NCBI GenBank assembly: GCA_958295525.1
Contig: OY282355.1
Coordinates: 310,001 to 374,000 of the forward strand
Origin: an uncultured Dehalococcoidia bacterium
GTDB taxonomy: Bacteria; Chloroflexota; Dehalococcoidia; Lucifugimonadales; Australimonadaceae
Direction of reading: 5' to 3'
DNA length: 64,000 nt
Shown here: one piece after another, positions 1-64,000 of the stretch
Layout of the letters: each line of letters opens with the position of its first letter
Position numbering within the stretch: position 1 is the first letter of the stretch
Notes under the pieces: model-generated
Database searches by the model: none
What the model was told of the DNA's origin: nothing
Seen by the model: the letters and a program-made list of their open reading frames with translations, nothing else
Program-made: the position numbers and the translations under genes

Positions 1-1
1 C

Positions 2-139
2 ACGCATGAAGCCGCCGCCGCGCTCGAAACGCTGAGCGAAGCCGTAACCTTCCGCCATCCCGCGAAAGCGGAGCGCGCCGGAGCGATGGCGCGGGAGCGG
101 CTGGACGCCGCCGCCATTGGCGCGGCGCTCGGAGGCTAG
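2..139 (+). CDS. 3' end of an unidentified protein (partial)
   Basis: An open frame enters from the left edge and ends at a TAG at 137-139, five bases before the next ATG. Only the last 45 residues are visible. They are Ala- and Arg-rich and helical-looking, ending in an amphipathic stretch (ARERLDAAAIGAAL) and Gly-Gly. The tail resembles the C-terminal helix of many glycosyltransferases and other Rossmann-type enzymes, but that is too little to name a family. It is probably co-transcribed with the following hydrolase because the two are so close. Confidence 0.5.
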   Translation, partial: THEAAAALETLSEAVTFRHPAKAERAGAMARERLDAAAIGAALGG

Positions 140-143
140 ACGG

Positions 144-836
144 ATGGCGATCGTCGCGGTGACCACATCCAACGGCGGCAACGCCAAAAACTATGTCGAC
201 CGACTCGAGTCGCGGGGCGCGACCGTGCGCCTGCTTACGCCGGAGCGTTTCGCCTCGCCGGAAGAGGCGATGGACGGCGTCTCCGGCCTCATTCTCACCG
301 GCGGAGGCGACGTTGACCCTGCGCGCTACGGCCAGGATTCCAACGGATCGATGGGCGTGCAGCCGGAGCGCGACGCGATGGAGTTCGCGCTGTTCGACTA
401 CGCGGCGCGCCGGAATATGCCCACGCTAGGGATATGCCGGGGGATGCAACTCGTCAACGTGGCGATGGGGGGCAGCCTCATTCAGGACATCCCCGGCCAC
501 ACGCTGCCGGAATTCGAGTCCGCTATGCACGAGGTCTACGTGGCGCCCGGCAGCCGCTTCGCCGCGATCATCGGCGCGGGCGCCGTCTACAAGGTGAACA
601 GCCGGCACCATCAAGGATTGCGCGAGGCGCAGCGGGCTCCCTCGCTGATGGCGTCCGCCTACCACCCGGAGGACGGCGTCGTCGAGGCGCTCGAGAGCCC
701 GGAGCATCCGTGGCTCATCGCGGTGCAGTGCCACCCGGAGCGCGAGCGCGAGGTTCCGCGCAGTTTCGGCAAACTCTTCGACTGGCTCGCGGGGTGGGCC
801 GAGCGGTACGAGGCCGGAGAGATGCCGCAATGCTGA
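144..836 (+). CDS. Gamma-glutamyl-gamma-aminobutyrate hydrolase family protein (peptidase C26)
   Basis: A class I glutamine-amidotransferase-like hydrolase of about 230 residues, the normal length for the PuuD/peptidase C26 group. Family members hydrolyse gamma-glutamyl amides such as gamma-Glu-GABA. The nucleophile motif GICRGMQ has its Cys near residue 98. The oxyanion region LTGGGDVDPARYG lies near residue 52, and the catalytic His-Glu pair is in the CHPERE motif near residue 205. The ATG at 144 is preferred over an in-frame TTG at 117 because the TTG lies inside the preceding gene. The stop overlaps the next start (ATGCTGA), so the two genes are probably translationally coupled. The substrate cannot be told from sequence. 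Confidence 0.85.
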   Translation: MAIVAVTTSNGGNAKNYVDRLESRGATVRLLTPERFASPEEAMDGVSGLILTGGGDVDPARYGQDSNGSMGVQPERDAMEFALFDYAARRNMPTLGICRGMQLVNVAMGGSLIQDIPGHTLPEFESAMHEVYVAPGSRFAAIIGAGAVYKVNSRHHQGLREAQRAPSLMASAYHPEDGVVEALESPEHPWLIAVQCHPEREREVPRSFGKLFDWLAGWAERYEAGEMPQC

Positions 837-1390
837 GGCGGCGCGGGCAAATTCCCTCGCAGGTGGACGCATCGGGCGAATGCCGCCATCTCTACCTCAG
901 GCGGAGAGCGTCCGGCGCCGCCGCGAACGCCGCCGACGCGACCTGCGTTCACTGCGGCATGGAGTTCCGCCTCGCCTGGCAGTCGGACAGGGCGGGGCTC
1001 GTGCGCCCCACGACGCGCAACCTCATTTACGCCCTCGCCGGATTGGCGCTCTTCACGCTCACGCAATTCTTCGGGGTCTCGCTGGGCGGATTTCCCGTCT
1101 CGTCCATCTTCCTGGTGGTCTCCGTGCTCTTTTTCACGCGGACGCTGCTTGGCGGATTCGGCCTCTACGCGCAGCACGGATTCGTAACCGGCAAACTCGG
1201 CCCCGTCTACCGCCGCCCGCGGCTCAATCCGCTGCCGCCCAAGCCCTACGTAACCGCCGTCGGCGCCGTGCCCTTCCCCATAGACATCGAGACCTACCGC
1301 CGATTCGAGGAAGGGAACACGCTGCTCGTCGAGCACCTGCGCTGGTCGCGCCTGCTGGTGGCCATCTACCGGGGCGAGCGCAAGGGATGA
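830..1390 (+). CDS. Small membrane protein with a partial zinc-ribbon-like Cys motif
   Basis: A 186-residue protein that starts inside the last codons of the upstream hydrolase. The N-terminal third holds a CRH and a CVHC motif about 27 residues apart, compatible with a metal-binding knuckle although only three Cys are present. Two hydrophobic segments follow (roughly residues 64-85 and 91-115), so the protein is a two-pass membrane protein. The C-terminal 70 residues are soluble, with a Pro-rich turn and an amphipathic end. I do not recognise a family. The four-base-type overlap suggests joint expression with the peptidase C26 gene. Confidence 0.6.
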   Translation: MLRRRGQIPSQVDASGECRHLYLRRRASGAAANAADATCVHCGMEFRLAWQSDRAGLVRPTTRNLIYALAGLALFTLTQFFGVSLGGFPVSSIFLVVSVLFFTRTLLGGFGLYAQHGFVTGKLGPVYRRPRLNPLPPKPYVTAVGAVPFPIDIETYRRFEEGNTLLVEHLRWSRLLVAIYRGERKG

Positions 1391-1467
1391 GCCGGACGCG
1401 CGCAGCGCGGAATTGGGGACGCCGCCTGCGCCCCCGCCGTCTCCTTCCTATCGAACGAACTCCCCCC

Positions 1468-1496
1468 TTGCATTCCAATAGCGGAGCATGTATTAT
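1468..1496 (+). promoter_or_regulatory. Sigma-70-type promoter for the Pro/Thr-repeat protein
   Basis: TTGCAT (1468-1473), a 17-bp spacer, then TATTAT (1491-1496). It is the best consensus promoter in the first 5 kb. It points at the TTG start at 1613 and implies a leader of about 110 nt. Confidence 0.6.
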
Positions 1497-1612
1497 TCCC
1501 GTCGGCGCGTGGATGGGCATGGCGTAGGCCCCGTCTCCGCGCGGCGGACGGCTAATGCGTAGGCGGCGTAGGCCCGCCTTATGCCATTCGTTCATCGGGG
1601 AGCAAAATCGGC

Positions 1613-4600
1613 TTGCAATCTGGACTTTCGCGTGTGTTGGCCGCAGCGGCAATTGCGGCGGCGGCCATTGGCGTCGCGCTTTTCGCCGTCACGCCCGCGC
1701 AAGGGCAAACGGGCATCGGAACCGCAGGCCTCGGGTCTGCGGCGGTTACTCCTACGCCCACGCCGACGGCGACGCCTGCTCCCGCGGGCGGGCCCGGCTC
1801 CCCCGTCGTCAACCCCGGAGACCCCAACGAGCCGGAAGAGCCGGGCGAGCGGGGCTGCGCAGGGCCCGGAAGCGTCAACGACCCCGGTAATCCGTCTCCC
1901 AATCCGCTCAATCAGCCCTCGTCCCCGCCATGCCTTCCCGATCCTCCGCCGGCGCCCACGCCTACGCCTACGCCCACTGCGACCCCTACCCCTACGCCTA
2001 CTCCTACGCCTACTCCTACGCCAACCGCGACGCCTACTCCTACGGCCACGCCCGCGAGCGGGCCCATCCCGCCGGTGGTCGACCCCGGAGACCCCAACCG
2101 GCCCGGAGGCCCGGGCGGGCCGGGCTGCCAAACGCCGGGAAACGTCGGCGACCCCGGTAATCCGTCCCCCAATCCGCTCAACCTGCCCTCAGCATCGTCT
2201 TGCAGTCCGACGGCAACGCCTACGCCCACCCCGACACCTACGCCTACTCCTACGCCCACCCCGACACCGACGCCTACGCCTACGCCAACCGCGACGCCTA
2301 CTCCTACGGCCACGCCCGAAGGCGGGCCTTTCCCGCTGGTGGACGACCTCGGAGACCCCAACCGGCCCGGAGGCCCGGGCGGGCCAGGCTGCCAAGCGCC
2401 GGGAAACGTCAACGACCCCGGTGGTCCGCCCCCCAATCCGCTCAATCAGCCCTTGTCTCCGCCGTGCCGTCCGGCGCCGACGCCCACTCCCACTCCGACG
2501 CCAACGCCGACGGCAACGCCTACCCCGACCGCCACGCCCACTCACGTGGGCGGGGTCAACCCCGGAGACCCCAACCAGCCCGGAGGCCCGGGCGGGCCGG
2601 GCTGCCAAGCGCCGGGGAACGTCGACGACCCCGGTGATCCGTCCCCCAATCCGCTCAATCAGCCCTTGTCCCCGCCGTGCCGTCCTGCGCCGACGCCCAC
2701 CCCCACTCCAACGCCGACGGCAACGCCTACCCCGACCGCCACGCCCACCGCCACCCCGACGCCTGGGTCTGTCACCCGAGTAACAGATCCCTTGCAACCG
2801 CGTCCCGCTCCTCCTGAGGATGACGCCGCGCCAACGCCTACGCCTACGCCCACCGCAACCCCAACGCCTACTCCTACGGCCACGCCGAGCCTCAGGATCG
2901 ACTTGCAGCCGAGGTTCCCTTCTCGTACGTATCCCGTTATCGCCTCGTGCATCGTCGGCATTCAGTGCGACAAATCTCTTCCGTCGGCGCTCGGCGGAGA
3001 CCCGCCCCTCTCCTATTCGCTCGACTCGTCCCTGCCTAGCGGCCTCTCCTTCTCGGCCTCCGGCCCGTCGATCTCCGGAACGGCTACCGACCCCGTTTTC
3101 GACAGCGGGCAGACGCTTCGTGTGACCGATGCGGACGGAGACTCGGACACGCTCTCGTTCGTTGTCCACGTGACCAACAGAGTAGACCGCTACGAACTGC
3201 CGACGCCGACCCCGACCCCTACTCCTACCGCTACTCCTACGCCAACGCCAACGCCAACGCCTACCGCTACGCCAACGGCGACGCCCACCGCGACGCCTAC
3301 GCCAACGCCTACGCCAACGGCTACTCCTACGGCAACGCCCACCGCAACGCCCACCGCAACGCCAACGGCAACGCCTACGCCAACGCCAACGCCAACGCCT
3401 ACCGCTACGCCAACGGCGACGCCCACCGCGACGCCTACGCCAACGGCAACGCCTACCGCGACGCCGACGGCTACTCCAACGGCAACGCCTACGGCAACGC
3501 CTACGGCAACGCCTACGGCAACGCCTACGGCAACGCCTACGGCAACGCCTACGGCAACGCCTACGGCAACGCCTACGGCAACGCCTACGGCAACGCCTAC
3601 GGCAACGCCTACGGCAACGCCTACGGCAACGCCTACGGCAACGCCTACGGCAACGCCTACGGCAACCCCAACCCCTACGCCTACGGCAACCCCAACTCCT
3701 ACGCCTACGGCAACCCCAACTCCTACGCCTACGGCAACCCCAACTCCTACGCCCACGGCGACGCCTACCGCGACGCCTACGGCAACCCCAACCGCGACGC
3801 CTACGGCAACCCCAACCGCGACGCCTACGGCAACCCCAACTCCTACGCCAACCGCTACGGCGACGCCAACCGCTACGCCTACGCCTACCGCGACGCCTAC
3901 GCCTACCGCGACGCCTACGGCAACGCCAACCCCGACGCCTACGCCGACGCCTACCGCTACGCCGACGCCGACGGCTACGCCAACGGCAACGCCTACGCCT
4001 ACTCCCACGGCGACGCCTACGCCAACCGCGACGCTGACGCCAACCCCAACGGCAACGCCTACGCCAACGCCCACACCTACGGCAACGCCCACCGCGACGC
4101 CTACGCCAACGCCCACACCTACGGCAACGCCCACCGCGACGCCTACGCCAACGGCAACGCCTACGCCAACGCCCACACCTACGGCAACCCCAACGGCAAC
4201 GCCTACTCCTACGCCTACGCCTACGCCTATCTTTGCAGTTGCGCCTCCATCTGAGGTCACCCCAACTCCAACGCCTACGCCTACGGCAACCCCGACGGCA
4301 ACGCCTACGCCTACGGCAACCCCAACGGCAACGCCTACGCCTATCTTTGTAGTGTTGTCTCCTGAGCCGCCGACACCGACGGCAACCTCCACGCCGACGC
4401 CTACCGCTACCGCTACGCCAACGGCTACTCCTACGCCTACGCCTCAACCTGTGAGTCCATCCGAGGTCGTCCCAACGCCAACTCCTACCCCTACGCCTAC
4501 GCCTATCTTTATAGTGCTGTCTCCTGAGCCGCCGACACCGACGGCAACCTCCACGCCAACTCCTACCCCTACGCCTACGCCTGTCTTTGACGTGCTGTCT

Positions 4601-5308
4601 CCTGAGCCGCAGACAACTCCTACCTCCACTCCAACGCCAACTCCTACTCCTACCTCCACGCCTACCCCTACGCCAACCCCAACGCCTACGGCAACGCCTA
4701 CCCCTACCCCTACGCCTCAATCGGTGAATCCATCCGAGGTCATCCCAACGCCTACGCCTACGCCTACGGCAACGCCCGCGCCTCAATCGGCGGCGCCTGA
4801 TCCGACCGCGACGTCTACTCCTACTCCTACGCCTACGCCTACTCCCGCCCCGATTGGGCAGAACCGGATCGGGCAGCCCGGGCCTCTTCGGGACGGGCCG
4901 GAACGCCTGAATCCCCCCTCGTTTGATTCGGAGTCGCGTACGACGCCGATAGCCGCCGGAGCCGCGCCATCGTCCAATGCGCCCGGCCTAGCCTCGACGC
5001 CTACGCCTATGGCGCAAGGGCGCGTAATGCCTCCGGAAGGCCGCGCAACGGGAGGGGCTTCGTCGGCGTTCGCAATCACGGAAGAACTCGACAACGACGG
5101 GGACGACAACGGCGGCGGCGGGAACGGCCGCGGCGCGGCGACCGGAGGCGGCGGCCCGAACGCGGAGTCCGCGCTCTCGCCGTCCGGCGGGAACGACGGG
5201 GTTACGCCGGGCAACTTGCTGCTGATGGCTCTGCTGCTGTCCGCGCTGCTCTATGGTCTGCTGAGGAAGCCCAAACGCTCGCGCCGCGCGGCTGCGGGCG
5301 AGGCGTAG
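1613..5308 (+). CDS. Giant secreted, membrane-anchored Pro/Thr(Ala)-repeat surface protein
   Basis: 1,231 codons from a TTG start preceded by GGGGAG about 10 nt upstream. Residues 1-32 are a signal peptide (hydrophobic Ala/Val core, end near AQGQT). Four related cassettes of about 48 residues follow (about nt 1785-1932, 2053-2205, 2320-2466, 2548-2685). Each has PGDPN, a GPGC, a PxPNPLN and a final Cys, and they are joined by PT linkers. A putative Ig-like (He_PIG/cadherin-like) domain lies at about residues 425-530 ([14 protein letters not shown]). About 540 residues of almost pure (A/P)TPT repeats follow, then an acidic Gly/Asn segment, a membrane helix ([16 protein letters not shown]) and a basic tail. 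The architecture fits a cell-surface stalk, a sheath protein or a mucin-like adhesin. The function is inferred from architecture only. Long minus-strand frames here are by-products of the repeat. Confidence 0.82.
3478..3664 (+). repeat. Near-perfect 12-bp coding tandem repeat inside the Pro/Thr-repeat gene
   Basis: About 15 uninterrupted copies of ACGGCAACGCCT encode Thr-Ala-Thr-Pro. Just downstream (about 3661-3750) is a 24-bp unit repeated three times. Identity at synonymous positions shows recent expansion by slippage or unequal exchange, so the copy number is probably variable between strains and risky in assembly. Confidence 0.85.
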
Positions 5309-5504
5309 CGAGCGCACACGGACCCTCGCCTCCCGCCTGCGGCGAACGAGCGTGAATCGCGCGGGCGATCCGTGCGCTTGCATCCCGCGCGTCTGCTATA
5401 ATCCGTGAACCTTCACGCCATATATTGTAGAGAGGCGCGCCCCGACCGCTAGATGCAGTGGTTAGCGGGGCGCTCCCTCCCCGCCCGCAACGGGAGAACG
5501 CTCA
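5309..5504 (+). promoter_or_regulatory. gyrA upstream region with a TATAAT -10 element
   Basis: This 196-bp gap holds a perfect TATAAT at 5397-5402. No convincing -35 lies 16-18 bp upstream; TTGCAT at 5378 is only 13 bp away. It implies a leader of about 95 nt for gyrA. No other feature is visible. Confidence 0.4.
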
Positions 5505-8174
5505 ATGGTCACCAACGCAGGCAACATCAGACCCGTCCGCATAGAAGACGAGATGCGGAGCGCGTACCTCGACTACGCGATGAGCGTCATCGTCTCCCGC
5601 GCGCTCCCCGACGTCCGCGACGGACTCAAGCCCGTTCACCGCCGCATCCTCTACGCGATGCAGGGGATGGGGCTGCGCCCGGGATCCTCCTACAAGAAGA
5701 GCGCCGCCGTGGTCGGCGAGGTGCTCGGCAAGTACCACCCGCACGGCGACTCTCCCGTCTACGACGCCCTCGTCCGCATGGCGCAGGACTTTTCGATGCG
5801 GCACATGCTCGTGGACGGGCAAGGCAACTTCGGCTCGGTGGACGACGACCCGCCCGCCGCGATGCGCTACACCGAAGCGCGCCTCGCCCCCATCTCCGAG
5901 CAACTCCTTCTCGACATAGACCGCGACACCATAGACTTCGTGGACAACTACGATGGCTCCCACCGCGAGCCCACCGTCCTCCCCGCCCGCGTCCCCAACC
6001 TCCTTGTCAACGGCGCGTCCGGCATCGCCGTCGGCATGGCCACCAACATTCCGCCCCACAACCTCCGCGAGGTCTGCGACGCGGTCGACTATCTCGTGGA
6101 CAACCCCGAAGCGTCCACCGACGAGTTGATGAACTTCATTAAGGGGCCGGACTTCCCGACGGCGGCCACGATTATGGGCAGGGAGGGCATTAATCAGGCG
6201 TATCACACTGGGCACGGCAGAATCGTCGTCCGCGCCAAGGCCGCCTTCGAGGATATGGACAAGTCCGGGCGGCAGCGCATCGTCGTCACCGAACTGCCTT
6301 ATCAGGTCAACAAGGCCAGCCTCGTCGAGAAGATCGCCGGCCTCGCCAAAGAGAAGAAGATAGAAGGCATATCCGAGGTGCGCGACGAGTCCGACCGGCA
6401 CGGCATGCGCGTCGTCGTGGAACTCCAGCGCAACGCATCGGGCGGCGTCGTGCTCAACAACCTCTATCAGCACACGACGATGCAGAACGCCTTCCACGTC
6501 AATATGGTCGCGCTCGTGGAGGGGCAGCCCCGGGTGCTCAGCCTCCGCACCGCGTTGGAGCGTTTCATCGAGTTCCGCCGCGCCGTCATCCGGCGCAGAG
6601 CCGAATACGACCTCGCCCGCGCCCGCGAGCGCGCCCACATTCTCGAGGGCTTGCGCGTCGCGCTGGAGCATCTGGACGAAGTCATCGCCCTCATACGCGC
6701 GTCCGCAGACGCGGAAGCCGCGCGCGGCGGCCTGATGCGCGAGTTCGGCCTCACCGAGGCGCAGGCGCAGGCGATTTTGGATATGCAACTCCGCCGCCTC
6801 GCCGCCCTCGAGCGTGAGCGCATCGAGAACGAGTACCAGGAACTGACGCGCCGCATCGCCGATCTGCAGGAACTCCTCTCCAACGCCGCCAGGGTGCTGC
6901 AAGTCATCAAAGACGAAACCGCCGAACTCCGCAAGACGTTCGGCAACGACCGCCGCACCGCCATCTCCGACGAGGAAGCGCGCGACCAGTCGCAGGAGGA
7001 ATTGACTCCCCACGCCGACGTCGTCATCACGCTCAGCGACCGGGGCTACGTCAAGCGCTTGCCCATCTCCCTCTACCGGCTCCAGCGGCGCGGCGGCAAG
7101 GGCGTCCGCGGCCAGGAGACGCGCGAGGGCGACGCCATTCAGCAACTCGTCGTCGCCGACACGCACGACTGGCTGCTCTTCTTCACCGACAAGGGCCGCG
7201 TCTACCGCAAGCGCGTCTTCGAAATGCGGGAGGACTCCTCCCGCCAAACGCGCGGCACGCCCGTCCAGAACATCATCGAGGCGATCAATCCGCAGGCGGA
7301 AACGGTCACCGCCGTCGTCGCCATCCCCGACCCGAACGCCGACAAGTTCATCTTTATGGCCACCCGCAAGGGCAAGGTCAAGAAGATGCACCTCAGCAAG
7401 TTCGTCAACACGCGCAGCAACGGCCTCGCGGCCTTCGATCTGGAGAAAGACGACAGCCTGCTGACCGCGCGCCTCGCCGAAGAGGGGATGACAGCCGTCC
7501 TCATATCGCGGAACGGCAAGGGCAGCCAGTTCAGCCTCGACGCGGTGACGGAGCGGCTAGGCCGCGGCACGGGCGGCGTGCGCGGCATGAAACTGCTGGA
7601 CGACGACGATGTCGTCGCTATGGAGGTCGTGACGCCGGACGCCCGCCTGCTCATTATGAGCGAACTCGGCTACGGCAAGCGCACGGCGGTGGATATGTTC
7701 CGGACGACGGGCCGCAACGCCCAGGGCGTCAACGCGATGAAGATCACGGAGAAGACCGGCCCCATCGCGGGCGCCGTCGTCACCGGAGACGACGAGGAGG
7801 AGATCATCGTCGGCTCCCGCAAGGCGATGGTCTACCGCACCTCCATCGCGGAGATACGCACCTACGGGCGCATCGCGCAAGGCGTCAAGGTGATGACCAA
7901 ACTCGCCGAGGGCGACATCGTGATCTCGATGAGCGCCTTCCGCGAGCGCACGCACGAGGACTTCGGCGCTCAGGGCGAGGCCCAGCCGGACGCGGCGCCG
8001 AAAGCCGCAGGCGGAAGGCGGAAAGCCGCCGACGGCCGCCCCGCCGCCACATCCGCCGCCCCTCCCTCCGCGACCCAGGCCGCCCTCCTCCCCGACGCCG
8101 ACGATGACGCGGCGGCGGATGAGCCATCCGACGCGGACGCCGAAGAGGATGCGGAAGAGGCGCAGGGCGACTAG
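5505..8174 (+). CDS. gyrA: DNA gyrase subunit A
   Basis: 889 residues. This is the breakage-reunion subunit that forms the A2B2 gyrase with GyrB and introduces negative supercoils. The catalytic Tyr is at 122 in AAMRYTE, the same number as in E. coli. The quinolone-resistance region reads [10 protein letters not shown], with Ser83 and Asp87 kept but Pro at position 84. The C-terminal beta-pinwheel has a clear GyrA box (QRRGGKG, near residue 524), which marks gyrase rather than ParC. The last 80 residues are an acidic, Ala/Asp-rich tail. ATG at 5505 follows GGGAGA. gyrB is not in this window, so the subunits are encoded apart. Convergent with the Rieske gene. Confidence 0.97.
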
Positions 8175-8460
8175 GCGGTCCCTGCTATGCCTGGCCCGTA
8201 GGCGGTTGCTTGCGAGATCAACCGCAACCGGTTTGAGCGTTGGCGAGTGCAAGCCTAGCGCGGCGGCCTGCTGCGGGAGGCCGTGCTGCGGACGGAATGG
8301 AGAACGACGGGAAAGAGGGGCGAGGTTCCCGCCTGCGCGGGAATGACGGTTGAGGGCGACGATGCGCGCAGCGCCCCGTCCGGCGCTACGCGCCACTGGA
8401 TTCCCGCCTACGCGGGAATGACGGGGCAGGAGGGCGGGGTAGGGTAGGGGGCGTGGGAGG
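8175..8460. repeat. Intergenic region with two dispersed palindromic elements
   Basis: Convergent gap between gyrA and the Rieske gene. Two copies of the window's dispersed palindrome (ATTCCC-N8-GGGAAT type with a GACGG flank) lie at 8322-8349 and 8397-8424. They could act as weak bidirectional terminators, but no U-tract is seen. Nothing else is evident. Confidence 0.75.
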
Positions 8461-9804
8461 CTAGACGGCGGCGAAGTTCACGCTTTCGTTGGTCTCGCGG
8501 TATTCGGCGGACGCTTCGACCCATTCAGCCTCGCGAGGGAGGACGACAGCGGCGGAGCGGACGCGGTAGACGTCGGGGTCCCAGACGGAGTCGGGCTCGA
8601 TGCCGTAGTCGCGCAGCAGGCGGGTGGCCTTGATAAGGGCGCGGCGCGTTCGGATGATGCCGGTGTCGCTGACGCCGAGGTGCTCAATGCTGCGGTTGGC
8701 GACGCGGCCCATCGTCTCTTGCATGCCGGAGTCTTGCACCCACGTTCCGGGGAGGCCGGAGAACTGGGCGTCTTTTTGGCGGCGCCAGTCGACATTGAAG
8801 TCGTTGTCAATGTGATGCTTCGGCCACCACGCGCCCTCGGGCCGGTTGGGGATGGGCGGGAGGAAGCCGTCCACGGTGGGGTGCAGCCCTTCTTGGCCGT
8901 CGCGGCGGGCGTGGCGGAGGTAGCCCAACTCCTCCTCGCTGAGCGGCCTGACGGGGTTGTAGGAGAAGCAGAGGGCGATGACGTGCTCGTCGTCCATCGG
9001 CACGTAGGCGTGGCCGCTGAACACCGGGTCGTTGCCGTAGGGGGGGATGATGGTGTGGAAGGGGAAGAGGAATTGGGTGATGCGCCAGTAGTAGGAGTCT
9101 TCCTCGGCGTTGCGGCGGGCGCCGATGAGGACGCCGTAGTCGGTCTCCTTCACTTGGAAGCGGGGGTGGCGGTCGCGCATTTTGTAGACCATCCCCATCT
9201 CTTGCGCCGTCCGCCAGTTGAGGGCGAAGGGGTTGGTGAACGACTGATGCAGGAATCCGCTGTGGCTGGAGTCGATCTCGCCTTCCAGGGTTTGGAAGTA
9301 GTTGTTCTGCGCGATGCGTTTGGTGAGGTAGGAGTGGGATTCGGGGACGAGGTTCCATTCGAGGTTGGGGAGCGGGGGAGGGTCGGCCTGCTCGTGGCCC
9401 ATATAGATCCAGATGACGCCGTTGCGCTCGCGGGCGCGGTAGGACTTGATCGTGACTTTGTCCTTGAAGTTGCTTTCCGGCGGCTCGCTGGGCATATCGG
9501 CGCAGAAGCCGGCCGCGTCGAATTTCCAGCCGTGGTAGGCGCAGCGAATGCCGTTCTCCTCGTTGCGTCCGAAGAAGAGGGATGCGCCGCGGTGGGGGCA
9601 GGCGGGCGTGAGGACGGCGGGCTCGCCGTTGGTGAAGCGCATCACGAGGAGGTCTTCGCCGAGGAGCCGCGTGCGGTGGGGGACGCCGTCGGGCTCGACC
9701 TCGCCGGAGAAGACGGCGGGGATCCAGTAGCGGCGCATCAGTTCGCCCATCGGCGAGCCCGCCCCGGTCTTGGTGAGCAGTTCGTTGTCGGCGGTGGAGA
9801 GCAT
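8461..9804 (-). CDS. Rieske [2Fe-2S] non-haem iron oxygenase, large subunit
   Basis: 447 residues, resembling the phthalate-dioxygenase-type oxygenase component family. The Rieske centre is CPHRG (Cys69, His71) and CAYHGW (Cys88, His91). The mononuclear iron site is in the EIDSSHSGFLH segment (residues about 185-195, two His ligands), with a later Asp expected. Such enzymes hydroxylate or demethylate aromatic or cyclic substrates using electrons from a reductase. No reductase or ferredoxin gene is adjacent, so the partner is elsewhere. The ATG at 9804 follows AAGGGAGGAACAACG, a strong ribosome site, and fixes the start. The longer open frame further upstream belongs to another gene's antisense. 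Confidence 0.88.
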   Translation of the reverse strand: MLSTADNELLTKTGAGSPMGELMRRYWIPAVFSGEVEPDGVPHRTRLLGEDLLVMRFTNGEPAVLTPACPHRGASLFFGRNEENGIRCAYHGWKFDAAGFCADMPSEPPESNFKDKVTIKSYRARERNGVIWIYMGHEQADPPPLPNLEWNLVPESHSYLTKRIAQNNYFQTLEGEIDSSHSGFLHQSFTNPFALNWRTAQEMGMVYKMRDRHPRFQVKETDYGVLIGARRNAEEDSYYWRITQFLFPFHTIIPPYGNDPVFSGHAYVPMDDEHVIALCFSYNPVRPLSEEELGYLRHARRDGQEGLHPTVDGFLPPIPNRPEGAWWPKHHIDNDFNVDWRRQKDAQFSGLPGTWVQDSGMQETMGRVANRSIEHLGVSDTGIIRTRRALIKATRLLRDYGIEPDSVWDPDVYRVRSAAVVLPREAEWVEASAEYRETNESVNFAAV

Positions 9805-9894
9805 CGTTGTTCCTCCCTTGCTCCAGCCTGTCGCGCGGGAGTATAGCGCAAACGGCGGCGCAAGGGGGAGCGCGCCGGAGACGCTGGGATTCCT

Positions 9895-9920
9895 GGATTC
9901 CCGCCTGCGCGGGAACGACG
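9895..9920. repeat. Dispersed palindromic element
   Basis: One copy of the palindrome (stem TTCCCGC/GCGGGAA) just downstream of the stop at 9930 of the minus-strand YyaL-like gene and upstream of the Rieske start. It separates two minus-strand genes. Confidence 0.75.
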
Positions 9921-9929
9921 GGCAGAGGG

Positions 9930-11972
9930 TTAGGGCGCGCTCAATTGCGCCGCGAGCGCGGCGGGGTCGGTCGCGGGGAGGCCGCAGACGAACTTGCGGC
10001 AGACGTAGGCGGCGGGCGCGTCCGCGTTCGCGCGCCCCTCCAGCAACGGCGTCGGGAACGGGGCGGGCTCGCCCGGGGCGAGGCCGACGAACGCGAACGA
10101 CGGAAGCCGTTCGCGCAGCGGGGCGAGCAGCGCCCGCGTTCCGTCGGCGGACGGGTCGCCTACAACGACGATCTCCAGCGGCGGCGCGAGGCGGCGCTCT
10201 GTGACGCGCAGCCAGTTGCCGAATCCCAACGGATAGCGGGCGGCGATCTGCGCGACGCTTCCGATCAGGCGGTCCGCCTTCTCTTCCAGCGAATCGTCGC
10301 CGGTCAGCGCGGCCATCCGCAGCAGCGCCTCGGCGGCGGCGGAGCCGCCGCTCGGCGTCGCGTTGTCGGTCAAGTCGCGCGGGCGGACGATCAAGCGTTC
10401 GTGGTCGGCGCCGACGTCGTAGAACGCGCCTGCAGCGTCGTCCCAGAACAGCGCCAGCATCTCGTCCGTGAGCGCCTGCGCTTCGTGGAGCCAGTGGTGC
10501 GCGAAGGTCGCCGTATGGAGGGAGAGGAGCCCGTTGACGAGGAGCGCGTAGTCCTCCAGGTAGGCGAGGTGCCTTGCCTGTCCGTCCTTCCATGCGCGGA
10601 GCAGCCTTCCGGCGGGGCGCAGTTCGCGGAGCAGGAATTCGGCGTTGCGTTCGGCGGCCTCGCGCAGGTCCGGACGGTCGAGCGCGAACGCAGCCTCCGC
10701 GAGCGCGCGCAGCGCCATGCCGTTCCAGGCGGTGAGAACCTTGTCGTCCGTCGCCGGGGGAACGCGCTTCGCCCGCTCCGCCAAGAGCGCCCGCCGCATC
10801 GGAGCGAGGCGTTCGAGCAGTTCGGCGGCGTCCGTCCCCAGGTCGCGCGCGGCGGCGTCCGCGCTGTCCCTGACGTGCAGAATGGAGCGCCCCTCGAAGT
10901 TTCCGTGAACGCCCACGCCGTAATAGCGTCGGAACAGCCGCGCGTCCTCGGCGCCGAGCGCGGCCTCGATCTCGGCGGGCGTCCATACGTAGAATTTGCC
11001 CTCGACGCCCTCGCTGTCCGCGTCTTGGGACGAGAAGAAGCCGCCGCCGGGGTGGCGCAGGTCGCGCAGTAGATACGCGAGCGTCTCCTCGGCGGCTTCT
11101 CTGCGGCGCGCGCCGCCGGTTGTTTGGAACGCCTTCAGGTAGAGCGGCGCGAGGAGAGCGTTGTCGTACAGCATCTTCTCGAAGTGGGGCACGAGCCAAA
11201 AATTGTCGGTGGAGTAGCGGGCGAAGCCGCCGCCCAAGTGGTCGTATATTCCGCCGTTATGCATCGCGGCGAGCGACGACTCCACGACTTCCAAAGCGTC
11301 TTCCCCGCCCGCGCGGTCGTAGCGATGCAGCAGAAACTCCAGCGCCATCGCCTGCGGGAACTTGGGCGCGCCGCCGAATCCGCCATGCTCCGCGTCGTGG
11401 AGCGCGGCGAGCGCGGATGCGGCCTCCGTGAGCATCGCGTCGTTCGCGCCGCCGCCGGACGCTTGGGCGCCGGACGCGGCTTGCAGCGCATCCGTGAGGG
11501 CTCGGGCGTTCTCCAGCGCGGCGTCCCGCCGGTTGCGATAGGCGTCGGCCACCGCCGCGACGACCTTCGTCCACGAGGGCATTCCGGCGCGGTCGGCGGG
11601 CGGAAAATACGTCCCGCCGTAGAAGGGGCGTCCGTCCGGCAGGAGGAACACGTTGAGCGGCCAGCCGCCGTGTCCGTGCATTTGCTGAACCGCGCTCATA
11701 TAGATCCCGTCCACGTCGGGGCGCTCCTCGCGGTCGACCTTGACGCAGACGAGCAGGTCGTTCATCAGGCGGGCGGTCTCCTCGTTCTCGAACGACTCGC
11801 GCTCCATCACGTGGCACCAGTGGCAGGCCGCGTAGCCGATGGAGACGAGCACGGGCTTGTCGTCGGCCTGCGCCTGCGCGAAGGCGTCCGGGCCCCAGGG
11901 GCGCCAGTCCACGGGGTTATGCGCGTGCTGCAGGAGGTACGGCGAGGTCTCGTTGACGAGGAGGTTCGGCAT
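9930..11972 (-). CDS. YyaL/SSP411 family protein (DUF255): thioredoxin-like domain plus (alpha/alpha)6 barrel
   Basis: 680 residues, the usual size for this family. The N-terminal DUF255 thioredoxin-like domain starts [21 protein letters not shown] and carries the CHWCHVM motif near residue 53 in place of CxxC with standard spacing. The family signature on Asp-Arg-Glu-Glu-Arg-Pro-Asp ([10 protein letters not shown]) follows. The rest is an all-helical barrel related to N-acylglucosamine epimerase folds, with conserved GGF and FEKMLYDNA segments. Family members are conserved from bacteria to the mammalian SPATA20 protein, but the enzymatic activity is unknown. The ATG at 11972 is chosen by the family's conserved N-terminus. 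It lies five bases after the STAS-like gene. Confidence 0.88.
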
Positions 11973-11977
11973 AGCGG

Positions 11978-12298
11978 TCAGCGGGCGGCGAACGTCCACG
12001 AGTTCGGCCCGCTCTCGATCAGCGTCCGTCCGTGAGCGCGGGCGATGGCTTCGAACTTCCACGTCGCCCCTGATGTCATATTGGAGAAACGGATGTCGCG
12101 CCCCGTTGAGCGATGGGCAATGGAGTTCAGTAACTCGTCGACGGCGGACGGGGTTACGGCCTGGATGCCGGTGAAATCGAACACGATGTCGCCGCCGGGG
12201 GATATCTTTTCGTTGATGGCGGCGGCGGCGGCGTTGACGGAGCCGCGCGAGGTTATCGCAATTTTGGGGATAAGGCGCGCCAGCGCGACGGCGTTCAT
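11978..12298 (-). CDS. STAS-like domain protein (DUF4325-type)
   Basis: 106 residues with the alternating beta/alpha pattern of an anti-sigma-factor-antagonist fold, including [22 protein letters not shown] near residue 35. Related STAS-like proteins act in partner-switching or next to histidine-kinase-like ATPases, but no kinase or sigma factor is adjacent here. The phosphorylatable Ser of SpoIIAA-type proteins cannot be assigned with confidence; the loop after FTGI has Ser51. It sits immediately upstream of the YyaL-like gene on the same strand. The ATG is preceded by TAGACT eight bases upstream, which suggests its own promoter and a very short or absent leader. Confidence 0.7.
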
Positions 12299-12306
12299 AA
12301 CGCCTC

Positions 12307-12312
12307 AGTCTA
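12307..12312 (-). promoter_or_regulatory. Possible -10 element close to the STAS-like start
   Basis: TAGACT on the minus strand ends eight bases before the ATG at 12298, placing transcription start at or beside the start codon. A GAGG lies in between, so a weak ribosome site cannot be excluded. Confidence 0.3.
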
Positions 12313-12936
12313 CACCAGCGCGAGCAGGCTCATCACGGCGGCGGACGCGATGGGCACGGTGAGGTTGTCGTCGAGAGGGAGCGGCGCGAGTTCCACCAAC
12401 GCGGCGGCGACCGCGCCGGGCGCGATCCACCACGCGAGCGGAACGTCCGGGTGCAGCGTCGCCAGCAGACCCGCGCCGAGCGCGACGCACGCGAACGCGA
12501 ACGCGCCGGCCAGCGACTTGCCGAACACGCGGGCGCGGTGGTCGCGCACGCCGATCAACGCGGCGGCGGGGTCGCCGACAGCGAGGAAGAGGAGCGCGAG
12601 CACGGCGACGTCTTTTTGGAACACGAATACGAGAAACGTCGCGGACAACCAGAGGTACGTCGCTCCGGTCACCTGCCGGCGTTCGGACGCTTTGAAGAAG
12701 GGCAGGCGGCGCACCAGTTGGTCGTTGACGCTCGGGATCAGCCCGCGCAAGAGTTCGGCGGCGACGGCGAGGACGCTTCCGCCGATCAGCAGCCACTGCG
12801 CCGTTTCCGCCGGAAAGAAGAGGATGGCGAGCGGCAGCGACGAGCCCGCGAGCAGATGGAAGAGGCGGCGCGGCCATATCACGGGCGCGACCGGGGGCTC
12901 GCGCAGGAACTCTTCGATGGGGTCGGGAAGTTTCAC
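12310..12936 (-). CDS. Polyprenol/diacylglycerol kinase-like membrane protein (SEC59/VTE5/CdsA-like)
   Basis: 208 residues with about six membrane spans. The features of the dolichol/phytol-kinase family are present: RRLFHLLAG near residue 23, GDPAAALIG near 122, GKSLAGA near 139, and a terminal E[14 protein letters not shown] stretch near 186-195. These proteins phosphorylate isoprenoid alcohols with CTP and are related to phosphatidate cytidylyltransferase, so the exact substrate is uncertain. Start is GTG at 12936 behind a G-rich sequence, and the gene lies 15 bp after the cysteine desulfurase on the same strand. Confidence 0.75.
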
Positions 12937-12951
12937 GCCCGCCCCCGGCGC

Positions 12952-14196
12952 CTAGCCCGCCCCCGACAGCGCGCGCAGTTTCGGCGCGAGGCGCGCGATC
13001 GTCTCGACGACATAGTCCACTTCATCGGGCGTGTTCTCCGGGCCGAGCGTGAACCTCGCGCAACTCCGCGCCAAGTCGTTCCCCCGCCCCATCGCCAGCA
13101 GTACGTGCGACGGCTCCAGCGACCCCGCGGTGCAGGCGCTGCCGCTGGACGCGGCGATTCCCGCGAGATCGAGGCCCATCAGCAGCGCCTCCGCCTCGAC
13201 GCCATGAAAGGAGACGTTGACGTTGCCCGGCAGCCTCGCGTCCGTCGCGCCGTTCACCTCGACGCCTTCGACGCGCTCCAAGACGCCGCTCAACAGGCGG
13301 TCGCGCAACGCGGCGCACGCGGCGGCGTTGCGCTCGCGGTCGCGCTCCGCCCGCTCGAGGGCGACGCTCATTCCCACGATGGCGGCGACGTTTTCCGTGC
13401 CGGCGCGCCGGTCGCGTTCCTGCGCGCCGCCCACCTGCGTCGGCGCGAACGGCGCGCCGCGCCGCGCGTAGAGCAGGCCGGCGCCTTTCGGCCCGCCGAA
13501 CTTGTGCGCGGAGAGCGAGAGGAAGTCCACGCCCAACTCGTCCACGTCCAGAGGAACGGCTCCGGCGGCCTGCACCGCGTCGGTGTGCACGGCGACCGTC
13601 CGCCGCTCCTCCCGCGCCCGCTGTTTGACGAGCCGCGCCATTTCCGCGACGGGCTGCAGTACGCCGGTCTCGTTGTTCGCCAGCATCATACTGACGACTG
13701 TCGTGTCGGGCCTGACGGCGCCCGCGACGTCCTCCGCCCGGGCGGCGCCGTCGCGTTGCGGCTTGACGCGCGCCGCCTCCCAGCCGAGGCTCTCCAGCAG
13801 CGCGGCGGCGTTGAGCACGGCGTGGTGCTCGATGGCGGTCGTTACGATATGCCGCCCTTGCTTCGCCAGCGCCAGCGCGGGGCCCATCACGCCTGCGTTG
13901 TCGGACTCCGTGCCGCCGCCGGTGAAGATGATCTCCCCCGCCCGCGCGCCGATGACCGCCGCGCACCGCTCCCGCGCCTCGTCGAGCGCCCGCCGCGCGT
14001 CCTGCGCCAGCGCGTAGATGCCCGACGGATTGCCGTACCGCTCCGATAGGAACGGGCGCATCGCGTCGGCGACCTCCGGCGCGACGGGCGTCGTGGCCGC
14101 GTGGTCCATATAAACGAAGTGTTCCGGCGTCATCGGTTCCGTTCCGGCGGGGCGCGAGGCTTCCGCCGCGCCCGCTTCCCTCAAGGCTCTCAGCAT
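12952..14196 (-). CDS. Cysteine desulfurase (NifS/IscS-type, PLP-dependent)
   Basis: About 414 residues, or 393 if the ATG at 14133 (MTPEHFVYMDH) is used. The enzyme removes sulfur from L-cysteine as a persulfide for Fe-S cluster and tRNA thiolation. The PLP-lysine motif is SLSAHKFGGPKG, the catalytic Cys is in SSGSACTAGS, and the N-terminus YMDHAATTP is typical of the family. The upstream start at 14196 leaves 11 bp after the ureohydrolase stop, in keeping with an operon, but its ribosome site is weak, as is that of 14133. No iscU or tRNA-thiolase gene is adjacent. A HesB/IscA-type protein is encoded at 53.5 kb. Confidence 0.93.
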   Translation of the reverse strand: MLRALREAGAAEASRPAGTEPMTPEHFVYMDHAATTPVAPEVADAMRPFLSERYGNPSGIYALAQDARRALDEARERCAAVIGARAGEIIFTGGGTESDNAGVMGPALALAKQGRHIVTTAIEHHAVLNAAALLESLGWEAARVKPQRDGAARAEDVAGAVRPDTTVVSMMLANNETGVLQPVAEMARLVKQRAREERRTVAVHTDAVQAAGAVPLDVDELGVDFLSLSAHKFGGPKGAGLLYARRGAPFAPTQVGGAQERDRRAGTENVAAIVGMSVALERAERDRERNAAACAALRDRLLSGVLERVEGVEVNGATDARLPGNVNVSFHGVEAEALLMGLDLAGIAASSGSACTAGSLEPSHVLLAMGRGNDLARSCARFTLGPENTPDEVDYVVETIARLAPKLRALSGAG

Positions 14197-14207
14197 ACGC
14201 TTTCCGA

Positions 14208-15092
14208 TTAGCGGGGGCGATGCGTTGCGTAGGCGAATAGTTTGTAGACGAGTTTCGCGGCGGCGTAGGCGCACGCCTCGGGCCCCTCGTTCGGCGCGAG
14301 TTCCACGACGTCGAACCCCACCACGCGCTTGCGCTCGCCCACCGCCCGCAGAATGCGGAGCGCCTCCCACCAGCCTATGCCTCCGGGCTCCGGCGTGCCC
14401 ACCGCCGCCATAAACGACGGGTCGAAAGCATCCAGATCGAACGAGACGTAGACATTCTCGCCGAGCGCGTCGAGCACGCCGTCGACGTCCGTCACCGGCT
14501 CGGGGCCGCGGGGGAAGAGCGCGACGCCGCGCTCCGCCGCGAACGCCGCCTCGTCCGCCGTCATGCTCCGAACGCCGACGATGGCCATGCGCTCCGCATA
14601 ATCCAGCGCGCGGCGCGCGGCGCAGGCGTGGCTGTGCGCCGACCCCTGATACGTCTCCCGCAAGTCGGCCTGCGCGTCGAAGATCAGAACGCTCAGCCTC
14701 TCGTGACGCGCCGCCATCGCGGCGACCGCGCCGGAGGTCAGCGAATGCTCGCCGCCCAACACGCCCACGAGTTTGCCTTGATCGGCGTAGAAGCCCGCGG
14801 CCTCCGCGACGCGGGACGCCATCGCCTCCGGTCCGGCGAGCGCGGGCTCGACGGCGGGGGCGGTGTGGACGCCGACGGCGCAAGGCTCGCAGCCCAACTC
14901 CGGATCGTAGTCCTCCATCTCCGCCGACGCTCTGATGATCGCCGCCGGGCCGCCGGAGGTTCCTTTGCGGTACGACGTCGTCGCTTCGTAGGGAACGGGC
15001 AGAACGACGCAGCGCGAGCGGCTGAGCGCATGCTCGCCGGGGTCGAGCGCAAGGAACGTCGCGGGGACGGAGGGCCAATCTGTCGCGGCCAT
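14208..15092 (-). CDS. Ureohydrolase (agmatinase / N1-aminopropylagmatine ureohydrolase family)
   Basis: 294 residues of the arginase/agmatinase family. Binuclear manganese motifs are GGEHS (His116), DAQAD (Asp139, Gln141, Asp143) and SFDLDAFDPS. In nearly all characterised members the second motif is DAHxD, and that His is a metal ligand. Here it is Gln, encoded by CAG. The gene lies 54 bp downstream of speD on the same strand, which points to polyamine synthesis: either agmatine to putrescine or, as in Thermus, N1-aminopropylagmatine to spermidine. ATG 15092 is chosen over the adjacent TTG because GGGAG is then at a normal distance. Confidence 0.85.
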   Translation of the reverse strand: MAATDWPSVPATFLALDPGEHALSRSRCVVLPVPYEATTSYRKGTSGGPAAIIRASAEMEDYDPELGCEPCAVGVHTAPAVEPALAGPEAMASRVAEAAGFYADQGKLVGVLGGEHSLTSGAVAAMAARHERLSVLIFDAQADLRETYQGSAHSHACAARRALDYAERMAIVGVRSMTADEAAFAAERGVALFPRGPEPVTDVDGVLDALGENVYVSFDLDAFDPSFMAAVGTPEPGGIGWWEALRILRAVGERKRVVGFDVVELAPNEGPEACAYAAAKLVYKLFAYATHRPR

Positions 15093-15146
15093 CAACGCGC
15101 TCCCTTCCCCTATCGCTCCTTCCGGGTCGCGGCCGCGCGCGGCGGG

Positions 15147-15560
15147 TCACACGCGCAGGCGGACGGCCTCCCGCTCCTCCTCCACCACCGCTTTGGCGGT
15201 CGCAGGCTCGAGGTGCTCCAAGCCCCGGTCGAGAACCCAACTGCGGACGTCGTCCATCGGGAAGAACTCGCGCACCTGCGCCATCGCCTCGTCCGCGTCG
15301 AACTCTTTGCAGGAGAACACGTCAATGTTCACGTAGCGCCGGTCGGGGAAGGTGTGGACGCTGATGTGGCTCTCCGCGATGATCACGAAGCCGGACACGC
15401 CCCAGTCCTCCGGCGTCGGCCCGTGGTAGGTGTAGACGGCGGGCGGGATGATCTTCGTCATTCGGATCCGGGAGGGGAACTCATCCAGAAAACGGCGCAC
15501 GAGTTCGGCGTCGGAAAGGTGGGCGCGGTCGCAGCCGTGCCCGTCAATGACCAGGTGCAT
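15147..15560 (-). CDS. speD: S-adenosylmethionine decarboxylase proenzyme
   Basis: 137 residues, the length of the bacterial class 1B SpeD. It makes decarboxylated SAM, the aminopropyl donor for spermidine. The proenzyme cleaves itself before the Ser of ESHISVHTFP (residue about 66) to create the pyruvoyl cofactor, and the motif is intact. The ATG at 15560 follows GGAG with an 8-bp spacing, and MHLVIDGHGC is the usual N-terminus. A 24-residue upstream extension in frame is rejected. Next to the ureohydrolase on the same strand. No aminopropyltransferase gene (speE) is in the window. Confidence 0.93.
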   Translation of the reverse strand: MHLVIDGHGCDRAHLSDAELVRRFLDEFPSRIRMTKIIPPAVYTYHGPTPEDWGVSGFVIIAESHISVHTFPDRRYVNIDVFSCKEFDADEAMAQVREFFPMDDVRSWVLDRGLEHLEPATAKAVVEEEREAVRLRV

Positions 15561-15621
15561 CGGGATTCTCCATACGGCGCTTGCTTGCGAGAGCGCCCCG
15601 AACAGGGCGCGGGGAGAGAAA

Positions 15622-15627
15622 GTATAG
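15622..15627 (-). promoter_or_regulatory. Possible -10 element of speD
   Basis: TATACT on the minus strand about 60 bp upstream of the speD start. No good -35 is evident. Confidence 0.35.
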
Positions 15628-15668
15628 CACACTGCGCGGGGCGGGGGCGAGGCGCCCGGTGCAAGGGC

Positions 15669-15696
15669 GAGGTTCCCGCCTTCGCGGGAACGGCGG
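15669..15696. repeat. Dispersed palindromic element
   Basis: One copy (TTCCCGCC-TTC-GCGGGAA) between the RDD gene and speD. Confidence 0.75.
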
Positions 15697-15764
15697 CAGG
15701 GGGAGACAAGGGGGAGCAGCGCGCGCTGCTCCCCGATTCGTCCGGGTCCGGTGTGCGGATCGGT

Positions 15765-16157
15765 CTATCTCGCCTTCACGACGAATGTCTTGCCGATCCT
15801 GTCGTGCCAGCCCTGCCGACGGTCATCGAAGAGTATCCAGATGAAGCCGAGCATGACGACGAGCGCGGATGCGATCTTGCCGACGGTTTCCCGCATGACG
15901 ACGGCGCCGAAGCCGACTTTGCCCCCGTCGGCGCCGACAACCCGCATCCCCAGCGCCATCTTGCCCAGCGTCGCGCCGGAGGCTGCGGTGAGCGCAACGA
16001 AGTAGACGAACGTCCACGTGATGACGACCGCCTGGAAGTTGGGCTGGAAGTCGGAGATTTGCTCGACGAGGCCAATCCCGAGGAAGGCGGTGAGGTAGAC
16101 GACGATGTTGTCAATGACGGCTGCGAAGAATCGCGCCAAGCGGCTGGCGTAGTTCAT
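15765..16157 (-). CDS. RDD family membrane protein
   Basis: 130 residues, the size of minimal RDD proteins. Three hydrophobic segments are visible (about residues 10-32, 44-63, 88-110). The Arg-Asp-Asp pattern appears as RFFAAVIDNI at the start, where Ile-Asp-Asn replaces the strict motif, and the family's GATLGKMALGMRVV and WHDRIGKT motifs are clear. RDD proteins are small inner-membrane proteins, some linked to sodium/proton transport, most without known function. ATG 16157 follows AAGGAG at nine bases. TATAAT at 16195-16200 on this strand is a likely -10. Confidence 0.8.
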   Translation of the reverse strand: MNYASRLARFFAAVIDNIVVYLTAFLGIGLVEQISDFQPNFQAVVITWTFVYFVALTAASGATLGKMALGMRVVGADGGKVGFGAVVMRETVGKIASALVVMLGFIWILFDDRRQGWHDRIGKTFVVKAR

Positions 16158-16194
16158 AGGGTGCGGCTCCTTACTGACCAGAGGATGAGAGGCG

Positions 16195-16200
16195 ATTATA
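16195..16200 (-). promoter_or_regulatory. -10 element for the RDD gene
   Basis: Perfect TATAAT on the minus strand, 37 bp before the RDD start codon. No clear -35. Confidence 0.45.
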
Positions 16201-16269
16201 GCAGGGCGGGCGAAGCGCGCGCTTCCGCGCAAGGGCGAGGGTTCGGAGGGAATCCTGCCTCAGCGCAGC

Positions 16270-16440
16270 GGGAGCAGGGGTCAAGCGCTCCGCGCTTCCT
16301 GGATTCCCGCCTACGCGGGAACGACGCGGCAGGGGGAAACGCAATGGGAGCAGGGTCAAGCGCTCCGCGCTTCCTGGATTCCCGCGCAGGCGTACCCGTC
16401 CCCTTACAATCGTCATTCCCGCGCAGGCGGGAATCTCGCC
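16270..16440. repeat. Palindromic elements with a duplicated 40-bp flank
   Basis: Two copies of a roughly 40-bp block (GGGAGCAGGG, TCAAGCGCTCCGCGCTTCCT, GGATTCCCGC) at about 16269-16310 and 16345-16385, plus a complete palindrome at about 16411-16436. The second block's palindrome is broken. Lies between the RDD gene and the peroxiredoxin gene. Confidence 0.7.
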
Positions 16441-16460
16441 CCCGCAAACGCGCGGCGCCG

Positions 16461-17123
16461 CTAGGCGCTGGGGTCTTTCACCTTGCGGAGGTAGGGCTTC
16501 ACCGTCTCCCAGCCGGCGGGGAACAAGTCTTTCGCGGCGTCGTTGTCCACGGCGGGGACGATGATGACGTCCTCGCCCTTGCTCCAGTTGGCGGGCGTCG
16601 CCACCTTGTGCTCGGCGGTCAGCCGGCAGGAGTCGAGGACGCGCAGCAGTTCGTCGAAGTTGCGCCCCGTGCTCATAGGGTAGGTCAGGCTCATCTTGAT
16701 CTTCTTGTCGGGGCCGACGAGGAAGACCGTGCGGACGGTCTGGTTGGTCGCCGCCGTCCTGCCCTCCGACGAGCCCGACTCGTCCGCCGGAAGCATATCG
16801 TAGAGTTTGGCGACGTTCAGGTCTTCGTCGGCGATGATGGGGAAGTTGAGCGGGACGCCGCCGATGTCCTCGATGTCGGCGGCCCAGCGGAGGTGGTCGT
16901 CCACCTTGTCGACGCTGAGGCCGATGACCTTGCAGCCGCGCTTGGCGAACTCGTCGTTCGTCTTGGCGACGTAGCTGAGTTCGGTGGCGCACACCGGCGT
17001 GAAGTCTTTCGGATGGGAGAAAAGCATCGCCCAGCCGTCGCCGACCCACTCGTGGAAGTTAACGGGGCCTTCGCTCGTCTCAGCGGTGAAGTCAGGGGCC
17101 GTGTCGTTGATTCGCAGCGCCAT
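16461..17123 (-). CDS. 1-Cys peroxiredoxin (Prx6 family)
   Basis: 220 residues. It reduces hydrogen peroxide and organic hydroperoxides. The active-site motif is DFTPVCATE with peroxidatic Cys45. The long C-terminal arm containing DSCRLTAEHKVATPANW and ending VKPYLRKVKDP is the signature of the Prx6/AhpC-TSA 1-Cys group. The Cys in DSCRLT is common in bacterial members and is not a classical resolving Cys. ATG 17123 follows AAGGAG with normal spacing, so the longer upstream frame that runs into the tRNA is rejected. Cytosolic; no signal peptide. Confidence 0.93.
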   Translation of the reverse strand: MALRINDTAPDFTAETSEGPVNFHEWVGDGWAMLFSHPKDFTPVCATELSYVAKTNDEFAKRGCKVIGLSVDKVDDHLRWAADIEDIGGVPLNFPIIADEDLNVAKLYDMLPADESGSSEGRTAATNQTVRTVFLVGPDKKIKMSLTYPMSTGRNFDELLRVLDSCRLTAEHKVATPANWSKGEDVIIVPAVDNDAAKDLFPAGWETVKPYLRKVKDPSA

Positions 17124-17269
17124 TGTGGGCTCTCCTTCTCCGGTCGCGCCTGCGGCCTTACGCCGTCGGGCGGGTCTTCGTTCGTTCCGTTCATCGCCGG
17201 GCTTGGGCGTCAGCGCAAGCGCATGCTGTTTCACGCTCCTTGCGTTCGGGGTTCCCGGCGGGCGGGGAT

Positions 17270-17344
17270 TGGCTCCCGCGGTAGGATTCGAACCTACGGC
17301 CAATCGGTTAACAGCCGACCGCTCTACCACTGAGCTACGCGGGA
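17270..17344 (-). tRNA. tRNA-Asn (anticodon GTT), CCA encoded
   Basis: A full cloverleaf on the minus strand: acceptor TCCCGCG/CGCGGGA, D-arm GCTC/GAGC, anticodon stem GTCGG/CCGAT around CTGTTAA, T-arm GTAGG-TTCGAAT-CCTAC, discriminator G and genomic CCA at 17272-17270. The anticodon GTT reads AAY codons. Confidence 0.96.
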
Positions 17345-17354
17345 ACGTCGGTCT

Positions 17355-17360
17355 ATTGTA
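17355..17360 (-). promoter_or_regulatory. -10 element for tRNA-Asn
   Basis: TACAAT on the minus strand, 10 bp before the tRNA 5' end. No recognisable -35. Confidence 0.4.
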
Positions 17361-17380
17361 GCGCCGACGCGGGGATGTGG

Positions 17381-17386
17381 TATAGT
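17381..17386 (+). promoter_or_regulatory. -10 element for tRNA-Ala
   Basis: TATAGT 36 bp upstream of the tRNA-Ala 5' end. The two divergent tRNA genes share the 77-bp region between them. Confidence 0.4.
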
Positions 17387-17421
17387 AGGGATGCGTCGGC
17401 GCCGGTCGGCGCGCTGCGCGT

Positions 17422-17497
<76 letters not shown>

Positions 17498-17711
17498 CGC
17501 GCTTCTTAATTTCCCCAATGTCCGTGTCTGTGGCCACCCCGGTGAGGCGCGTATCCGCCGCCGCTTGCCCGCGCTGGCTTGGGACATCTGCGGGCGCGCC
17601 CCTCCCTGCCCCCTACGCCGCGCCGCCCTGTACGCCGCCCGCCGCGCGTGATACGCTCCCGCCAGCCTGCGGACGAACCCCTGCGGACGAACGGCGGAGA
17701 GGAGCAACGCT

Positions 17712-19886
17712 ATGACGATGCGCGTAGTCGGCGCGAGGCGCCCTCGCATAGAAGGCCCCGGCAAGGTGAGCGGCGCGCTGCGCTACGCCGCCGACGTCGA
17801 TCCGGAGGGCTGCCTCTGGGGCAAAATCCTCCGCAGCCCCCACGCCCACGCCCGCATCGTCCGCATTGAAACGGAGCGCGCCAAGCGCGTCCCGGGCGTT
17901 CGCGCCGTCATCACCGGGGCGGAGCATCCCCATTGGATAGGCCGGATGATGCGCGACCTTCCCGTCCTCGCGGTGGACAAGACGCGCTTCATCGGCGAGC
18001 GCGTCGCCGCCGTCGCCGCCGACTCCGCCGACGCGGCCGACGAGGCGCTCGCGCTCATCGAGGCCGAGTACGAGGAACTGCCCGCCGTGTTCGATCTCCG
18101 CGAGGCGCTGACTCCGGGCGCGCCGCTCGTTCACGACGACCCCACGCAGTACGCGGGCGCGTTCGTCCATCCGGAGCGCCCGGACCTGCCGAATCTCTGC
18201 TCCTACGGACGCTGGACGCACGGCGACGCGCAGGCCGCGCTCGACGGCTCGCACCGCGTCTTTGAAAACACGTTCACGACGCAGAAAGAGCATCACGTCT
18301 ATATGGAGACGCACGCCTGCGCCGTTTCCGTTCACGCGGACGGGACGGCGGACGTATGGGCGTCGAACAAGAGCCCGCACTTGCTGCGCGGGCAACTCGC
18401 GGCGTGCATCGGCGTGGAGCCCGCGACGATTCGCGTGCATCCGATGCCGGTCGGGGGCGACTTCGGGGGCAAGGGCTCGCCGATGGACGCGCCCGTCGCC
18501 TATCTCCTCTCCCGCGAGACGGGGCGCCCCGTGAAGATTGTGATGTCGTACCAGGAGGAGTTGCTCGCGGCCAACAGCCGGCATCCGGGGACGATCACCA
18601 TCCGCGCGGGCGTTACGGAGAACGCCGAACTGACCGGAATGCAGGTCGACGCGCGCTTCGACGGCGGCGCCTACGGCGCGTTCAAGCCTGCGCCGAACGT
18701 CAACCTGCACGGCCTGGAGCAGGCCGGCAGTTGCTACAGATTCACCGCGCTGGACGTGAAGAGTTGCATCGGCTACACCAACACGCTCCCCTCCGGCCAT
18801 ATGCGCTCGCCCGGCGGCCCGCAGATCAACTTCGCGGTCGAGGCGCACCTCAATTGCATCGCGGCGGAACTGGGAATGGACGCCGCCGAATTCCGCAGGC
18901 GGAACCTGCTCCGGCAGGGCGACACGGCCCCGAACGGCGAGAAGTGGGGCCTCGTCAAGGCAGTCGAAACGCTGGACGCCGCCGTCGAGAAGATCGGCTG
19001 GAGCGCCCCCAAGCCTCCGTTCACCGGACGCGGCGTCGCAATGTACGAGCGCGGCCCCATCGGCGGCGACTCCAGTTGCCGCCTCATTCTGCATCCCGAC
19101 GCGTCGCTCACGCTGCTCGTCCCCGTCGCCGACCCGGGGCAGGGCGCGTACACCGCGATGCAGCAGATCATCGCCGAGGACTTGGGCGTCGAGCCGCAAA
19201 CCATCTCGGTCGCCGCCGCTCCCACCGACGAATTGCCGTTCGACCTCGGCGTCTCCGGCAGCCGCGTGACGTTCGCGCTCGGCCTGACCGTGCAGGAGGC
19301 GGTCAACGGCCTGCGGGCGCAACTGCGCGAGGCGGCGGGCGGAGCCCCTTTCGCGGAAGCGGCGGCGGAACTCTGCCGCGCCAACGGCGGCGACGTCGCG
19401 GTGGACGCCTACAAGAAAGTGCCGCTCTTCCCCGACCCGCCCTCGACCGAGTTCACGGCCCAGGCCGCCGAGGTGGAGGTTGATCCGGAGACCGGCGCCG
19501 TCGCCGTTCGCAAGATCGTCAGCGCGCACGACGTCGGCGCCGTCATCAACCCCGAAGGCCATCGCGGGCAGATTTTCGGCGGCGCGATTCAGGGGCTCGG
19601 CATGGCCACCGTCGAGGAGCACCTCATCGAGGACGGGCGCCCGCTCGCTCTCAACCTCGCCGACTACAAGATTCCGAACATTATGGACGCGCCCGAATTC
19701 GAGATTGCGCTCATTCCGGGCGGCGAGGGCCCCGGGCCGTTCAACGCGGGCGCGATAGCCGAATCCGCGAACGTTCCGACGGCGTCCGCCATCGCCAACG
19801 CCGTGCACGACGCCATCGGCTTCCCCGTCCATGACCTCCCGCTCACCGCCGAGCGCGTCTACCGCATGCTCCATAGGGAGGAGTGA
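17712..19886 (+). CDS. Molybdopterin-binding subunit of the xanthine dehydrogenase/CO dehydrogenase family
   Basis: 724 residues, close to the usual large-subunit length. The N-terminal a/b-hammerhead domain (residues 1-130, KVSGALRYAADV, FIGERVAAVAA) is followed by the MoCo-binding domain with PVGGDFGGKGS near 255, VADPGQGAYTAMQQ near 475 and the active-site Glu region AGAIAESANVPTA near 680. Such subunits hydroxylate purines, aldehydes, nicotinate-type rings or other substrates and need FAD and [2Fe-2S] subunits. Neither is encoded next to it, so the partners are elsewhere. ATG 17712 follows GAGAGGAGC. The substrate cannot be named from sequence. Confidence 0.9.
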   Translation: MTMRVVGARRPRIEGPGKVSGALRYAADVDPEGCLWGKILRSPHAHARIVRIETERAKRVPGVRAVITGAEHPHWIGRMMRDLPVLAVDKTRFIGERVAAVAADSADAADEALALIEAEYEELPAVFDLREALTPGAPLVHDDPTQYAGAFVHPERPDLPNLCSYGRWTHGDAQAALDGSHRVFENTFTTQKEHHVYMETHACAVSVHADGTADVWASNKSPHLLRGQLAACIGVEPATIRVHPMPVGGDFGGKGSPMDAPVAYLLSRETGRPVKIVMSYQEELLAANSRHPGTITIRAGVTENAELTGMQVDARFDGGAYGAFKPAPNVNLHGLEQAGSCYRFTALDVKSCIGYTNTLPSGHMRSPGGPQINFAVEAHLNCIAAELGMDAAEFRRRNLLRQGDTAPNGEKWGLVKAVETLDAAVEKIGWSAPKPPFTGRGVAMYERGPIGGDSSCRLILHPDASLTLLVPVADPGQGAYTAMQQIIAEDLGVEPQTISVAAAPTDELPFDLGVSGSRVTFALGLTVQEAVNGLRAQLREAAGGAPFAEAAAELCRANGGDVAVDAYKKVPLFPDPPSTEFTAQAAEVEVDPETGAVAVRKIVSAHDVGAVINPEGHRGQIFGGAIQGLGMATVEEHLIEDGRPLALNLADYKIPNIMDAPEFEIALIPGGEGPGPFNAGAIAESANVPTASAIANAVHDAIGFPVHDLPLTAERVYRMLHREE

Positions 19887-19960
19887 GGGGGGCAATAGGC
19901 TTCCGCTTCGCGGGGGCGACGATGGGGACGGGGACGGTCCCGCCCGCCCCGGGCGGCGCG

Positions 19961-20956
19961 CTAGCCGGCGCTGGCCTCCCCAGGAAGACGGGTCGCGTCG
20001 GGCGCGCGCCGTCCGCCGCGGTGGGCGGGAGAGGCGAGCCCCCCGGGAACGGGGCGGAGTTCCTTGCGGAGGTTGAGCAGCCCGGCCTCGTCGGTGCGCC
20101 TGATCTCACTGGAGAACTCCGCGCCCCACACGAGGATGAGGGAGACGAGGTAGAGAAAAAGCATCAGCAAGACGATGGTCGTGATGCTTCCGTAGACAAG
20201 GTCCAGAGTGGAGATGTTGGCCAGGTAGAACGAGAAGCCGAGTTGGGTGAGTTCGAAGCCGATTCCGGCGATGACGCCCGCAGGGATCGCGTCGCGCCAG
20301 CGGACTTTGGCGTCAGGAATGAATTTGTACAGAATGAGGAAGAGAACGGCGCTCAGCAAGACGGAGACGGTGTTGATGATCGTCTCCCATATAAAGAGAA
20401 GGTCGGCTTGGGCGGCTATCGCGCGCCCGATGGTGCCGAGCGCGGCGGTGAAGATGAAGAGCAGCACGACGCCGACCGAGCCCGCGACCTGGCCGACCTG
20501 ATAGAGAACGAAATGGGGCGGCTGGGAGATTTTCCACGCGCGGTTGAGCACGCGGTGCACGGCGCCGAATATGGCGCGCCCCGACCAAATGAGGCCGACG
20601 AGAGCGAGGGCGCTGAATGCTCCGCGTGCGGCGGCGAGCCCCTCGATGTTCCCCCTGACGAGGGCCGAATTGCCCACCCCGGGCAGTTCGCGCCCCAGCA
20701 GATCGAGAAGAACGGTCTCGATCCGCCTGTCGTCTATGAAGTAGCCCCCGATGGCGATGGTGGCGAGCACGAGAGGGAAGAGGGAGAAGATGGCGTAGTA
20801 GGCCACCCCGGCGGCCATATGGGAGCCGTCGTCGCGGGAGAAGTTGAGAAAGGCGCGGTAGACTAACTCTCCGAGAGAGCGCAGGAAAGGAGGCGCGGGG
20901 AAGCGGTGGATGAATGGCCGCGCGCGATCGAGCAGACGCAGATACCACGGGCGCAT
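19961..20956 (-). CDS. YihY/BrkB family integral membrane protein
   Basis: 331 residues with six membrane segments (about residues 45-70, 110-130, 150-180, 190-215, 225-250, 258-285). Family signatures are present: GSHMAAGVAYYAIFSLFPLVL near 44 and YGSITTIVLLMLFLYLVSLILVWGAE near 255. The old label ribonuclease BN for this family is wrong; the proteins are probable transporters or lipid-related membrane factors of unknown role. The cytosolic C-terminal tail is rich in Pro, Arg and Gly. The start is ATG 20956, with TACAAT only six bases upstream and no ribosome site, which suggests a leaderless mRNA. Confidence 0.88.
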   Translation of the reverse strand: MRPWYLRLLDRARPFIHRFPAPPFLRSLGELVYRAFLNFSRDDGSHMAAGVAYYAIFSLFPLVLATIAIGGYFIDDRRIETVLLDLLGRELPGVGNSALVRGNIEGLAAARGAFSALALVGLIWSGRAIFGAVHRVLNRAWKISQPPHFVLYQVGQVAGSVGVVLLFIFTAALGTIGRAIAAQADLLFIWETIINTVSVLLSAVLFLILYKFIPDAKVRWRDAIPAGVIAGIGFELTQLGFSFYLANISTLDLVYGSITTIVLLMLFLYLVSLILVWGAEFSSEIRRTDEAGLLNLRKELRPVPGGLASPAHRGGRRAPDATRLPGEASAG

Positions 20957-20962
20957 GCGTCA

Positions 20963-20968
20963 ATTGTA
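20963..20968 (-). promoter_or_regulatory. -10 element abutting the BrkB-like start
   Basis: TACAAT on the minus strand, then six bases, then ATG 20956. Expected transcription start coincides with the start codon. Confidence 0.45.
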
Positions 20969-20991
20969 CGGCGGAGAAGGGGCGAAACGCC

Positions 20992-21846
20992 CTACGATAC
21001 GCTTGCGCGCCACGGCGAGTTTGCCGTCGCCGCCAGAAACGCGGCGTGGACTTCCGGGGCGCCCGCGGCGATGCTGCCGCTCTCCGGGGAAAGCGGCGCG
21101 CCGTTGAGCGTCGTCGCTGTGCCGCCGGCCTCGCGCACGAAGAGAATGGCCGCCGCCATATCCCACGGCTGGAGGTAGTGGTGGGCGTAGAGTTCGAGCC
21201 GCCCGCATCCCGCGTAGGCGATTCCGAGCGCCGCGGAGCCCATCATCCGCGCGGACTGAAAGCCCGGCCACAGGTCGGCGACCGCCCCCAGCAGCAGTTT
21301 GCCCTCCGGCCCCTTGTAGCCGACGTCAAAGCCCAGCAACGACTCCTCGAGGCGCGTTTCGCTCGATACGGCGGCGGGCGCGCCGTTGAGCGTCGCGCCG
21401 CGTCCCGCGGCGGCGGCGAACGTTTCGTTGCGCGCAGGATCCACGATGGCCGCGGCGAGAGGCTCGCCGTCCATCCAAAGCCCCACGCTGGCGCAGTAGT
21501 GGGGGAGGCCGCTGGCGAAATTCCGCGTGCCGTCGAGCGGGTCGACGTGCCAGCGGAACGCCGACCCGCCCCCGTGCGCGCCCGACTCCTCGGCGACAAT
21601 TTCGTGATCGGGAAAGGCTCCGCGCAAAACGGCGAGCGCCGCGTTCTCCGCCGCGCCGTCGACCTCCGTGACGCGGTCGTTCCATCCGCCTTTGGTGCGG
21701 AGGCCAAGCCGCTCGCGGGCGTCGGGAAGCAGCGCGTCGGGGATGCGGCGGGCGATCTGAACCGCGGCGGCGTTGGCGGCGCGGAGAGCGACCTGCAGCG
21801 CGTCGCTTCCGTCCGCCGCGATAGGCGACTCAGGCGGAACGGCCAC
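20992..21846 (-). CDS. Inositol monophosphatase family phosphatase
   Basis: 284 residues. The Li+-sensitive, Mg2+-dependent phosphatase motifs are all present: IVAEESG near residue 86, WHVDPLDGTRNFASG near 101-115 and LQPWDMAAAILFVREAGG near 228. Members act on inositol-1-phosphate, histidinol-phosphate, PAP or fructose-1,6-bisphosphate, and sequence alone does not decide between them. The GTG start at 21846 begins three bases after the trpS stop, so the two genes probably form an operon. Longer frames would run back into trpS. Confidence 0.87.
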   Translation of the reverse strand: MAVPPESPIAADGSDALQVALRAANAAAVQIARRIPDALLPDARERLGLRTKGGWNDRVTEVDGAAENAALAVLRGAFPDHEIVAEESGAHGGGSAFRWHVDPLDGTRNFASGLPHYCASVGLWMDGEPLAAAIVDPARNETFAAAAGRGATLNGAPAAVSSETRLEESLLGFDVGYKGPEGKLLLGAVADLWPGFQSARMMGSAALGIAYAGCGRLELYAHHYLQPWDMAAAILFVREAGGTATTLNGAPLSPESGSIAAGAPEVHAAFLAATANSPWRASVS

Positions 21847-21848
21847 CG

Positions 21849-22844
21849 CTAGCGCAGCCCCATCCGCTCGTAGACTTCGCCGACGGTTTCGGACGCGACG
21901 GCGCGGGCGCGCTCCGCTCCGGCGGCGAGTATCTCGCGCACGCGGCCAGGAGACTCCGCAAGTTCGCGGCGGCGCTCGCGGAACTCGCGGAAGTAAGCGT
22001 TGACGCCCTCCGCAAGGTCGCGCTTGTCGTCCACGCAGCCAATGTCCGCGCTCTCGCACCGGCGGCGTATCTCCTCGATCTTGCCCGGATTGAAAAGTTT
22101 CTGGAGAGCGAAGACATTGCAGACGTCGGGCCTGCCGGGATCGGAGCGCCGCATGCGCTGGGGATCGGTGACCATCGTCATCGCGCGGGCGGCGGTCTCC
22201 TCGTCGGACGCGGCGAGTTCCAGGTGATTGTCGAGGCTCTTGCTCATCTTGTTCTCGCCGTCCGTGCCGGTGATGCTCGGCGAATCGGTGAGCAGAGTTT
22301 GGGGTTCGGGGAAAGTGTCGCCGTAGAGCCGGTTGAATCTGCGGACGATCTCCCGGGAGATTTCGAGGTGCGGCGCCTGGTCTATGCCCACGGGCACCTT
22401 GTCGGCCTTATAGATCACGATGTCGGCGGTCTGGAGCACCGGGTAGCCGACGAGACCGAAAGGAACGTTCTCCTCGTGCTCTCCGATCTGCCGGACGCGC
22501 TCCTTGAAGGTGGGGACGCGCATCAGCCAGCCGAGGGGCGCGCTCATACTGAGCAGCCCCTGCAGAACGAGGTGCTCCGGAACTTGGGATTGGACGAAGA
22601 GCACGGAGCGTTCCGGGTCGAGCCCGGCGGCCAGCCAGTCGAGCGCCATCTCATGCGCGTCGGGGGCGATGGTTCGCACCTCCTCCGCGCCGGAGAGCGT
22701 GGTGAGCGCGTGGACGTCGGCGATCATATAGAAGCAGTCGTAGTCCTCCTGCAGCCGCGTCCAGTTCTGGAGCGCGCCGAAGTAGTTGCCGAGGTGCAGC
22801 CTGCCTGAGGGGCGCATTCCGGAGAGTATGGTTCCGCTGGTCAT
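21849..22844 (-). CDS. trpS: Tryptophanyl-tRNA synthetase
   Basis: 331 residues of class I aminoacyl-tRNA synthetase. The HIGH-type motif is SGRLHLGNYFGAL (residues about 12-24) and the KMSKS motif is GENKMSKSLDN near 190. The Trp-binding region YPVLQTADIVIYKADKVPVG and DQAPHLEISREI are typical. ATG 22844 (MTSGTILSGMRPSG) follows GAGGGTG. A 13-codon upstream extension exists but is not conserved in type. Pairs with the inositol-phosphatase-like gene downstream. Confidence 0.95.
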   Translation of the reverse strand: MTSGTILSGMRPSGRLHLGNYFGALQNWTRLQEDYDCFYMIADVHALTTLSGAEEVRTIAPDAHEMALDWLAAGLDPERSVLFVQSQVPEHLVLQGLLSMSAPLGWLMRVPTFKERVRQIGEHEENVPFGLVGYPVLQTADIVIYKADKVPVGIDQAPHLEISREIVRRFNRLYGDTFPEPQTLLTDSPSITGTDGENKMSKSLDNHLELAASDEETAARAMTMVTDPQRMRRSDPGRPDVCNVFALQKLFNPGKIEEIRRRCESADIGCVDDKRDLAEGVNAYFREFRERRRELAESPGRVREILAAGAERARAVASETVGEVYERMGLR

Positions 22845-22882
22845 TCGTCGTTCACCCTCGCGCCGCGTCGCGCGTCGGCGCA

Positions 22883-22888
22883 ATTGTA
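22883..22888 (-). promoter_or_regulatory. Possible -10 element of trpS
   Basis: TACAAT on the minus strand 38 bp before the trpS start. No good -35. Confidence 0.35.
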
Positions 22889-23126
22889 GGCGATTGCCGC
22901 CCGGAGCGCGACTTGCGCCTCTCCAAGAGGAGGAGTCTCCAACTTCTCCGATGGAGTTGACGCTGGGGTCGCTGAGCCGCGCGCCGCGTGAATGTAGGCG
23001 TTCTCCGACAGGCGCGCCGCATCAGTCGCTTGGCTCGTTGAGTTCTATGGAGTACTCGCCGCGAGCGCAGGAGGCGGCCTCGCGACCCCTTGCCGTCTCC
23101 TGCGATAGGCGAATGAGCGCGGGGAT

Positions 23127-23155
23127 TTGACCATTCGCGCTCGCCTTCCTAGAAT
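23127..23155 (+). promoter_or_regulatory. Promoter of the bifunctional-nuclease gene
   Basis: TTGACC (23127-23132), 17-bp spacer, TAGAAT (23150-23155). Predicted start near 23162 gives a leader of about 15 nt before ATG 23177. Confidence 0.6.
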
Positions 23156-23176
23156 AGAGGGCGGAGGCCGCTTGCC

Positions 23177-23863
23177 ATGCAAGAGATGTTCATAGACAGC
23201 ATTCGGGTGAGCCTGATGAATTACCAGCGCGTGGTGATTCTGAAGGAGCGGCACGCGGACCGCTATCTGCCGATCCGCATCGGGTCGCCGGAGGCGGACG
23301 CGATCGCGCTGAAGTTGCAGGACGTGACGGCGGCGCGCCCGCTGACGCACGACTTGCTGCGGTCGGTGATCACGGCGCTGGGCGCGACCGTGCGGCACGT
23401 GGTGGTCACCGACTTGGAGCAGGACACGTTCTTCGCCAAACTGGCGCTGCGGCTGTCGGACGGCACGGAGGCGGAGATCGACTGCCGCCCAAGCGACGCG
23501 ATAGCGGTGGCGGTTCGGGAGGGGCAACTGGTCACGGGGAAGGACGGCGAGGAGCGCTGGTTCTCGTCGCTGAACGAGGTGGAGGCGTTTCTGAAGCAGG
23601 AGGGGTACGCGGAGGATGCGGCCGGGGACGCGGCGCGGTCGAAAGCGCCGATCTACGTGGAGGACCAGGTGCTGGAGCGCGCGGGGGTCACCCTGGACGC
23701 GGACGTGAAGGACGAGGGAGACGAGAATTCGCGGCAGCCGCGCCGGAGGCCGCGCTCGGCGCAGAAGGGCGTCAGCGCGGAGGAGATCGAGAAGATGTCC
23801 GCGTTCTCCGACTTCCTGCAGGACTTGCCCGGCTTGGAAGACCTCGGCAAAAAGGAATCGTGA
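23177..23863 (+). CDS. Bifunctional nuclease family protein (BFN, DUF151)
   Basis: 228 residues. Residues 1-135 form the BFN domain with YLPIRIGSPEADAIAL and the hallmark DCRPSDAIAVAVR (about residues 113-125). Homologues in plants have RNase and DNase activity, and the Thermotoga structure is a trimer. Bacterial roles are unclear. The C-terminal 70 residues are charged and likely disordered, ending in a helix (EEIEKMSAFSDFLQDL) reminiscent of UvrB/UvrC-type interaction tails. It is directly upstream of the ATP synthase cluster but separated by 530 bp of repeats. Confidence 0.87.
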   Translation: MQEMFIDSIRVSLMNYQRVVILKERHADRYLPIRIGSPEADAIALKLQDVTAARPLTHDLLRSVITALGATVRHVVVTDLEQDTFFAKLALRLSDGTEAEIDCRPSDAIAVAVREGQLVTGKDGEERWFSSLNEVEAFLKQEGYAEDAAGDAARSKAPIYVEDQVLERAGVTLDADVKDEGDENSRQPRRRPRSAQKGVSAEEIEKMSAFSDFLQDLPGLEDLGKKES

Positions 23864-24393
23864 GCGGGCGTGCTCCCAGTAGGTTCCCGCTTTCGCGGGA
23901 ATGACGGGGCTCTAGGGCAAGAGTGGAGCGGCGATTCGCGCCGCCCGCCGAGTTCCTGTCCACTCACGTTCACCGGACGCCCTGTTGGGAGGAAGGCGGT
24001 TGGGCTTGCCCGTCCGGAGCGTCCCCGTCGCATCTCGTCATTCCCGCGCAACCTCCCGTCATTCCCGCGCAGGCGGGAATTCAGCAGGACGGCGTTTGCG
24101 CCGCTCCCCATCGCAACACAGGCCCCGTCATTCCCGCACAACCTCCCGTCATTCCCGCGCAGGCGGGAATCCAGCAGGACGGCGTTTGCGCCGCTCCCCT
24201 TCGCAACACAGGCCCCGTCATTCCCGCGCAACCTCCCGACCGGCCCGCCTAACCTCCCGCCCATCCCGGGTAATTCTCCGTCATTCCCGCGTAGGCGGGA
24301 ATCTCGCCTGCCCCTCGCTCTTGCCGGGCGGAGGTGGGGCGTTTGCGCGGGCGGCGGGCGTTGTGATACGATTCACGGAACCTCCCGCGCCGT
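23864..24393. repeat. Repeat-filled gap with a 90-bp tandem array of palindrome-bearing units
   Basis: One palindromic element lies at 23882-23907. From 24036 a 90-bp unit recurs at 24126 and, truncated, at 24216. Each unit has an unpaired half-site (CGTCATTCCCGCGCAACCTCC), a full palindrome, and a constant GCAGGACGGCGTTTGCGCCG block. A further palindrome lies at 24281-24306. Apparent reading frames here are repeat translations without ribosome sites. Confidence 0.8.
24343..24372 (+). promoter_or_regulatory. Possible promoter of the ATP synthase operon
   Basis: TTGCGC (24343-24348), 18-bp spacer, TACGAT (24367-24372), 21 bp before the first gene. A modest match, chosen by position. Confidence 0.3.
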
Positions 24394-24636
24394 ATGAGAA
24401 ACCGTCCCTGGTGGGTATCGGCGGCGCAGTTCACCGGCCTCGGCTGGTACGTGGCGGCGGCGATTGTGCTGCCGACGCTGGGGGGAGCATGGCTCGACGG
24501 CAGGCTGGGGGCGTCGCCTCTGTTTCTGCTGGCGGGCCTCCTGCTGGGGGTGGCCGCCGCGTTCTACGGAGCGTACCGGATGGCGGCGGAGTTCCTCGCC
24601 GGCGGGAGGAAGAACGACAAGGACGGCGGAGACTGA
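24394..24636 (+). CDS. AtpZ/AtpI family protein, first gene of the ATP synthase operon
   Basis: 80 residues with two membrane helices (about 12-32 and 41-61) separated by a short WLDGRLGASP turn, and a charged tail (GGRKNDKDGGD). This is the layout of AtpZ (AtpQ-like) proteins. AtpI/AtpZ assist c-ring assembly and Mg2+ or Ca2+ handling in F-type ATP synthases. Its position directly before atpB supports the call. The next start lies seven bases after the stop. Confidence 0.75.
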   Translation: MRNRPWWVSAAQFTGLGWYVAAAIVLPTLGGAWLDGRLGASPLFLLAGLLLGVAAAFYGAYRMAAEFLAGGRKNDKDGGD

Positions 24637-24643
24637 ACGGACA

Positions 24644-25504
24644 GTGAAGAAGCGTTTGATACTGCTGGCGGCGCTTGCGCTGGCGGTCGCCGGTTTGGGG
24701 CTTGGGGCCATCGGCCGGGGCATCCTGCCGGTGCCCGAGGTGCACCTCGCGCCGCAGAAGGTGTTCAGCGTCGGCGGGTTCGCAGTCACGAACACGCTGC
24801 TCTCCGCGTGGCTGACGTCGCTCGTCATCGCGCTGCTGTTCGGACTGGGGACGCGGCGGATGGCGGTCGTGCCGGGCCGGCTGCAGGGGTTCCTGGAGTT
24901 CTTCATCGAGACGCTGTACGGGTTCGTGCGCGGCATCGCCGGGGAGCGGTACGCTAAGCCGTTCTTCCCGATTCTGGCGACGATCTTCATTTTCGTGGCG
25001 TTCAACGCTTGGATGGCCCTGCTGCCGATCTACCCGAACGTAGGATTTATGGGAGAGAAGGACGGGCAGGCGTACGTGGCCACGCATCTGTTCCGCAGCG
25101 CGGGGACGGACATCAATATGCCGCTCGCGCTGGCGATCATCTCGTTCCTGTTCTTCGAGGTCTGGGGGTTCCGGGCGCACAAGGCGGGCTACCTGCGGGA
25201 GTTCTTCCGGTTCGGGAACCCGATTCAGACGTTCATCGGGCTGCTGGAGTTGATCAGCCACTTCATCCGGGTGATCAGTTTCACGTTCCGTCTCTTCGGC
25301 AATATGCTGGCCGGGGAGATCGTGCTGTTTATGATGACGTTCCTGACGATCTTCATCACGCCCATCATCTTCTACGGGCTGGAGATTCTCGTGGGCGGAG
25401 TGCAAGCGCTGGTCTTTATGGGGCTGACGCTGGTGTTCGCCGTGTCGGCGGTCGCGTCGCACGGAGGGCATGGAGAGAGTCACGCGGCGGCAGAGCCGCG
25501 TTAG
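24644..25504 (+). CDS. atpB: F0F1 ATP synthase subunit a
   Basis: 286 residues. This membrane stator subunit provides the two proton half-channels. An N-terminal hydrophobic segment is followed by the family's helices. The conserved channel helix ISFTFRLFGNMLAGE carries the essential Arg (about residue 220), with an Asn nearby. The C-terminal helix ends VQALVFMGLTLVFAVSAV, with a His-rich GGHGESH tail. GTG 24644 is chosen because it follows the upstream stop closely, whereas the longer open frame reads through that gene. Confidence 0.93.
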   Translation: MKKRLILLAALALAVAGLGLGAIGRGILPVPEVHLAPQKVFSVGGFAVTNTLLSAWLTSLVIALLFGLGTRRMAVVPGRLQGFLEFFIETLYGFVRGIAGERYAKPFFPILATIFIFVAFNAWMALLPIYPNVGFMGEKDGQAYVATHLFRSAGTDINMPLALAIISFLFFEVWGFRAHKAGYLREFFRFGNPIQTFIGLLELISHFIRVISFTFRLFGNMLAGEIVLFMMTFLTIFITPIIFYGLEILVGGVQALVFMGLTLVFAVSAVASHGGHGESHAAAEPR

Positions 25505-25568
25505 GAGCGTCCGCAAGCCGGGCGCGCGACGCGCGGACATCGGAAGGCGCAACCAAGGAGGTTGGACA

Positions 25569-25814
25569 ATGGAAGGAATCACCGCTGACGCGGCAAGGTA
25601 TCTCGCCATCGGCTTGGCCGGTCTTGGCCTGGCCGGGGTGGGCATCGGCCTGGGCATCCTGGGCAACGGGGCGATGAACGCTCTGGGCAGGAACCCGGAG
25701 GCCCGCGACGCGATCGCGCCGAACATGATTCTGGCGCTCGCGTTCACGGAGGCGATCGGCATCTACGGGCTGGTCGTCGCGATCCTGCTCATCTTCGTCG
25801 CGCAGCCGTTCTAG
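25569..25814 (+). CDS. atpE: F0F1 ATP synthase subunit c
   Basis: 81 residues, two membrane helices joined by the polar loop GRNPEAR. The ion-carrying acid is Glu61 in LAFTEAIGIYGL. The glutamine and Glu-Ser/Thr pattern of sodium-dependent c-rings is absent, so this is a proton-type ring. ATG 25569 is preceded by AAGGAGG with good spacing, one of the strongest ribosome sites in the operon, matching the high copy number needed for c. Confidence 0.95.
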   Translation: MEGITADAARYLAIGLAGLGLAGVGIGLGILGNGAMNALGRNPEARDAIAPNMILALAFTEAIGIYGLVVAILLIFVAQPF

Positions 25815-25851
25815 CAATGAGCGGCGTATCCGATTCGAGGAGGCGGCCGAC

Positions 25852-26397
25852 GTGCGCGCAGTTCCCTTACTAGCGGAAGAAGCGGCGAGCGGCATCGGGG
25901 CGCTGGGGATCGACTGGACGAGCCTGCTCGTCTACCTGGTGAACTTCGCCGTTCTCGGCGCCATCCTCTACTTCTTCGCGTACAAGCGGATCCTGGGGAT
26001 GCTCGACGCGCGGTCGAGCCGCATCCGGGAGAGTTTGGAGGAAGCGGAGCGCGCGCGGCGCGAGTCCCAGGAGCAGCGGGAAGCGATGGAGCGCTCGCTG
26101 CGAGAGGGGCGCGAGGCCGGGCAGCAAGCCCTGGCCGAGGCTCGCGAGGCCGCCGAGCGCTACCGCGAGCAGCAGGCGGAGCAGGCGCGCGCCGAGGCCG
26201 CCCAACTGCTCGAGCGCGCCCGCGAGGAGATTCGCCAGGAGCGCGACGCCGCAGTCGAGCAAGTGCGCTCGGAGTTCGGCGCGCTCGCGGTTTCGGCGGC
26301 GGAGCGCATCATCCGGCGGTCGCTGGACGCGGACGCGCACCGCGACCTGATAGACGAGGCGCTCGCGGAACGCGACGCCGGCGCAGGGCGGAACTAG
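25852..26397 (+). CDS. atpF: F0F1 ATP synthase subunit b
   Basis: 181 residues. A single N-terminal membrane helix (about residues 22-45, LLVYLVNFAVLGAILYFF) is followed by a long Arg/Glu/Ala-rich coiled coil that forms the peripheral stalk, and an end that contacts delta. Start is GTG 25852 after GAGGAGG, 37 bp after atpE. Confidence 0.93.
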   Translation: MRAVPLLAEEAASGIGALGIDWTSLLVYLVNFAVLGAILYFFAYKRILGMLDARSSRIRESLEEAERARRESQEQREAMERSLREGREAGQQALAEAREAAERYREQQAEQARAEAAQLLERAREEIRQERDAAVEQVRSEFGALAVSAAERIIRRSLDADAHRDLIDEALAERDAGAGRN

Positions 26398-26406
26398 GAG
26401 CCGGCG

Positions 26407-26979
26407 ATGGCCAAAGCGCCGATGGCGAAACGCTATGCCCAAGCCCTCTTCTCCCTCGCCGAAGCGGAGGAAAGCCGGGAAGCCTGGCTCGACGACCTCG
26501 CCGGCATACAGGAGCAGATGGCGGACTCGTCCGTCGCGCTGTTCTTCGGCGAGCCGCGCGTCCCGGCGGAACGGAAGCAGGAAGCCGCCGCGCGGATCGC
26601 CGAAGGCGCCCGCCCGCTCGTGCGGAACTTCCTGGGGCTGCTCGCCCAGCGGCAGGCGACGGGCTCGCTGCCGGCCATCGTGAGCGAGTACCGCCGGCTG
26701 CTGAACGAGCGCTTGGGCCGGGCGCAGGCGGTCGTGACGACCGCCGCGCCGATCTCGGCGGAGCAGCGCGGCAGGCTCGCCGCCTCGCTGGGGGCGATGC
26801 TCGATAAGGAGGTCGTTCTCGACGAGCGGGAAGACCCCGAGATCATCGGCGGCATCGTCGTCCGGATAGAAGACCGCATCATAGACGGAAGCGTGCGCTC
26901 GCGCCTGAACGGCCTGCGTCAGAGCCTGGGGCGGCAAGCGCCCGTCCCAGCGGCATACGAAACGGAGGAGCGGGCATGA
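26407..26979 (+). CDS. atpH: F0F1 ATP synthase subunit delta
   Basis: 190 residues. It joins the peripheral stalk to the top of F1. The N-terminal helical domain begins with the typical [14 protein letters not shown], and the C-terminal region has the conserved [25 protein letters not shown]. It starts nine bases after atpF and overlaps atpA by four bases (ATGA). Confidence 0.93.
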
Positions 26980-28484
26980 CGACTCGCGGACAAGACATCG
27001 CTGCGGTGCTCAAGCGGCAAATTGAGGAGTTCGGCGGCGAGACGACGCTCACGGAAGTGGGCACGGTCGTCGAGGTCGGCGACGGCATCGCGACGATCCA
27101 CGGCCTGAGCAAGGTTGGCTTCGGCGAGTTGCTGGACTTCCCTAGTGGAGTGGCGGGGCTTGCGCTCAACTTGGAGGAAGACCTCGTCGGCGCGGCGGTG
27201 ATGGGCGCGCACACAGGCGTCAAAGAGGGCGACTTGGTCAAGGCGACCGGCGAGGTCGCCCGCGTGCCGGTCGGCGACGCTTTGCTGGGGCGCGTCGTCA
27301 ATCCGCTGGGCGAGCCGCTGGACGGCAAAGGCGCGGTCAGAACGGAGGGCGCGCGGCCCATCGAAATCGTCGCGCCCAACGTGGTGGCGCGGCAAGCCGT
27401 GAACACGCCGGTTCAGACGGGAATCAAATCCATAGACGGGATGATTCCCATAGGCCGCGGGCAGCGCGAGTTGATCATCGGCGACCGTTTCACGGGCAAG
27501 ACGGCCATCGCCATAGACACGATCATCAATCAGAAGGGGCAGAACCTGATCTGCATCTACGTGGCCGTGGGCCAGAAGCAGAGCAAGGTGGCCCAGTTGC
27601 AGGCGACGCTCGAAGAGCACGGCGCGATGGAGCACACGGTCATCGTCGCGGCGAACGCCTCCGACCCCGCGCCCCTGCAGTACCTCGCGCCGTACTCCGG
27701 CTGCGCCATCGGCGAGGAGTTTATGACGAGCGGCCGCGAGGCGCTCATCATCTACGACGACCTCACGAAGCACGCTTGGGCCTACCGGCAAATGTCGCTG
27801 CTGCTGCGCCGTCCGCCGGGCCGCGAGGCGTACCCGGGCGACGTGTTCTATCTGCACAGCCGCCTGCTGGAGCGCGCCGCGCGGCTGGACGACGCGCGCG
27901 GAGGAGGCTCGCTCACGGCGCTGCCCATCATCGAGACGCAGGCGGGCGACGTTTCCGCCTATATCCCGACGAACGTGATCTCCATCACCGACGGCCAGAT
28001 CTATCTGGAGTCCGACCTTTTCAACAGCGGTATCCGTCCGGCGGTGAACGCCGGCCTCTCCGTGAGCCGCGTGGGGAGTTCCGCGCAGACGCGGGCGATG
28101 CGGAAAGTGGCGGGGCGTATGCGGCTGGAGTTGGCGCAGTACCGCGCGCTGGCGAGTTTCGCCCAGTTCGGAGCCTCCGACTTGGACGCGGCGACGCGGG
28201 CGCAGTTGGAGCGCGGGCAGCGGCTGACGGAGTTGCTGAAGCAGCCCCAATACAAGCCGCAGAGCCTCCCGCGTCAGGTCTGCGGAATGTACGCTGCGGT
28301 GAACGGCCACCTGGACGACGTGCCCGTGGACCGGGTGCGCGAGTTCGAAGAGCGCTTCCTCGGCTACGTCGAAACGTCGCGCCCGGAGATGCTGAGCGCG
28401 ATTCAGGAAAAGAAGGACATAGACGAGGCGTCGGAAGAAGCGCTGAAGGAAGCGATCGCCGCCTTCAAGTCCACGTTCCAATAG
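26976..28484 (+). CDS. atpA: F0F1 ATP synthase subunit alpha
   Basis: 502 residues, normal length. This regulatory nucleotide-binding subunit alternates with beta in the F1 hexamer. The P-loop reads [11 protein letters not shown] (about residue 170) where the common bacterial form is GDRQTGKT. The arginine-finger region [14 protein letters not shown] (about residue 365) is intact. The segment [24 protein letters not shown] is standard for alpha. Confidence 0.96.
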
Positions 28485-28497
28485 GAGAAAGGCCCTC

Positions 28498-29355
28498 GTG
28501 CCGAGCGTCAGGCAGATACGCGGACGGATACGCAGCGTCCACAACACCTCGCGGGTTACGCACGCGATGCAGATGGTCGCCGCCTCCAAGATGCGCCGCG
28601 CGCAGGAGTCCGTCGTCGCGTCGCGTCCCTACGCCCGCAAGTTGCGGGAGGCGATAGGCGGAATCGTGGGGCGCGGCGTCGGCGATTCGGATTGGACGCA
28701 CCCGCTGCTGGAGCGCAGGTCGGGCGGCGGCGTCTTGCTGCTCGCCATATCGCCCGACCGCGGCCTCGCGGGGGGAATGCCGGGCAACCTCACGCGGGCG
28801 GCGGGGCGGTTCGCGCAGGCGCAGGCGCGTCCGGTCTCGGCGGTGACGGTCGGCAAGAAAGCGCGCGACTTTATGGTGCGCGCGGGAATCCCCCTGCGCG
28901 CCTCGTTCACCGACATCGGAGACAAGCCGACGATGGGGGGCACGCTCGCGGTCACCCGCCTCGTGGAGCAGTTGTACACGGAGGGCGAGATGGACGAGGC
29001 GCACCTCGTCTACACCCGCTTCGTCAACACCGTCATCCAGCAGCCCGTCGTGGAGCGGCTGCTGCCGGTCGCCGCGGAAGGACTAGAGGCGGCGCCGGAC
29101 ATCCTGTACGAGCCGGACGCGGAGACCGTGCTGGGCGCCCTTCTCCCGCGATTTATGGAGATGCAGGTCTACCAGGCGTTCCTCGAGAACAACGCGAGCG
29201 AGCAGTCCGCGCGAATGGTGGCGATGAAGAACGCCACGGAGGCCGCCGAGGATATGGTGGCCGGGCTGACGCTGGAGTTGAACAAGGCCCGTCAGAATAT
29301 GATCACCGCCGAGTTGCTGGACCTCGTAGGAGGAGCGGCGGCGCTCGAAGGCTAG
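28498..29355 (+). CDS. atpG: F0F1 ATP synthase subunit gamma
   Basis: 285 residues. The central rotor shaft. The N-terminal helix starts MPSVRQIRGRIRSVHNTSRVTHAM and the C-terminal helix has the conserved KNATEAAEDMVAGLTLELNKARQ with EL at the end. Start is GTG 28498, 13 bp after atpA, with AGGAGAAAGG upstream. Confidence 0.95.
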   Translation: MPSVRQIRGRIRSVHNTSRVTHAMQMVAASKMRRAQESVVASRPYARKLREAIGGIVGRGVGDSDWTHPLLERRSGGGVLLLAISPDRGLAGGMPGNLTRAAGRFAQAQARPVSAVTVGKKARDFMVRAGIPLRASFTDIGDKPTMGGTLAVTRLVEQLYTEGEMDEAHLVYTRFVNTVIQQPVVERLLPVAAEGLEAAPDILYEPDAETVLGALLPRFMEMQVYQAFLENNASEQSARMVAMKNATEAAEDMVAGLTLELNKARQNMITAELLDLVGGAAALEG

Positions 29356-30786
<1,431 letters not shown>

Positions 30787-31147
30787 GCGCCTGCGTGGCG
30801 GGCGTGACGCGCCCCGTCTGCCCGCTCCCGTTCCTCCGTCATTCCCGCGCAGGCGGGAATCTCCCTCCCCCATGCCGTCATTCCCGCGCAGGCGGGAATC
30901 TCGCCCCCTTGCCCCTTCGTTCCTGCGTAGGCGGGAACCTCGCCCCCCTGCCCCGTCGTTCCCGCGTAGGCGGGAATCTCGCCCCTCTGCCCTGTCGTTC
31001 CCGCGTAGGCGGGAACCTACTGGAGAAACGAAGCGTTTTCATGCGAAGAATCGCCCCGCCCCCCGTTGACGCGCCAACCCCGTCGGTGTAGCGTCGCAAG
31101 CGCGCGCCGCCCCCCGACGCGCCGCCCCCTCGAAAGGAGATGAGCGA
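30787..31147. repeat. Array of six palindromic elements downstream of atpD
   Basis: Between about 30835 and 31022 six copies of the dispersed palindrome follow one another with a spacing of about 30-37 bp. All have the same orientation and a CTCGCCCC-type flank. The remainder (31023-31147) carries the promoter and ribosome site of the next gene. No reading frame in the gap resembles an ATP synthase epsilon subunit. Confidence 0.85.
31066..31094 (+). promoter_or_regulatory. Promoter of the SDR-methyltransferase pair
   Basis: TTGACG (31066-31071), 17-bp spacer, TAGCGT (31089-31094), about 53 bp before the SDR start. AAAGGAG follows at 31133. Confidence 0.5.
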
Positions 31148-31900
31148 ATGCTGGAAGGCAAAGTGGCCGTCGTCTCAGGCGCAGGCCCCAACATCGGACG
31201 CGAGATCGCCGGAACCCTCGCCGCCAACGGCGCAAGCGTCGTCTGCCTCGACATCCGCCGCGAGGCCGCCGAGGCGACCGCCCGCGAAGTCGTCGACCGC
31301 GGCTACGAGGCCATCGCCGTCGACGGCGACATCACCAAATCCGAGGATATGGAGAACATGGTCGCCCAAGCCGTCGCCGCCTACGGCCATGTCGACATCC
31401 TCGTCAACAACGCCGCCATCACCAACGACGCCGGGCTGCTCTCCGAAAACCTCGCGACCTTCCGCAGAATCATCGACGTCATCCTCGCCGGAACCTTCAA
31501 CTGCACACAAAGCGTCGCCAGACGGATGGTCGAGCAAGGAACCGGCGGCGCCGTCGTCAACGTCGCCTCCACCTCCGGCCACCGGGGGAAGTCCGGCGCC
31601 ATCGCATACCAGTCCGCCAAAGCCGGCATCCTCAACTTCACCCGCGCTTGCGCGATGGAACTCGCCCCCCACAACATCCGCGTCAACTCCCTCACCCCCA
31701 CCCAAACCGGAATGCCTGTCGGCGGCAAGCCCGCCCGCCCCGACGACGAAGTCCCCAAGAGCGTCCCGCGCGGACGCTGGGGCAGACCACGCGACCAGGC
31801 CCAGGCCGTCCTCTTCCTCGTCTCCGACAACGCCGACTTCATCACCGGCGCCGACCTCCCCGTCGACGGCGGCAACCTCGCGATGCGACTCTCCGGCTGA
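31148..31900 (+). CDS. SDR family NAD(P)-dependent oxidoreductase
   Basis: 250 residues, a classical SDR. The cofactor motif is SGAGPNIGRE (residues about 10-19), the structural motif is NNAA (about 89), and the catalytic tetrad is Asn, Ser (ASTSG near 142), Tyr and Lys in YQSAKAG (about 156-160). The C-terminus DLPVDGGNLAMRL is typical. The substrate is unknown. A ribosome site AAAGGAG precedes ATG 31148, and a methyltransferase gene follows after 12 bp. Confidence 0.9.
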   Translation: MLEGKVAVVSGAGPNIGREIAGTLAANGASVVCLDIRREAAEATAREVVDRGYEAIAVDGDITKSEDMENMVAQAVAAYGHVDILVNNAAITNDAGLLSENLATFRRIIDVILAGTFNCTQSVARRMVEQGTGGAVVNVASTSGHRGKSGAIAYQSAKAGILNFTRACAMELAPHNIRVNSLTPTQTGMPVGGKPARPDDEVPKSVPRGRWGRPRDQAQAVLFLVSDNADFITGADLPVDGGNLAMRLSG

Positions 31901-31912
31901 AGGGAGGCCGCG

Positions 31913-32656
31913 ATGACCACCTACCACCACGACGACGAAACGATGCTCCGCTGGGGGCACTCGTGGAAAGAGGAGGACCGCGTCGCCGACTACGTCGAAC
32001 GGATGGACAGCCGCGACGCCGAACGCCAAGACGTCTTCCGCCTCCTCGCGCAACTCGTCCCCGCCGAACGCGGCGCGCCCATCCGCATCCTCGACGTCGG
32101 CAGCGGCTACGGCCCCGTCGCCGCTGCCTGCCTCGACGCCTTCCCCAACGCGACCGCCGTCGGGCTCGACGTGTCTGACGCGATGATGGAGGCCGGCAGG
32201 CCGCGCATGGCGCGCTTCGGCGACCGCTTCGCCTACATCCACGGCGACTTCGCCGACGGCGCGCTTCCCCCGCAGGCGGTCGCCGCCGGGCCGTTCGACC
32301 TCGTCGTCTCCGCCCGCGCCATCCACCACCTCCCCGCCAACCTGATGGCCCGCCTCTACGGGGAAGTCTACGCCGCGCTCAACCAGGGCGGCGCCTTCTT
32401 CAACCTTGACACCGCCTCGCCGGAGACCCCCTTCCTCCACGATCTGATGCGAAGCGTCCGCCGCAGCGAAGGCGAGCCCCGCCCGGAACGCGCCGAGCGC
32501 ACCCCTGAGCAAGCCGCCCACGACGCTATGCACCACCACCGCGACGCCACCCTCGCCCGCCACCTCGAGTGGCTGCGCGCCGCAGGCTTCGCCCACGCCG
32601 ACTGCTTCTGGAAGCGCCTCTCCACCGCCCTCATCGGCGGCTACAAGGAGGCGTAG
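31913..32656 (+). CDS. Class I SAM-dependent methyltransferase
   Basis: 247 residues. Motif I is ILDVGSGYGPVAAACL (about residue 58), followed by the acidic VGLDVSDAM and a motif IV region FDLVVSARAIHHLP that is common in small-molecule methyltransferases of the UbiE/Tam type. The C-terminal part has a His cluster (AMHHHRD). GGGAGG precedes the ATG. The position right after the SDR suggests they act on the same metabolite. Confidence 0.85.
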   Translation: MTTYHHDDETMLRWGHSWKEEDRVADYVERMDSRDAERQDVFRLLAQLVPAERGAPIRILDVGSGYGPVAAACLDAFPNATAVGLDVSDAMMEAGRPRMARFGDRFAYIHGDFADGALPPQAVAAGPFDLVVSARAIHHLPANLMARLYGEVYAALNQGGAFFNLDTASPETPFLHDLMRSVRRSEGEPRPERAERTPEQAAHDAMHHHRDATLARHLEWLRAAGFAHADCFWKRLSTALIGGYKEA

Positions 32657-32712
32657 CCGCCCCCGCGCAGGAATCGGAATTTCCATCGCCCTCCCCTAAG
32701 CCCCAAACCCGC

Positions 32713-32718
32713 TACAAT
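32713..32718 (+). promoter_or_regulatory. Possible -10 element of the FAD oxidase-MFS pair
   Basis: TACAAT 36 bp before GTG 32754. No -35 of quality. Confidence 0.35.
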
Positions 32719-32753
32719 CGGCGGGCCGCGCTTCCGCGGCCGGGAGGCGCGGC

Positions 32754-33887
32754 GTGGACGCGACGAGCCAGCGCGATGTCGTCATCATCGGCGGAGGAAT
32801 CGCCGGCGTCGGAACCGCGTACTACCTCGCGGCGATGGGCGTCCGCAGCACGGTCATCGAGCGCGACGGCGTCGCAAGCCACGCATCCGGCTTCGCCTAC
32901 GGCGGGCTCTCCGGCGGCGTCCCCAACGGCCCGCAGCCGAACTCCCCGCTCATTGACTACAGCATGGCGCTCTACCCCGCGCTCGCCGACGCCCTCGCCG
33001 AGGAGTCGGGCGTCGACGTCCAATACCGGCCCCGAACGCTCCTGCGCCTCGCGCTCGCCGCCGACGAAGTCGCCGCGCTGACCGCCAACCTCGCCTGGCA
33101 GCAAGCGCGGCCCGGCTACGCCGTCGAGTTGCTGGACGGAGCGCAGGCCCGCGCGCTGGAGCCCCGCATCGCCCCTGAGACCGTCGCCGCGCTCCATATC
33201 GAGGGGGCGTCCGACGTCGAACCGTACCGGCTGACCGTCGCCCTCGCGGAGGCGGCGGAAAGGCGCGGAGCCTCCGTCCGAACGGGCGAGGTTACGGCCA
33301 TCCACATGCGGGCGGGGCGAGTCGAAGGCGTGAGCGTCGAGTCCGCCGCCGGAAACGAGCGCGTCCCGTGCGATACGGTCGTCGCCGCAATGGGGCCGTG
33401 GAGCGCGGCGGCGGGCGACTGGCTGGGCGTTCCGCTGCCCGCGCGCCCGCTCAAAGGGCAGATCATCAGGCTTCGCGCCCCCGGCCCGCCCTACGCGGTG
33501 AGCGTCGGCCACGGCGGAAACTACGCGGCGACCAAGCCGTCGGACGGCCTCGTCTGGTGCGGGACTACCGAAGAGGACGCCGGATTCGACGAGACGCGCG
33601 CGCCGGAGGCTCGAGACGCCATCGCCGAGGCCGTTCTGCGAATGCTGCCCGCGCTCGCGGACGCGGAGGTCGCGCTGCAAACCGCTTGCCTCCGCCCCGT
33701 AACCCCGGACGGCGCGGCCATCCTCGGCCCCGTCCCCGGCGCGGAGGGCGTCTACGCTGCGACCGGCGGCGGGCGGCAAGGCATTATGATGGGGCCCGGA
33801 ATGGCGAAAGCGCTGGCATGCCTCATCGCCAACGGCGCGCCCGAATTGGACATCGAACGTTACGACCCCGGACGATTCGCTCGATGA
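32754..33887 (+). CDS. FAD-dependent amino-acid-oxidase-type oxidoreductase (DAO/DadA family)
   Basis: 377 residues. The N-terminal dinucleotide fold is VVIIGGGIAGVGTAYYLA (about 9-26), with the acid of the second strand in VIERD. The C-terminal FAD contact is VYAATGGGRQGIMMGPGMAK (about 340-358). The family includes glycine, sarcosine and D-amino-acid oxidases and dehydrogenases. It starts with GTG after CGGGAGGCG and overlaps the MFS gene (ATGA), so uptake and oxidation of one substrate are probably coupled. Confidence 0.87.
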   Translation: MDATSQRDVVIIGGGIAGVGTAYYLAAMGVRSTVIERDGVASHASGFAYGGLSGGVPNGPQPNSPLIDYSMALYPALADALAEESGVDVQYRPRTLLRLALAADEVAALTANLAWQQARPGYAVELLDGAQARALEPRIAPETVAALHIEGASDVEPYRLTVALAEAAERRGASVRTGEVTAIHMRAGRVEGVSVESAAGNERVPCDTVVAAMGPWSAAAGDWLGVPLPARPLKGQIIRLRAPGPPYAVSVGHGGNYAATKPSDGLVWCGTTEEDAGFDETRAPEARDAIAEAVLRMLPALADAEVALQTACLRPVTPDGAAILGPVPGAEGVYAATGGGRQGIMMGPGMAKALACLIANGAPELDIERYDPGRFAR

Positions 33888-35095
33888 CCTCCCCTCCTGC
33901 GGAGCCCGTCCGCCGCGCGGAGTCGCGGGCCGTCGCGCTGATCTACGCGGCGGCGTTCTCCTATCAGATCACGCTCGGCCTCGTGCAGGTGCTCGTCCCG
34001 CTCTACGCGCTCCATTTGGGCTACAACCTTGCGCTGCTGGGCGTCATCGTCGCGTCGCAAGCGGTGTTCGGCCTGCTGCTGCGGCTGTTCGCCGGCGCGA
34101 TAGCCGACCAGTTCGGCGAGCGGTGGGTGCTCTGGGCGAGTTTTCTCACAATGGTCTTCGGCGCAGCCGTCTTCGCCATATCAGAGGCGGTGGCGATGCT
34201 CATCCTCGCCCAATCGTTCATCGGCTACTCCCGCGCGACGTACTGGACGGCCACCCAGTCTTACGTCAGCCGCATCAACCCCGAGCGTTCGGGCGAGGTC
34301 TATGGGCGCGTCAACGCATTCGGCAACGCGGGCGGCCTCATCGGAGCGTTCCTCAGCGGCGCGCTCGCGTCCGGGCTGGGCTATCCCGCCGCGTTCGCCG
34401 TAATGGGCGCGGTCGCCCTCGCCGGATTCGTCGGCAGCATCGCCCTCCCGCCGCTCGCAGCCCGCTCCTCGCGGCGGGGCTTCCGCGCTCCGCTCGCGCA
34501 GATTCCGGCCATCGCCCGCCACCGGGGCATGGGGCTGGGCGGGTTCGCCGCGTTCGCCGCGTCCGCCGCGATGATTATGGCGAGCGTCCTCTTCGTCCCC
34601 TACCTCACGGAACTCGGCTACAACGAGACGGTCAACGGCGGCATGCAAGCGGTCGGCGTCGTGGGCAGCATCGCGCTGGGGATGGTGTTCGGCCGCGTCC
34701 TCGGGCGGCTGGGGCGCCGCCGAACGCACACGATCGCCCTCCTAATGACCGGCCTCGCCGTGATCGGCGTGGCGCAAGGGGCGAGCGCGTACCTCACCCT
34801 CGCGCCGCTGATGCTCGCCTACGGCGTCTTCCGCGCCTCGCTCTCCATCCTCTACCCCATCGCGGGGGCGGACCACAGCGCGCCGGAGCGGCGCGGCATG
34901 GCGATGGCCTACATCGGCCTCTACTGGGGAACGGCGCAACTCGTCGCGCCGCTCGGCTTCGGCGCGCTCGCGGGGGCGGTCGGCCTGCAGGCGACGCTCT
35001 GGACGGCGGGCGCAATCTTCATCGCCGCCAGCGCCGTCTTCCCGCTCCTCTACCGCTGGTTCGTCCCTGGCAAGGAGCAAACCTTCGGAGAGTGA
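33884..35095 (+). CDS. MFS transporter
   Basis: 403 residues, about 12 membrane spans in two halves split by a basic loop near residue 190 (ARSSRRGF). The conserved loop between helices 2 and 3 reads GAIADQFGERWVL, the major-facilitator signature. It overlaps the FAD oxidase gene by four bases, so it is likely the importer for the oxidase substrate. Sequence does not show the substrate. Confidence 0.88.
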   Translation: MTSPPAEPVRRAESRAVALIYAAAFSYQITLGLVQVLVPLYALHLGYNLALLGVIVASQAVFGLLLRLFAGAIADQFGERWVLWASFLTMVFGAAVFAISEAVAMLILAQSFIGYSRATYWTATQSYVSRINPERSGEVYGRVNAFGNAGGLIGAFLSGALASGLGYPAAFAVMGAVALAGFVGSIALPPLAARSSRRGFRAPLAQIPAIARHRGMGLGGFAAFAASAAMIMASVLFVPYLTELGYNETVNGGMQAVGVVGSIALGMVFGRVLGRLGRRRTHTIALLMTGLAVIGVAQGASAYLTLAPLMLAYGVFRASLSILYPIAGADHSAPERRGMAMAYIGLYWGTAQLVAPLGFGALAGAVGLQATLWTAGAIFIAASAVFPLLYRWFVPGKEQTFGE

Positions 35096-35671
35096 GCGGG
35101 CCCCTGCGTCCGCAGAGGTGCGATTCCCAGGCAGGCGGGAATCCCACCTCTTGCCCGTCATCCCCGCCTCCAATTCGTCATTCCCGCGCAGGCGGGAATC
35201 TCGCCCCCTTGCCCCGCCATCCCCGCCTCCAATTCGTCATTCCCGCGTAGGCGGGAATCCCGCCCCCTTGCCCCGTCATCCCCGCCTCCAATTCGTCATT
35301 CCCGCGTAGGCGGGAATCTCGCCCCCTTGCCCCGCCATCCCCGCCTCCAATTCGTCATTCCCGCGTAGGCGGGAATCTCGCCCCCTTGCCCCGCCATCCC
35401 CGCCTCCAATTCGTCATTCCCGCGTAGGCGGGAATCTCGCCCCCTTGCCCCGCCATCCCCGCCTCCAATTCGTCATTCCCGCGTAGGCGGGAATCTCGCC
35501 CCCTTGCCCCGTCATCCCCGCCTCCAATTCGTCATTCCCGCGTAGGCGGGAATCTCGCCCCCTTGCCCTGCCATCCCCGCCTCCAATTCGTCATTCCCGC
35601 GTAGGCGGGAATCTCGCCCCCTTGCCCCGCCATCCCCGCCTCCAATTCGTCATTCCCGCGAAAGCGGGAAC
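35096..35671. repeat. 59-bp tandem array, nine units, each carrying one palindromic element
   Basis: Units begin (at CCTCCAATTCG) at 35167, 35226, 35285, 35344, 35403, 35462, 35521, 35580 and 35639, an exact 59-bp period. Both the palindrome and the intervening sequence are conserved, so this is a minisatellite rather than a CRISPR array. Differences between units are single bases (GTC/GCC, TAGG/CAGG). The last palindrome differs (CGAAAGCG core). The array fills the convergent gap between the MFS gene and the next minus-strand gene. Confidence 0.93.
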
Positions 35672-37939
35672 CTATCGCCTAACCGCGAACTCCGCGCTCC
35701 AAACTTCCCCCTCCCCACGGACGAACTGCCCCGTCCGGATGGACGCGATGGCGTAGCCGGGGAGCGGAACGCGAGCCAGGCACTTCCCGTCGAAATGCCC
35801 GCCGCGCAGGAAGAATTCGAAGTCCAGATTATCGAACCCGTGACCCCGCCGCTCTCTCGGCAAATCGTCCACCCGCTCAGGAACGACGTGCAGGAAGAAT
35901 CGCGTCTCCGTGTCCGCTTGCCCGCACGGCTCCTTCACGTACGCCAGCGCGCCGTCGTTGAGATACAGATCGAACACGGCCCGCGCCAGCGGTTCCCCGG
36001 CGACGGCGGCCCGGTGCGCCGCCCTCCATGAGTCCGGCTCCAACACGGCGTTGGACCCCCATGGCGTCTCGACGCCCGTCGACCACGGCGGCCATTGCCC
36101 CGTCCGGACGGAGGCGACGGGGTAGGAAGGCAGAGGAACGGAAGCGACGCACTTTCCGTCGAAAACCGCGCCGTGCCCAGGAAAGCGGAAACTGCGGTCC
36201 TCGTATCCGAGCCGCGTCCATGCGCCGGTCAGATCAGACTTATGCTCAGGAACAACCCACAACTGGAAGAGTCCAGCGATTGCATCGGCCTCGCCGCAAG
36301 GCTCCTTGACGTAGACGAGCGCGCCGTTCACGTGGTGGACGGCGAAAACGGAGCGGAGTATCGGTTCGCTCGTCTTGGCGGCAGCGTAGGCTGCCCGCAA
36401 ATCGGCCTTCCAAGAGAGGGACGCGATCGTGCTCCCGTAGACTTTCAGCGCGTAGAGCGCTCGTTCCTCGTCCGCCGCAGGCCCGTATGCGATAGTGAGC
36501 GCCTCGGCGTCCGTCGCGGTGAACACGCGGTCCCTGGCCGCTTCGGGCAGAATCCCCGCGTTGCGTCCCACTATGCTGCCGAAATCGGTCGGATTCACCT
36601 TTACCGGAGAGGATGGGTTTCGGTCGAGCAACCATTCGAGCGCTTGCCGCGCCGGATGCCGCCAGTGGTCCATCGTGTACTGGGCCCCGAGATGTTCCGG
36701 GGTTGTCCTGTCCACGAAAAAGTTGAAGGAGACCTGCTGATTCGGATGAATCAGCGCCATCGATAGAAGAGTCGCGGCTAGTCCCGCCCCCGCCGCCCCG
36801 TAGACCGCCGCCCGCAGAGCCTCCTGCCGGAACGCTGCGGCGAGCCATCGCAGCCCGAGCGCCGCGAGGAGGGAGAACGGCGCCCAAAGAAAATAAAGGT
36901 GCCGCCATCCGTCATAGACGTTGACGTCCAGCAGAATCACTGCGGAGACGGAGGCCGCGATGCAACCAACGGTCAGCAAGCCGAAACGCATGCGCGTGTT
37001 CCGAAGCGCCCGAACGGGCGCCCTAACGCATCCCGCGATGACCGCGGCGGCTCCAATCACGCCCAGCAGCAACACGAACGGCGGACTCGTGATGGAGAAC
37101 CAAACCGGGATGTAGTCCGCCGGAAAGCGCGCGCTCTCATAAAGCGTCCCGCGGAATAACTGGAGCGCGTTGTTTGGATGATCGGAGAGCGTTGTCCACC
37201 ACTCAACGGAGCGTCCGGCCAGGTCGCCCCAGAGGTACGGCAATAGAACGTAGGCCGTGAGGCCGCCGGCCAGCGCGAACGCCCCCGTCGTGAGGAGAAT
37301 GCGCTTGCGCTCCGCCCACCCTTGCGCGAACGCGAAGTCGAGCGCCCGCATCGCAGGAACGGCGGCGAGCAGAACGACGCCCATAATGCGGAGGTTGACG
37401 AGCAACCCAACTCCAGCGCCCAGCAGAACGAACGCGGAAATCCGGTCCATTCGGAACGCCCGATGCGCCAGGTAGAGCGCGACGATGAACATCATGAGAA
37501 ACGGAATGTCTATGCTGCCGGGCAACGAGTGCGCATATAGACGCGGGTGCAAGAGGAACAAGAGCATCGCAAAGAGCGCGAGAATTCTGTCGGCGAACAG
37601 TCGGCGCGCGAGGAGGTAGGCGAACAGTCCGCCTGTCAGAAAGACCAAATGGGTTAGCAGATGGCGGGAGAGGTAAATCTCCCGGGTGTCCTGCATACCG
37701 AAAGCTCGCTCAACGAGCAGAAGCGGCATCTCGAACGCCATCCCGTAGAATTTGACGGGGCTGCGAGGCAGCGCGTCGGCGTCTCCTTGCAAATGCGCGA
37801 GAGTCGCTATTGCGTGGCTTCTATGCACCCGCTCGTCCACCGTAACCCCGTAGTCGTCGAGGACGGCGAGCCCCGCGGCCAAGAACAGCGCGAGCGCGAG
37901 GAGCGCGCCCCAGTGCGGCGCCAGCGTCCTCAGCGTCAT
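35672..37939 (-). CDS. Glycosyltransferase-39-like multi-span membrane protein with duplicated C-terminal Cys domain
   Basis: 755 residues. Residues 1-430 hold about eleven membrane spans with the first-loop acidic pair typical of GT39/GT-C transferases (VTVDERVH near residue 31). Such enzymes move sugars from lipid carriers to proteins or lipids at the outer face. After a soluble part, residues about 525-620 and 650-750 are two copies of one domain. Each has YVKEPCG, a VVPE...DL strand, FDGKC, VPLP and ASxRTGQ, so one Cys pair per copy. ATG 37939 is the first Met before the first helix. The base composition is slightly less GC-rich than the neighbours. Function inferred; medium certainty. 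Confidence 0.78.
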   Translation of the reverse strand: MTLRTLAPHWGALLALALFLAAGLAVLDDYGVTVDERVHRSHAIATLAHLQGDADALPRSPVKFYGMAFEMPLLLVERAFGMQDTREIYLSRHLLTHLVFLTGGLFAYLLARRLFADRILALFAMLLFLLHPRLYAHSLPGSIDIPFLMMFIVALYLAHRAFRMDRISAFVLLGAGVGLLVNLRIMGVVLLAAVPAMRALDFAFAQGWAERKRILLTTGAFALAGGLTAYVLLPYLWGDLAGRSVEWWTTLSDHPNNALQLFRGTLYESARFPADYIPVWFSITSPPFVLLLGVIGAAAVIAGCVRAPVRALRNTRMRFGLLTVGCIAASVSAVILLDVNVYDGWRHLYFLWAPFSLLAALGLRWLAAAFRQEALRAAVYGAAGAGLAATLLSMALIHPNQQVSFNFFVDRTTPEHLGAQYTMDHWRHPARQALEWLLDRNPSSPVKVNPTDFGSIVGRNAGILPEAARDRVFTATDAEALTIAYGPAADEERALYALKVYGSTIASLSWKADLRAAYAAAKTSEPILRSVFAVHHVNGALVYVKEPCGEADAIAGLFQLWVVPEHKSDLTGAWTRLGYEDRSFRFPGHGAVFDGKCVASVPLPSYPVASVRTGQWPPWSTGVETPWGSNAVLEPDSWRAAHRAAVAGEPLARAVFDLYLNDGALAYVKEPCGQADTETRFFLHVVPERVDDLPRERRGHGFDNLDFEFFLRGGHFDGKCLARVPLPGYAIASIRTGQFVRGEGEVWSAEFAVRR

Positions 37940-38029
37940 CCGCAAGCGGGCGCCGCAATTTTTCGGGGGTGGTGAGGTATGCCGTATGAGCGTCACAAAT
38001 TCAGCGCTGCGCTTGGTTTGGCGGCGACG

Positions 38030-38035
38030 ATTATA
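38030..38035 (-). promoter_or_regulatory. -10 element for the GT39-like gene
   Basis: TATAAT on the minus strand, 90 bp upstream of ATG 37939. No -35 recognised. Confidence 0.4.
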
Positions 38036-38044
38036 CCCCCCTTG

Positions 38045-38152
38045 TCCCGTCATTCCCGCGTAGGCGGAAACCTCGCCCCTTGTCCGTCATTCCCGCGTAG
38101 GCGGAAATCCCGCCCCTTGTCCCGTCATTCCCGCGCAGGCGGGAATCCCGCC
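38045..38152. repeat. Three palindromic elements
   Basis: Three copies in about 108 bp, all the same way round (GTCATTCCCGCGTAGGCGGA-type for the first two, whose right arm is broken by GGAAA for GGGAA; the third is perfect). Between the two minus-strand genes. Confidence 0.8.
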
Positions 38153-38207
38153 CCCAGCGCTCGCAAAGCGCTCATTCTGGTCGGTAATGCAAGCGAGCGG
38201 GCGGCGG

Positions 38208-38882
38208 CTATGCGTAGGCGTCGTAGATGCCCTCGAACTTGGCGAGTTTGAGGCGAACCTGCGTCTCCGCCGCGCTACGGACGAGTTCGCGGTCGCGGGG
38301 CGTTTGGATGAGGCGCGCGACGGCCTCGCCCGCTTGCGCCGCGTGGTCGACGTCCACGATGCCATGAATGCGGAAGAACTCCAACTTTTCGGCGGGGATG
38401 GCGTAGGGCGGCTGCTGGAGGCGCTCGAAGAACTCCGTCGAGTAGCGCTGAACGATGGTTTCGTTGGTCAGGCCGGAGACGCGCCGCGCCGCAGGGCAGT
38501 CGTTGACGAGCGCGGACGCGACGATGACGCTCGTGTGGCAGAGCACCTCGTAGATGGGCGCGGCCTCCTCGAAATCGCGCTCCGTCAGGCCGATGTCCAT
38601 CCCGAACCTCTGGCACATATCGGGGTGGTCGTGCTCGGCGACGACGCCGGCGAGCATATCGGCGAACGCGCGCGGGTTGTCGGACGCCTTGATCATCCGC
38701 AGCGCGCCGCCCTTGAGGAGCGCGCGGTTGAACCACGTGTGCTGCAGCGCGTAGCCCTGCAAGCGGCGGGCGGTGAGCGTTCCGGCGCGAAGGTCGGCGA
38801 AGTAGCGGCTCTCCATCAGCGCGTCCGCCGCAGGGCGGATCACTTGCGCCAGCAGGTCGTCGACGAACTCTTTGGGTTCCAT
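38208..38882 (-). CDS. TenA/PqqC-like iron-containing redox protein (haem-oxygenase fold)
   Basis: 224 residues, nearly all helical. Potential metal ligands lie in AEHDHPDM (about residue 92) and HGIVDVDHAAQ (about 170), matching the Glu/His/Asp pattern of haem-oxygenase-like diiron or cofactor-independent oxidases related to PqqC, TenA and CADD. These act on cofactors or aromatic compounds; the substrate is unknown. The ATG at 38882 follows AAGGAG at seven bases. It is divergent from the hydrolase with only 47 bp between starts. Confidence 0.72.
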   Translation of the reverse strand: MEPKEFVDDLLAQVIRPAADALMESRYFADLRAGTLTARRLQGYALQHTWFNRALLKGGALRMIKASDNPRAFADMLAGVVAEHDHPDMCQRFGMDIGLTERDFEEAAPIYEVLCHTSVIVASALVNDCPAARRVSGLTNETIVQRYSTEFFERLQQPPYAIPAEKLEFFRIHGIVDVDHAAQAGEAVARLIQTPRDRELVRSAAETQVRLKLAKFEGIYDAYA

Positions 38883-38915
38883 CGGAGGTCTCCTTCCAAG
38901 TCTGCGGTGAGCGTG

Positions 38916-38921
38916 TAGCAT
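38916..38921 (+). promoter_or_regulatory. -10 element abutting the alpha/beta hydrolase start
   Basis: TAGCAT, eight bases, then ATG 38930, with no ribosome site between. Fits a leaderless mRNA. Confidence 0.35.
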
Positions 38922-38929
38922 AGCGCTCG

Positions 38930-39637
38930 ATGTTCGGCGACGACGAATCCCCGCGCGCGCCGCTCTACGAGCGGATGTCCATCGAGTTGCTGGGCGCGGC
39001 GGAGGGCGCGGCCCACGGGGGCGGCGCAGGGGTTGGTCTGACGCTCCATACGACGCGGGGAGACGTCGCGTGCGTCTTTCACCGGCCTGCGGAGGAGCGC
39101 GGCGTCGGCGTCGTGTGGGCGGCGGGGGCGCGGGGCGGATTCGACGGGCCTGCGGACGGGATGCACGGACGCTTGGCGGAGCGTCTTGCAGGTCGGGGCG
39201 TCGCGTCGCTGCGCGTGAACTACCGGCGTCCGGGGAACTTGGACGAGTCCACGCTGGACATTCTCGTAGGGGTTTGGCGGATGGCGAACGCAGGCTATCC
39301 GCGGGTCGCGCTCGTGGGGCATTCGTTCGGCGGAGGAGTTGCGCTTTCGGCGTCGCGGTACACGTCGCACGCTCGCGGCGCCGCGGTCCTGGCGAGCCAG
39401 ACAGCGGGAGCGGAGGAAGCCGCGCTGCTGGGCGGGAGGCCGCTGCTGGTCGTGCACGGCGAGGCCGACGCGGTTCTGCCAGTGAGCAACGCGGAGGCGA
39501 TCTACGGCTGGGCGCCGGAGCCGAAGCGCCTCGTTACGTATCCGGGCGCGGGGCACGGATTGCGGGAATGCGCGGCGGAGTTGGAGGAGTTGCTGGAGGC
39601 GTGGGTTTGCGAGACGCTTGGGATTGGGGCGCCCTGA
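38930..39637 (+). CDS. Alpha/beta hydrolase
   Basis: 235 residues. The nucleophile elbow is GHSFGG (about residue 130), the acid lies in HGEADAVLP (about 180) and the His in PGAGHGL (about 208), so a full triad of the dienelactone-hydrolase/BAAT-like type. No signal peptide. The N-terminal 40 residues are unlike the family core. Substrate unknown. The lack of a Shine-Dalgarno and a close -10 suggest leaderless translation. Confidence 0.85.
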   Translation: MFGDDESPRAPLYERMSIELLGAAEGAAHGGGAGVGLTLHTTRGDVACVFHRPAEERGVGVVWAAGARGGFDGPADGMHGRLAERLAGRGVASLRVNYRRPGNLDESTLDILVGVWRMANAGYPRVALVGHSFGGGVALSASRYTSHARGAAVLASQTAGAEEAALLGGRPLLVVHGEADAVLPVSNAEAIYGWAPEPKRLVTYPGAGHGLRECAAELEELLEAWVCETLGIGAP

Positions 39638-39771
39638 CCGACCGGACAAGGGGCGAGGTTCCCGCCTGCGCGGGAACGACGGGGCAAGGGGGCGAGATTC
39701 CCGCCTACGCGGGAACGGCGGGCAAGGGGCGGCGGGACGAGAGGCGCTGAGCGTGAAATCCCGCCTGCGCG
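39638..39771. repeat. Palindromic elements upstream of lexA
   Basis: Two full copies (about 39655-39681 and 39687-39716) and a partial third (39757-39775, CCCGCCTGCGCGCG) between the hydrolase and lexA. The partial copy ends just before the lexA promoter. Confidence 0.75.
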
Positions 39772-39791
39772 CGAATTGCGCCAACGGGGTG

Positions 39792-39836
39792 TTGACAAGC
39801 GCGTCCTCCTCCTCTACGCTTGCGAACGAAAGTTCT
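39792..39836 (+). promoter_or_regulatory. lexA promoter with an SOS box over the start site
   Basis: Perfect TTGACA (39792-39797), 17-bp spacer, TACGCT (39815-39820). CGAACGAAAGTTCT at 39823-39836 matches the CGAAC-N4-GTTC LexA operator of Gram-positive-type LexA. It sits right at the expected start point, so LexA should repress its own gene. Confidence 0.75.
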
Positions 39837-39871
39837 ACCCCGTCCATCGCCGTTTGAGGAGGGCCGCCGCT

Positions 39872-40546
39872 ATGACCACCGCCGCGCCGCGCGTCTCGAA
39901 GCGCCAGCAGGAGATTCTCGACTTCATCCGCGAGTACCACGCCGACCGCAGTTATATGCCGTCCATCCGCGAGATCCAACTCGGCTGCGGGATCAGTTCC
40001 ACGTCCGTCGTGGACTACAACCTGCGCCTGATGGAGCGCGACGGGATGATCCGCCGCTCGCCCGACATCTCGCGCGCCATCGAACTGATGGGCGGGGCCG
40101 CGCCGCGCCCGGAGCGCGATGCGCCGGAGACGCTGCGCGTTCCGCTGCTGGGGGCGATCGCGGCGGGCGAGCCCATCCCCGTGCCGGAGGCCAACGCCTA
40201 CGCCGCCGACGGCGACCGCGAGGGCGTGACGCTTCCGCCGGAGTTGACGCCCCGCGACTCGCGGGACCTGTACGCCCTCCGCGTCAAGGGCGACTCGATG
40301 ATCGACGCCTTCGTCACCGACGGCGACATCGTCGTGCTGCGCCATACGCGGGACGCCCGGAACGGCGAGATGGTCGCCGCCTGGCTCCCGCTCGATGACG
40401 CCGCGACGCTGAAGCATTTCTACTTGGAGGGCGACAACGTCCGGCTGATGCCCGCGAATCCCGCGATGGAGCCGATCATCGTGCCCGCCGAAAACGTGCA
40501 GGTGCACGGGAAGGTCGTCGCCGTGATGCGGCGCGTCGCCGCCTAG
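39872..40546 (+). CDS. lexA: LexA repressor
   Basis: 224 residues. The N-terminal winged helix (residues 7-65, with SIREIQLGCGISSTSVVDYN as recognition region) is followed by the S24 peptidase domain. The RecA-stimulated cleavage site is Ala98-Gly99 in GAIAAGEPIP. The catalytic Ser142 is in KGDSMIDA and Lys181 in ATLKHFY. It represses SOS genes until self-cleaved after DNA damage. ATG 39872 follows GAGGAGGG; an in-frame extension to 39776 would run through the promoter and is rejected. Confidence 0.95.
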   Translation: MTTAAPRVSKRQQEILDFIREYHADRSYMPSIREIQLGCGISSTSVVDYNLRLMERDGMIRRSPDISRAIELMGGAAPRPERDAPETLRVPLLGAIAAGEPIPVPEANAYAADGDREGVTLPPELTPRDSRDLYALRVKGDSMIDAFVTDGDIVVLRHTRDARNGEMVAAWLPLDDAATLKHFYLEGDNVRLMPANPAMEPIIVPAENVQVHGKVVAVMRRVAA

Positions 40547-40566
40547 ACTCGCGCGCCCCCGCCCCG

Positions 40567-40572
40567 CATAAT
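40567..40572 (+). promoter_or_regulatory. Possible -10 element abutting the GNAT start
   Basis: CATAAT, six bases (GGCGGA), then ATG 40579. The GGCGGA might instead be a too-close ribosome site. Confidence 0.3.
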
Positions 40573-40578
40573 GGCGGA

Positions 40579-41061
40579 ATGACTCCCCTCGACGCCCGCC
40601 CGGCCCTCGCCGTCCGCCCTGCGGCGCCCGCCGACTTGCCGTTCATCGTTGACGCGCAGATTGCGATGGCGCTCGAGAGCGAGGGGCTGGCGCTGGAGCG
40701 CGCCGCGCTCGAGGAAGGCGTCCGCGCCGTGCTGGAGGGGCGCGTCCAAGCGGAGTACCTCATCGCGGAGGAGAACGGGCGCGCCGTCGGAATGCTGCTG
40801 ACGGCCTCCAAGTGGAGCGACTGGCGGAACGGCGCGGTCGTTTGGGTGGATTCGGTCTACGTCGTCCCCGAGGCGCGGCGGCGGGGCGTGTTCGCCGCGC
40901 TCTACGCGAGCGTTCGGGCGCGGGTCGAGGAGTCGCCCGGGCTGCTCGGCGTCCGCCTCTACGTTCATCAGCGCAACGAGCCCGCGCAGCGCGTCTACGA
41001 GGCGCTCGGAATGGCGCGCGGCCGCTATCATCTGTACGAATGGATGAAAAACGAGGATTGA
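40579..41061 (+). CDS. GNAT family N-acetyltransferase
   Basis: 160 residues. The acetyl-CoA motif A is VDSVYVVPEARRRGVFAALY (about residues 92-111) with the R-R-x-G-x-A/G loop, and motif B ends NEPAQRVYEALGM. It transfers acetyl groups to an amine of an unknown small molecule or protein. Downstream of lexA by 32 bp but with its own -10 candidate; no SOS box of its own was seen. Confidence 0.85.
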   Translation: MTPLDARPALAVRPAAPADLPFIVDAQIAMALESEGLALERAALEEGVRAVLEGRVQAEYLIAEENGRAVGMLLTASKWSDWRNGAVVWVDSVYVVPEARRRGVFAALYASVRARVEESPGLLGVRLYVHQRNEPAQRVYEALGMARGRYHLYEWMKNED

Positions 41062-41198
41062 CTCCAGCGCCGGAGAGCGGCGGCGCTGCTTCCGCTTTTG
41101 CGCGTAAGCCTCCCGCCCTGACCGGGAAGTGGGAATCCACCAAGCGCCCCGCTTGCTCAGCGAGAACCCGCCGCATGCGCCCAACCTCCCAAACCCGG

Positions 41199-41204
41199 TA
41201 CAAT
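41199..41204 (+). promoter_or_regulatory. -10 element for the DinB-SDR pair
   Basis: TACAAT 44 bp before ATG 41249. No -35 of quality. Confidence 0.35.
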
Positions 41205-41248
41205 GCGCCCGCCCCGCAAGCGTCAATCCACAAACGGAGAACGCCATA

Positions 41249-41776
41249 ATGGAAGGCCGTGAACTGATCGCCGAGGGACTCGGCAGAGTCAACCGCCTGC
41301 TGAGCCGCGCCCTGACCGGCATGCCCGCCGAAACCCTCAACCGGATGCCCAACCCCGACTCCAACTCAATGGCGTGGCTCGCATGGCACCTCACCCGCAT
41401 CCAAGACGACCATATCGCCGCGCTCGACGGCGGCCCTCAACTCTGGACGAGCGAAGGCTGGCACGCGCGCTTCGGAATGCCCCCCAACGACGCCGACCAC
41501 GGCATGGGGCACACGCTCCAACAGGCCGCCGCCTTCCGCGTCGACTCCCCCGACGCCCTTATCGCCTACAACGACGCCGTCTACGAACGCTCGAAACGCT
41601 ACCTCGCAACCCTCGAGCCCGAAGACTTCGACCGCGTGCTGAACGAGCCCCAGTACGACCCGCTCCCCACCGTCGGCGTCCGCCTCGTCAGCGTCCTCTC
41701 CGACAACACCCAGCACGCCGGGCAAGTCGCCTACCTGCGCGGCTACTTCGAAGGCTTCGGCTGGCGGCGCGGATGA
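41249..41776 (+). CDS. DinB-like (DUF664-type) four-helix-bundle protein
   Basis: 175 residues. Three His that could form the DinB metal site are visible: HLTR near residue 47, the HARFG/DHGMGH region near 72-90, and NTQHAGQ near 155. Bacillithiol- and mycothiol-dependent S-transferases belong to this fold; most members are uncharacterised. ATG 41249 follows ACGGAGAACG. The stop overlaps the next SDR start (ATGA), suggesting translational coupling. Confidence 0.8.
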   Translation: MEGRELIAEGLGRVNRLLSRALTGMPAETLNRMPNPDSNSMAWLAWHLTRIQDDHIAALDGGPQLWTSEGWHARFGMPPNDADHGMGHTLQQAAAFRVDSPDALIAYNDAVYERSKRYLATLEPEDFDRVLNEPQYDPLPTVGVRLVSVLSDNTQHAGQVAYLRGYFEGFGWRRG

Positions 41777-42588
41777 CGAACGCCGCCGACGCGCCGCAAA
41801 CCGGCGTCCCGCAGTTCAGCCTCGACGCCTTCTCCCTCGCCGGACGGACGGCCATCGTCTCCGGCGGCAGCGACGGCATCGGCAGAATGATCGCCCACGG
41901 CTTCGCCGGCGCCGGCGCGAACGTCGTCGTCTCCGCGAGAGGCGAGGAGAAGATCGCCCGCGTCGTCGAGGAGATACGCGGCAAAGGCCACGAGGCCATT
42001 GGCGTCTCCGCCGACGCCACCGACCCGGACGCCGCGCGCGCCCTCGCCGCCGCCGCCGTCGAGCGCTTCGGCCAAATCGACGTCCTGATGAACGTCGTCG
42101 GCGGGTCGCAGGGCCCCACCTTCAACCGCGGGCCGCTGCTGGAGATCACCAAGCAGGACTTCAACGAAGCCTTCAACGTCAACGTGACGAGCGCCTTCCT
42201 CTGCGCGCAGGCCGTCGTCCCCGCTATGCTGGAGCGCGGCAAGGGCGTCGTCATCAATATGGCCAGCGTCGGCGCGCGCGACTACCGCCTGCCGGAGACC
42301 GGAATGAGCGTCTACAATATGACGAAAGCCGCCGTGATGCACCTCACCCGCAGCATGGCGAAAGAGTGGGCGCCCAGCATTCGCGTCAACTGCATCAACG
42401 CGGGCCACTTCATCACGCCGCGCCGCGCCCGAACCGAGCAGCCTGAGCGCCGCGCCCGGAGCCTCGCCGAAATCGAAATCGGCAGATTCGGCGAGCCCCA
42501 AGACATCGCCGCCGCCGCCGTCTTCATCGCCTCCGACGCAGGGGCCTTCTTCAACGGCTCCTACCTCGACCTGCACGGCGGAACCTAG
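41773..42588 (+). CDS. SDR family oxidoreductase
   Basis: 271 residues. The cofactor loop is VSGGSDGIGRM (about residue 30), with catalytic Ser in ASVGARD and Tyr-Lys in YNMTKAA (about 180). The NNAG motif is changed to NVVGG (about 108), a known variant. The C-terminus ends SYLDLHGGT. Close to gluconate or 3-oxoacyl reductase types, but the substrate is not defined. Overlaps the DinB-like gene. Confidence 0.9.
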   Translation: MTNAADAPQTGVPQFSLDAFSLAGRTAIVSGGSDGIGRMIAHGFAGAGANVVVSARGEEKIARVVEEIRGKGHEAIGVSADATDPDAARALAAAAVERFGQIDVLMNVVGGSQGPTFNRGPLLEITKQDFNEAFNVNVTSAFLCAQAVVPAMLERGKGVVINMASVGARDYRLPETGMSVYNMTKAAVMHLTRSMAKEWAPSIRVNCINAGHFITPRRARTEQPERRARSLAEIEIGRFGEPQDIAAAAVFIASDAGAFFNGSYLDLHGGT

Positions 42589-42625
42589 CCCGCCTCGCGC
42601 CCCCTGTCCCCCTCGCCCACCGTGC

Positions 42626-42656
42626 TATGGATTCCCGCGAAGGCGGGAATCTCGCC
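42626..42656. repeat. Dispersed palindromic element
   Basis: One copy (GGATTCCCGCGAAGGCGGGAATC) in the convergent gap between the SDR and the TPR gene; a likely site of bidirectional termination, though there is no U-tract. Confidence 0.75.
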
Positions 42657-42688
42657 CTTTGCCGCGTGCTGCCCGCCGCCCGTCGGCC

Positions 42689-43531
42689 TTACGCGAAAAT
42701 TTCCTCAGGGAGTTCCGGCATAACGCCGTCGTCGAGGATGCCAATGCTTGCGCCCGCCGCCGCCAGTTCCGGCTCGTCGTCGAGCGGCGCGAGCGAGGCG
42801 CCGGCAGGCTGGCGCCGCAGGGCGTCTTCGTCATCCGCGTCGAAAAGCCGCGCCGCTTCCGGCGGGGGAGGCGCGGGCAGGAACGACGCTTTGGCGCGCT
42901 GGCTGGGATGCTGGTGCGTCTCGCGCAGGAGAACGCGAACCGCGCCGTCGTCCCCGCCGCCGGAGACGACGACCCCATCGTACTGATTGCCTCCGTTCAT
43001 CAGCGCGGAGAGGCGGCGCGAAAGGCTAGGGGGGAGGAGACCGAGGCACGCGCCGTATTCGTCGCTGACGACGACTATCGCGCCCCGGAAGCCAAGCGTC
43101 ACCGGCGCGCCGGGCGAGGCCGCAGCCGGAGCGCCCGCGGAAAGAAGAACGACTTCGGCGCTCTTCGTGCTCTCGGCGATGAATTTGCCGGAGGCGCGGC
43201 CCTGCCCGCGCGCCCATGCGGGCCGGTTCGTATCGGCGCGCTCTTGCCTCTCGGCTTCCGCCCGCAGACGGGCGACGTTCTTCAGCGCGATGGGGTTGCT
43301 CGGGTGCAAAACGAGCGCGCTGAGGAAGACGTCGCGGGCTTGCTCGGGCTGCCCCAACTCCACCAGCGCCTTGCCCAGGCGGTTCATCGCCTCGACGTTC
43401 GTAGGGGAAAGATCGAGGATCTCGCGGTTGACCCGCGCGGCCTCCGCCCATTCGCCCCGCATCGCGAGGTCTATCGCCGCGCGCGTGCGCTCCTTCACCA
43501 ACCGGATCTCTTCGGCTTCGCGAGTGATCAT
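42689..43531 (-). CDS. TPR-repeat protein
   Basis: 280 residues. Residues 15-100 hold about two and a half tetratricopeptide repeats (GEWAEAARVNREILDLSPTNVEAMNRLG, GQPEQARDVFLSALVLHPSNPIALKNVARL; quoted in parts). The middle has a beta-rich segment (GAIVVVSDEYGACLGLLPPSLSRRLSALMNGG), and the end is acidic and Pro-rich (PELPEEIFA). Possibly a protein-protein adaptor. ATG 43531 follows GGGAG at six bases; a TTG two codons earlier is rejected. Confidence 0.68.
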   Translation of the reverse strand: MITREAEEIRLVKERTRAAIDLAMRGEWAEAARVNREILDLSPTNVEAMNRLGKALVELGQPEQARDVFLSALVLHPSNPIALKNVARLRAEAERQERADTNRPAWARGQGRASGKFIAESTKSAEVVLLSAGAPAAASPGAPVTLGFRGAIVVVSDEYGACLGLLPPSLSRRLSALMNGGNQYDGVVVSGGGDDGAVRVLLRETHQHPSQRAKASFLPAPPPPEAARLFDADDEDALRRQPAGASLAPLDDEPELAAAGASIGILDDGVMPELPEEIFA

Positions 43532-43586
43532 TCGCAACTCCCGCTCGCCGGCCCGCTTACCCCCTTTTCGCAGCGGCGGACTCTTC

Positions 43587-44015
43587 CTATCCCGTGCGTT
43601 CCAACGCCTCCAGACGGCGATGCTCGACCGCGATGCACTTGTCCATAACGACGCGCAACCCTGCGGCCTCGGCCTTCGCCGCCGCCCCGCCGTGGACGAT
43701 CCCCAGTTGCATCCACACGGCGAAGGCTCCGGCGCGGATGGCCTCGTCCACTACGGGAGGGACATCCGCGGCTCTTCTGAATATGTCAACGACGTCAATC
43801 CGCTCCTGCGCGTCCGTCAGGCTCCGGCAGGGGGATTCCCCCAGCACGGGAGCGGTCAGTTTCGGATTCACCGGAATGATCCGGTAGCCCTGCGCCTGCA
43901 TATAGGCGGCGACGCGGTAGGACGGGCGGTCCGGCCTGTCGGAGAGCCCGACGACGGCGATGACCTTGCTCCGAAGCAGAATTTCGCGCGCGCCGTCGTC
44001 CAAGCGTCCCTCCAT
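43587..44015 (-). CDS. CoA-binding protein (YccU-like)
   Basis: 142 residues, the family's size. The Rossmann-type CoA-binding domain begins KVIAVVGLSDRPDRPSYRVAAYMQAQGYRIIPVNP (about residues 17-51), with the C-terminal VWMQLGIVHGGAAAKAEAAGL and VVMDKCIAVEHRRL. These stand-alone domains resemble part of succinyl-CoA synthetase alpha, and their role is unknown. The start is uncertain: the frame stays open to 44192, but ATG 44015 gives the usual N-terminus and avoids overlap with purS. Confidence 0.8.
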   Translation of the reverse strand: MEGRLDDGAREILLRSKVIAVVGLSDRPDRPSYRVAAYMQAQGYRIIPVNPKLTAPVLGESPCRSLTDAQERIDVVDIFRRAADVPPVVDEAIRAGAFAVWMQLGIVHGGAAAKAEAAGLRVVMDKCIAVEHRRLEALERTG

Positions 44016-44125
44016 GCGGACGGCCAAGCGGCCGTTGAACCAGCGGACGCTAGATTGGAGCAACGCGGCGTAAGGGTCAAGCGAGTTGCCGCGAAAGTTG
44101 CGGCTATTTCTCCGCGCGGCCTGTC

Positions 44126-44383
44126 TTACGGCGCGTCGGTTATCTGCGCGGAGTAGGATTCGATGACGGGGTTGGCGAGGAGTTTGGCGCACATCTCGTC
44201 CGCTTGGCGGCGGGCGTCCTCCTCGTCGGGCGCCTCGATTTCGAGCGTGAGCAGTTTGCCGACGCGGACGGCGCGCACGCCGGAGAAGCCGAGGCTATGG
44301 AGTCCGCCGAGCACGGCGTTGCCTTGCGGGTCGTTGACTGCGGCCTTGAGCGTCACCTCGACGCGGGCGGCGAATCGGCTCAT
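44126..44383 (-). CDS. purS: Phosphoribosylformylglycinamidine synthase subunit PurS
   Basis: 85 residues. In multi-subunit FGAM synthase, PurS bridges PurL and the glutaminase PurQ in purine synthesis. It shows the PurS pattern VEVTLKAAVNDPQGNAV, LHSLGFSGVRAVRVGKLLTLEI and a C-terminal CAKLLANPVIESY. purQ and purL are not in the window, so the operon is split. A CoA-binding gene follows on the same strand after 110 bp. GGAG precedes the ATG. Confidence 0.9.
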   Translation of the reverse strand: MSRFAARVEVTLKAAVNDPQGNAVLGGLHSLGFSGVRAVRVGKLLTLEIEAPDEEDARRQADEMCAKLLANPVIESYSAQITDAP

Positions 44384-44763
44384 CCTGGCGCTCCTTCCGT
44401 CATTCCCGTTCCCTCATTCGCCACTCCCACCCTCATTCGTCAATTCCCGCGCCTCCTGTCCCGTCATTCCCGCCTACGCGGGAATCCAGGAATGTCAGAC
44501 GGAGCGCGCAGCGCCCGGTCATTCCCGCGCTCCCTGTCCCGTCATTCCCGCGTAGGCGGGAATCTCGTTCGGCGGCGCGCCTTCTGCGTAACGCGGACAC
44601 GCCTCTCCTACCCTCATCCCATCCCTCTCTCGCCCAGTGGGAAAGGGGGCGAGGTTCCCGCCTGCGCGGGAATGACGGGGCAGGGCGGGAAGGGGCGGGG
44701 AGGGCGCGGGCGGCGGTTACGCAATCTCTTTCATAGAGGGCGGACGCGCATGGGCGCATGCTG
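44384..44763. repeat. Repeat-filled gap between rel and purS
   Basis: Three full palindromic elements at about 44462-44489, 44539-44566 and 44648-44679 (the last in the opposite orientation), plus half-sites such as TCATTCCCGTTCCCTC and TCAATTCCCGCGCCTCC at 44400-44450. The stretch GGGCGGGAAGGGGCGGGGA at 44683-44702 is G-rich. No gene is seen. Confidence 0.75.
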
Positions 44764-46956
44764 TCACCGAACCCCCGCTTTCGCGGGCGCTTTGGCGCGG
44801 GGCTTTTGGAGCGTGCGGCTGACGTTGCGGACGCCGCGCACGCTTTCGATGCGCGTGAAGAGGCGCGAGAGTTGCTCGATGCTCGCCACCTGAACGGTAA
44901 TGTGAATGACCACCAAGCCGCTCTCCGCCGGCTCCGTCGTGGAGCCCGCGATGTTGACGTGCTCCGAGGATGTCGCGCCGGTGATGTCGTGCAATAGGCC
45001 AACGCGGTCCCAGCACTCGACGCGGATGCGGACGGGGAAGACGCTGCGGGTTTGCCCCCACGAGACGGGAACGATGCGGGCGGTTTCGGAGCCGTTGTGA
45101 ATGTTGGCGCAGTCGGCCTTGTGGACGCTCACGCCGCGCGTGCGCGTGATGTAGCCCTGAATCGCGTCGCCCGGGAGCGGCGTGCAGCACTCCGCCATTC
45201 GCGTGAGCAAATCGCCGACGCCAAGCACGCTCACCCCGCTGTGCACGGGCGTCGGAACGTCCACTTCGATCGGGTGGGCGGCGGCGGACTCCTCGGCGTG
45301 TTTGGCCGAGAGGCGCCCCGCGACTTGCGCGATGGTGACGACGCCGGAGCCGATGGCGGCGTGGAGGTCGGCGGTGGCGTCGTAGCGGAACCAGCGGGCG
45401 ACTTCGGCCTCGTCCACTTGCGTGGAGAGGCGCTTGAGTTCCTTCCTGAGGACGGCGCGCCCGCGCTCGATGTTCGCGTCGCGCTCCTGATGGCGGAACC
45501 ATGCGCGAATGGCCTGCCGCGCGCTGGACGTCTTCACGTAGTCGAGGTGGGGGTTCAGCCAGTCGAGGCTGGGTCCGCGCGCGATCTTGCTGGTGAGAAC
45601 CTCGACCGTGTCGCCGCTTCGGAGCGGGGTGTTGAGCGCGGCGAGGCGCCCGTTGATCTTGGCGCCGATGCAGCGGTGGCCGAGTTCCGTGTGAATGCGG
45701 TAGGCGAAGTCGATGGGCGTGGCGCCGGCGGGCAATTCGCGCACCTCGTTCTTGGGCGTGTAGACGAACACCTGATCGCGGAAGAGGTCGCCGGTGACGT
45801 TCTCCAGGAACTCGTCGGTCATGCTGACGTCGCGCTGCCATTCGAGGAGTTGGCGGAGCCAGGTCATGCGCTCCTCGAACTCGCTGCTCTTGGACGCGCC
45901 GCCCTCCTTGTAACTCCAATGCGAGGCGACGCCGTACTCGGAGACGCGGTGCATCTCGTGCGTCCGCACCTGCACCTCGACGGGATGGCCGTCTATGCAG
46001 CGCACGGTCGTATGGAGCGACTGGTACATATTCTCTTTGGGGCTTGCGATGTAGTCGTCGAACTGTCCGGGCACGGGGCGCCAGAGGGAATGGACGAGCC
46101 CCAGCGCGCCGTAGCAATCGGGCACGGTGGGGACGAGCACGCGGACGGCGAAGAGATCGAAGATGTCGCCGACCTGCTTGCCTTGCGCGGCGTAGGATTG
46201 CGTCTTTCGGAAGATGCTGTAGATGTGCTTGGGGCGCCCGGTCACGTCGGCGACGAAACCGGCTTTGGCGAGTTCCCCGCGCAGTTCCTCGGTGACGCGC
46301 AGAACGTACGCCTCGCGCTCCTTCCGTTTCGTGGAGAGCAGTTTGGAGATGTTGCGGTACTGATTCGGCTGGATGTGGCGGAAGGCGAGGTCTTCGAGTT
46401 GCCACTTCGCCTCGCCCATGCCGAGCCGGTGCGCGAGCGGCGCGTAGATGTCCAGCGTCTCCTGCGCGATGGCGACGCGGCGGGCGGGCGGAAGCGCGGC
46501 GAGCGTCCGCATATTGTGCAGGCGGTCGGCCAGTTTGATGAGCACGACGCGGATGTCGTTCGCCATCGCAACGAGCATCTTGCGAAGGCTCTCGGCCTCG
46601 CTGTTGCTCTTGGCGACGAGGGGCTGCGCGCCGCCGGTGAGCGTGTCGAGGCGCGTGAGTTTCGTGACGCCGTCGGCGAGCCGTGCCACGTCCTCGCCGA
46701 ACCGCTCGCGGAGGTCGTCGGCGCTGACGCCGCAGTCCTCAATGACGTCGTGCAGCAATGCGGCGGCGAGCGTCGAGGCGTCGAGATTGAGGTCGGCCAA
46801 ATACGAGGCGACCTCGACGGGATGCTCGACGTAGGGCTCGCCGGAGCGCCGGGTCTGCCCTTCGTGGGCGGCGCCGGCGAACTCCAGCGCGCGCTCGACG
46901 AGTTCCGCGCGGTCGTCGGGGAGGTATCCCCGCGCTTTTTCGAGAAGGGCGCTCAC
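44764..46956 (-). CDS. rel: Bifunctional (p)ppGpp synthetase/hydrolase (RelA/SpoT family)
   Basis: 730 residues from GTG 46956; the frame continues to an ATG at 46974. Domains in order: HD hydrolase with LLHDVIED (about residue 68) and RLHNMRTL, synthetase with YQSLHTTV and VQVRTHEMHRVSEYGVASHW (about 325-350), TGS with TPKNEVRELPAGATPIDFAY (about 390), helical and RIS regions, and C-terminal ACT. Both catalytic sites look intact, so it should make and degrade the stringent-response alarmone. TATAAT lies inside the ATG-initiated version and six bases before the GTG, favouring the GTG and a leaderless mRNA. Confidence 0.94.
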   Translation of the reverse strand: MSALLEKARGYLPDDRAELVERALEFAGAAHEGQTRRSGEPYVEHPVEVASYLADLNLDASTLAAALLHDVIEDCGVSADDLRERFGEDVARLADGVTKLTRLDTLTGGAQPLVAKSNSEAESLRKMLVAMANDIRVVLIKLADRLHNMRTLAALPPARRVAIAQETLDIYAPLAHRLGMGEAKWQLEDLAFRHIQPNQYRNISKLLSTKRKEREAYVLRVTEELRGELAKAGFVADVTGRPKHIYSIFRKTQSYAAQGKQVGDIFDLFAVRVLVPTVPDCYGALGLVHSLWRPVPGQFDDYIASPKENMYQSLHTTVRCIDGHPVEVQVRTHEMHRVSEYGVASHWSYKEGGASKSSEFEERMTWLRQLLEWQRDVSMTDEFLENVTGDLFRDQVFVYTPKNEVRELPAGATPIDFAYRIHTELGHRCIGAKINGRLAALNTPLRSGDTVEVLTSKIARGPSLDWLNPHLDYVKTSSARQAIRAWFRHQERDANIERGRAVLRKELKRLSTQVDEAEVARWFRYDATADLHAAIGSGVVTIAQVAGRLSAKHAEESAAAHPIEVDVPTPVHSGVSVLGVGDLLTRMAECCTPLPGDAIQGYITRTRGVSVHKADCANIHNGSETARIVPVSWGQTRSVFPVRIRVECWDRVGLLHDITGATSSEHVNIAGSTTEPAESGLVVIHITVQVASIEQLSRLFTRIESVRGVRNVSRTLQKPRAKAPAKAGVR

Positions 46957-46962
46957 GCCCGC

Positions 46963-46968
46963 ATTATA
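46963..46968 (-). promoter_or_regulatory. -10 element abutting the rel start
   Basis: Perfect TATAAT on the minus strand, six bases before GTG 46956. GTGACG, 19 bp further upstream, is a possible weak -35. Confidence 0.5.
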
Positions 46969-46984
46969 CGCCATTCCCGCCCCC

Positions 46985-47105
46985 CATCGTCACTCCCGCC
47001 TACGCGGGAATGACGGAGAGGGGGGAACGATGGGGCAAGGGGGGGACGACGATGCGCTGCGCGCCGCGTCAGTGGGATAGGTTCCCGCCTACGCGGGAAT
47101 GACGT
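46985..47105. repeat. Two palindromic elements upstream of rel
   Basis: One copy at about 46988-47014 and one at about 47079-47105 with GATGCGCTGCGCGCC between, a short phrase that accompanies the palindrome elsewhere (for example 51140, 53190 and 53258). Confidence 0.75.
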
Positions 47106-47124
47106 GGCAAGGGGGCGAGGCGCC

Positions 47125-47604
47125 CTAAGGCGTGTTGACCGGCAACTGCGGGTTGTCCGCGTCGCGTTCCACGATCGCCCACGCCATAATGTGGCCGTCC
47201 TCTACGGAGAAAAGGTCGGCTCCCACGGGCAACGGCTCCCATGCGCTGCTCTCCGCGTTCCAAATGAAGACGCCCCAAAACTCCGAGACCTCCGGCGCGG
47301 CGCCGAGAATCGCCTTGACGAAATGGGCGCGGAACTCAGGGAACCAGTCTGCATCCAGGTCGCCGTCCACGGCCATTTCCAGCAATTTGTAGCCGTCAAC
47401 GCCCTTCGTCGCTTCGATGTCCCGATGCCAATTCGGCGCGGCCTCGTCCGCCTCGATCAGGATGGTCGCCCGTATGGAGGCGGGCGTCGCGTCGGGGGCG
47501 GAAGAGCCGCATCCGGCGACCAGCGCCGCCAGCGCCGCGAGCAGCGAAAGCGCCGCAACTCCTGCCCGCGACCGGCTTGCCCTGAGCAAGCCTAATCCCG
47601 CCAA
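47125..47604 (-). CDS. DUF4430 lipoprotein, partner of the ECF transporter S component
   Basis: 159 residues from TTG 47604. The signal peptide ends in the lipobox LVAGC (Cys about residue 31), followed by a Ser/Ala/Pro linker. The mature part has the DUF4430 (transcobalamin-C-like) pattern: GYKLLEMAV, a Trp-rich strand EFWGVFIWN and AWEPLPVGADL. Such domains often serve as extracellular receptors or ligands for ECF-type cobalamin-like transporters. AAGGAG lies nine bases before the TTG, and the gene overlaps the S-component gene by 13 bp. Confidence 0.75.
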   Translation of the reverse strand: MAGLGLLRASRSRAGVAALSLLAALAALVAGCGSSAPDATPASIRATILIEADEAAPNWHRDIEATKGVDGYKLLEMAVDGDLDADWFPEFRAHFVKAILGAAPEVSEFWGVFIWNAESSAWEPLPVGADLFSVEDGHIMAWAIVERDADNPQLPVNTP

Positions 47605-48227
47605 GCGAGACGCTCCTTCATCGCCTCCGCGCCCCTGACGAGCAGCGGGCCGAACGCCGGGAAGAACGCGGCGTTCGCGCCGGCGTGAACCGCCATAAAG
47701 AAGAGCGCGCCCGGGTTGAACAGCGCGACGCCGATCCAGCGGGCGTACTCGCCGCTCCCCGCGACGGTCGCCCAGAAGTAGCCCGTGTAGACGTTCGTGA
47801 GCGCGTCGTAGACCGGCGTTACGATGAGGGCGGGAATCAGAAACGCGAGCGTGGCGACCGACGGCCCAAGCGTGACGCGCCCCGGCCGGACAAACCGCCG
47901 CGCGAGCGCGCCCGCTCCCGCGTACAGCGTCTCCCCCGCGATGAGAACGGCGAGCAGTTGCGGCTGCGCCGCGCCCCACGGGTTGATCTGCCCGTAGACG
48001 AGCCAAGCCGCCGCCGCGACCGCCGCGCCGCGCCGGAACCCCAGCGCGTAGCCCGCCGCGAACACGACCGCGTCGAAAAGTTTGACGTTCGGCAGCCCCG
48101 CGAGCGCGTAGTTCGACGCGAGGATCAGCGCGACGAACGCCCCCGGAGCCAGCGCCTCGCGGACAAGGACGTCCGGCAGGCGCAGCGGGCGGCGCAGCGT
48201 CTCCGTTCGAGCATACGCGCTCGGCAT
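47592..48227 (-). CDS. ECF transporter S component (membrane)
   Basis: 211 residues, about six membrane helices, including a Pro/Gly-rich first part and GQINPWGAAQP near residue 85. The architecture matches substrate-binding S components of energy-coupling-factor transporters, and the link to a DUF4430 lipoprotein suggests a cobalamin-like or similar vitamin substrate. The ATPases and T component must be shared and lie elsewhere. ATG 48227 follows GGGAGGAATAAAG. Confidence 0.72.
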   Translation of the reverse strand: MPSAYARTETLRRPLRLPDVLVREALAPGAFVALILASNYALAGLPNVKLFDAVVFAAGYALGFRRGAAVAAAAWLVYGQINPWGAAQPQLLAVLIAGETLYAGAGALARRFVRPGRVTLGPSVATLAFLIPALIVTPVYDALTNVYTGYFWATVAGSGEYARWIGVALFNPGALFFMAVHAGANAAFFPAFGPLLVRGAEAMKERLAWRD

Positions 48228-48381
48228 CTTTATTCCTCCCTCTTCTCCATGACAGGGCGCTGCGGAACCCGTTCGCTCTCCGCGTATCCAGGATTCCGCC
48301 GCCGCCTAATGACTCCCCAGCGAGTTCGCCAAGTATACCACCTCAAGCCCCCTCCGCCGCCGTCGGCGCCCCAATCTCCGC

Positions 48382-48387
48382 TATCCT
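48382..48387 (+). promoter_or_regulatory. Possible -10 element abutting the exonuclease-like start
   Basis: TATCCT, eight bases, then ATG 48396, without a ribosome site. Confidence 0.3.
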
Positions 48388-48395
48388 GCGCGCCT

Positions 48396-48926
48396 ATGGA
48401 CGCCGACGGCTTTATCGTGCTGGACGTGGAGACGGCGGGCGGTTCGATGCCGAACTTCCCCGAGGGTTTTCGCCTGCTGCTGACCGGGACGCGGCAAGGC
48501 TCGCTCTACGGAATGCACACGGCGGAGCCCGCGAGCCTCGCGCTGCTGCGGGAGACGCTCGCCGCGTTCGACGGCCCCGTCGTCACCTACAACGGCGCGC
48601 GATTCGACTTGCCCATCCTCGACCGATGGATGCGCGACACGCTCGGCGAGGCGCTGATCGTCCGCCGCCACTACGATTTGCTCGCGGAGATCGTCCAAGC
48701 GGCGGGGCGGCGCATCAGCCTCGACCGGCTTTGCCTCTACACCTTCGGCGAGGAGAAAGTCCGGTGGGACCACCGGCGGAACGAGCGGGCATGGGAGGAG
48801 GAGCCGCAGCGGTTGGTCGACTACAACCGCGTTGACCTCGACCTCACGCACGAACTCTTTATGCGCGCGCTGCGCCGCGAGCCGCTCTTTCTCGGCGACG
48901 CGACGGTCACGCTCCCGCCGCCGTGA
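48396..48926 (+). CDS. Predicted DEDD-type 3'-5' exonuclease (RNase H-like fold)
   Basis: 176 residues. The motif order of an RNase H-like exonuclease is visible: FIVLDVETAGG (residues 6-16) with D-x-E, TYNGARFDLPIL (about 66-77) with the Asp of motif II, and DYNRVDLDLTHELF (about 148-161) with the last Asp. Similar to the YprB/PolB-exonuclease-like proteins of unknown biological role. Close to the ECF genes but on the opposite strand. Confidence 0.75.
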   Translation: MDADGFIVLDVETAGGSMPNFPEGFRLLLTGTRQGSLYGMHTAEPASLALLRETLAAFDGPVVTYNGARFDLPILDRWMRDTLGEALIVRRHYDLLAEIVQAAGRRISLDRLCLYTFGEEKVRWDHRRNERAWEEEPQRLVDYNRVDLDLTHELFMRALRREPLFLGDATVTLPPP

Positions 48927-48930
48927 TCGG

Positions 48931-49002
48931 CTAGCCCGCGACGGTGATGATGATCGAGACCACGACCGCGATGACGATCAGTCCGATGATGATCTTCTTC
49001 AT
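48931..49002 (-). CDS. 23-residue single-span membrane micropeptide
   Basis: Translated from ATG 49002: two Lys, then an almost pure Ile/Val/Ala/Gly helix (KKIIIGLIVIAVVVSIIITVAG). AAAGGAGG lies nine bases upstream, a perfect ribosome site. An ATG at 49011 would sit directly on the Shine-Dalgarno. Convergent with the exonuclease-like gene, ending four bases from its stop. Too short for usual gene finders. The strong ribosome site and coherent helix make it a probable real gene of unknown function. Confidence 0.6.
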   Translation of the reverse strand: MKKIIIGLIVIAVVVSIIITVAG

Positions 49003-49076
49003 AAGCCTCATCCTCCTTTCTTCGGTCAACCTATGCCGCCAAGCCCTAAAGCGGCGGCGTCTCCGCAGGATCGGGG

Positions 49077-49160
49077 CGGGATTCCCGCCTGCGCGGGAAT
49101 GACGGACATGGGGGGCGCTTGCGCGCCTCTGGGTTCCCGCCTACGCGGGCAGGGCGGGGC
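49077..49160. repeat. Palindromic elements
   Basis: One full copy (49079-49105) and one broken copy (49131-49156, right arm GCGGGCAGG) between the RraA-like gene and the micropeptide. Confidence 0.7.
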
Positions 49161-49185
49161 GCGATGCGCTGCGCGACGCCGCGCT

Positions 49186-49818
49186 CTAGAAGCCGTACAT
49201 ATCGACGGTGCGCTCGCCGGCGTGGAGGCGCGCGATGGTGTTCGCTTCCTTCTCCTCGCGGGCTTTCGATTTCTCCGTGACCTCCGCGATGCGCGCTTGC
49301 GGCACGACGACCACGCCGTCGCGGTCGCCGACCACGAGGTCGCCGGGGAAGACCCATATCTCGCCGATGCGGACGGGAATGTTGATCGCGCCGTAGGCTT
49401 CCTTGTTCTTCGCGGTGCCGCGGATGCAGAGGCCGGCGGAGAAGACGGGCATGCCCAACTCCTCCAGTATCGCGCCGTCGCGGACGCAGCCGTCTATCAC
49501 GAGTCCCGCGACGCCGACCTGCTGCGCGGCGTGCGTCATTATCTCGCCCCAGTAGCCCGCCTCGTGGAAGCGCCCCGTGTCCACCACCATCACGTCGCCG
49601 GGCTGCGCGTGATAGATGCCGCGGTGCAGCCAGAGGTTGTCCTTCGGCGGCGAGAGCACGGTCATCGCGGGGCCGCAGACATACCAGTCCGGCGCGACGG
49701 GCTTGAGGTACGAGGGGAGCGCGCCGATCTGGCCTCCGGCCTCGTGGAGCGTCGCGGTTCCGATGCCTCGGACGGCCTCGATCAGGCCGGGCTCCGGGCG
49801 GGCAAGCGTCTGCGTCAT
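49186..49818 (-). CDS. RraA family protein (4-hydroxy-4-methyl-2-oxoglutarate aldolase-like)
   Basis: 210 residues. It has the RraA fold signatures: TATLHEAGG at about residue 21, HAQPGDVMVVD at about 73, VAGLVIDGCVRDG at about 105-117 (metal and substrate loop with Asp-x-x-x-Arg-Asp), and GDLVVGDRDGVVVVPQ at about 165. Members are HMG/CHA aldolases, oxaloacetate decarboxylases or RNase E inhibitors. In a genome of this type an aldolase or decarboxylase is more likely. ATG 49818 follows GGAGAAGAG. Paralogue of the next gene. Confidence 0.87.
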   Translation of the reverse strand: MTQTLARPEPGLIEAVRGIGTATLHEAGGQIGALPSYLKPVAPDWYVCGPAMTVLSPPKDNLWLHRGIYHAQPGDVMVVDTGRFHEAGYWGEIMTHAAQQVGVAGLVIDGCVRDGAILEELGMPVFSAGLCIRGTAKNKEAYGAINIPVRIGEIWVFPGDLVVGDRDGVVVVPQARIAEVTEKSKAREEKEANTIARLHAGERTVDMYGF

Positions 49819-49846
49819 AGCGTCTCTTCTCCTCTGCAAGGGCTGT

Positions 49847-50503
49847 CTAGCGGGCGAGCATTTGCTCGTAGTTGATTCCCATCACTTCCGCGACAGATTT
49901 GCCGTTCATCACGTCGCGGGCCATCGCCTGCTCGCGGGCGACGATGCTCTCCGCCTCCGGCACGACCTCCGCCACGCGGTTCTGCGGCACGATCACCACG
50001 CCGCTGTTGTCGGCGATCACGTAGTCGCCGGGCGCGAGCGACACGCCGCCGATTTCGATGGGCTCGTTGGTGGACTCCTCGACGATGCGGCCGCGGGCGG
50101 TCAGCGGGACGGCGGCGCGCGCGAACAGCGGCAGGCCGAGTCCTTTCGCCTCGTCGACGTCGCGGGACGCGCCGTCTATGACGACGCCTGCGACGCCCCT
50201 CGTTTTCGCCGCCGTCGAGAGGATGCCGCCCCAGCCGGCGACGTCCGTCCTGCCGCGGTGGTCGCACACGATCACGTCGCCGGGGTCGGCCGCCTCGACG
50301 GCGGCGGTTCCCAGGTGGCGCGTCGTCGTCTCGTCGCCCTTCGTCTTCAGTTTGAAGGTGACGGCGCGTCCGGCGATCCGCCCCGTTTCGTAGAGGGGAA
50401 GGACGCCGATGACCGTGCCTTTGACGCCGAGTTTGTCCTGCGCGTCGGAGACGGCGCACGTATCGAGCGCGCGCAGCCGCTCAACCCATTCGTCGACCGC
50501 CAT
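49847..50503 (-). CDS. RraA family protein, second copy
   Basis: 218 residues. The same motifs as its neighbour: TCAVSDAQDKLG (about 15), DPGDVIVCDHRG (about 73), VAGVVIDGASRDVDE (about 104-118) and GDYVIADNSGVVIVPQ (about 160). The two copies lie 28 bp apart on one strand but differ clearly in sequence, so they probably have different substrates or form a hetero-oligomer. A RidA-like gene precedes it by 13 bp. Confidence 0.87.
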   Translation of the reverse strand: MAVDEWVERLRALDTCAVSDAQDKLGVKGTVIGVLPLYETGRIAGRAVTFKLKTKGDETTTRHLGTAAVEAADPGDVIVCDHRGRTDVAGWGGILSTAAKTRGVAGVVIDGASRDVDEAKGLGLPLFARAAVPLTARGRIVEESTNEPIEIGGVSLAPGDYVIADNSGVVIVPQNRVAEVVPEAESIVAREQAMARDVMNGKSVAEVMGINYEQMLAR

Positions 50504-50516
50504 CGTCCGCCTCCGC

Positions 50517-50906
50517 CTAGCCGCCGACGTAGGCGATGAATTGGATTTGCATCTCCATCCCGCCGGCGAGCGCGTCGTACTGGATCGTGTGGCGCGTGGG
50601 GCGGTTCTCCTCGTCGGGGAACATGGCGATCCACTGCTCGTTGACGAGGGGGCGGATGTCGCGGCTCTTCACGTACACGTTCATGTGCGCGACGTCTTCC
50701 GTGGTTCCGCCCGCCTCGGCCATAATGCGCCGGACGTGCTCGAACGCCCACTTCGCCTGCTCCGCGAGGTCGGAGGGCATCTCGTTCGTCTCCGGGTTGA
50801 GGCCGCTGACGCCGCCGGAGGTGACGATGGGGCCGGTTTTCGTCGCCGGAGGGATGGGCTGGCCCGAGTGCCAGTTGCCGGGGATGTGGAGGACTTTCCT
50901 TGCCAT
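50517..50906 (-). CDS. RidA/YjgF/YER057c/UK114 family protein
   Basis: 129 residues. Enamine/imine deaminase family, normally trimeric. It shows GPIVTSGGVSGLNPETNE (about 26) and MNVYVKSRDIRPLVNEQW (about 75). The catalytic Arg of classical RidA (IEVxxIA.xxP) is not obvious, as the C-terminus reads MEMQIQFIAYVGG; this is more like the other Rid subgroups. Operon with the RraA-like pair suggests a catabolic pathway with enamine intermediates. ATG 50906 follows GAGGTG. Confidence 0.83.
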   Translation of the reverse strand: MARKVLHIPGNWHSGQPIPPATKTGPIVTSGGVSGLNPETNEMPSDLAEQAKWAFEHVRRIMAEAGGTTEDVAHMNVYVKSRDIRPLVNEQWIAMFPDEENRPTRHTIQYDALAGGMEMQIQFIAYVGG

Positions 50907-51009
50907 TGCGCGCACCTCGCTCGTATGTGATTCGCGTCCGGGTCGACGCTCAGCGGACTGAGCGGGGCGCAGTATAGCGCCCTGCGGCGCCGTTTGCGCG
51001 TTACGCCCC

Positions 51010-51118
51010 GTCTGGGGCGAGGTTCCCGCGAAGGCGGGCAGGGGCGCTTCCGGTAGGTTCCCGCCTACGCGGGAATGACGTGGCTCCCAGTAGGTTCCCG
51101 CTTTCGCGGGAACGACGT
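51010..51118. repeat. Three palindromic elements
   Basis: Copies at about 51021-51042 (right arm broken), 51054-51080 and 51092-51118 between the RidA operon and the terminase-like gene. Preceded by TTACGCCCCGTC. Confidence 0.75.
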
Positions 51119-51223
51119 GGCGCGTGGGGTGATCTGGAGACGATGCGCTGCGCGCATCGTCCGGCGCTTGCGCGCCTCTGGATTCGCGGCTTCGCGGGCA
51201 GGGCGTAGTTTTCATCGCGGCGC

Positions 51224-53083
51224 TCATCCTACGAAGAACCTGTTGCGGGCGATTTCCTCGGCCTCCGCGTTATGGGATGCGAGATTCCCGCCTTCGCGGG
51301 AATGACGGTCATAGGATGGCGAATGCGGGGCGGCGGACGGCGAATGCGGGTCGTCGTCCGCAGGCGAGGCGTCAGGGGATGCGGGATTCCCGCCTTCGCG
51401 GGAATGACGGTCTTCGTAGGCGCCGCCGGCGCTTGCGCGGGACGGCGAATGCGGGCCGCCGGACGGCGGATCAGGATCATCGGCGGCGTCATCATCGTCG
51501 TCGTCCGGCGGGTCAGGGGCGGGGGGAGGGGGGAGGGGGACGCCGGCGGGGGCGCGAGCGCGCAGGAAGGGCTCGTACCCCGTCCAAATCTGGAGGGACG
51601 GCGGGCGCATAAACGCAAGCGCCAAAGCGTCGGCGCGGTCAGGCGACGGCACGCCCTTCTTGCGCGTCTCACGCTTGCTCTCCAACTTCACCTGCCCGGA
51701 ACTGGTCACGTCGTAGCGCAAGGAGAGCAACTGCGCCGCGAGGATTTCGTCTTGCGGGAGGGCGATGAGATGGTCGTTCATCAGGCGGCGCAACTCCCAG
51801 AAGATTTCGGAGCGCAGGTTGGCGAACCGCGTCGGATGGGGCGCCCGCCGCCCGAATTGCACGCCGTAGACGGGCGCGCCGACCTCCTTCAGGCGATCGC
51901 ACACGCCTCCACCGACGCCGTTCTCGTCCACGAACACCGCCTCGGCGTTGAGGTCGTTCGCCATCAGCGCCGCCTCGCCCGCCACGCGCATCGTGTCCGT
52001 CTCGCGGTCGAGGGACTTTGTCGCGATCACGCGCTGGCCGCGCCTTGCGATGAGCACGGACTTGTCCGCGCCGAAACGGGCGACGTCGACGCCGATATAC
52101 ACGGGCTCGCGCTCGTCCTCTTCTTGAGTGGGAGCGCCCGCGCCGGACGGGGCGGACTCGGCCATCGCGGTCTCAACGGCCTTGCGCCCCACGAGCGAGT
52201 TGTCCTCGGCGTCGGGGAACTCGGCGTAGACGGACGAGCGGAACAAGGGATGGTCTTCGCCCCAGATGAGGGCTTTGTCGGCGATGTCCTCCGGCGTGAT
52301 GAGGCCGGGGACGGGCTCGGCGCCGTCTATCAGATTCGGCGTGTCGAGAGCGGAGATGCGGAGGCGGGCGTAGGCCACTTGCTTGGCGTGATGGGAATCG
52401 TAGAACTCGCCGGGGCGGGAGAGGGCGTTGCCGATCATCAAGAATTTGGTCGGGTTGAGGCGGATCGCCGCGTCAATGTAGGGTTGCTCGACGCCGTGCG
52501 CTTCGTCGACAATGACAAGCAACTGCGGCGAATGGAAGCCTTGCACACGGTCGGGTTTGTTCGTGGAGAAGGCGACGCCGAAGCGGTCGGGGGAGATGGT
52601 GTAGCGGCTCTTGGTGAGTTTGCCGGAGAGGGGGATGTCGGCGTTGGCGACGGCGGTTGCGATTTCGGGCCAGAGGATGTACTCGATTTGGCGCTGTGTT
52701 GGGGCGAGGACGACGACTTTGGCTGCGGGGCGGGTTTCGAGCCACCAGAGGATGATGCGGGCCGCCGCCCAATCTTTGCCGGAGCCGTTGCAACCGACGA
52801 TGGAGACGCGGCGGTGGTTGGCGACGAGATCGAGCATTTCGATCTGCTTGGGGTAGGGCTGGCCGGCGTTAGGGAGGGCGTGGGCGATGAATCCTGCGGG
52901 GTCGTCGCGGAATTGGGCGAGGGCGGGGGCGGGCGTGGCGTCCTTCCCGCGTTCGCGGTCGGGGCGCGGCGGCTGGTGGCCGCAGGAGGCGCAGCGCGTC
53001 GCGTCGCGGCCTCTGCGAGGCTTGGGGGAGGCGTCGCGCTGGTGGCGGTTGAAGAGTTTGGCGATGAGACTCATAGTTGACAT
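51224..53083 (-). CDS. Phage-type terminase large subunit, orphan, with repeat-encoded tail
   Basis: 619 residues (616 from the inner ATG at 53074). The ATPase has Walker A IVGCNGSGKD (97-103), a LAPTQRQIEY adenine/coupling segment and Walker B LLVIVDEAHG (about 188-197). The nuclease domain (about 330-500) has GVDVARFGADKS, FVDENGVGGGV and SPDRADALALAF, giving the three Asp of the RNase H-like fold. The last 110 residues are Pro/Asp/Ser-rich. Two stretches (DRHSREGGNP and DRHSREGGNL) are the translated dispersed palindrome. There is no small subunit, portal or capsid gene nearby. It might be a prophage remnant, a gene-transfer-agent piece or a domesticated enzyme. Confidence 0.85.
   Translation of the reverse strand: MSTMSLIAKLFNRHQRDASPKPRRGRDATRCASCGHQPPRPDRERGKDATPAPALAQFRDDPAGFIAHALPNAGQPYPKQIEMLDLVANHRRVSIVGCNGSGKDWAAARIILWWLETRPAAKVVVLAPTQRQIEYILWPEIATAVANADIPLSGKLTKSRYTISPDRFGVAFSTNKPDRVQGFHSPQLLVIVDEAHGVEQPYIDAAIRLNPTKFLMIGNALSRPGEFYDSHHAKQVAYARLRISALDTPNLIDGAEPVPGLITPEDIADKALIWGEDHPLFRSSVYAEFPDAEDNSLVGRKAVETAMAESAPSGAGAPTQEEDEREPVYIGVDVARFGADKSVLIARRGQRVIATKSLDRETDTMRVAGEAALMANDLNAEAVFVDENGVGGGVCDRLKEVGAPVYGVQFGRRAPHPTRFANLRSEIFWELRRLMNDHLIALPQDEILAAQLLSLRYDVTSSGQVKLESKRETRKKGVPSPDRADALALAFMRPPSLQIWTGYEPFLRARAPAGVPLPPPPAPDPPDDDDDDAADDPDPPSGGPHSPSRASAGGAYEDRHSREGGNPASPDASPADDDPHSPSAAPHSPSYDRHSREGGNLASHNAEAEEIARNRFFVG
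51281..51410. repeat. Two dispersed palindromic elements inside the terminase-like coding region
   Basis: Copies at 51281-51309 and 51383-51410, identical to the intergenic ones (ATTCCCGCCTTCGCGGGAATGACGG). Both are read in the same frame, as Arg-His-Ser-Arg-Glu-Gly-Gly-Asn, and leave the frame open. Confidence 0.9.
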
Positions 53084-53108
53084 TATCGCAACTAATGGCG
53101 GAATGCAA
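53082..53108 (-). promoter_or_regulatory. Possible promoter of the terminase-like gene
   Basis: TTGCAT (53108-53103) and GATAAT (53087-53082) with a 15-bp spacer; ATG 53074 lies seven bases downstream. Short spacer, so modest confidence. Confidence 0.3.
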
Positions 53109-53504
53109 TAGGGGCATGTGTCGCATTTTGGGATGGGGGCGAGGGGAGGGGGCGAGATTCCCGCCTACGCGGGAATGACGTGGCGTGTGATGCGCTGCGC
53201 GCCGACTGGATTCCCGCCTACGCGGGAATGACGGGGCACCCCGGGGGTGATTTGGAGACGATGCGCTACGCGCATTCGTCCGGCGCTTGCGCGCCGATTG
53301 GATTCCCGCCTACGCGGGAATGACGATGAGGAGGGGAGGAGGACGACAGGCACGGGCGGGAATGGGAAGCGCCCCGCCGGAGCAGGGCGCTTCGTTGCAG
53401 TAGTGACGACAGGGCTACGCTCGCGCTAGCCGCCGCTGTTGTCTCGCGGGGCGAGGGCTGCGCTCGCGCTAGCCGCCGCTGTTGTCTCGCGGGGCGGGGC
53501 TGCT
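53109..53504. repeat. Palindromic elements and a 43-bp tandem duplication
   Basis: Three palindromes at about 53155-53181, 53209-53235 and 53298-53325, with GATGCGCTRCGCGC phrases between. Then a hairpin (see terminator). At 53414-53501 a 43-bp block (GCTCGCGCTAGCCGCCGCTG, TTGTCTCGCGGGGCG) is present twice in tandem, ending at the stop of the HesB-type gene. No gene recognised. Confidence 0.75.
53366..53393. terminator. Hairpin, possible terminator of the HesB-type gene
   Basis: Perfect 9-bp stem GAAGCGCCC / GGGCGCTTC with a 10-base loop. The gene reads toward it from the right. A U-tract is weak on both strands, so termination may need more than this hairpin. Confidence 0.4.
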
Positions 53505-53897
53505 CTAGTGGGAGCAGCCGCAGCCGCCGTTGCCGCAGGCGCAGCCTCCGCCGCAACCGCCGCCGTGCGCGGGGGCGATGTTCGGGTTTTCGATGACGAA
53601 CCCGCTCCGCATCAGGCCCTCGGCGTAGTCTATGGACGCTCCGTCGAGCAGGGGGGCGCTGTCGGCGTCGGCGACGACGCGGACGCCGGAGTCGTGGAGG
53701 ACGAGGTCGTCTTCGGCGACGTCGTCTTCGAGGGAGAGCATGTACTGCGCGCCTTGCCCGTTGGGGACGACGATGACGCGGAGCACGGCCCCGGGTTGCC
53801 CTTCTTCGGCCAGCGTTTCGGCGAGTTTCTCGGCCGCCAGGTCGGAGACGGCGATCGTCGGGGCGTCAACGGATGCGGGGGCTTGGGTCATTGTCAT
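53505..53897 (-). CDS. HesB/IscA/ErpA-type iron-sulfur protein with Cys-rich tail
   Basis: 130 residues. The A-type carrier fold is clear: VSDLAAEKLAETLAEEG at the start, LRVIVVPNGQGAQYMLSLED, VVADADSAPLLDGASIDYAEGLMRSGFVIENPN. The usual first Cys (in a GGCSG-like loop) is replaced by NGQGA, so one cluster ligand is lost. The last 16 residues contain five Cys (115, 119, 121, 126, 128) among Gly. The typical CGCG pair is therefore expanded. It may carry a different cluster or another metal. ATG 53897 follows AAGGAG at six bases. Confidence 0.85.
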   Translation of the reverse strand: MTMTQAPASVDAPTIAVSDLAAEKLAETLAEEGQPGAVLRVIVVPNGQGAQYMLSLEDDVAEDDLVLHDSGVRVVADADSAPLLDGASIDYAEGLMRSGFVIENPNIAPAHGGGCGGGCACGNGGCGCSH

Positions 53898-54012
53898 TGC
53901 GTGCTCCTTCGCAGCGGACTCGTGGGGCACAGGCTAGCAGGGCGGAGCGCGGAGGTCAATACGCGGGCGTCGCGGGGTTGTCCGCCCAGTTTTGCGCGAT
54001 CGTTAGGCGCGC

Positions 54013-54189
54013 TCAGGCGCGGCGGCGCAGGCGCGAGGCGAGCCACACGCCCCACGCGACGGCCCACGCTCCGGCGAGGGCTTGCGCCTGCCACGCGAGG
54101 CCGAAGTAACTCGCGGCGAGCAGCGGGCCGAGAGGCGCCGCTCCCACCGCGACGAACACCACCGTCAATTCTCCTGCGGCCTTCTTCAT
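54013..54189 (-). CDS. Small two-span membrane protein
   Basis: 58 residues: MKKAAGE, then two hydrophobic helices (about 8-28 and 30-50) and a basic end (ASRLRRRA). ATG 54189 follows AAAGGAG at a normal distance. Resembles small holin-like or AtpZ-like proteins in layout only; no family is recognised. It is divergent from the XRE regulator. Confidence 0.6.
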   Translation of the reverse strand: MKKAAGELTVVFVAVGAAPLGPLLAASYFGLAWQAQALAGAWAVAWGVWLASRLRRRA

Positions 54190-54341
54190 AGGGCGTCTCC
54201 TTTCTTGCGGGCGCCGCCGCCCGCCGCCGCGCATTCGCGCTCGTGTCGCGTCTATGGCATAATGAGGTCAAGGGCGCGCGATACGCAACGGGCGGATGTC
54301 GCGGCGCGCTCGTCAGCCGGAAGAGAGGTATAGACAGGGCT

Positions 54342-54707
54342 ATGAGGCTGAAGTACGACCCCACCGCGCTTATCGACTTTCTGAAGGAGTGGATGGAGAC
54401 GTGCGGCGTTTCGCAACTGGCGCTTGCGAGGCGCGCGGACGTTCCGCACTCGACGCTGAGCGTGCTCTTCAATCACCGGATTTCGCCGACCGCTCAGACA
54501 TTGCGGAAACTGGCCGCCGCGATGAACGTTCCCGTCGGCAAGATGCTCGTGCTCTCCGGTCACCTCACGGAGGAGGAGTTCCAGACGCCGATCAAGGAGG
54601 AGGACATGGCGCGGCTGTACGAGGTGGGCGATCTGGACGAGACGGAGTGGGATCAGGTGCGCGACTTCGCGCGCTACGTCCGGAGCAAGCGGAAGGGGCG
54701 CGGCTAG
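54342..54707 (+). CDS. XRE-family HTH transcriptional regulator
   Basis: 121 residues. The HTH occupies about residues 13-70 with CGVSQLALARRADVPHSTLSVLF as the recognition part. The C-terminal 45 residues are acidic and helical, possibly for dimerisation or binding the partner. A gene for an ImmA/IrrE-like protein follows by 138 bp from this stop, the usual arrangement of repressor and protease in mobile elements and in stress switches. Confidence 0.85.
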   Translation: MRLKYDPTALIDFLKEWMETCGVSQLALARRADVPHSTLSVLFNHRISPTAQTLRKLAAAMNVPVGKMLVLSGHLTEEEFQTPIKEEDMARLYEVGDLDETEWDQVRDFARYVRSKRKGRG

Positions 54708-54845
54708 GGGCGGTCACGGGCGGCGCCGCCGCAATCGGGCTAATAGAGGCGCGCCGCTGCGCCATTCGCCCCTCGCGCGGTCAGCGGGGCGGGGCGCACA
54801 ATGCTTCCTGGGGACATCGTTTTGCCCCCGGAGGGAAGCAACGTT

Positions 54846-55280
54846 ATGCGCGCATTGCGAATGGGCCGCAGCCTCGCGGAGATGCACGCCCTCGAGCCCG
54901 GAGCCGACCTCGCTCCGCTGCTGCGGGGCGTCGGCGCGGAGGTCATCCCATGGCGGTTCACGGGGCGCGTCCGCGAGGTGATTTTCGAGGGGGCGATCGG
55001 CATTGACGACGCGCTGCCGGAGACATGGAAACGGTGGCTTACGGCGCACGCCGTAGGGCATCACTTGCTCCACGCCGGCGCGAGTTTGTATCTCGCATCT
55101 TGGCAATGGGTGAACCGCGTCAAGGCGGAGCGGCAGGCGGAGGAGTTCGCGGCCGGGCTGCTCGTTCCCGCCAGCGCGGCGCGGAACGCGGGGGAGAACG
55201 CCGTCGCCGTGCGCTGCGGCATTCCGGCCGAGAAGGCGCGCTGGGCGCTGGCGCGGCTCGCGGAGGAGGGTGAGGCGTAA
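54846..55280 (+). CDS. ImmA/IrrE-like protein with degenerate zinc-protease motif
   Basis: 144 residues from ATG 54846 behind GGAGGG; an ATG at 54801 would add 15. In ImmA/IrrE proteases the motif is HExxH, with a third ligand in a later E-x-x-A-x-x-L. Here the segment reads TAHAVGHHLLH, so the catalytic Glu is Ala (GCC), while both His (68, 72) and the later RQAEEFAAGLLVP with the third Glu remain. Zinc could still bind, but peptide hydrolysis is unlikely by the normal mechanism. Downstream of an XRE repressor, the target class of such proteases. Confidence 0.75.
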   Translation: MRALRMGRSLAEMHALEPGADLAPLLRGVGAEVIPWRFTGRVREVIFEGAIGIDDALPETWKRWLTAHAVGHHLLHAGASLYLASWQWVNRVKAERQAEEFAAGLLVPASAARNAGENAVAVRCGIPAEKARWALARLAEEGEA

Positions 55281-55505
55281 CATCCGCTAGTAGGTTCCCG
55301 CTTTCGCGCCGCATCAGGGGCGAGATTCCCGCCTACGCGGGAATGACGGGACACAAGGGCGCGGGAACGGCGGCAAGGGGGAAGGACGGACAGGGGGTGG
55401 GATTCCCGCCTACGCGGGAATGACGGCAGAGGGGCAGGAATGAGGGGCAAGGGGGCGCTACGCGCCGACTGGATTCCCGCCTGCGCGGGAACGACGGGGC
55501 AAGCG
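55281..55505. repeat. Palindromic elements in convergent gap
   Basis: A half copy at 55291-55306, and full copies at about 55320-55347, 55398-55425 and 55468-55495, plus AAGGGGG phrases. Separates the ImmA-like gene from the amidohydrolase gene. Confidence 0.8.
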
Positions 55506-56561
55506 CTAGTCGCGGCCGTAGAAGCGGGCCGCCGCGTCGTGGAGCACGCCCTTGCGCTGCGCCTCCGTCAGGTCGCTCCGCGTTTGCATATGGCGCAGCG
55601 ACTCCGGGTAATCGGAGTCCCAGTGAGGGTAGTCGGATGCGTACATCACGACGTCGTCGCCGATGAGATCGAGCGTTTGGCCGAGCATGCGCTCGTTGGG
55701 CTCGCAGCCGACGAAGACGTTGCCGCCTTTGCGGAGGAAGGCGCTGGGCTTGCGCGCGAGGTGGGGCGCGTCCACGCTTCCCCGCGCCTCGTACTCCTCG
55801 TCCAGGCGGTCGAGCCACCAGGGCAGCCAGGTCGCGCCGGCCTCGAGGAAGGCGAAGCGCACTGCCGGGAATCGCTCGAACACGCCCTCGAACATCATGC
55901 TGGTGAACTGCCGGAGGATGCCGTAGGGGTGGGCGACGGAATGCGTCTGAATGAACTTGGGGAAGAGGTCGGCGCCCGGCGCCAGCGACGAGCCTGAGGC
56001 ATGGACGGCGATGGGGAGGCCGACCTCGCCCGCCGCCTGATACGCGGCGTCGTAGCGCGCGTGGCCGAGGAGGTGGTCGCCGTCGGCGGGGAACATCGCG
56101 GCTGCGTGGCCGAGCGAGCGCGCCCGCCGCACCTCGCTCGCCGCAGCGTCCGCGTTTCGGGTCGGGAGCAGCGCGACGCCCAGTATGCGCCCGCCGCAAT
56201 GGGGGTAGAATGTCTCGGCGAGCCAGTCGTTGTAGGCGCGGCACAGCGCCGCCTGGTAGTCCGGGTCTTTCACGTAGCCCGCGTACAGCCCCAGCGTCGG
56301 ATACACCGCCGACCACTCCAGCGGCCCGCGGTCGAGGGCGGCGAGCCAGTCGGCGGGGGCGTGCGCTTTGCCGCGGAACAGCCGCGTCCCCAGATTACGG
56401 TCCATTCCGTCAAGCGGGGTGAGGGGCTCGATGGGCACGAAATCGTCGGAGAGGCCGGACGGAGCGCGGAATTCGCGGTAGGGCTCGTCCAGCATTCGCG
56501 CGATTCGCTTCGCGTCCTCCATCACGTGGCCGTCGCCGTCAACGGCTCTTGCAGTTCCCAT
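55506..56561 (-). CDS. Amidohydrolase family metal-dependent hydrolase (COG2159, TIM barrel)
   Basis: 351 residues, the amidohydrolase-2 type. Metal-site elements: VDGDGHVMED at the N-terminus (a single His in place of the usual H-x-H), IAVHASGSS at about 205, FLEAGATWLPWWLDRL at about 262, and VMYASDYPHWDS (the last Asp) at about 320. The family includes ACMSD, 2-pyrone-4,6-dicarboxylate-type and o-pyrocatechuate decarboxylases and hydrolases. In combination with the oxygenase and SDR genes of the window, a role in aromatic breakdown is possible but unproved. ATG 56561 follows GGAG. Confidence 0.85.
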   Translation of the reverse strand: MGTARAVDGDGHVMEDAKRIARMLDEPYREFRAPSGLSDDFVPIEPLTPLDGMDRNLGTRLFRGKAHAPADWLAALDRGPLEWSAVYPTLGLYAGYVKDPDYQAALCRAYNDWLAETFYPHCGGRILGVALLPTRNADAAASEVRRARSLGHAAAMFPADGDHLLGHARYDAAYQAAGEVGLPIAVHASGSSLAPGADLFPKFIQTHSVAHPYGILRQFTSMMFEGVFERFPAVRFAFLEAGATWLPWWLDRLDEEYEARGSVDAPHLARKPSAFLRKGGNVFVGCEPNERMLGQTLDLIGDDVVMYASDYPHWDSDYPESLRHMQTRSDLTEAQRKGVLHDAAARFYGRD

Positions 56562-56606
56562 CGCTTACGTCTCCTGCAGCCGCCCCGCGCCTGCGTCCTC
56601 GAACGG

Positions 56607-57230
56607 TCAGATGAAGTCGTTTCCGTCGGCGGACGCGCCTGCGCTCTCCACGGCCGGGCCGCCGGCCAATTCGTCCACGAGTTCGTTGAGTTTCTCTTCG
56701 GTTAGGATGCCGCTCCACTTGCGCGCGACGCTTCCGTCCGCCCGAATGAAGATCGTCGTCGGCATTCCCAAGATTTCGAATCCGCGGGCGACGGTCTCGT
56801 CGTAGGTGGTTCCGGCGGGGTAGGTGACGCCTAACTCTTGGAGCAAAGCGCGCCCCTCCTCGCGGGTGCCGAGGAATTGTTGGGGGCCGATGTCCACGCC
56901 CAGGATCGTCACCTCGCCGGCTCGACGCTCGTGCACGCGCTGGAATTCCGGCATCTCGGCGCGGCACGGGGGGCAGAGCGCGGCCCAGAAGTTCAGCACG
57001 ACGGGCTTGCCTTGCGCGAGCACGTCCGAGAGGCGCGGCGACTCTCCGCCGAGCGCGTCTTGCCCCTGGTAGGCGCTGATCTCCAGGTCCGGCGTCTCCA
57101 GACTTACGGCGGGGGCGCCGTCCGCGGGCGGAGGCGGGGCGGGGGCGGCGTCGGATCCGCAAGCGGCGAGCGCGAGCATCGCGGCGGCTCCCGCGAGCGC
57201 GAGCAATGCGCGCATTCCCGTCGCAGTCAT
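56607..57230 (-). CDS. TlpA/ResA-type thiol-disulfide oxidoreductase lipoprotein
   Basis: 207 residues. The signal peptide ends in the lipobox LAAC (Cys24), followed by a Pro-rich linker (PAPPPPADG). The thioredoxin domain has the active site FWAALCPPCRAEMPEF (CPPC near residue 86-89) and the cis-Pro loop GMPTTIFI (about 155). Such proteins reduce apocytochrome or other envelope disulfides, usually with a CcdA-type donor, which is not encoded here. C-terminal tail is acidic/Gly-rich. The start ATG 57230 lies close to the divergent SDR gene region. Confidence 0.88.
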   Translation of the reverse strand: MTATGMRALLALAGAAAMLALAACGSDAAPAPPPPADGAPAVSLETPDLEISAYQGQDALGGESPRLSDVLAQGKPVVLNFWAALCPPCRAEMPEFQRVHERRAGEVTILGVDIGPQQFLGTREEGRALLQELGVTYPAGTTYDETVARGFEILGMPTTIFIRADGSVARKWSGILTEEKLNELVDELAGGPAVESAGASADGNDFI

Positions 57231-57476
57231 TGGCGTATCCTCCTGCGAGTCCGCGCCGGACGGCCCGTTTGCGGCGTCTTCGTTGATTCGCGCGCGTCCG
57301 CCGATTCGCGTATAGGATACAGGATGAGCCGCGCGATGCGTATAATTCGAGCGTCGCTTTATGTCCCCCCGCAGAGGAAGCGGCGGGCGAGGGCGCCGGC
57401 GGGAGCGCGGAGATGCGGAGATGCGGAGATATGAAGGCCGCTAGAGAGGCGCATAGAGGATCAGGAGCGTAGAGCG
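57231..57476 (+). promoter_or_regulatory. Promoter region of the SDR gene, with a short upstream ORF
   Basis: TATAAT at 57341-57346 is the likely -10. A 19-codon ORF (57413-57472) with three near-identical GGAGATGC repeats ends four bases before the SDR ATG at 57477. It might be a leader peptide, but there is no attenuator hairpin I can identify. Confidence 0.35.
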
Positions 57477-58433
57477 ATGCCGGACGAAGAATACGTTCCG
57501 CCGAGAGGCGAGAGGCTCGCGGGGAAGGTCGCCGTCGTCACCGGGTCCGGGCGCGGCATCGGACGGGCGCACGCGATTGCGCTGGCCGCCGAGGGCGCGA
57601 GCGTCGTCGTCAACGACGCAGGCGTCGAGCGGACAGGGTCGGGCGGGAGCGCCGCCCCCGCCGACGACACGGTCGCGTTCATCCGCGAGAACGGCGGCGA
57701 GGCCGTCGCCAACTACAATTCCGTCGCCGACTACGCGCAAGCCGGGGAGATCATCCGCGCCGCAATAGAGGCTTACGGGCGGTTGGACGTCCTCGTCAAC
57801 AACGCGGGCATCGCGCGGGAGGGGCTGTTCCATCAGATCGGGCCGGACGACTTCGCGGCCATCGTGGGAACGCACCTCAAGGGGACGTTCAACACGTGCC
57901 ATCACGCCGTTCCGCTGATGATGGCCCAGCGTTCGGGACGCATCATCAACACGGCGTCCAGCCAGTGGCGCAACCCGGAAGGCCGGACGGCCTACGGCGC
58001 GGCGAAGGGCGGAATCGTGAGCCTCACGTGGGACTTGGCGTTCGAGTTGCGCTATCACGGCGTCACGGTGAACGCGATCGCCCCGCTCGCGCAGACGCGG
58101 GCGTTCGCGGGCTACCGCCACCCGGAGGCGCTGGCGGAGGCGGGCATTCCCGCGAAGAAGGCGCCGGACGAACTCGCCGCCAACCGCCCCGGCGGAGAGC
58201 ACGTCTCGCCCATCGTCGTGTGGCTTGCAAGCGATGCGGCGGCGCATGTCAACGGCTGCGTGTTCCGCGCCGGCAGCGGCAAGTTCGGCTTCTACGCGCA
58301 CCCGGAGGAGATCCGGACGATCAACAAAGACTGGCGCGTCAAAGGCAAATGGACGGTCGAGGAGTTGAGCAAGGCGCTCCCAAGCAGCCTCCTCTTCGAC
58401 AGTTCCGCCGCGCCGTTCATTCCGGCCGATTAG
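57477..58433 (+). CDS. SDR family oxidoreductase (long form)
   Basis: 318 residues. The cofactor loop is VVTGSGRGIGRAHA (about 18-31), then VNDAGVE, NNAG (about 107), catalytic Ser in NTASSQW (about 158) and Tyr-Lys in YGAAKGG (about 172-176). The C-terminal extension of about 60 residues (EEIRTINKDWRVKGKWTVEEL) resembles SDR members related to the dehydrogenase part of peroxisomal multifunctional enzyme type 2. The substrate is unclear, perhaps a 3-hydroxyacyl-CoA. ATG 57477 follows AGGAGCG. Confidence 0.88.
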   Translation: MPDEEYVPPRGERLAGKVAVVTGSGRGIGRAHAIALAAEGASVVVNDAGVERTGSGGSAAPADDTVAFIRENGGEAVANYNSVADYAQAGEIIRAAIEAYGRLDVLVNNAGIAREGLFHQIGPDDFAAIVGTHLKGTFNTCHHAVPLMMAQRSGRIINTASSQWRNPEGRTAYGAAKGGIVSLTWDLAFELRYHGVTVNAIAPLAQTRAFAGYRHPEALAEAGIPAKKAPDELAANRPGGEHVSPIVVWLASDAAAHVNGCVFRAGSGKFGFYAHPEEIRTINKDWRVKGKWTVEELSKALPSSLLFDSSAAPFIPAD

Positions 58434-58832
58434 GCGCAGGGCGGTCTGCTGGAAGCGTTCCGCGACAGAGGGCGAGGTTCCCGCCTACGCGGGAACGACG
58501 ATAAAGGGGGCGGGAACGACGATAGGGGGCGGGAAGAGGAGACGAGGCGCGTTGCGCCCCGTCCGGCGCTTGCGCGCCCCTGGATTCCCGCCTACGCGGG
58601 AATGACGAATAGGGGCGGGGTTACCGCCTACGCGGGAACGACGGGACAGGTGGGCGGACGCGATGACAGGGGGGCGGGAACGACGATGCGCCGCCCGCTT
58701 CGTCAGAGGGCGGGCGCGGCGCTATTCCCTTCTCCGCGCGTTTGGGGTATACTGCCGCTGCGCTTCGGCGCGAGCCGCAGGGAACGTCGAGCCTTGCGGA
58801 AATTTCTCAGATCGACGGAAAGGCAGGCCGCA
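58434..58832. repeat. Intergenic region: palindromic elements and rpsB leader
   Basis: Palindromes at about 58474-58501, 58580-58607 and 58616-58645 (the last with TTACCGCC, partly degenerate), with GGGGCGGGAA phrases. From about 58748 the sequence is the rpsB promoter and leader. No separate gene was recognised. Confidence 0.75.
58748..58753 (+). promoter_or_regulatory. -10 element of the rpsB cluster
   Basis: TATACT, with a weak TTCCCT 17 bp upstream (58725-58730). It implies a leader of about 75 nt before the TTG at 58833. In many bacteria this leader binds S2; I cannot see a clear S2-type fold. Confidence 0.4.
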
Positions 58833-59702
58833 TTGGCGCAGACAACGACCGATTCTCCACGCGACGCCGCCCCTCAGGGCGACGAGACGCTCAGTATGCG
58901 CGCGCTCCTCGAGGCGGGCGTCCATTTCGGACATCAGACGCATCGGTGGAACCCGCGGATGCGCCGCTTCATCTTCGCGCAGCGCAACGGAATCCACATC
59001 GTCGACCTTCAGCAGACGATGGAATTGCTGGAGCAGGCGTGCGCTTACGCCCGCCAGGCGGCCTCCGAGGGCAAGCGGATTCTGATGGTCGGCACGAAGA
59101 AGCAGGCGCAAGACTCCATCAAGGAGGAGGCGCGGAAGGCCGGACAGCACTTCGTCAACCAGCGCTGGCTCGGCGGCACGATCACGAACTTCGCCACCAT
59201 CCAAACCCGCATAGACCACCTCGTCCAGTTGGAGGAACGCAAGGCGCGGGGCGAGTTCGCGCAACTCCTCAAGAAGGAGGCGCTCAAACTCGACGCCAAC
59301 ATCGACAAACTGAACCGCTACCTGGGGGGCATCAAGGATATGACCTCGCTCCCGGGAGCGCTCTTCATCGTGGACGTCGGGCGCGAAAACATCGCCGTCG
59401 CCGAGGCGCACCGCGCGGGAATCCCCATCATCGCCCTCGTGGACACCGACTGCGACCCCTCGCGCATAGACTGGCCCATCCCCGGCAACGACGACGCGAT
59501 CCGCTCCATCCGGCTCATCGCCGGCCAAATCGCCCGCTCCGCGCAGGAAGGCCGCAACGAGTGGCAGGCGGCGCGCGGCGGCTACAGCCAGGCGCTGGAC
59601 GAGCCCGTCGATCCGTATCCGTCCGGCGCGGACGAGAGCGCCGGCTACTCCGGCGAGGCCGCCGACGAACCGGCGGACGAGGGCGAGCCGGAAGAAGCGT
59701 AA
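58833..59702 (+). CDS. rpsB: 30S ribosomal protein S2
   Basis: 289 residues. The family core starts [22 protein letters not shown] (residue about 22), followed by [29 protein letters not shown] and VDTDCDP. The start is probably TTG 58833 (MAQTTTDS); the reading frame is open further up through repeats. The C-terminal 45 residues are an acidic extension (Glu/Asp/Ala) beyond the usual length. First gene of the rpsB-tsf-pyrH-frr-uppS cluster. Confidence 0.93.
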
Positions 59703-59808
59703 CGCCTCCGCTCCGGCGGACGGCGGAATTCCTAGAAATTCCTAGCAGCGATCCCGCGAACCGGCCTCAGAACGGGCCCGAAGAGCGAGAAGGAACGAGG
59801 TTAGCCAA

Positions 59809-60312
59809 GTGCAGGTTTCCACCGAATCCATCCGCCTGCTCCGCGAGCGCACAGGGGCGGGCATTATGGACTCCAAGCGCGCGCTCGAGGCGTCGGAGGG
59901 CGATTTTGACAAGGCGGAGGCGGCCCTCCGCGAGAAGGGCGCCGCAAGGGCGGCGTCCAAGTCCGACCGCGCCACCGCCGAGGGCGTCATAGACTCCTAC
60001 ATTCACGCGGGCAGCCGCATCGGCGCGATGGTCGAACTCAACTGCGAGACGGACTTCGTGGGAAGAACGCCGGAGTTCCGCGAACTCGCGCACAACATCG
60101 CAATGCAGGTCGCCGCGATGGCCCCGCTCTACCTCGACGAGGACGAACTTCCGCAGGACGGCGAGGCGAACCCGGAGGAGGTTTGCCTCCTCAAGCAGTC
60201 CTTCATCAAAGAGCCGGGCAAGACGATCGGCGACCTGATTATGGACGTTCGCGCCAAAGTGGGCGAGAACATCCGCGTGGGGCGCTTCGTCCGCTTCGGG
60301 CTGGGACAGTAG
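59809..60312 (+). CDS. tsf: Elongation factor Ts, short form
   Basis: 167 residues, much shorter than the 283 of E. coli and nearer to the single-core forms of Thermus and Chloroflexota. It exchanges GDP for GTP on EF-Tu. The N-terminal UBA-like part has LRERTGAGIMDSKRALEASEGDFDKAEAALREKG, and the core shows the IGAMVELNCETDFVGRTPEF signature. Start is GTG 59809, after a GAGG nine bases upstream. 106 bp after rpsB. Confidence 0.95.
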   Translation: MQVSTESIRLLRERTGAGIMDSKRALEASEGDFDKAEAALREKGAARAASKSDRATAEGVIDSYIHAGSRIGAMVELNCETDFVGRTPEFRELAHNIAMQVAAMAPLYLDEDELPQDGEANPEEVCLLKQSFIKEPGKTIGDLIMDVRAKVGENIRVGRFVRFGLGQ

Positions 60313-61074
<762 letters not shown>

Positions 61075-61098
61075 TCCCAATCAGAGAAAGGCTCCACG

Positions 61099-61674
61099 AT
61101 GGCGGACGAGAACGAAGACGCGCAACTCATCCTGATGGACGCCGCGGAGCGTATGGAGAAGTCCGTCGCCGTGCTCCGGCACGAGGCCGCCTCCATCCGC
61201 ACCGGGCGGGCGAACCCCGATATGCTCGACGCCGTGCGCGTCGAGGTCTACGGCTCCTCGATGCTCCTCAACCAACTCGCCACCGTCACCGCGCCCGACG
61301 CCCGGCTGCTCGTCGTTCAGCCGTTCGACAAAGGCAACGTCGGCGTCATTCAGAAGGAACTGCTGCGCGCCGACCTCGGCCTCACGCCCAGCAACGACGG
61401 CGCCGTGGTGCGCCTGCCGATTCCCGTGATGACGCAGGAGCGCCGTCAGGAGATGATCAAGCGCTTGCATCGCCTCCGCGAGGACGCCCACGTCGCCATT
61501 CGCAACGTCCGGCGCGACGCGCTCGACCAACTGCGGAGGCTCGAGAAGAACAAGGAAATCTCGCAGGACGACCTCCACCGCGACCAGGAGCGCCTTCAGA
61601 AGATCACGGACGAGCACGTGGCGAAGGCCGACGAGGCGAGCGACAAGAAGGAAGCGGAGTTGATGGAGGTCTAG
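61099..61674 (+). CDS. frr: Ribosome recycling factor
   Basis: 191 residues, the standard length. The conserved IRTGRANPDMLDAVRVEVYG and LPIPVMTQERRQEM are present, followed by the C-terminal helices with VRRDALDQLRRLEKNKEISQDD. It splits post-termination ribosomes with EF-G. AGAAAGG precedes the ATG. It stops seven bases before uppS. Confidence 0.96.
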   Translation: MADENEDAQLILMDAAERMEKSVAVLRHEAASIRTGRANPDMLDAVRVEVYGSSMLLNQLATVTAPDARLLVVQPFDKGNVGVIQKELLRADLGLTPSNDGAVVRLPIPVMTQERRQEMIKRLHRLREDAHVAIRNVRRDALDQLRRLEKNKEISQDDLHRDQERLQKITDEHVAKADEASDKKEAELMEV

Positions 61675-61681
61675 GGCGGCG

Positions 61682-62425
61682 ATGACGCTCCAGGCTCCCT
61701 CGCAGAACGCCGTCCGCGCCGCCGACCCGGCCGCGCCGCGCCACGTCGCCATCATTATGGACGGCAACGGGCGCTGGGCGAACGAGCGCGGCATGCCGCG
61801 GCTCTCCGGGCACAAAGCCGGAACCGGGAACTTCCACCGCGTCCTGCGAACGTTCCACGAGCGGGGGGTGGATTTCGTGACGCTCTACGCCTTCTCCACC
61901 GAAAACTGGAGCAGGCCCCCCGCCGAGGTGAGCGGCCTCCTCAGTCTCCTCACCGCCGTCATCGCCTCCAGTATGGACGAACTGCACGAAAACAACGTCC
62001 GCATCCGCCACCTTGGGGAACTGCGGCATCTGCCGGACGACCTCGCGGAGGCGATACGGGGCGCCGTCGCCCGCACCGGAGGCAACTCCGGCCTCGAGTT
62101 GTGCGTCGCGTTCGACTACGGCGGGCGCGCCGAGATCGTCCGCGCCGTCCGCCGCATCGTCGCCGCCGGAACCGCCCCGGAGCAGGTGACCGAGGAACTG
62201 ATCAGCGCCAATCTCTACTTGCCCGACGTGCCCGACCCCGACCTCATCATTCGCACCGCCGGCGAGCAGCGGCTCAGCAACTTCCTCATCTGGCAGGCCG
62301 CCTACAGCGAGTACTACCACACGCCCGTCTACTGGCCGGACTTCGACGCGGAGGAGGCGGAGCGGGCGCTGGCGGAGTACAAACGCCGCCGCCGCCGCTT
62401 CGGGGCGCTGCCCGAGGAGGGGTGA
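61682..62425 (+). CDS. uppS: Isoprenyl transferase (undecaprenyl diphosphate synthase)
   Basis: 247 residues. cis-prenyltransferase: HVAIIMDGNGRWANERGM (the catalytic Asp near residue 27), SGHKAG, YAFSTENWSRP (about 78), and the C-terminal LIIRTAGEQRLSNFLIWQAAYSE with the second substrate Arg. Makes the lipid carrier for cell-wall and glycan synthesis. In most genomes cdsA and dxr follow in this cluster, but here an unrelated low-GC pair does. Confidence 0.95.
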   Translation: MTLQAPSQNAVRAADPAAPRHVAIIMDGNGRWANERGMPRLSGHKAGTGNFHRVLRTFHERGVDFVTLYAFSTENWSRPPAEVSGLLSLLTAVIASSMDELHENNVRIRHLGELRHLPDDLAEAIRGAVARTGGNSGLELCVAFDYGGRAEIVRAVRRIVAAGTAPEQVTEELISANLYLPDVPDPDLIIRTAGEQRLSNFLIWQAAYSEYYHTPVYWPDFDAEEAERALAEYKRRRRRFGALPEEG

Positions 62426-62542
62426 CGCGAGGGGCGGCGAGGGCGCCTTGCCCGTTCCCGGCTTCCTCTGTACTATGCGTCTACGCCTAACGAATGAGCG
62501 AGCAAGACGACGCGATGACGAAGTTGGTGTATAATGCGCGCT
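62426..62542 (+). promoter_or_regulatory. Promoter region of the ATPase pair
   Basis: TATAAT at 62530-62535, seven bases (GCGCGCT), then ATG 62543. No ribosome site and no clear -35. The GC content drops sharply in this interval. Confidence 0.45.
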
Positions 62543-63748
62543 ATGACGCAGTTCATCGAAAATATCCGGCTGGACGGCATCCTCTCCTACGGAAGAGCTG
62601 AGTTGGCGTTTCCTCTGAAGCCGCTCAATGTCCTCATCGGCCCGAATACGTCGGGGAAGTCAAACCTGATCGAAGCCTTGTCGCTCCTCGCGGCGGCGCC
62701 CCGTGACCTGCAGGCGGCGATTCGGGAGGACGGAGGCGTCCGCGATTGGATATGGAAGGGCAGCCGCGAGAACGCCAACGCCAGTGTGGACGTGACCGTT
62801 GCCTACGAGAACAAGCCGCAGTTGCGGTACAAACTCTCATTTGCCGATGTTGGGGCTCGCTTCGAAATCATTGACGAGGCTGTCGAAGACGCCTACCCTC
62901 CGGCAGGAAGGGACGAACCGTACTTTTACTACCGCTACCAACACGGACTGCCTGCAGTTAACGTTAGAACCGAGGAAGGAAGGCTCGACCCTAAACGTTT
63001 GCAAGCCAACCGCAACCTCCGGCGTGAACATTTCAAGCCAAGTCAGTCCATCCTATCCCAATTGAGAAGTCACGACGTTTACCCAGAGTTGACGTACTTG
63101 GCCGATGGCTTTGAGAGGATGGCCTTCTACCGGGAATGGAGTTTGGGTCGGCGCGCGCCTGCCCGTCTTCCGCAAAGTGTAGACCTACCGCAGGACAGCC
63201 TACTTGAGAATGCGTCCAACCTAGCCATAGTACTGAGCGCATTGCTGAATGAGCCCGAGGCAAGAGAGTGGATACTCGGGAGGATGCGTGAGTTTTACCC
63301 TTCCATTAGAAATATCCAAACTCCCGTACAGGGCCCCGCTATCCAAGTTTCTTTCCATGAGGAAGGGTTGAGCCACCCTGTGCCAGCCACGCGGCTTTCC
63401 GACGGCAGCATACGCTACCTATGCCTGCTCGCGTCTCTGCGCAACCCTACCCCCCCCCCGCTCATATGCATAGAGGAGCCGGAGGTTGGCCTGCATCCCG
63501 ACATTATCCCGGAAGTCGCGCAATTGCTGAAGGATGCCTCCACCCGGTCTCAGATCATCGCAACCACGCACTCGGACGCCCTTGTGGATGCGCTGACCGA
63601 CACGCCGGAATCGGTGGTCGTGTGTGAAAAGTTCGATGGAGCGACACAGCTGCGCCGCCTAGACTCCGAGGAACTCGCAGTTTGGCTTAAGGACTACCGG
63701 CTTGGCGAACTCTGGACACGGGGGGACCTCGGAGGCAACAGGTGGTGA
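62543..63748 (+). CDS. AAA-family ATPase of the OLD/RecF-like (AAA_21) type
   Basis: 401 residues. Walker A is LIGPNTSGKSNLIEA (33-40 core), an ABC-type signature RLSDGSIRYLCLLASL lies near residue 280, and Walker B LICIEEPEVGLHPD near 305, followed by IATTHSDALVDAL. The coiled-coil arm is short. Such ATPases are found alone or with a nuclease partner (TOPRIM-type) in anti-phage systems such as OLD, Gabija or PARIS-like modules. The downstream gene overlaps by seven bases and encodes a TOPRIM-like DUF4276 protein. Codon use and GC differ from the neighbours, a sign of transfer. Confidence 0.88.
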   Translation: MTQFIENIRLDGILSYGRAELAFPLKPLNVLIGPNTSGKSNLIEALSLLAAAPRDLQAAIREDGGVRDWIWKGSRENANASVDVTVAYENKPQLRYKLSFADVGARFEIIDEAVEDAYPPAGRDEPYFYYRYQHGLPAVNVRTEEGRLDPKRLQANRNLRREHFKPSQSILSQLRSHDVYPELTYLADGFERMAFYREWSLGRRAPARLPQSVDLPQDSLLENASNLAIVLSALLNEPEAREWILGRMREFYPSIRNIQTPVQGPAIQVSFHEEGLSHPVPATRLSDGSIRYLCLLASLRNPTPPPLICIEEPEVGLHPDIIPEVAQLLKDASTRSQIIATTHSDALVDALTDTPESVVVCEKFDGATQLRRLDSEELAVWLKDYRLGELWTRGDLGGNRW

Positions 63749-64000
63749 AGGTCAAACTCCTCGTGGAAGGCGGTGGGGATGGGAAACGAAAGTCCGTGAA
63801 CAGGGAATGCCGCAAGGGATTCCGTCTCTTCCTGGAGAAGGCCGGAATGGGGCGAATGCCTGATATTACAGCTTGTGGCGGGCGCCAGAAAGCCTACGAT
63901 AAGTTCGTGCACGAGCATGGCGATGACAATGCCTTGGTTGTTCTCCTGGTTGACGCCGAAGGTCCTGTCACTTCCTCGGGCCCGTGGGAACACCTCAAGT
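63742..64000 (+). CDS. DUF4276 family protein, partial (cut by window end)
   Basis: 86 visible residues from GTG 63742 (or 63745). The N-terminus is typical of DUF4276: KLLVEGGGDGK (a TOPRIM-like Glu in VEGGGD), RKGFRLFLEKAGM, ACGGRQKAYD, and VVLLVDAEGPV with an Asp-x-Glu. DUF4276 proteins are predicted TOPRIM-fold nucleases and are often coded next to AAA ATPases. The overlap with the ATPase gene shows translational coupling. Confidence 0.8.
   Translation, partial: MVKVKLLVEGGGDGKRKSVNRECRKGFRLFLEKAGMGRMPDITACGGRQKAYDKFVHEHGDDNALVVLLVDAEGPVTSSGPWEHLK

Follow-up and report, generated by a model that had tools for sequence, protein, structure and literature searches.

A gene pair inserted between uppS and cdsA

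The window analyzed here is a 64,000-nucleotide stretch (positions 310001-374000) of a Chloroflexota genome assembled as a single contig of 2.51 Mb with 96.5% completeness. Directly downstream of uppS it contains the first 1.57 kb of an atypical segment of ~1.98 kb in total, which encodes an ABC-type ATPase followed by a DUF4276 protein (Table 1). Reading past position 64000 completed the DUF4276 gene (203 aa), and its stop codon was found to be followed after 53 nt by cdsA, a cytochrome c gene, dxr, and rseP. The first-pass annotation had proposed that the pair replaces the end of the conserved rpsB-uppS cluster. This part of the proposal did not hold, because cdsA and dxr are still present downstream and nothing has been lost. 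Rather, uppS and cdsA, two essential genes, are separated by a cleanly inserted segment of ~1.98 kb that carries the pair. Comparison of uppS neighbourhoods indicated that the pair is not conserved at this site: the uppS-cdsA junction lacked it in all 27 relatives in which both genes were readable, and in four congeners the uppS stop codon overlaps the cdsA start (TGATG). A chimeric assembly is unlikely, since on either side the insertion is joined to the same conserved operon within a single contig. The cytochrome c gene between cdsA and dxr (L002 5102-5506) is present in this genus (L005-L008), while the other family members read do not have it and carry dxr directly after cdsA.

Table 1. 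Features of the inserted segment, its upstream flank, and the three further pairs of the same genome. Positions are those of the window unless a locus name (L) is given.
Feature	Position	Strand	Remarks
uppS	61682..62425	+	247-aa ORF; host housekeeping gene, upstream flank; orthologues adjoin cdsA in 27 relatives
Insertion 5' edge, non-coding leader	62426..62529	+	Missing in four congeners; no significant RNA fold
TATAAT -10 element	62530..62535	+	Predicted leaderless-type promoter, 7 nt before ATG 62543; no good -35
HEC-01A, OLD/SMC-type ABC ATPase	62543..63748	+	401 aa (404 aa from ATG 62534)
Walker A GPNTSGKS	62639..62662	+	G33, N35, G38, K39, S40 invariant in 68 sequences
ABC signature RLSDGS	63392..63409	+	R284, S286, D287, G288 invariant in 68 sequences
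Walker B LICIEEPE	63461..63484	+	E311, E312 nearly invariant, P313, E314 invariant (68 sequences)
H-loop histidine H343	63569-63571	+	Invariant in 68 sequences
ATPase/DUF4276 7-bp overlap	63742..63748	+	TGG TGA with GTG start
HEC-01B, DUF4276 TOPRIM-like protein	63742..64000	+	86 of 203 aa in window; 353 bp further (L002:3742-4353)
E9 codon, TOPRIM glutamate ending strand 1	63766..63768	+	Invariant in 70 homologues
D71-A-E73 codons, DxE where TOPRIM has DxD, strand 3 end	63952..63960	+	D and E invariant in 70 homologues
Pair 2	L149 3426-5224, near 156.5 kb		Between rsmI and acyl-CoA dehydrogenase gene
Pair 3	L150 3243-5043, near 1545.8 kb		Between dnaJ and prmA
Pair 4	L151 1987-3994, near 1397.9 kb		~50 nt upstream of probable methylmalonyl-CoA mutase gene

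The lower GC content that had been remarked on for this segment is quantitatively clear. It amounts to 58.5%, versus 68.2% for the window, in which no other 1980-bp stretch falls below 63.5%, and GC3 is 0.68-0.70 in the two inserted genes versus 0.89-0.92 in uppS, frr, cdsA, and dxr. This atypical composition, combined with the absence of the pair from the site in all 27 relatives, supports horizontal acquisition. Insertion as part of a mobile element was considered and rejected, as no long flanking repeats, recombinase, or tRNA were found at the segment edges. An RNA element of the retron kind was similarly rejected: there was no Rfam match, and folding of the first 50 nt of the leader gave a z-score of -0.4.

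The -10 element that had been placed seven bases from the ATPase start codon is indeed at exactly that distance. ATG 62543 is the likelier start, because the alternative in-frame ATG at 62534 falls inside the TATAAT hexamer. Of the six TATAAT hexamers that the window contains, two (62530, and 46968 on the minus strand) lie 6-7 nt ahead of a long ORF's start codon, a spacing that suggests leaderless promoters in this genome. A leaderless promoter common to the relatives was rejected, with TANNNT found there in 4 of 75; many of the relatives carry a purine-rich Shine-Dalgarno-like stretch instead. The inserted genes would probably be expressed from their own leaderless promoter along with read-through within the uppS-cdsA operon.

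The ATPase

All three motifs by which the ATPase was first recognized (GPNTSGKS, RLSDGSIR, and EEPEVGLHP) are present, and an HMM search returned a match to AAA_21 (E 3e-40). The PADLOC model HEC-01A (PDLC04177) matched over the whole length of the protein (E 1.5e-161). In an alignment of 68 homologues the ABC motifs were invariant or nearly so, and as far as its sequence tells, the gene is intact with every one of these motifs in place. The AF2 model of the protein (pLDDT 91, pTM 0.90) was found to be closest in fold to SMC and Rad50 heads (Z 19-22), with PtuA defence ATPases at Z 19-20.

A predicted TOPRIM fold for the DUF4276 protein

The 86 residues encoded in the window score only 12.7 bits against the DUF4276 model, below its gathering cut-off of 30.2, while the full protein passes it with 72.5 bits (E 7e-20). 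The assignment to DUF4276 made from the motifs VEGGGD and DAEGP, both of which are present, was thus upheld at full length. The protein also matched PADLOC HEC-01B (PDLC04201; E 4e-71). No solved DUF4276 structure was found by sequence search. As the window encodes no more than 86 residues of the protein, the structure search was performed with a homologue, L057, which is 55% identical and was modelled from 70 sequences (mean pLDDT 96, pTM 0.91). With Foldseek, the five best rows were OLD TOPRIM domains at weak E-values of 0.05-0.2, and nothing matched under E 0.05. With VIA-align, the seven top PDB entries were all TOPRIM domains of OLD or PARIS AriB proteins (Z 7.6-9.4), including OLD 6nk8 (Z 9.4, 160 residues aligned, 3.9 A) and AriB 8ux9 (Z 9.3, 163 aligned, 4.1 A); the retron Eco8 OLD nuclease scored Z 5.1 and the first unrelated fold Z 4.5. 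A viral structure library gave no useful match.

Five acidic residues, E9, D70, E72, E113, and D119 in L057 numbering, are invariant in 70 of 70 sequences. E9 follows strand 1 and D70 follows strand 3, the places expected of a TOPRIM domain, with the motif reading DxE and not DxD throughout, and E113 and D119 fall in the segment after strand 4. In the OLD protein of B. pseudomallei, the ligands of metal A are E400, D455, and D457, and E508 binds metal B (PMC6755086); from its position, E113 may be the DUF4276 counterpart of E508. By prediction and alignment, then, the DUF4276 homologue has a TOPRIM fold with an invariant acidic set, in agreement with the TOPRIM-like character first ascribed to the family. 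Importantly, the fold and the specific invariant residues make the mechanism of DUF4276 directly testable.

Linkage and distribution of the pair

To follow the pair beyond this genome, the best 80 of 484 relatives found in GTDB genomes (~85,000 species) were analyzed; the search used a single motif and covers one subfamily. The ATPase gene was immediately upstream of the DUF4276 gene in 79 of the 80 loci, and the remaining locus lies at a contig edge. The seven-base overlap reported in the first-pass annotation is real, and most of 77 relatives, from different phyla, share the same TGGTGA junction. Such an overlap is likely to couple translation of the two genes. The 80 best relatives span 12 named phyla, and with 484 relatives in this one subfamily, pairs of this kind are widespread. 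On the ATPase tree, 24 phylum changes were counted, a number possibly inflated by binning errors in metagenome genomes, versus a least possible 10 and a shuffled mean of 44. Because the count lies between these two values, spread appears to have been partly vertical and partly by transfer. The 77 loci correspond to 54 distinct contexts. Seven Caldilineaceae keep the pair at one site, and in some lineages it looks more resident than mobile. No match for this protein or its Dickeya relative was found in plasmid and phage records at the protein level, nor was a relative found in E. coli genomes by a distant DNA search.

Closer to the source genome the distribution is patchy. The ATPase and DUF4276 genes co-occur in the same 6 of 98 near relatives, a seventh in which the ATPase is found carries a divergent DUF4276 gene beside it, and none of five congeners has a close relative of the DUF4276 protein anywhere in its genome. 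These data bear on the idea that the pair is an ATPase-nuclease of the Rad50/SMC/RecF kind serving DNA repair or chromosome maintenance and not defence. The SMC and Rad50 heads at the top of the fold comparison would fit such a role, as would the mostly metabolic neighbour genes and the archaeal OLD-family ATPase Cran1, which is reported to act in the cell cycle (PMC12796447). Patchy presence, atypical composition, and several divergent copies per genome are hard to reconcile with it, however, and the scores of the PtuA defence ATPases are close to those of the SMC heads. We therefore regard a repair or maintenance function as quite improbable.

In three loci, L077 and L125 (among the 80) and L135 (genome G091), an ATPase gene with in-frame stops or frameshifts stands beside DUF4276; these pairs are decaying or mis-assembled. 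They illustrate that decay happens, as would be expected if the present pair were an inert passenger, that is, a recent and non-functional insertion. Here, however, both frames are open, every motif is intact, and a consensus -10 element stands at leaderless spacing, which makes an inert passenger very improbable.

Further pairs in the same genome

Four genes in this genome score above the DUF4276 cut-off, each with an ATPase gene of its own. This is the highest number among the 98 relatives, 79 of which have none and the next highest of which has 3. The four pairs represent four different HEC-01 subtypes, and because identity between them is only 21-27% for the ATPase and 17-26% for DUF4276, they are not recent duplicates. 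Each of pairs 2-4 immediately precedes a housekeeping or metabolic gene that is read in the same direction (Table 1). Pair 2 and the rsmI start share 4 bp, and the pair is absent from all seven relatives with both rsmI and the acyl-CoA dehydrogenase gene. The DUF4276 stop codon of pair 3 overlaps the prmA start (ATGA), and dnaJ adjoins prmA without the pair in 13 of 13 relatives. Thus, three of the four pairs, including the one between uppS and cdsA, occupy junctions that are empty in relatives. A 523-bp rsmI fragment (L205 2909-3431, ~1712.4 kb), 97% identical to the intact copy beside pair 2, precedes a leuS-like gene and is, to judge from its sequence, a recent partial duplication.

One tentative interpretation, which we consider possible but rather doubtful, is that DUF4276 constitutes a further independent class of split-OLD TOPRIM effector (DxE for DxD) whose pairs spread without mobility genes by precise threading into housekeeping-operon junctions, where they would ride on host expression, four ancient subtypes having been inserted in this genome. 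The threading into essential operons raises the question of how integrase-less defence genes move and stay.

A candidate anti-phage module

The pair consists of both HEC-01 components in adjacent positions, as in the PADLOC candidate class, and the first-pass proposal of a candidate defence module agrees with these matches. The accompanying remark that the ATPase/DUF4276 combination is little characterized needs qualification: the combination is already catalogued in PADLOC, but only as a candidate class, and a literature search on DUF4276, PF14103, and HEC-01 returned nothing relevant, with DUF4276 named in no paper found. A relative 57% identical to L057 was found inside a BREX operon, where brxC and pglX flank the pair, in keeping with a published observation that OLD ATPases linked to TOPRIM are recurrent at BREX loci (PMC12839542). 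This operon, on the IMG/VR contig L144 (507-10423), has the order brxF - brxC - HEC-01A - HEC-01B - pglXI - HEC-02A; the defence locus is bacterial, although its contig is classed as viral. On the other hand, the immediate neighbours (130 genes) are mostly metabolic with few defence families, and this counts against defence, as do the lack of plasmid and phage matches, the long retention of the pair at one site in some lineages, and the weak Foldseek E-values of a model that is that of a homologue. A defence-island context was accordingly set aside as weak.

Taken as a whole, the pair is probably an anti-phage module of two genes that belongs to the candidate class HEC-01 and was acquired horizontally. 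It would be built as an OLD system split in the manner of PARIS, and we infer its candidate anti-phage role on this basis. In PARIS, a hexamer of the AriA ATPase sequesters AriB, which is released when phage proteins are sensed and then cleaves tRNA (PMC12409363). The HEC-01 ATPase would, by analogy, serve as sensor and gate and the DUF4276 protein as the cutting enzyme: the ATPase would form a complex that holds the nuclease inactive and would respond to an infection cue, and the triggered DUF4276 protein would cleave nucleic acid (DNA or tRNA), with abortive infection or degradation of the invader as the outcome.

The main rival to this anti-phage function, and one that overlaps with it, is a selfish toxin-antitoxin pair, with DUF4276 as a toxic TOPRIM nuclease and the ATPase as antitoxin, persistence being due to addiction and phage defence being absent or incidental. 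Pairs of AAA ATPase antitoxins and TOPRIM_OLD toxins have been validated in toxicity-neutralisation assays (PMC10440598), the ATPase-first order and tight overlap are as expected of such a pair, and a position upstream of essential genes would resist deletion. A neutraliser, however, does not need an ABC ATPase this large and fully conserved, with all catalytic motifs present, and the BREX-embedded relative points to defence. We consider a purely selfish pair unlikely.

Comparison with known systems

The closest catalogued system is HEC-01 (Hma embedded candidate 1), with which the pair shares both genes, their order, and their adjacency through whole-length matches. HEC systems form a candidate class under unknown mechanism (PMC10855318). 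The name derives from an Hma locus, whereas the present pair sits in a housekeeping operon (uppS, cdsA) and not beside Hma genes.

MADS has been cited among the systems that join ABC ATPases and Toprim domains (PMC12409363). MAD3 of this anti-phage system is the nearest curated named family for our ATPase (2.6e-21), which gives indirect support to defence. Downstream of MAD3-type ATPases comes a mad4-like protein, and one such protein has a weak match to DUF4276 (4e-4). The present ATPase, however, stays below the curated MAD3 cut-off (76 vs 420 bits) and there are no methylase genes in the neighbourhood. Profile comparison of DUF4276 with mad4-like proteins comprised three mad4-like rows only and neither supported nor refuted homology. 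Divergent ATPase+DUF4276 and MAD3+mad4-like pairs were also seen elsewhere (L138 893-2703; L139-L142), and the motif ELExW is common to mad4-like and DUF4276 proteins, which, to go by sequence, may be distant relatives.

AbiL, composed of the AbiLi ATPase and the RloB/TOPRIM protein AbiLii, is likewise a two-gene system of ATPase and TOPRIM-type effector (PMC10440598). Our ATPase matches the AbiLi model (8.6e-22), but the DUF4276 protein matches neither AbiLii nor RloB.

With class 1 and class 2 OLD proteins and Gabija GajA, the pair shares the SMC/OLD ABC ATPase logic and the TOPRIM catalytic layout. In those proteins both parts are in one polypeptide, with an adjoining helicase gene in Gabija (PMC7049728, PMC10568477), whereas here there are two genes and no helicase, cdsA coming next. 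PARIS, which responds to phage proteins like Ocr, has, as in the present pair, separate genes for ABC ATPase and TOPRIM protein, and the model of the DUF4276 homologue matches AriB (8ux9, Z 9.3). AriB, however, is a DUF4435-type protein of ~300 residues, and the present effector has no AriB or DUF4435 match. Membership in PARIS thus fails on the effector family, while the view that the pair works like PARIS and OLD stands.
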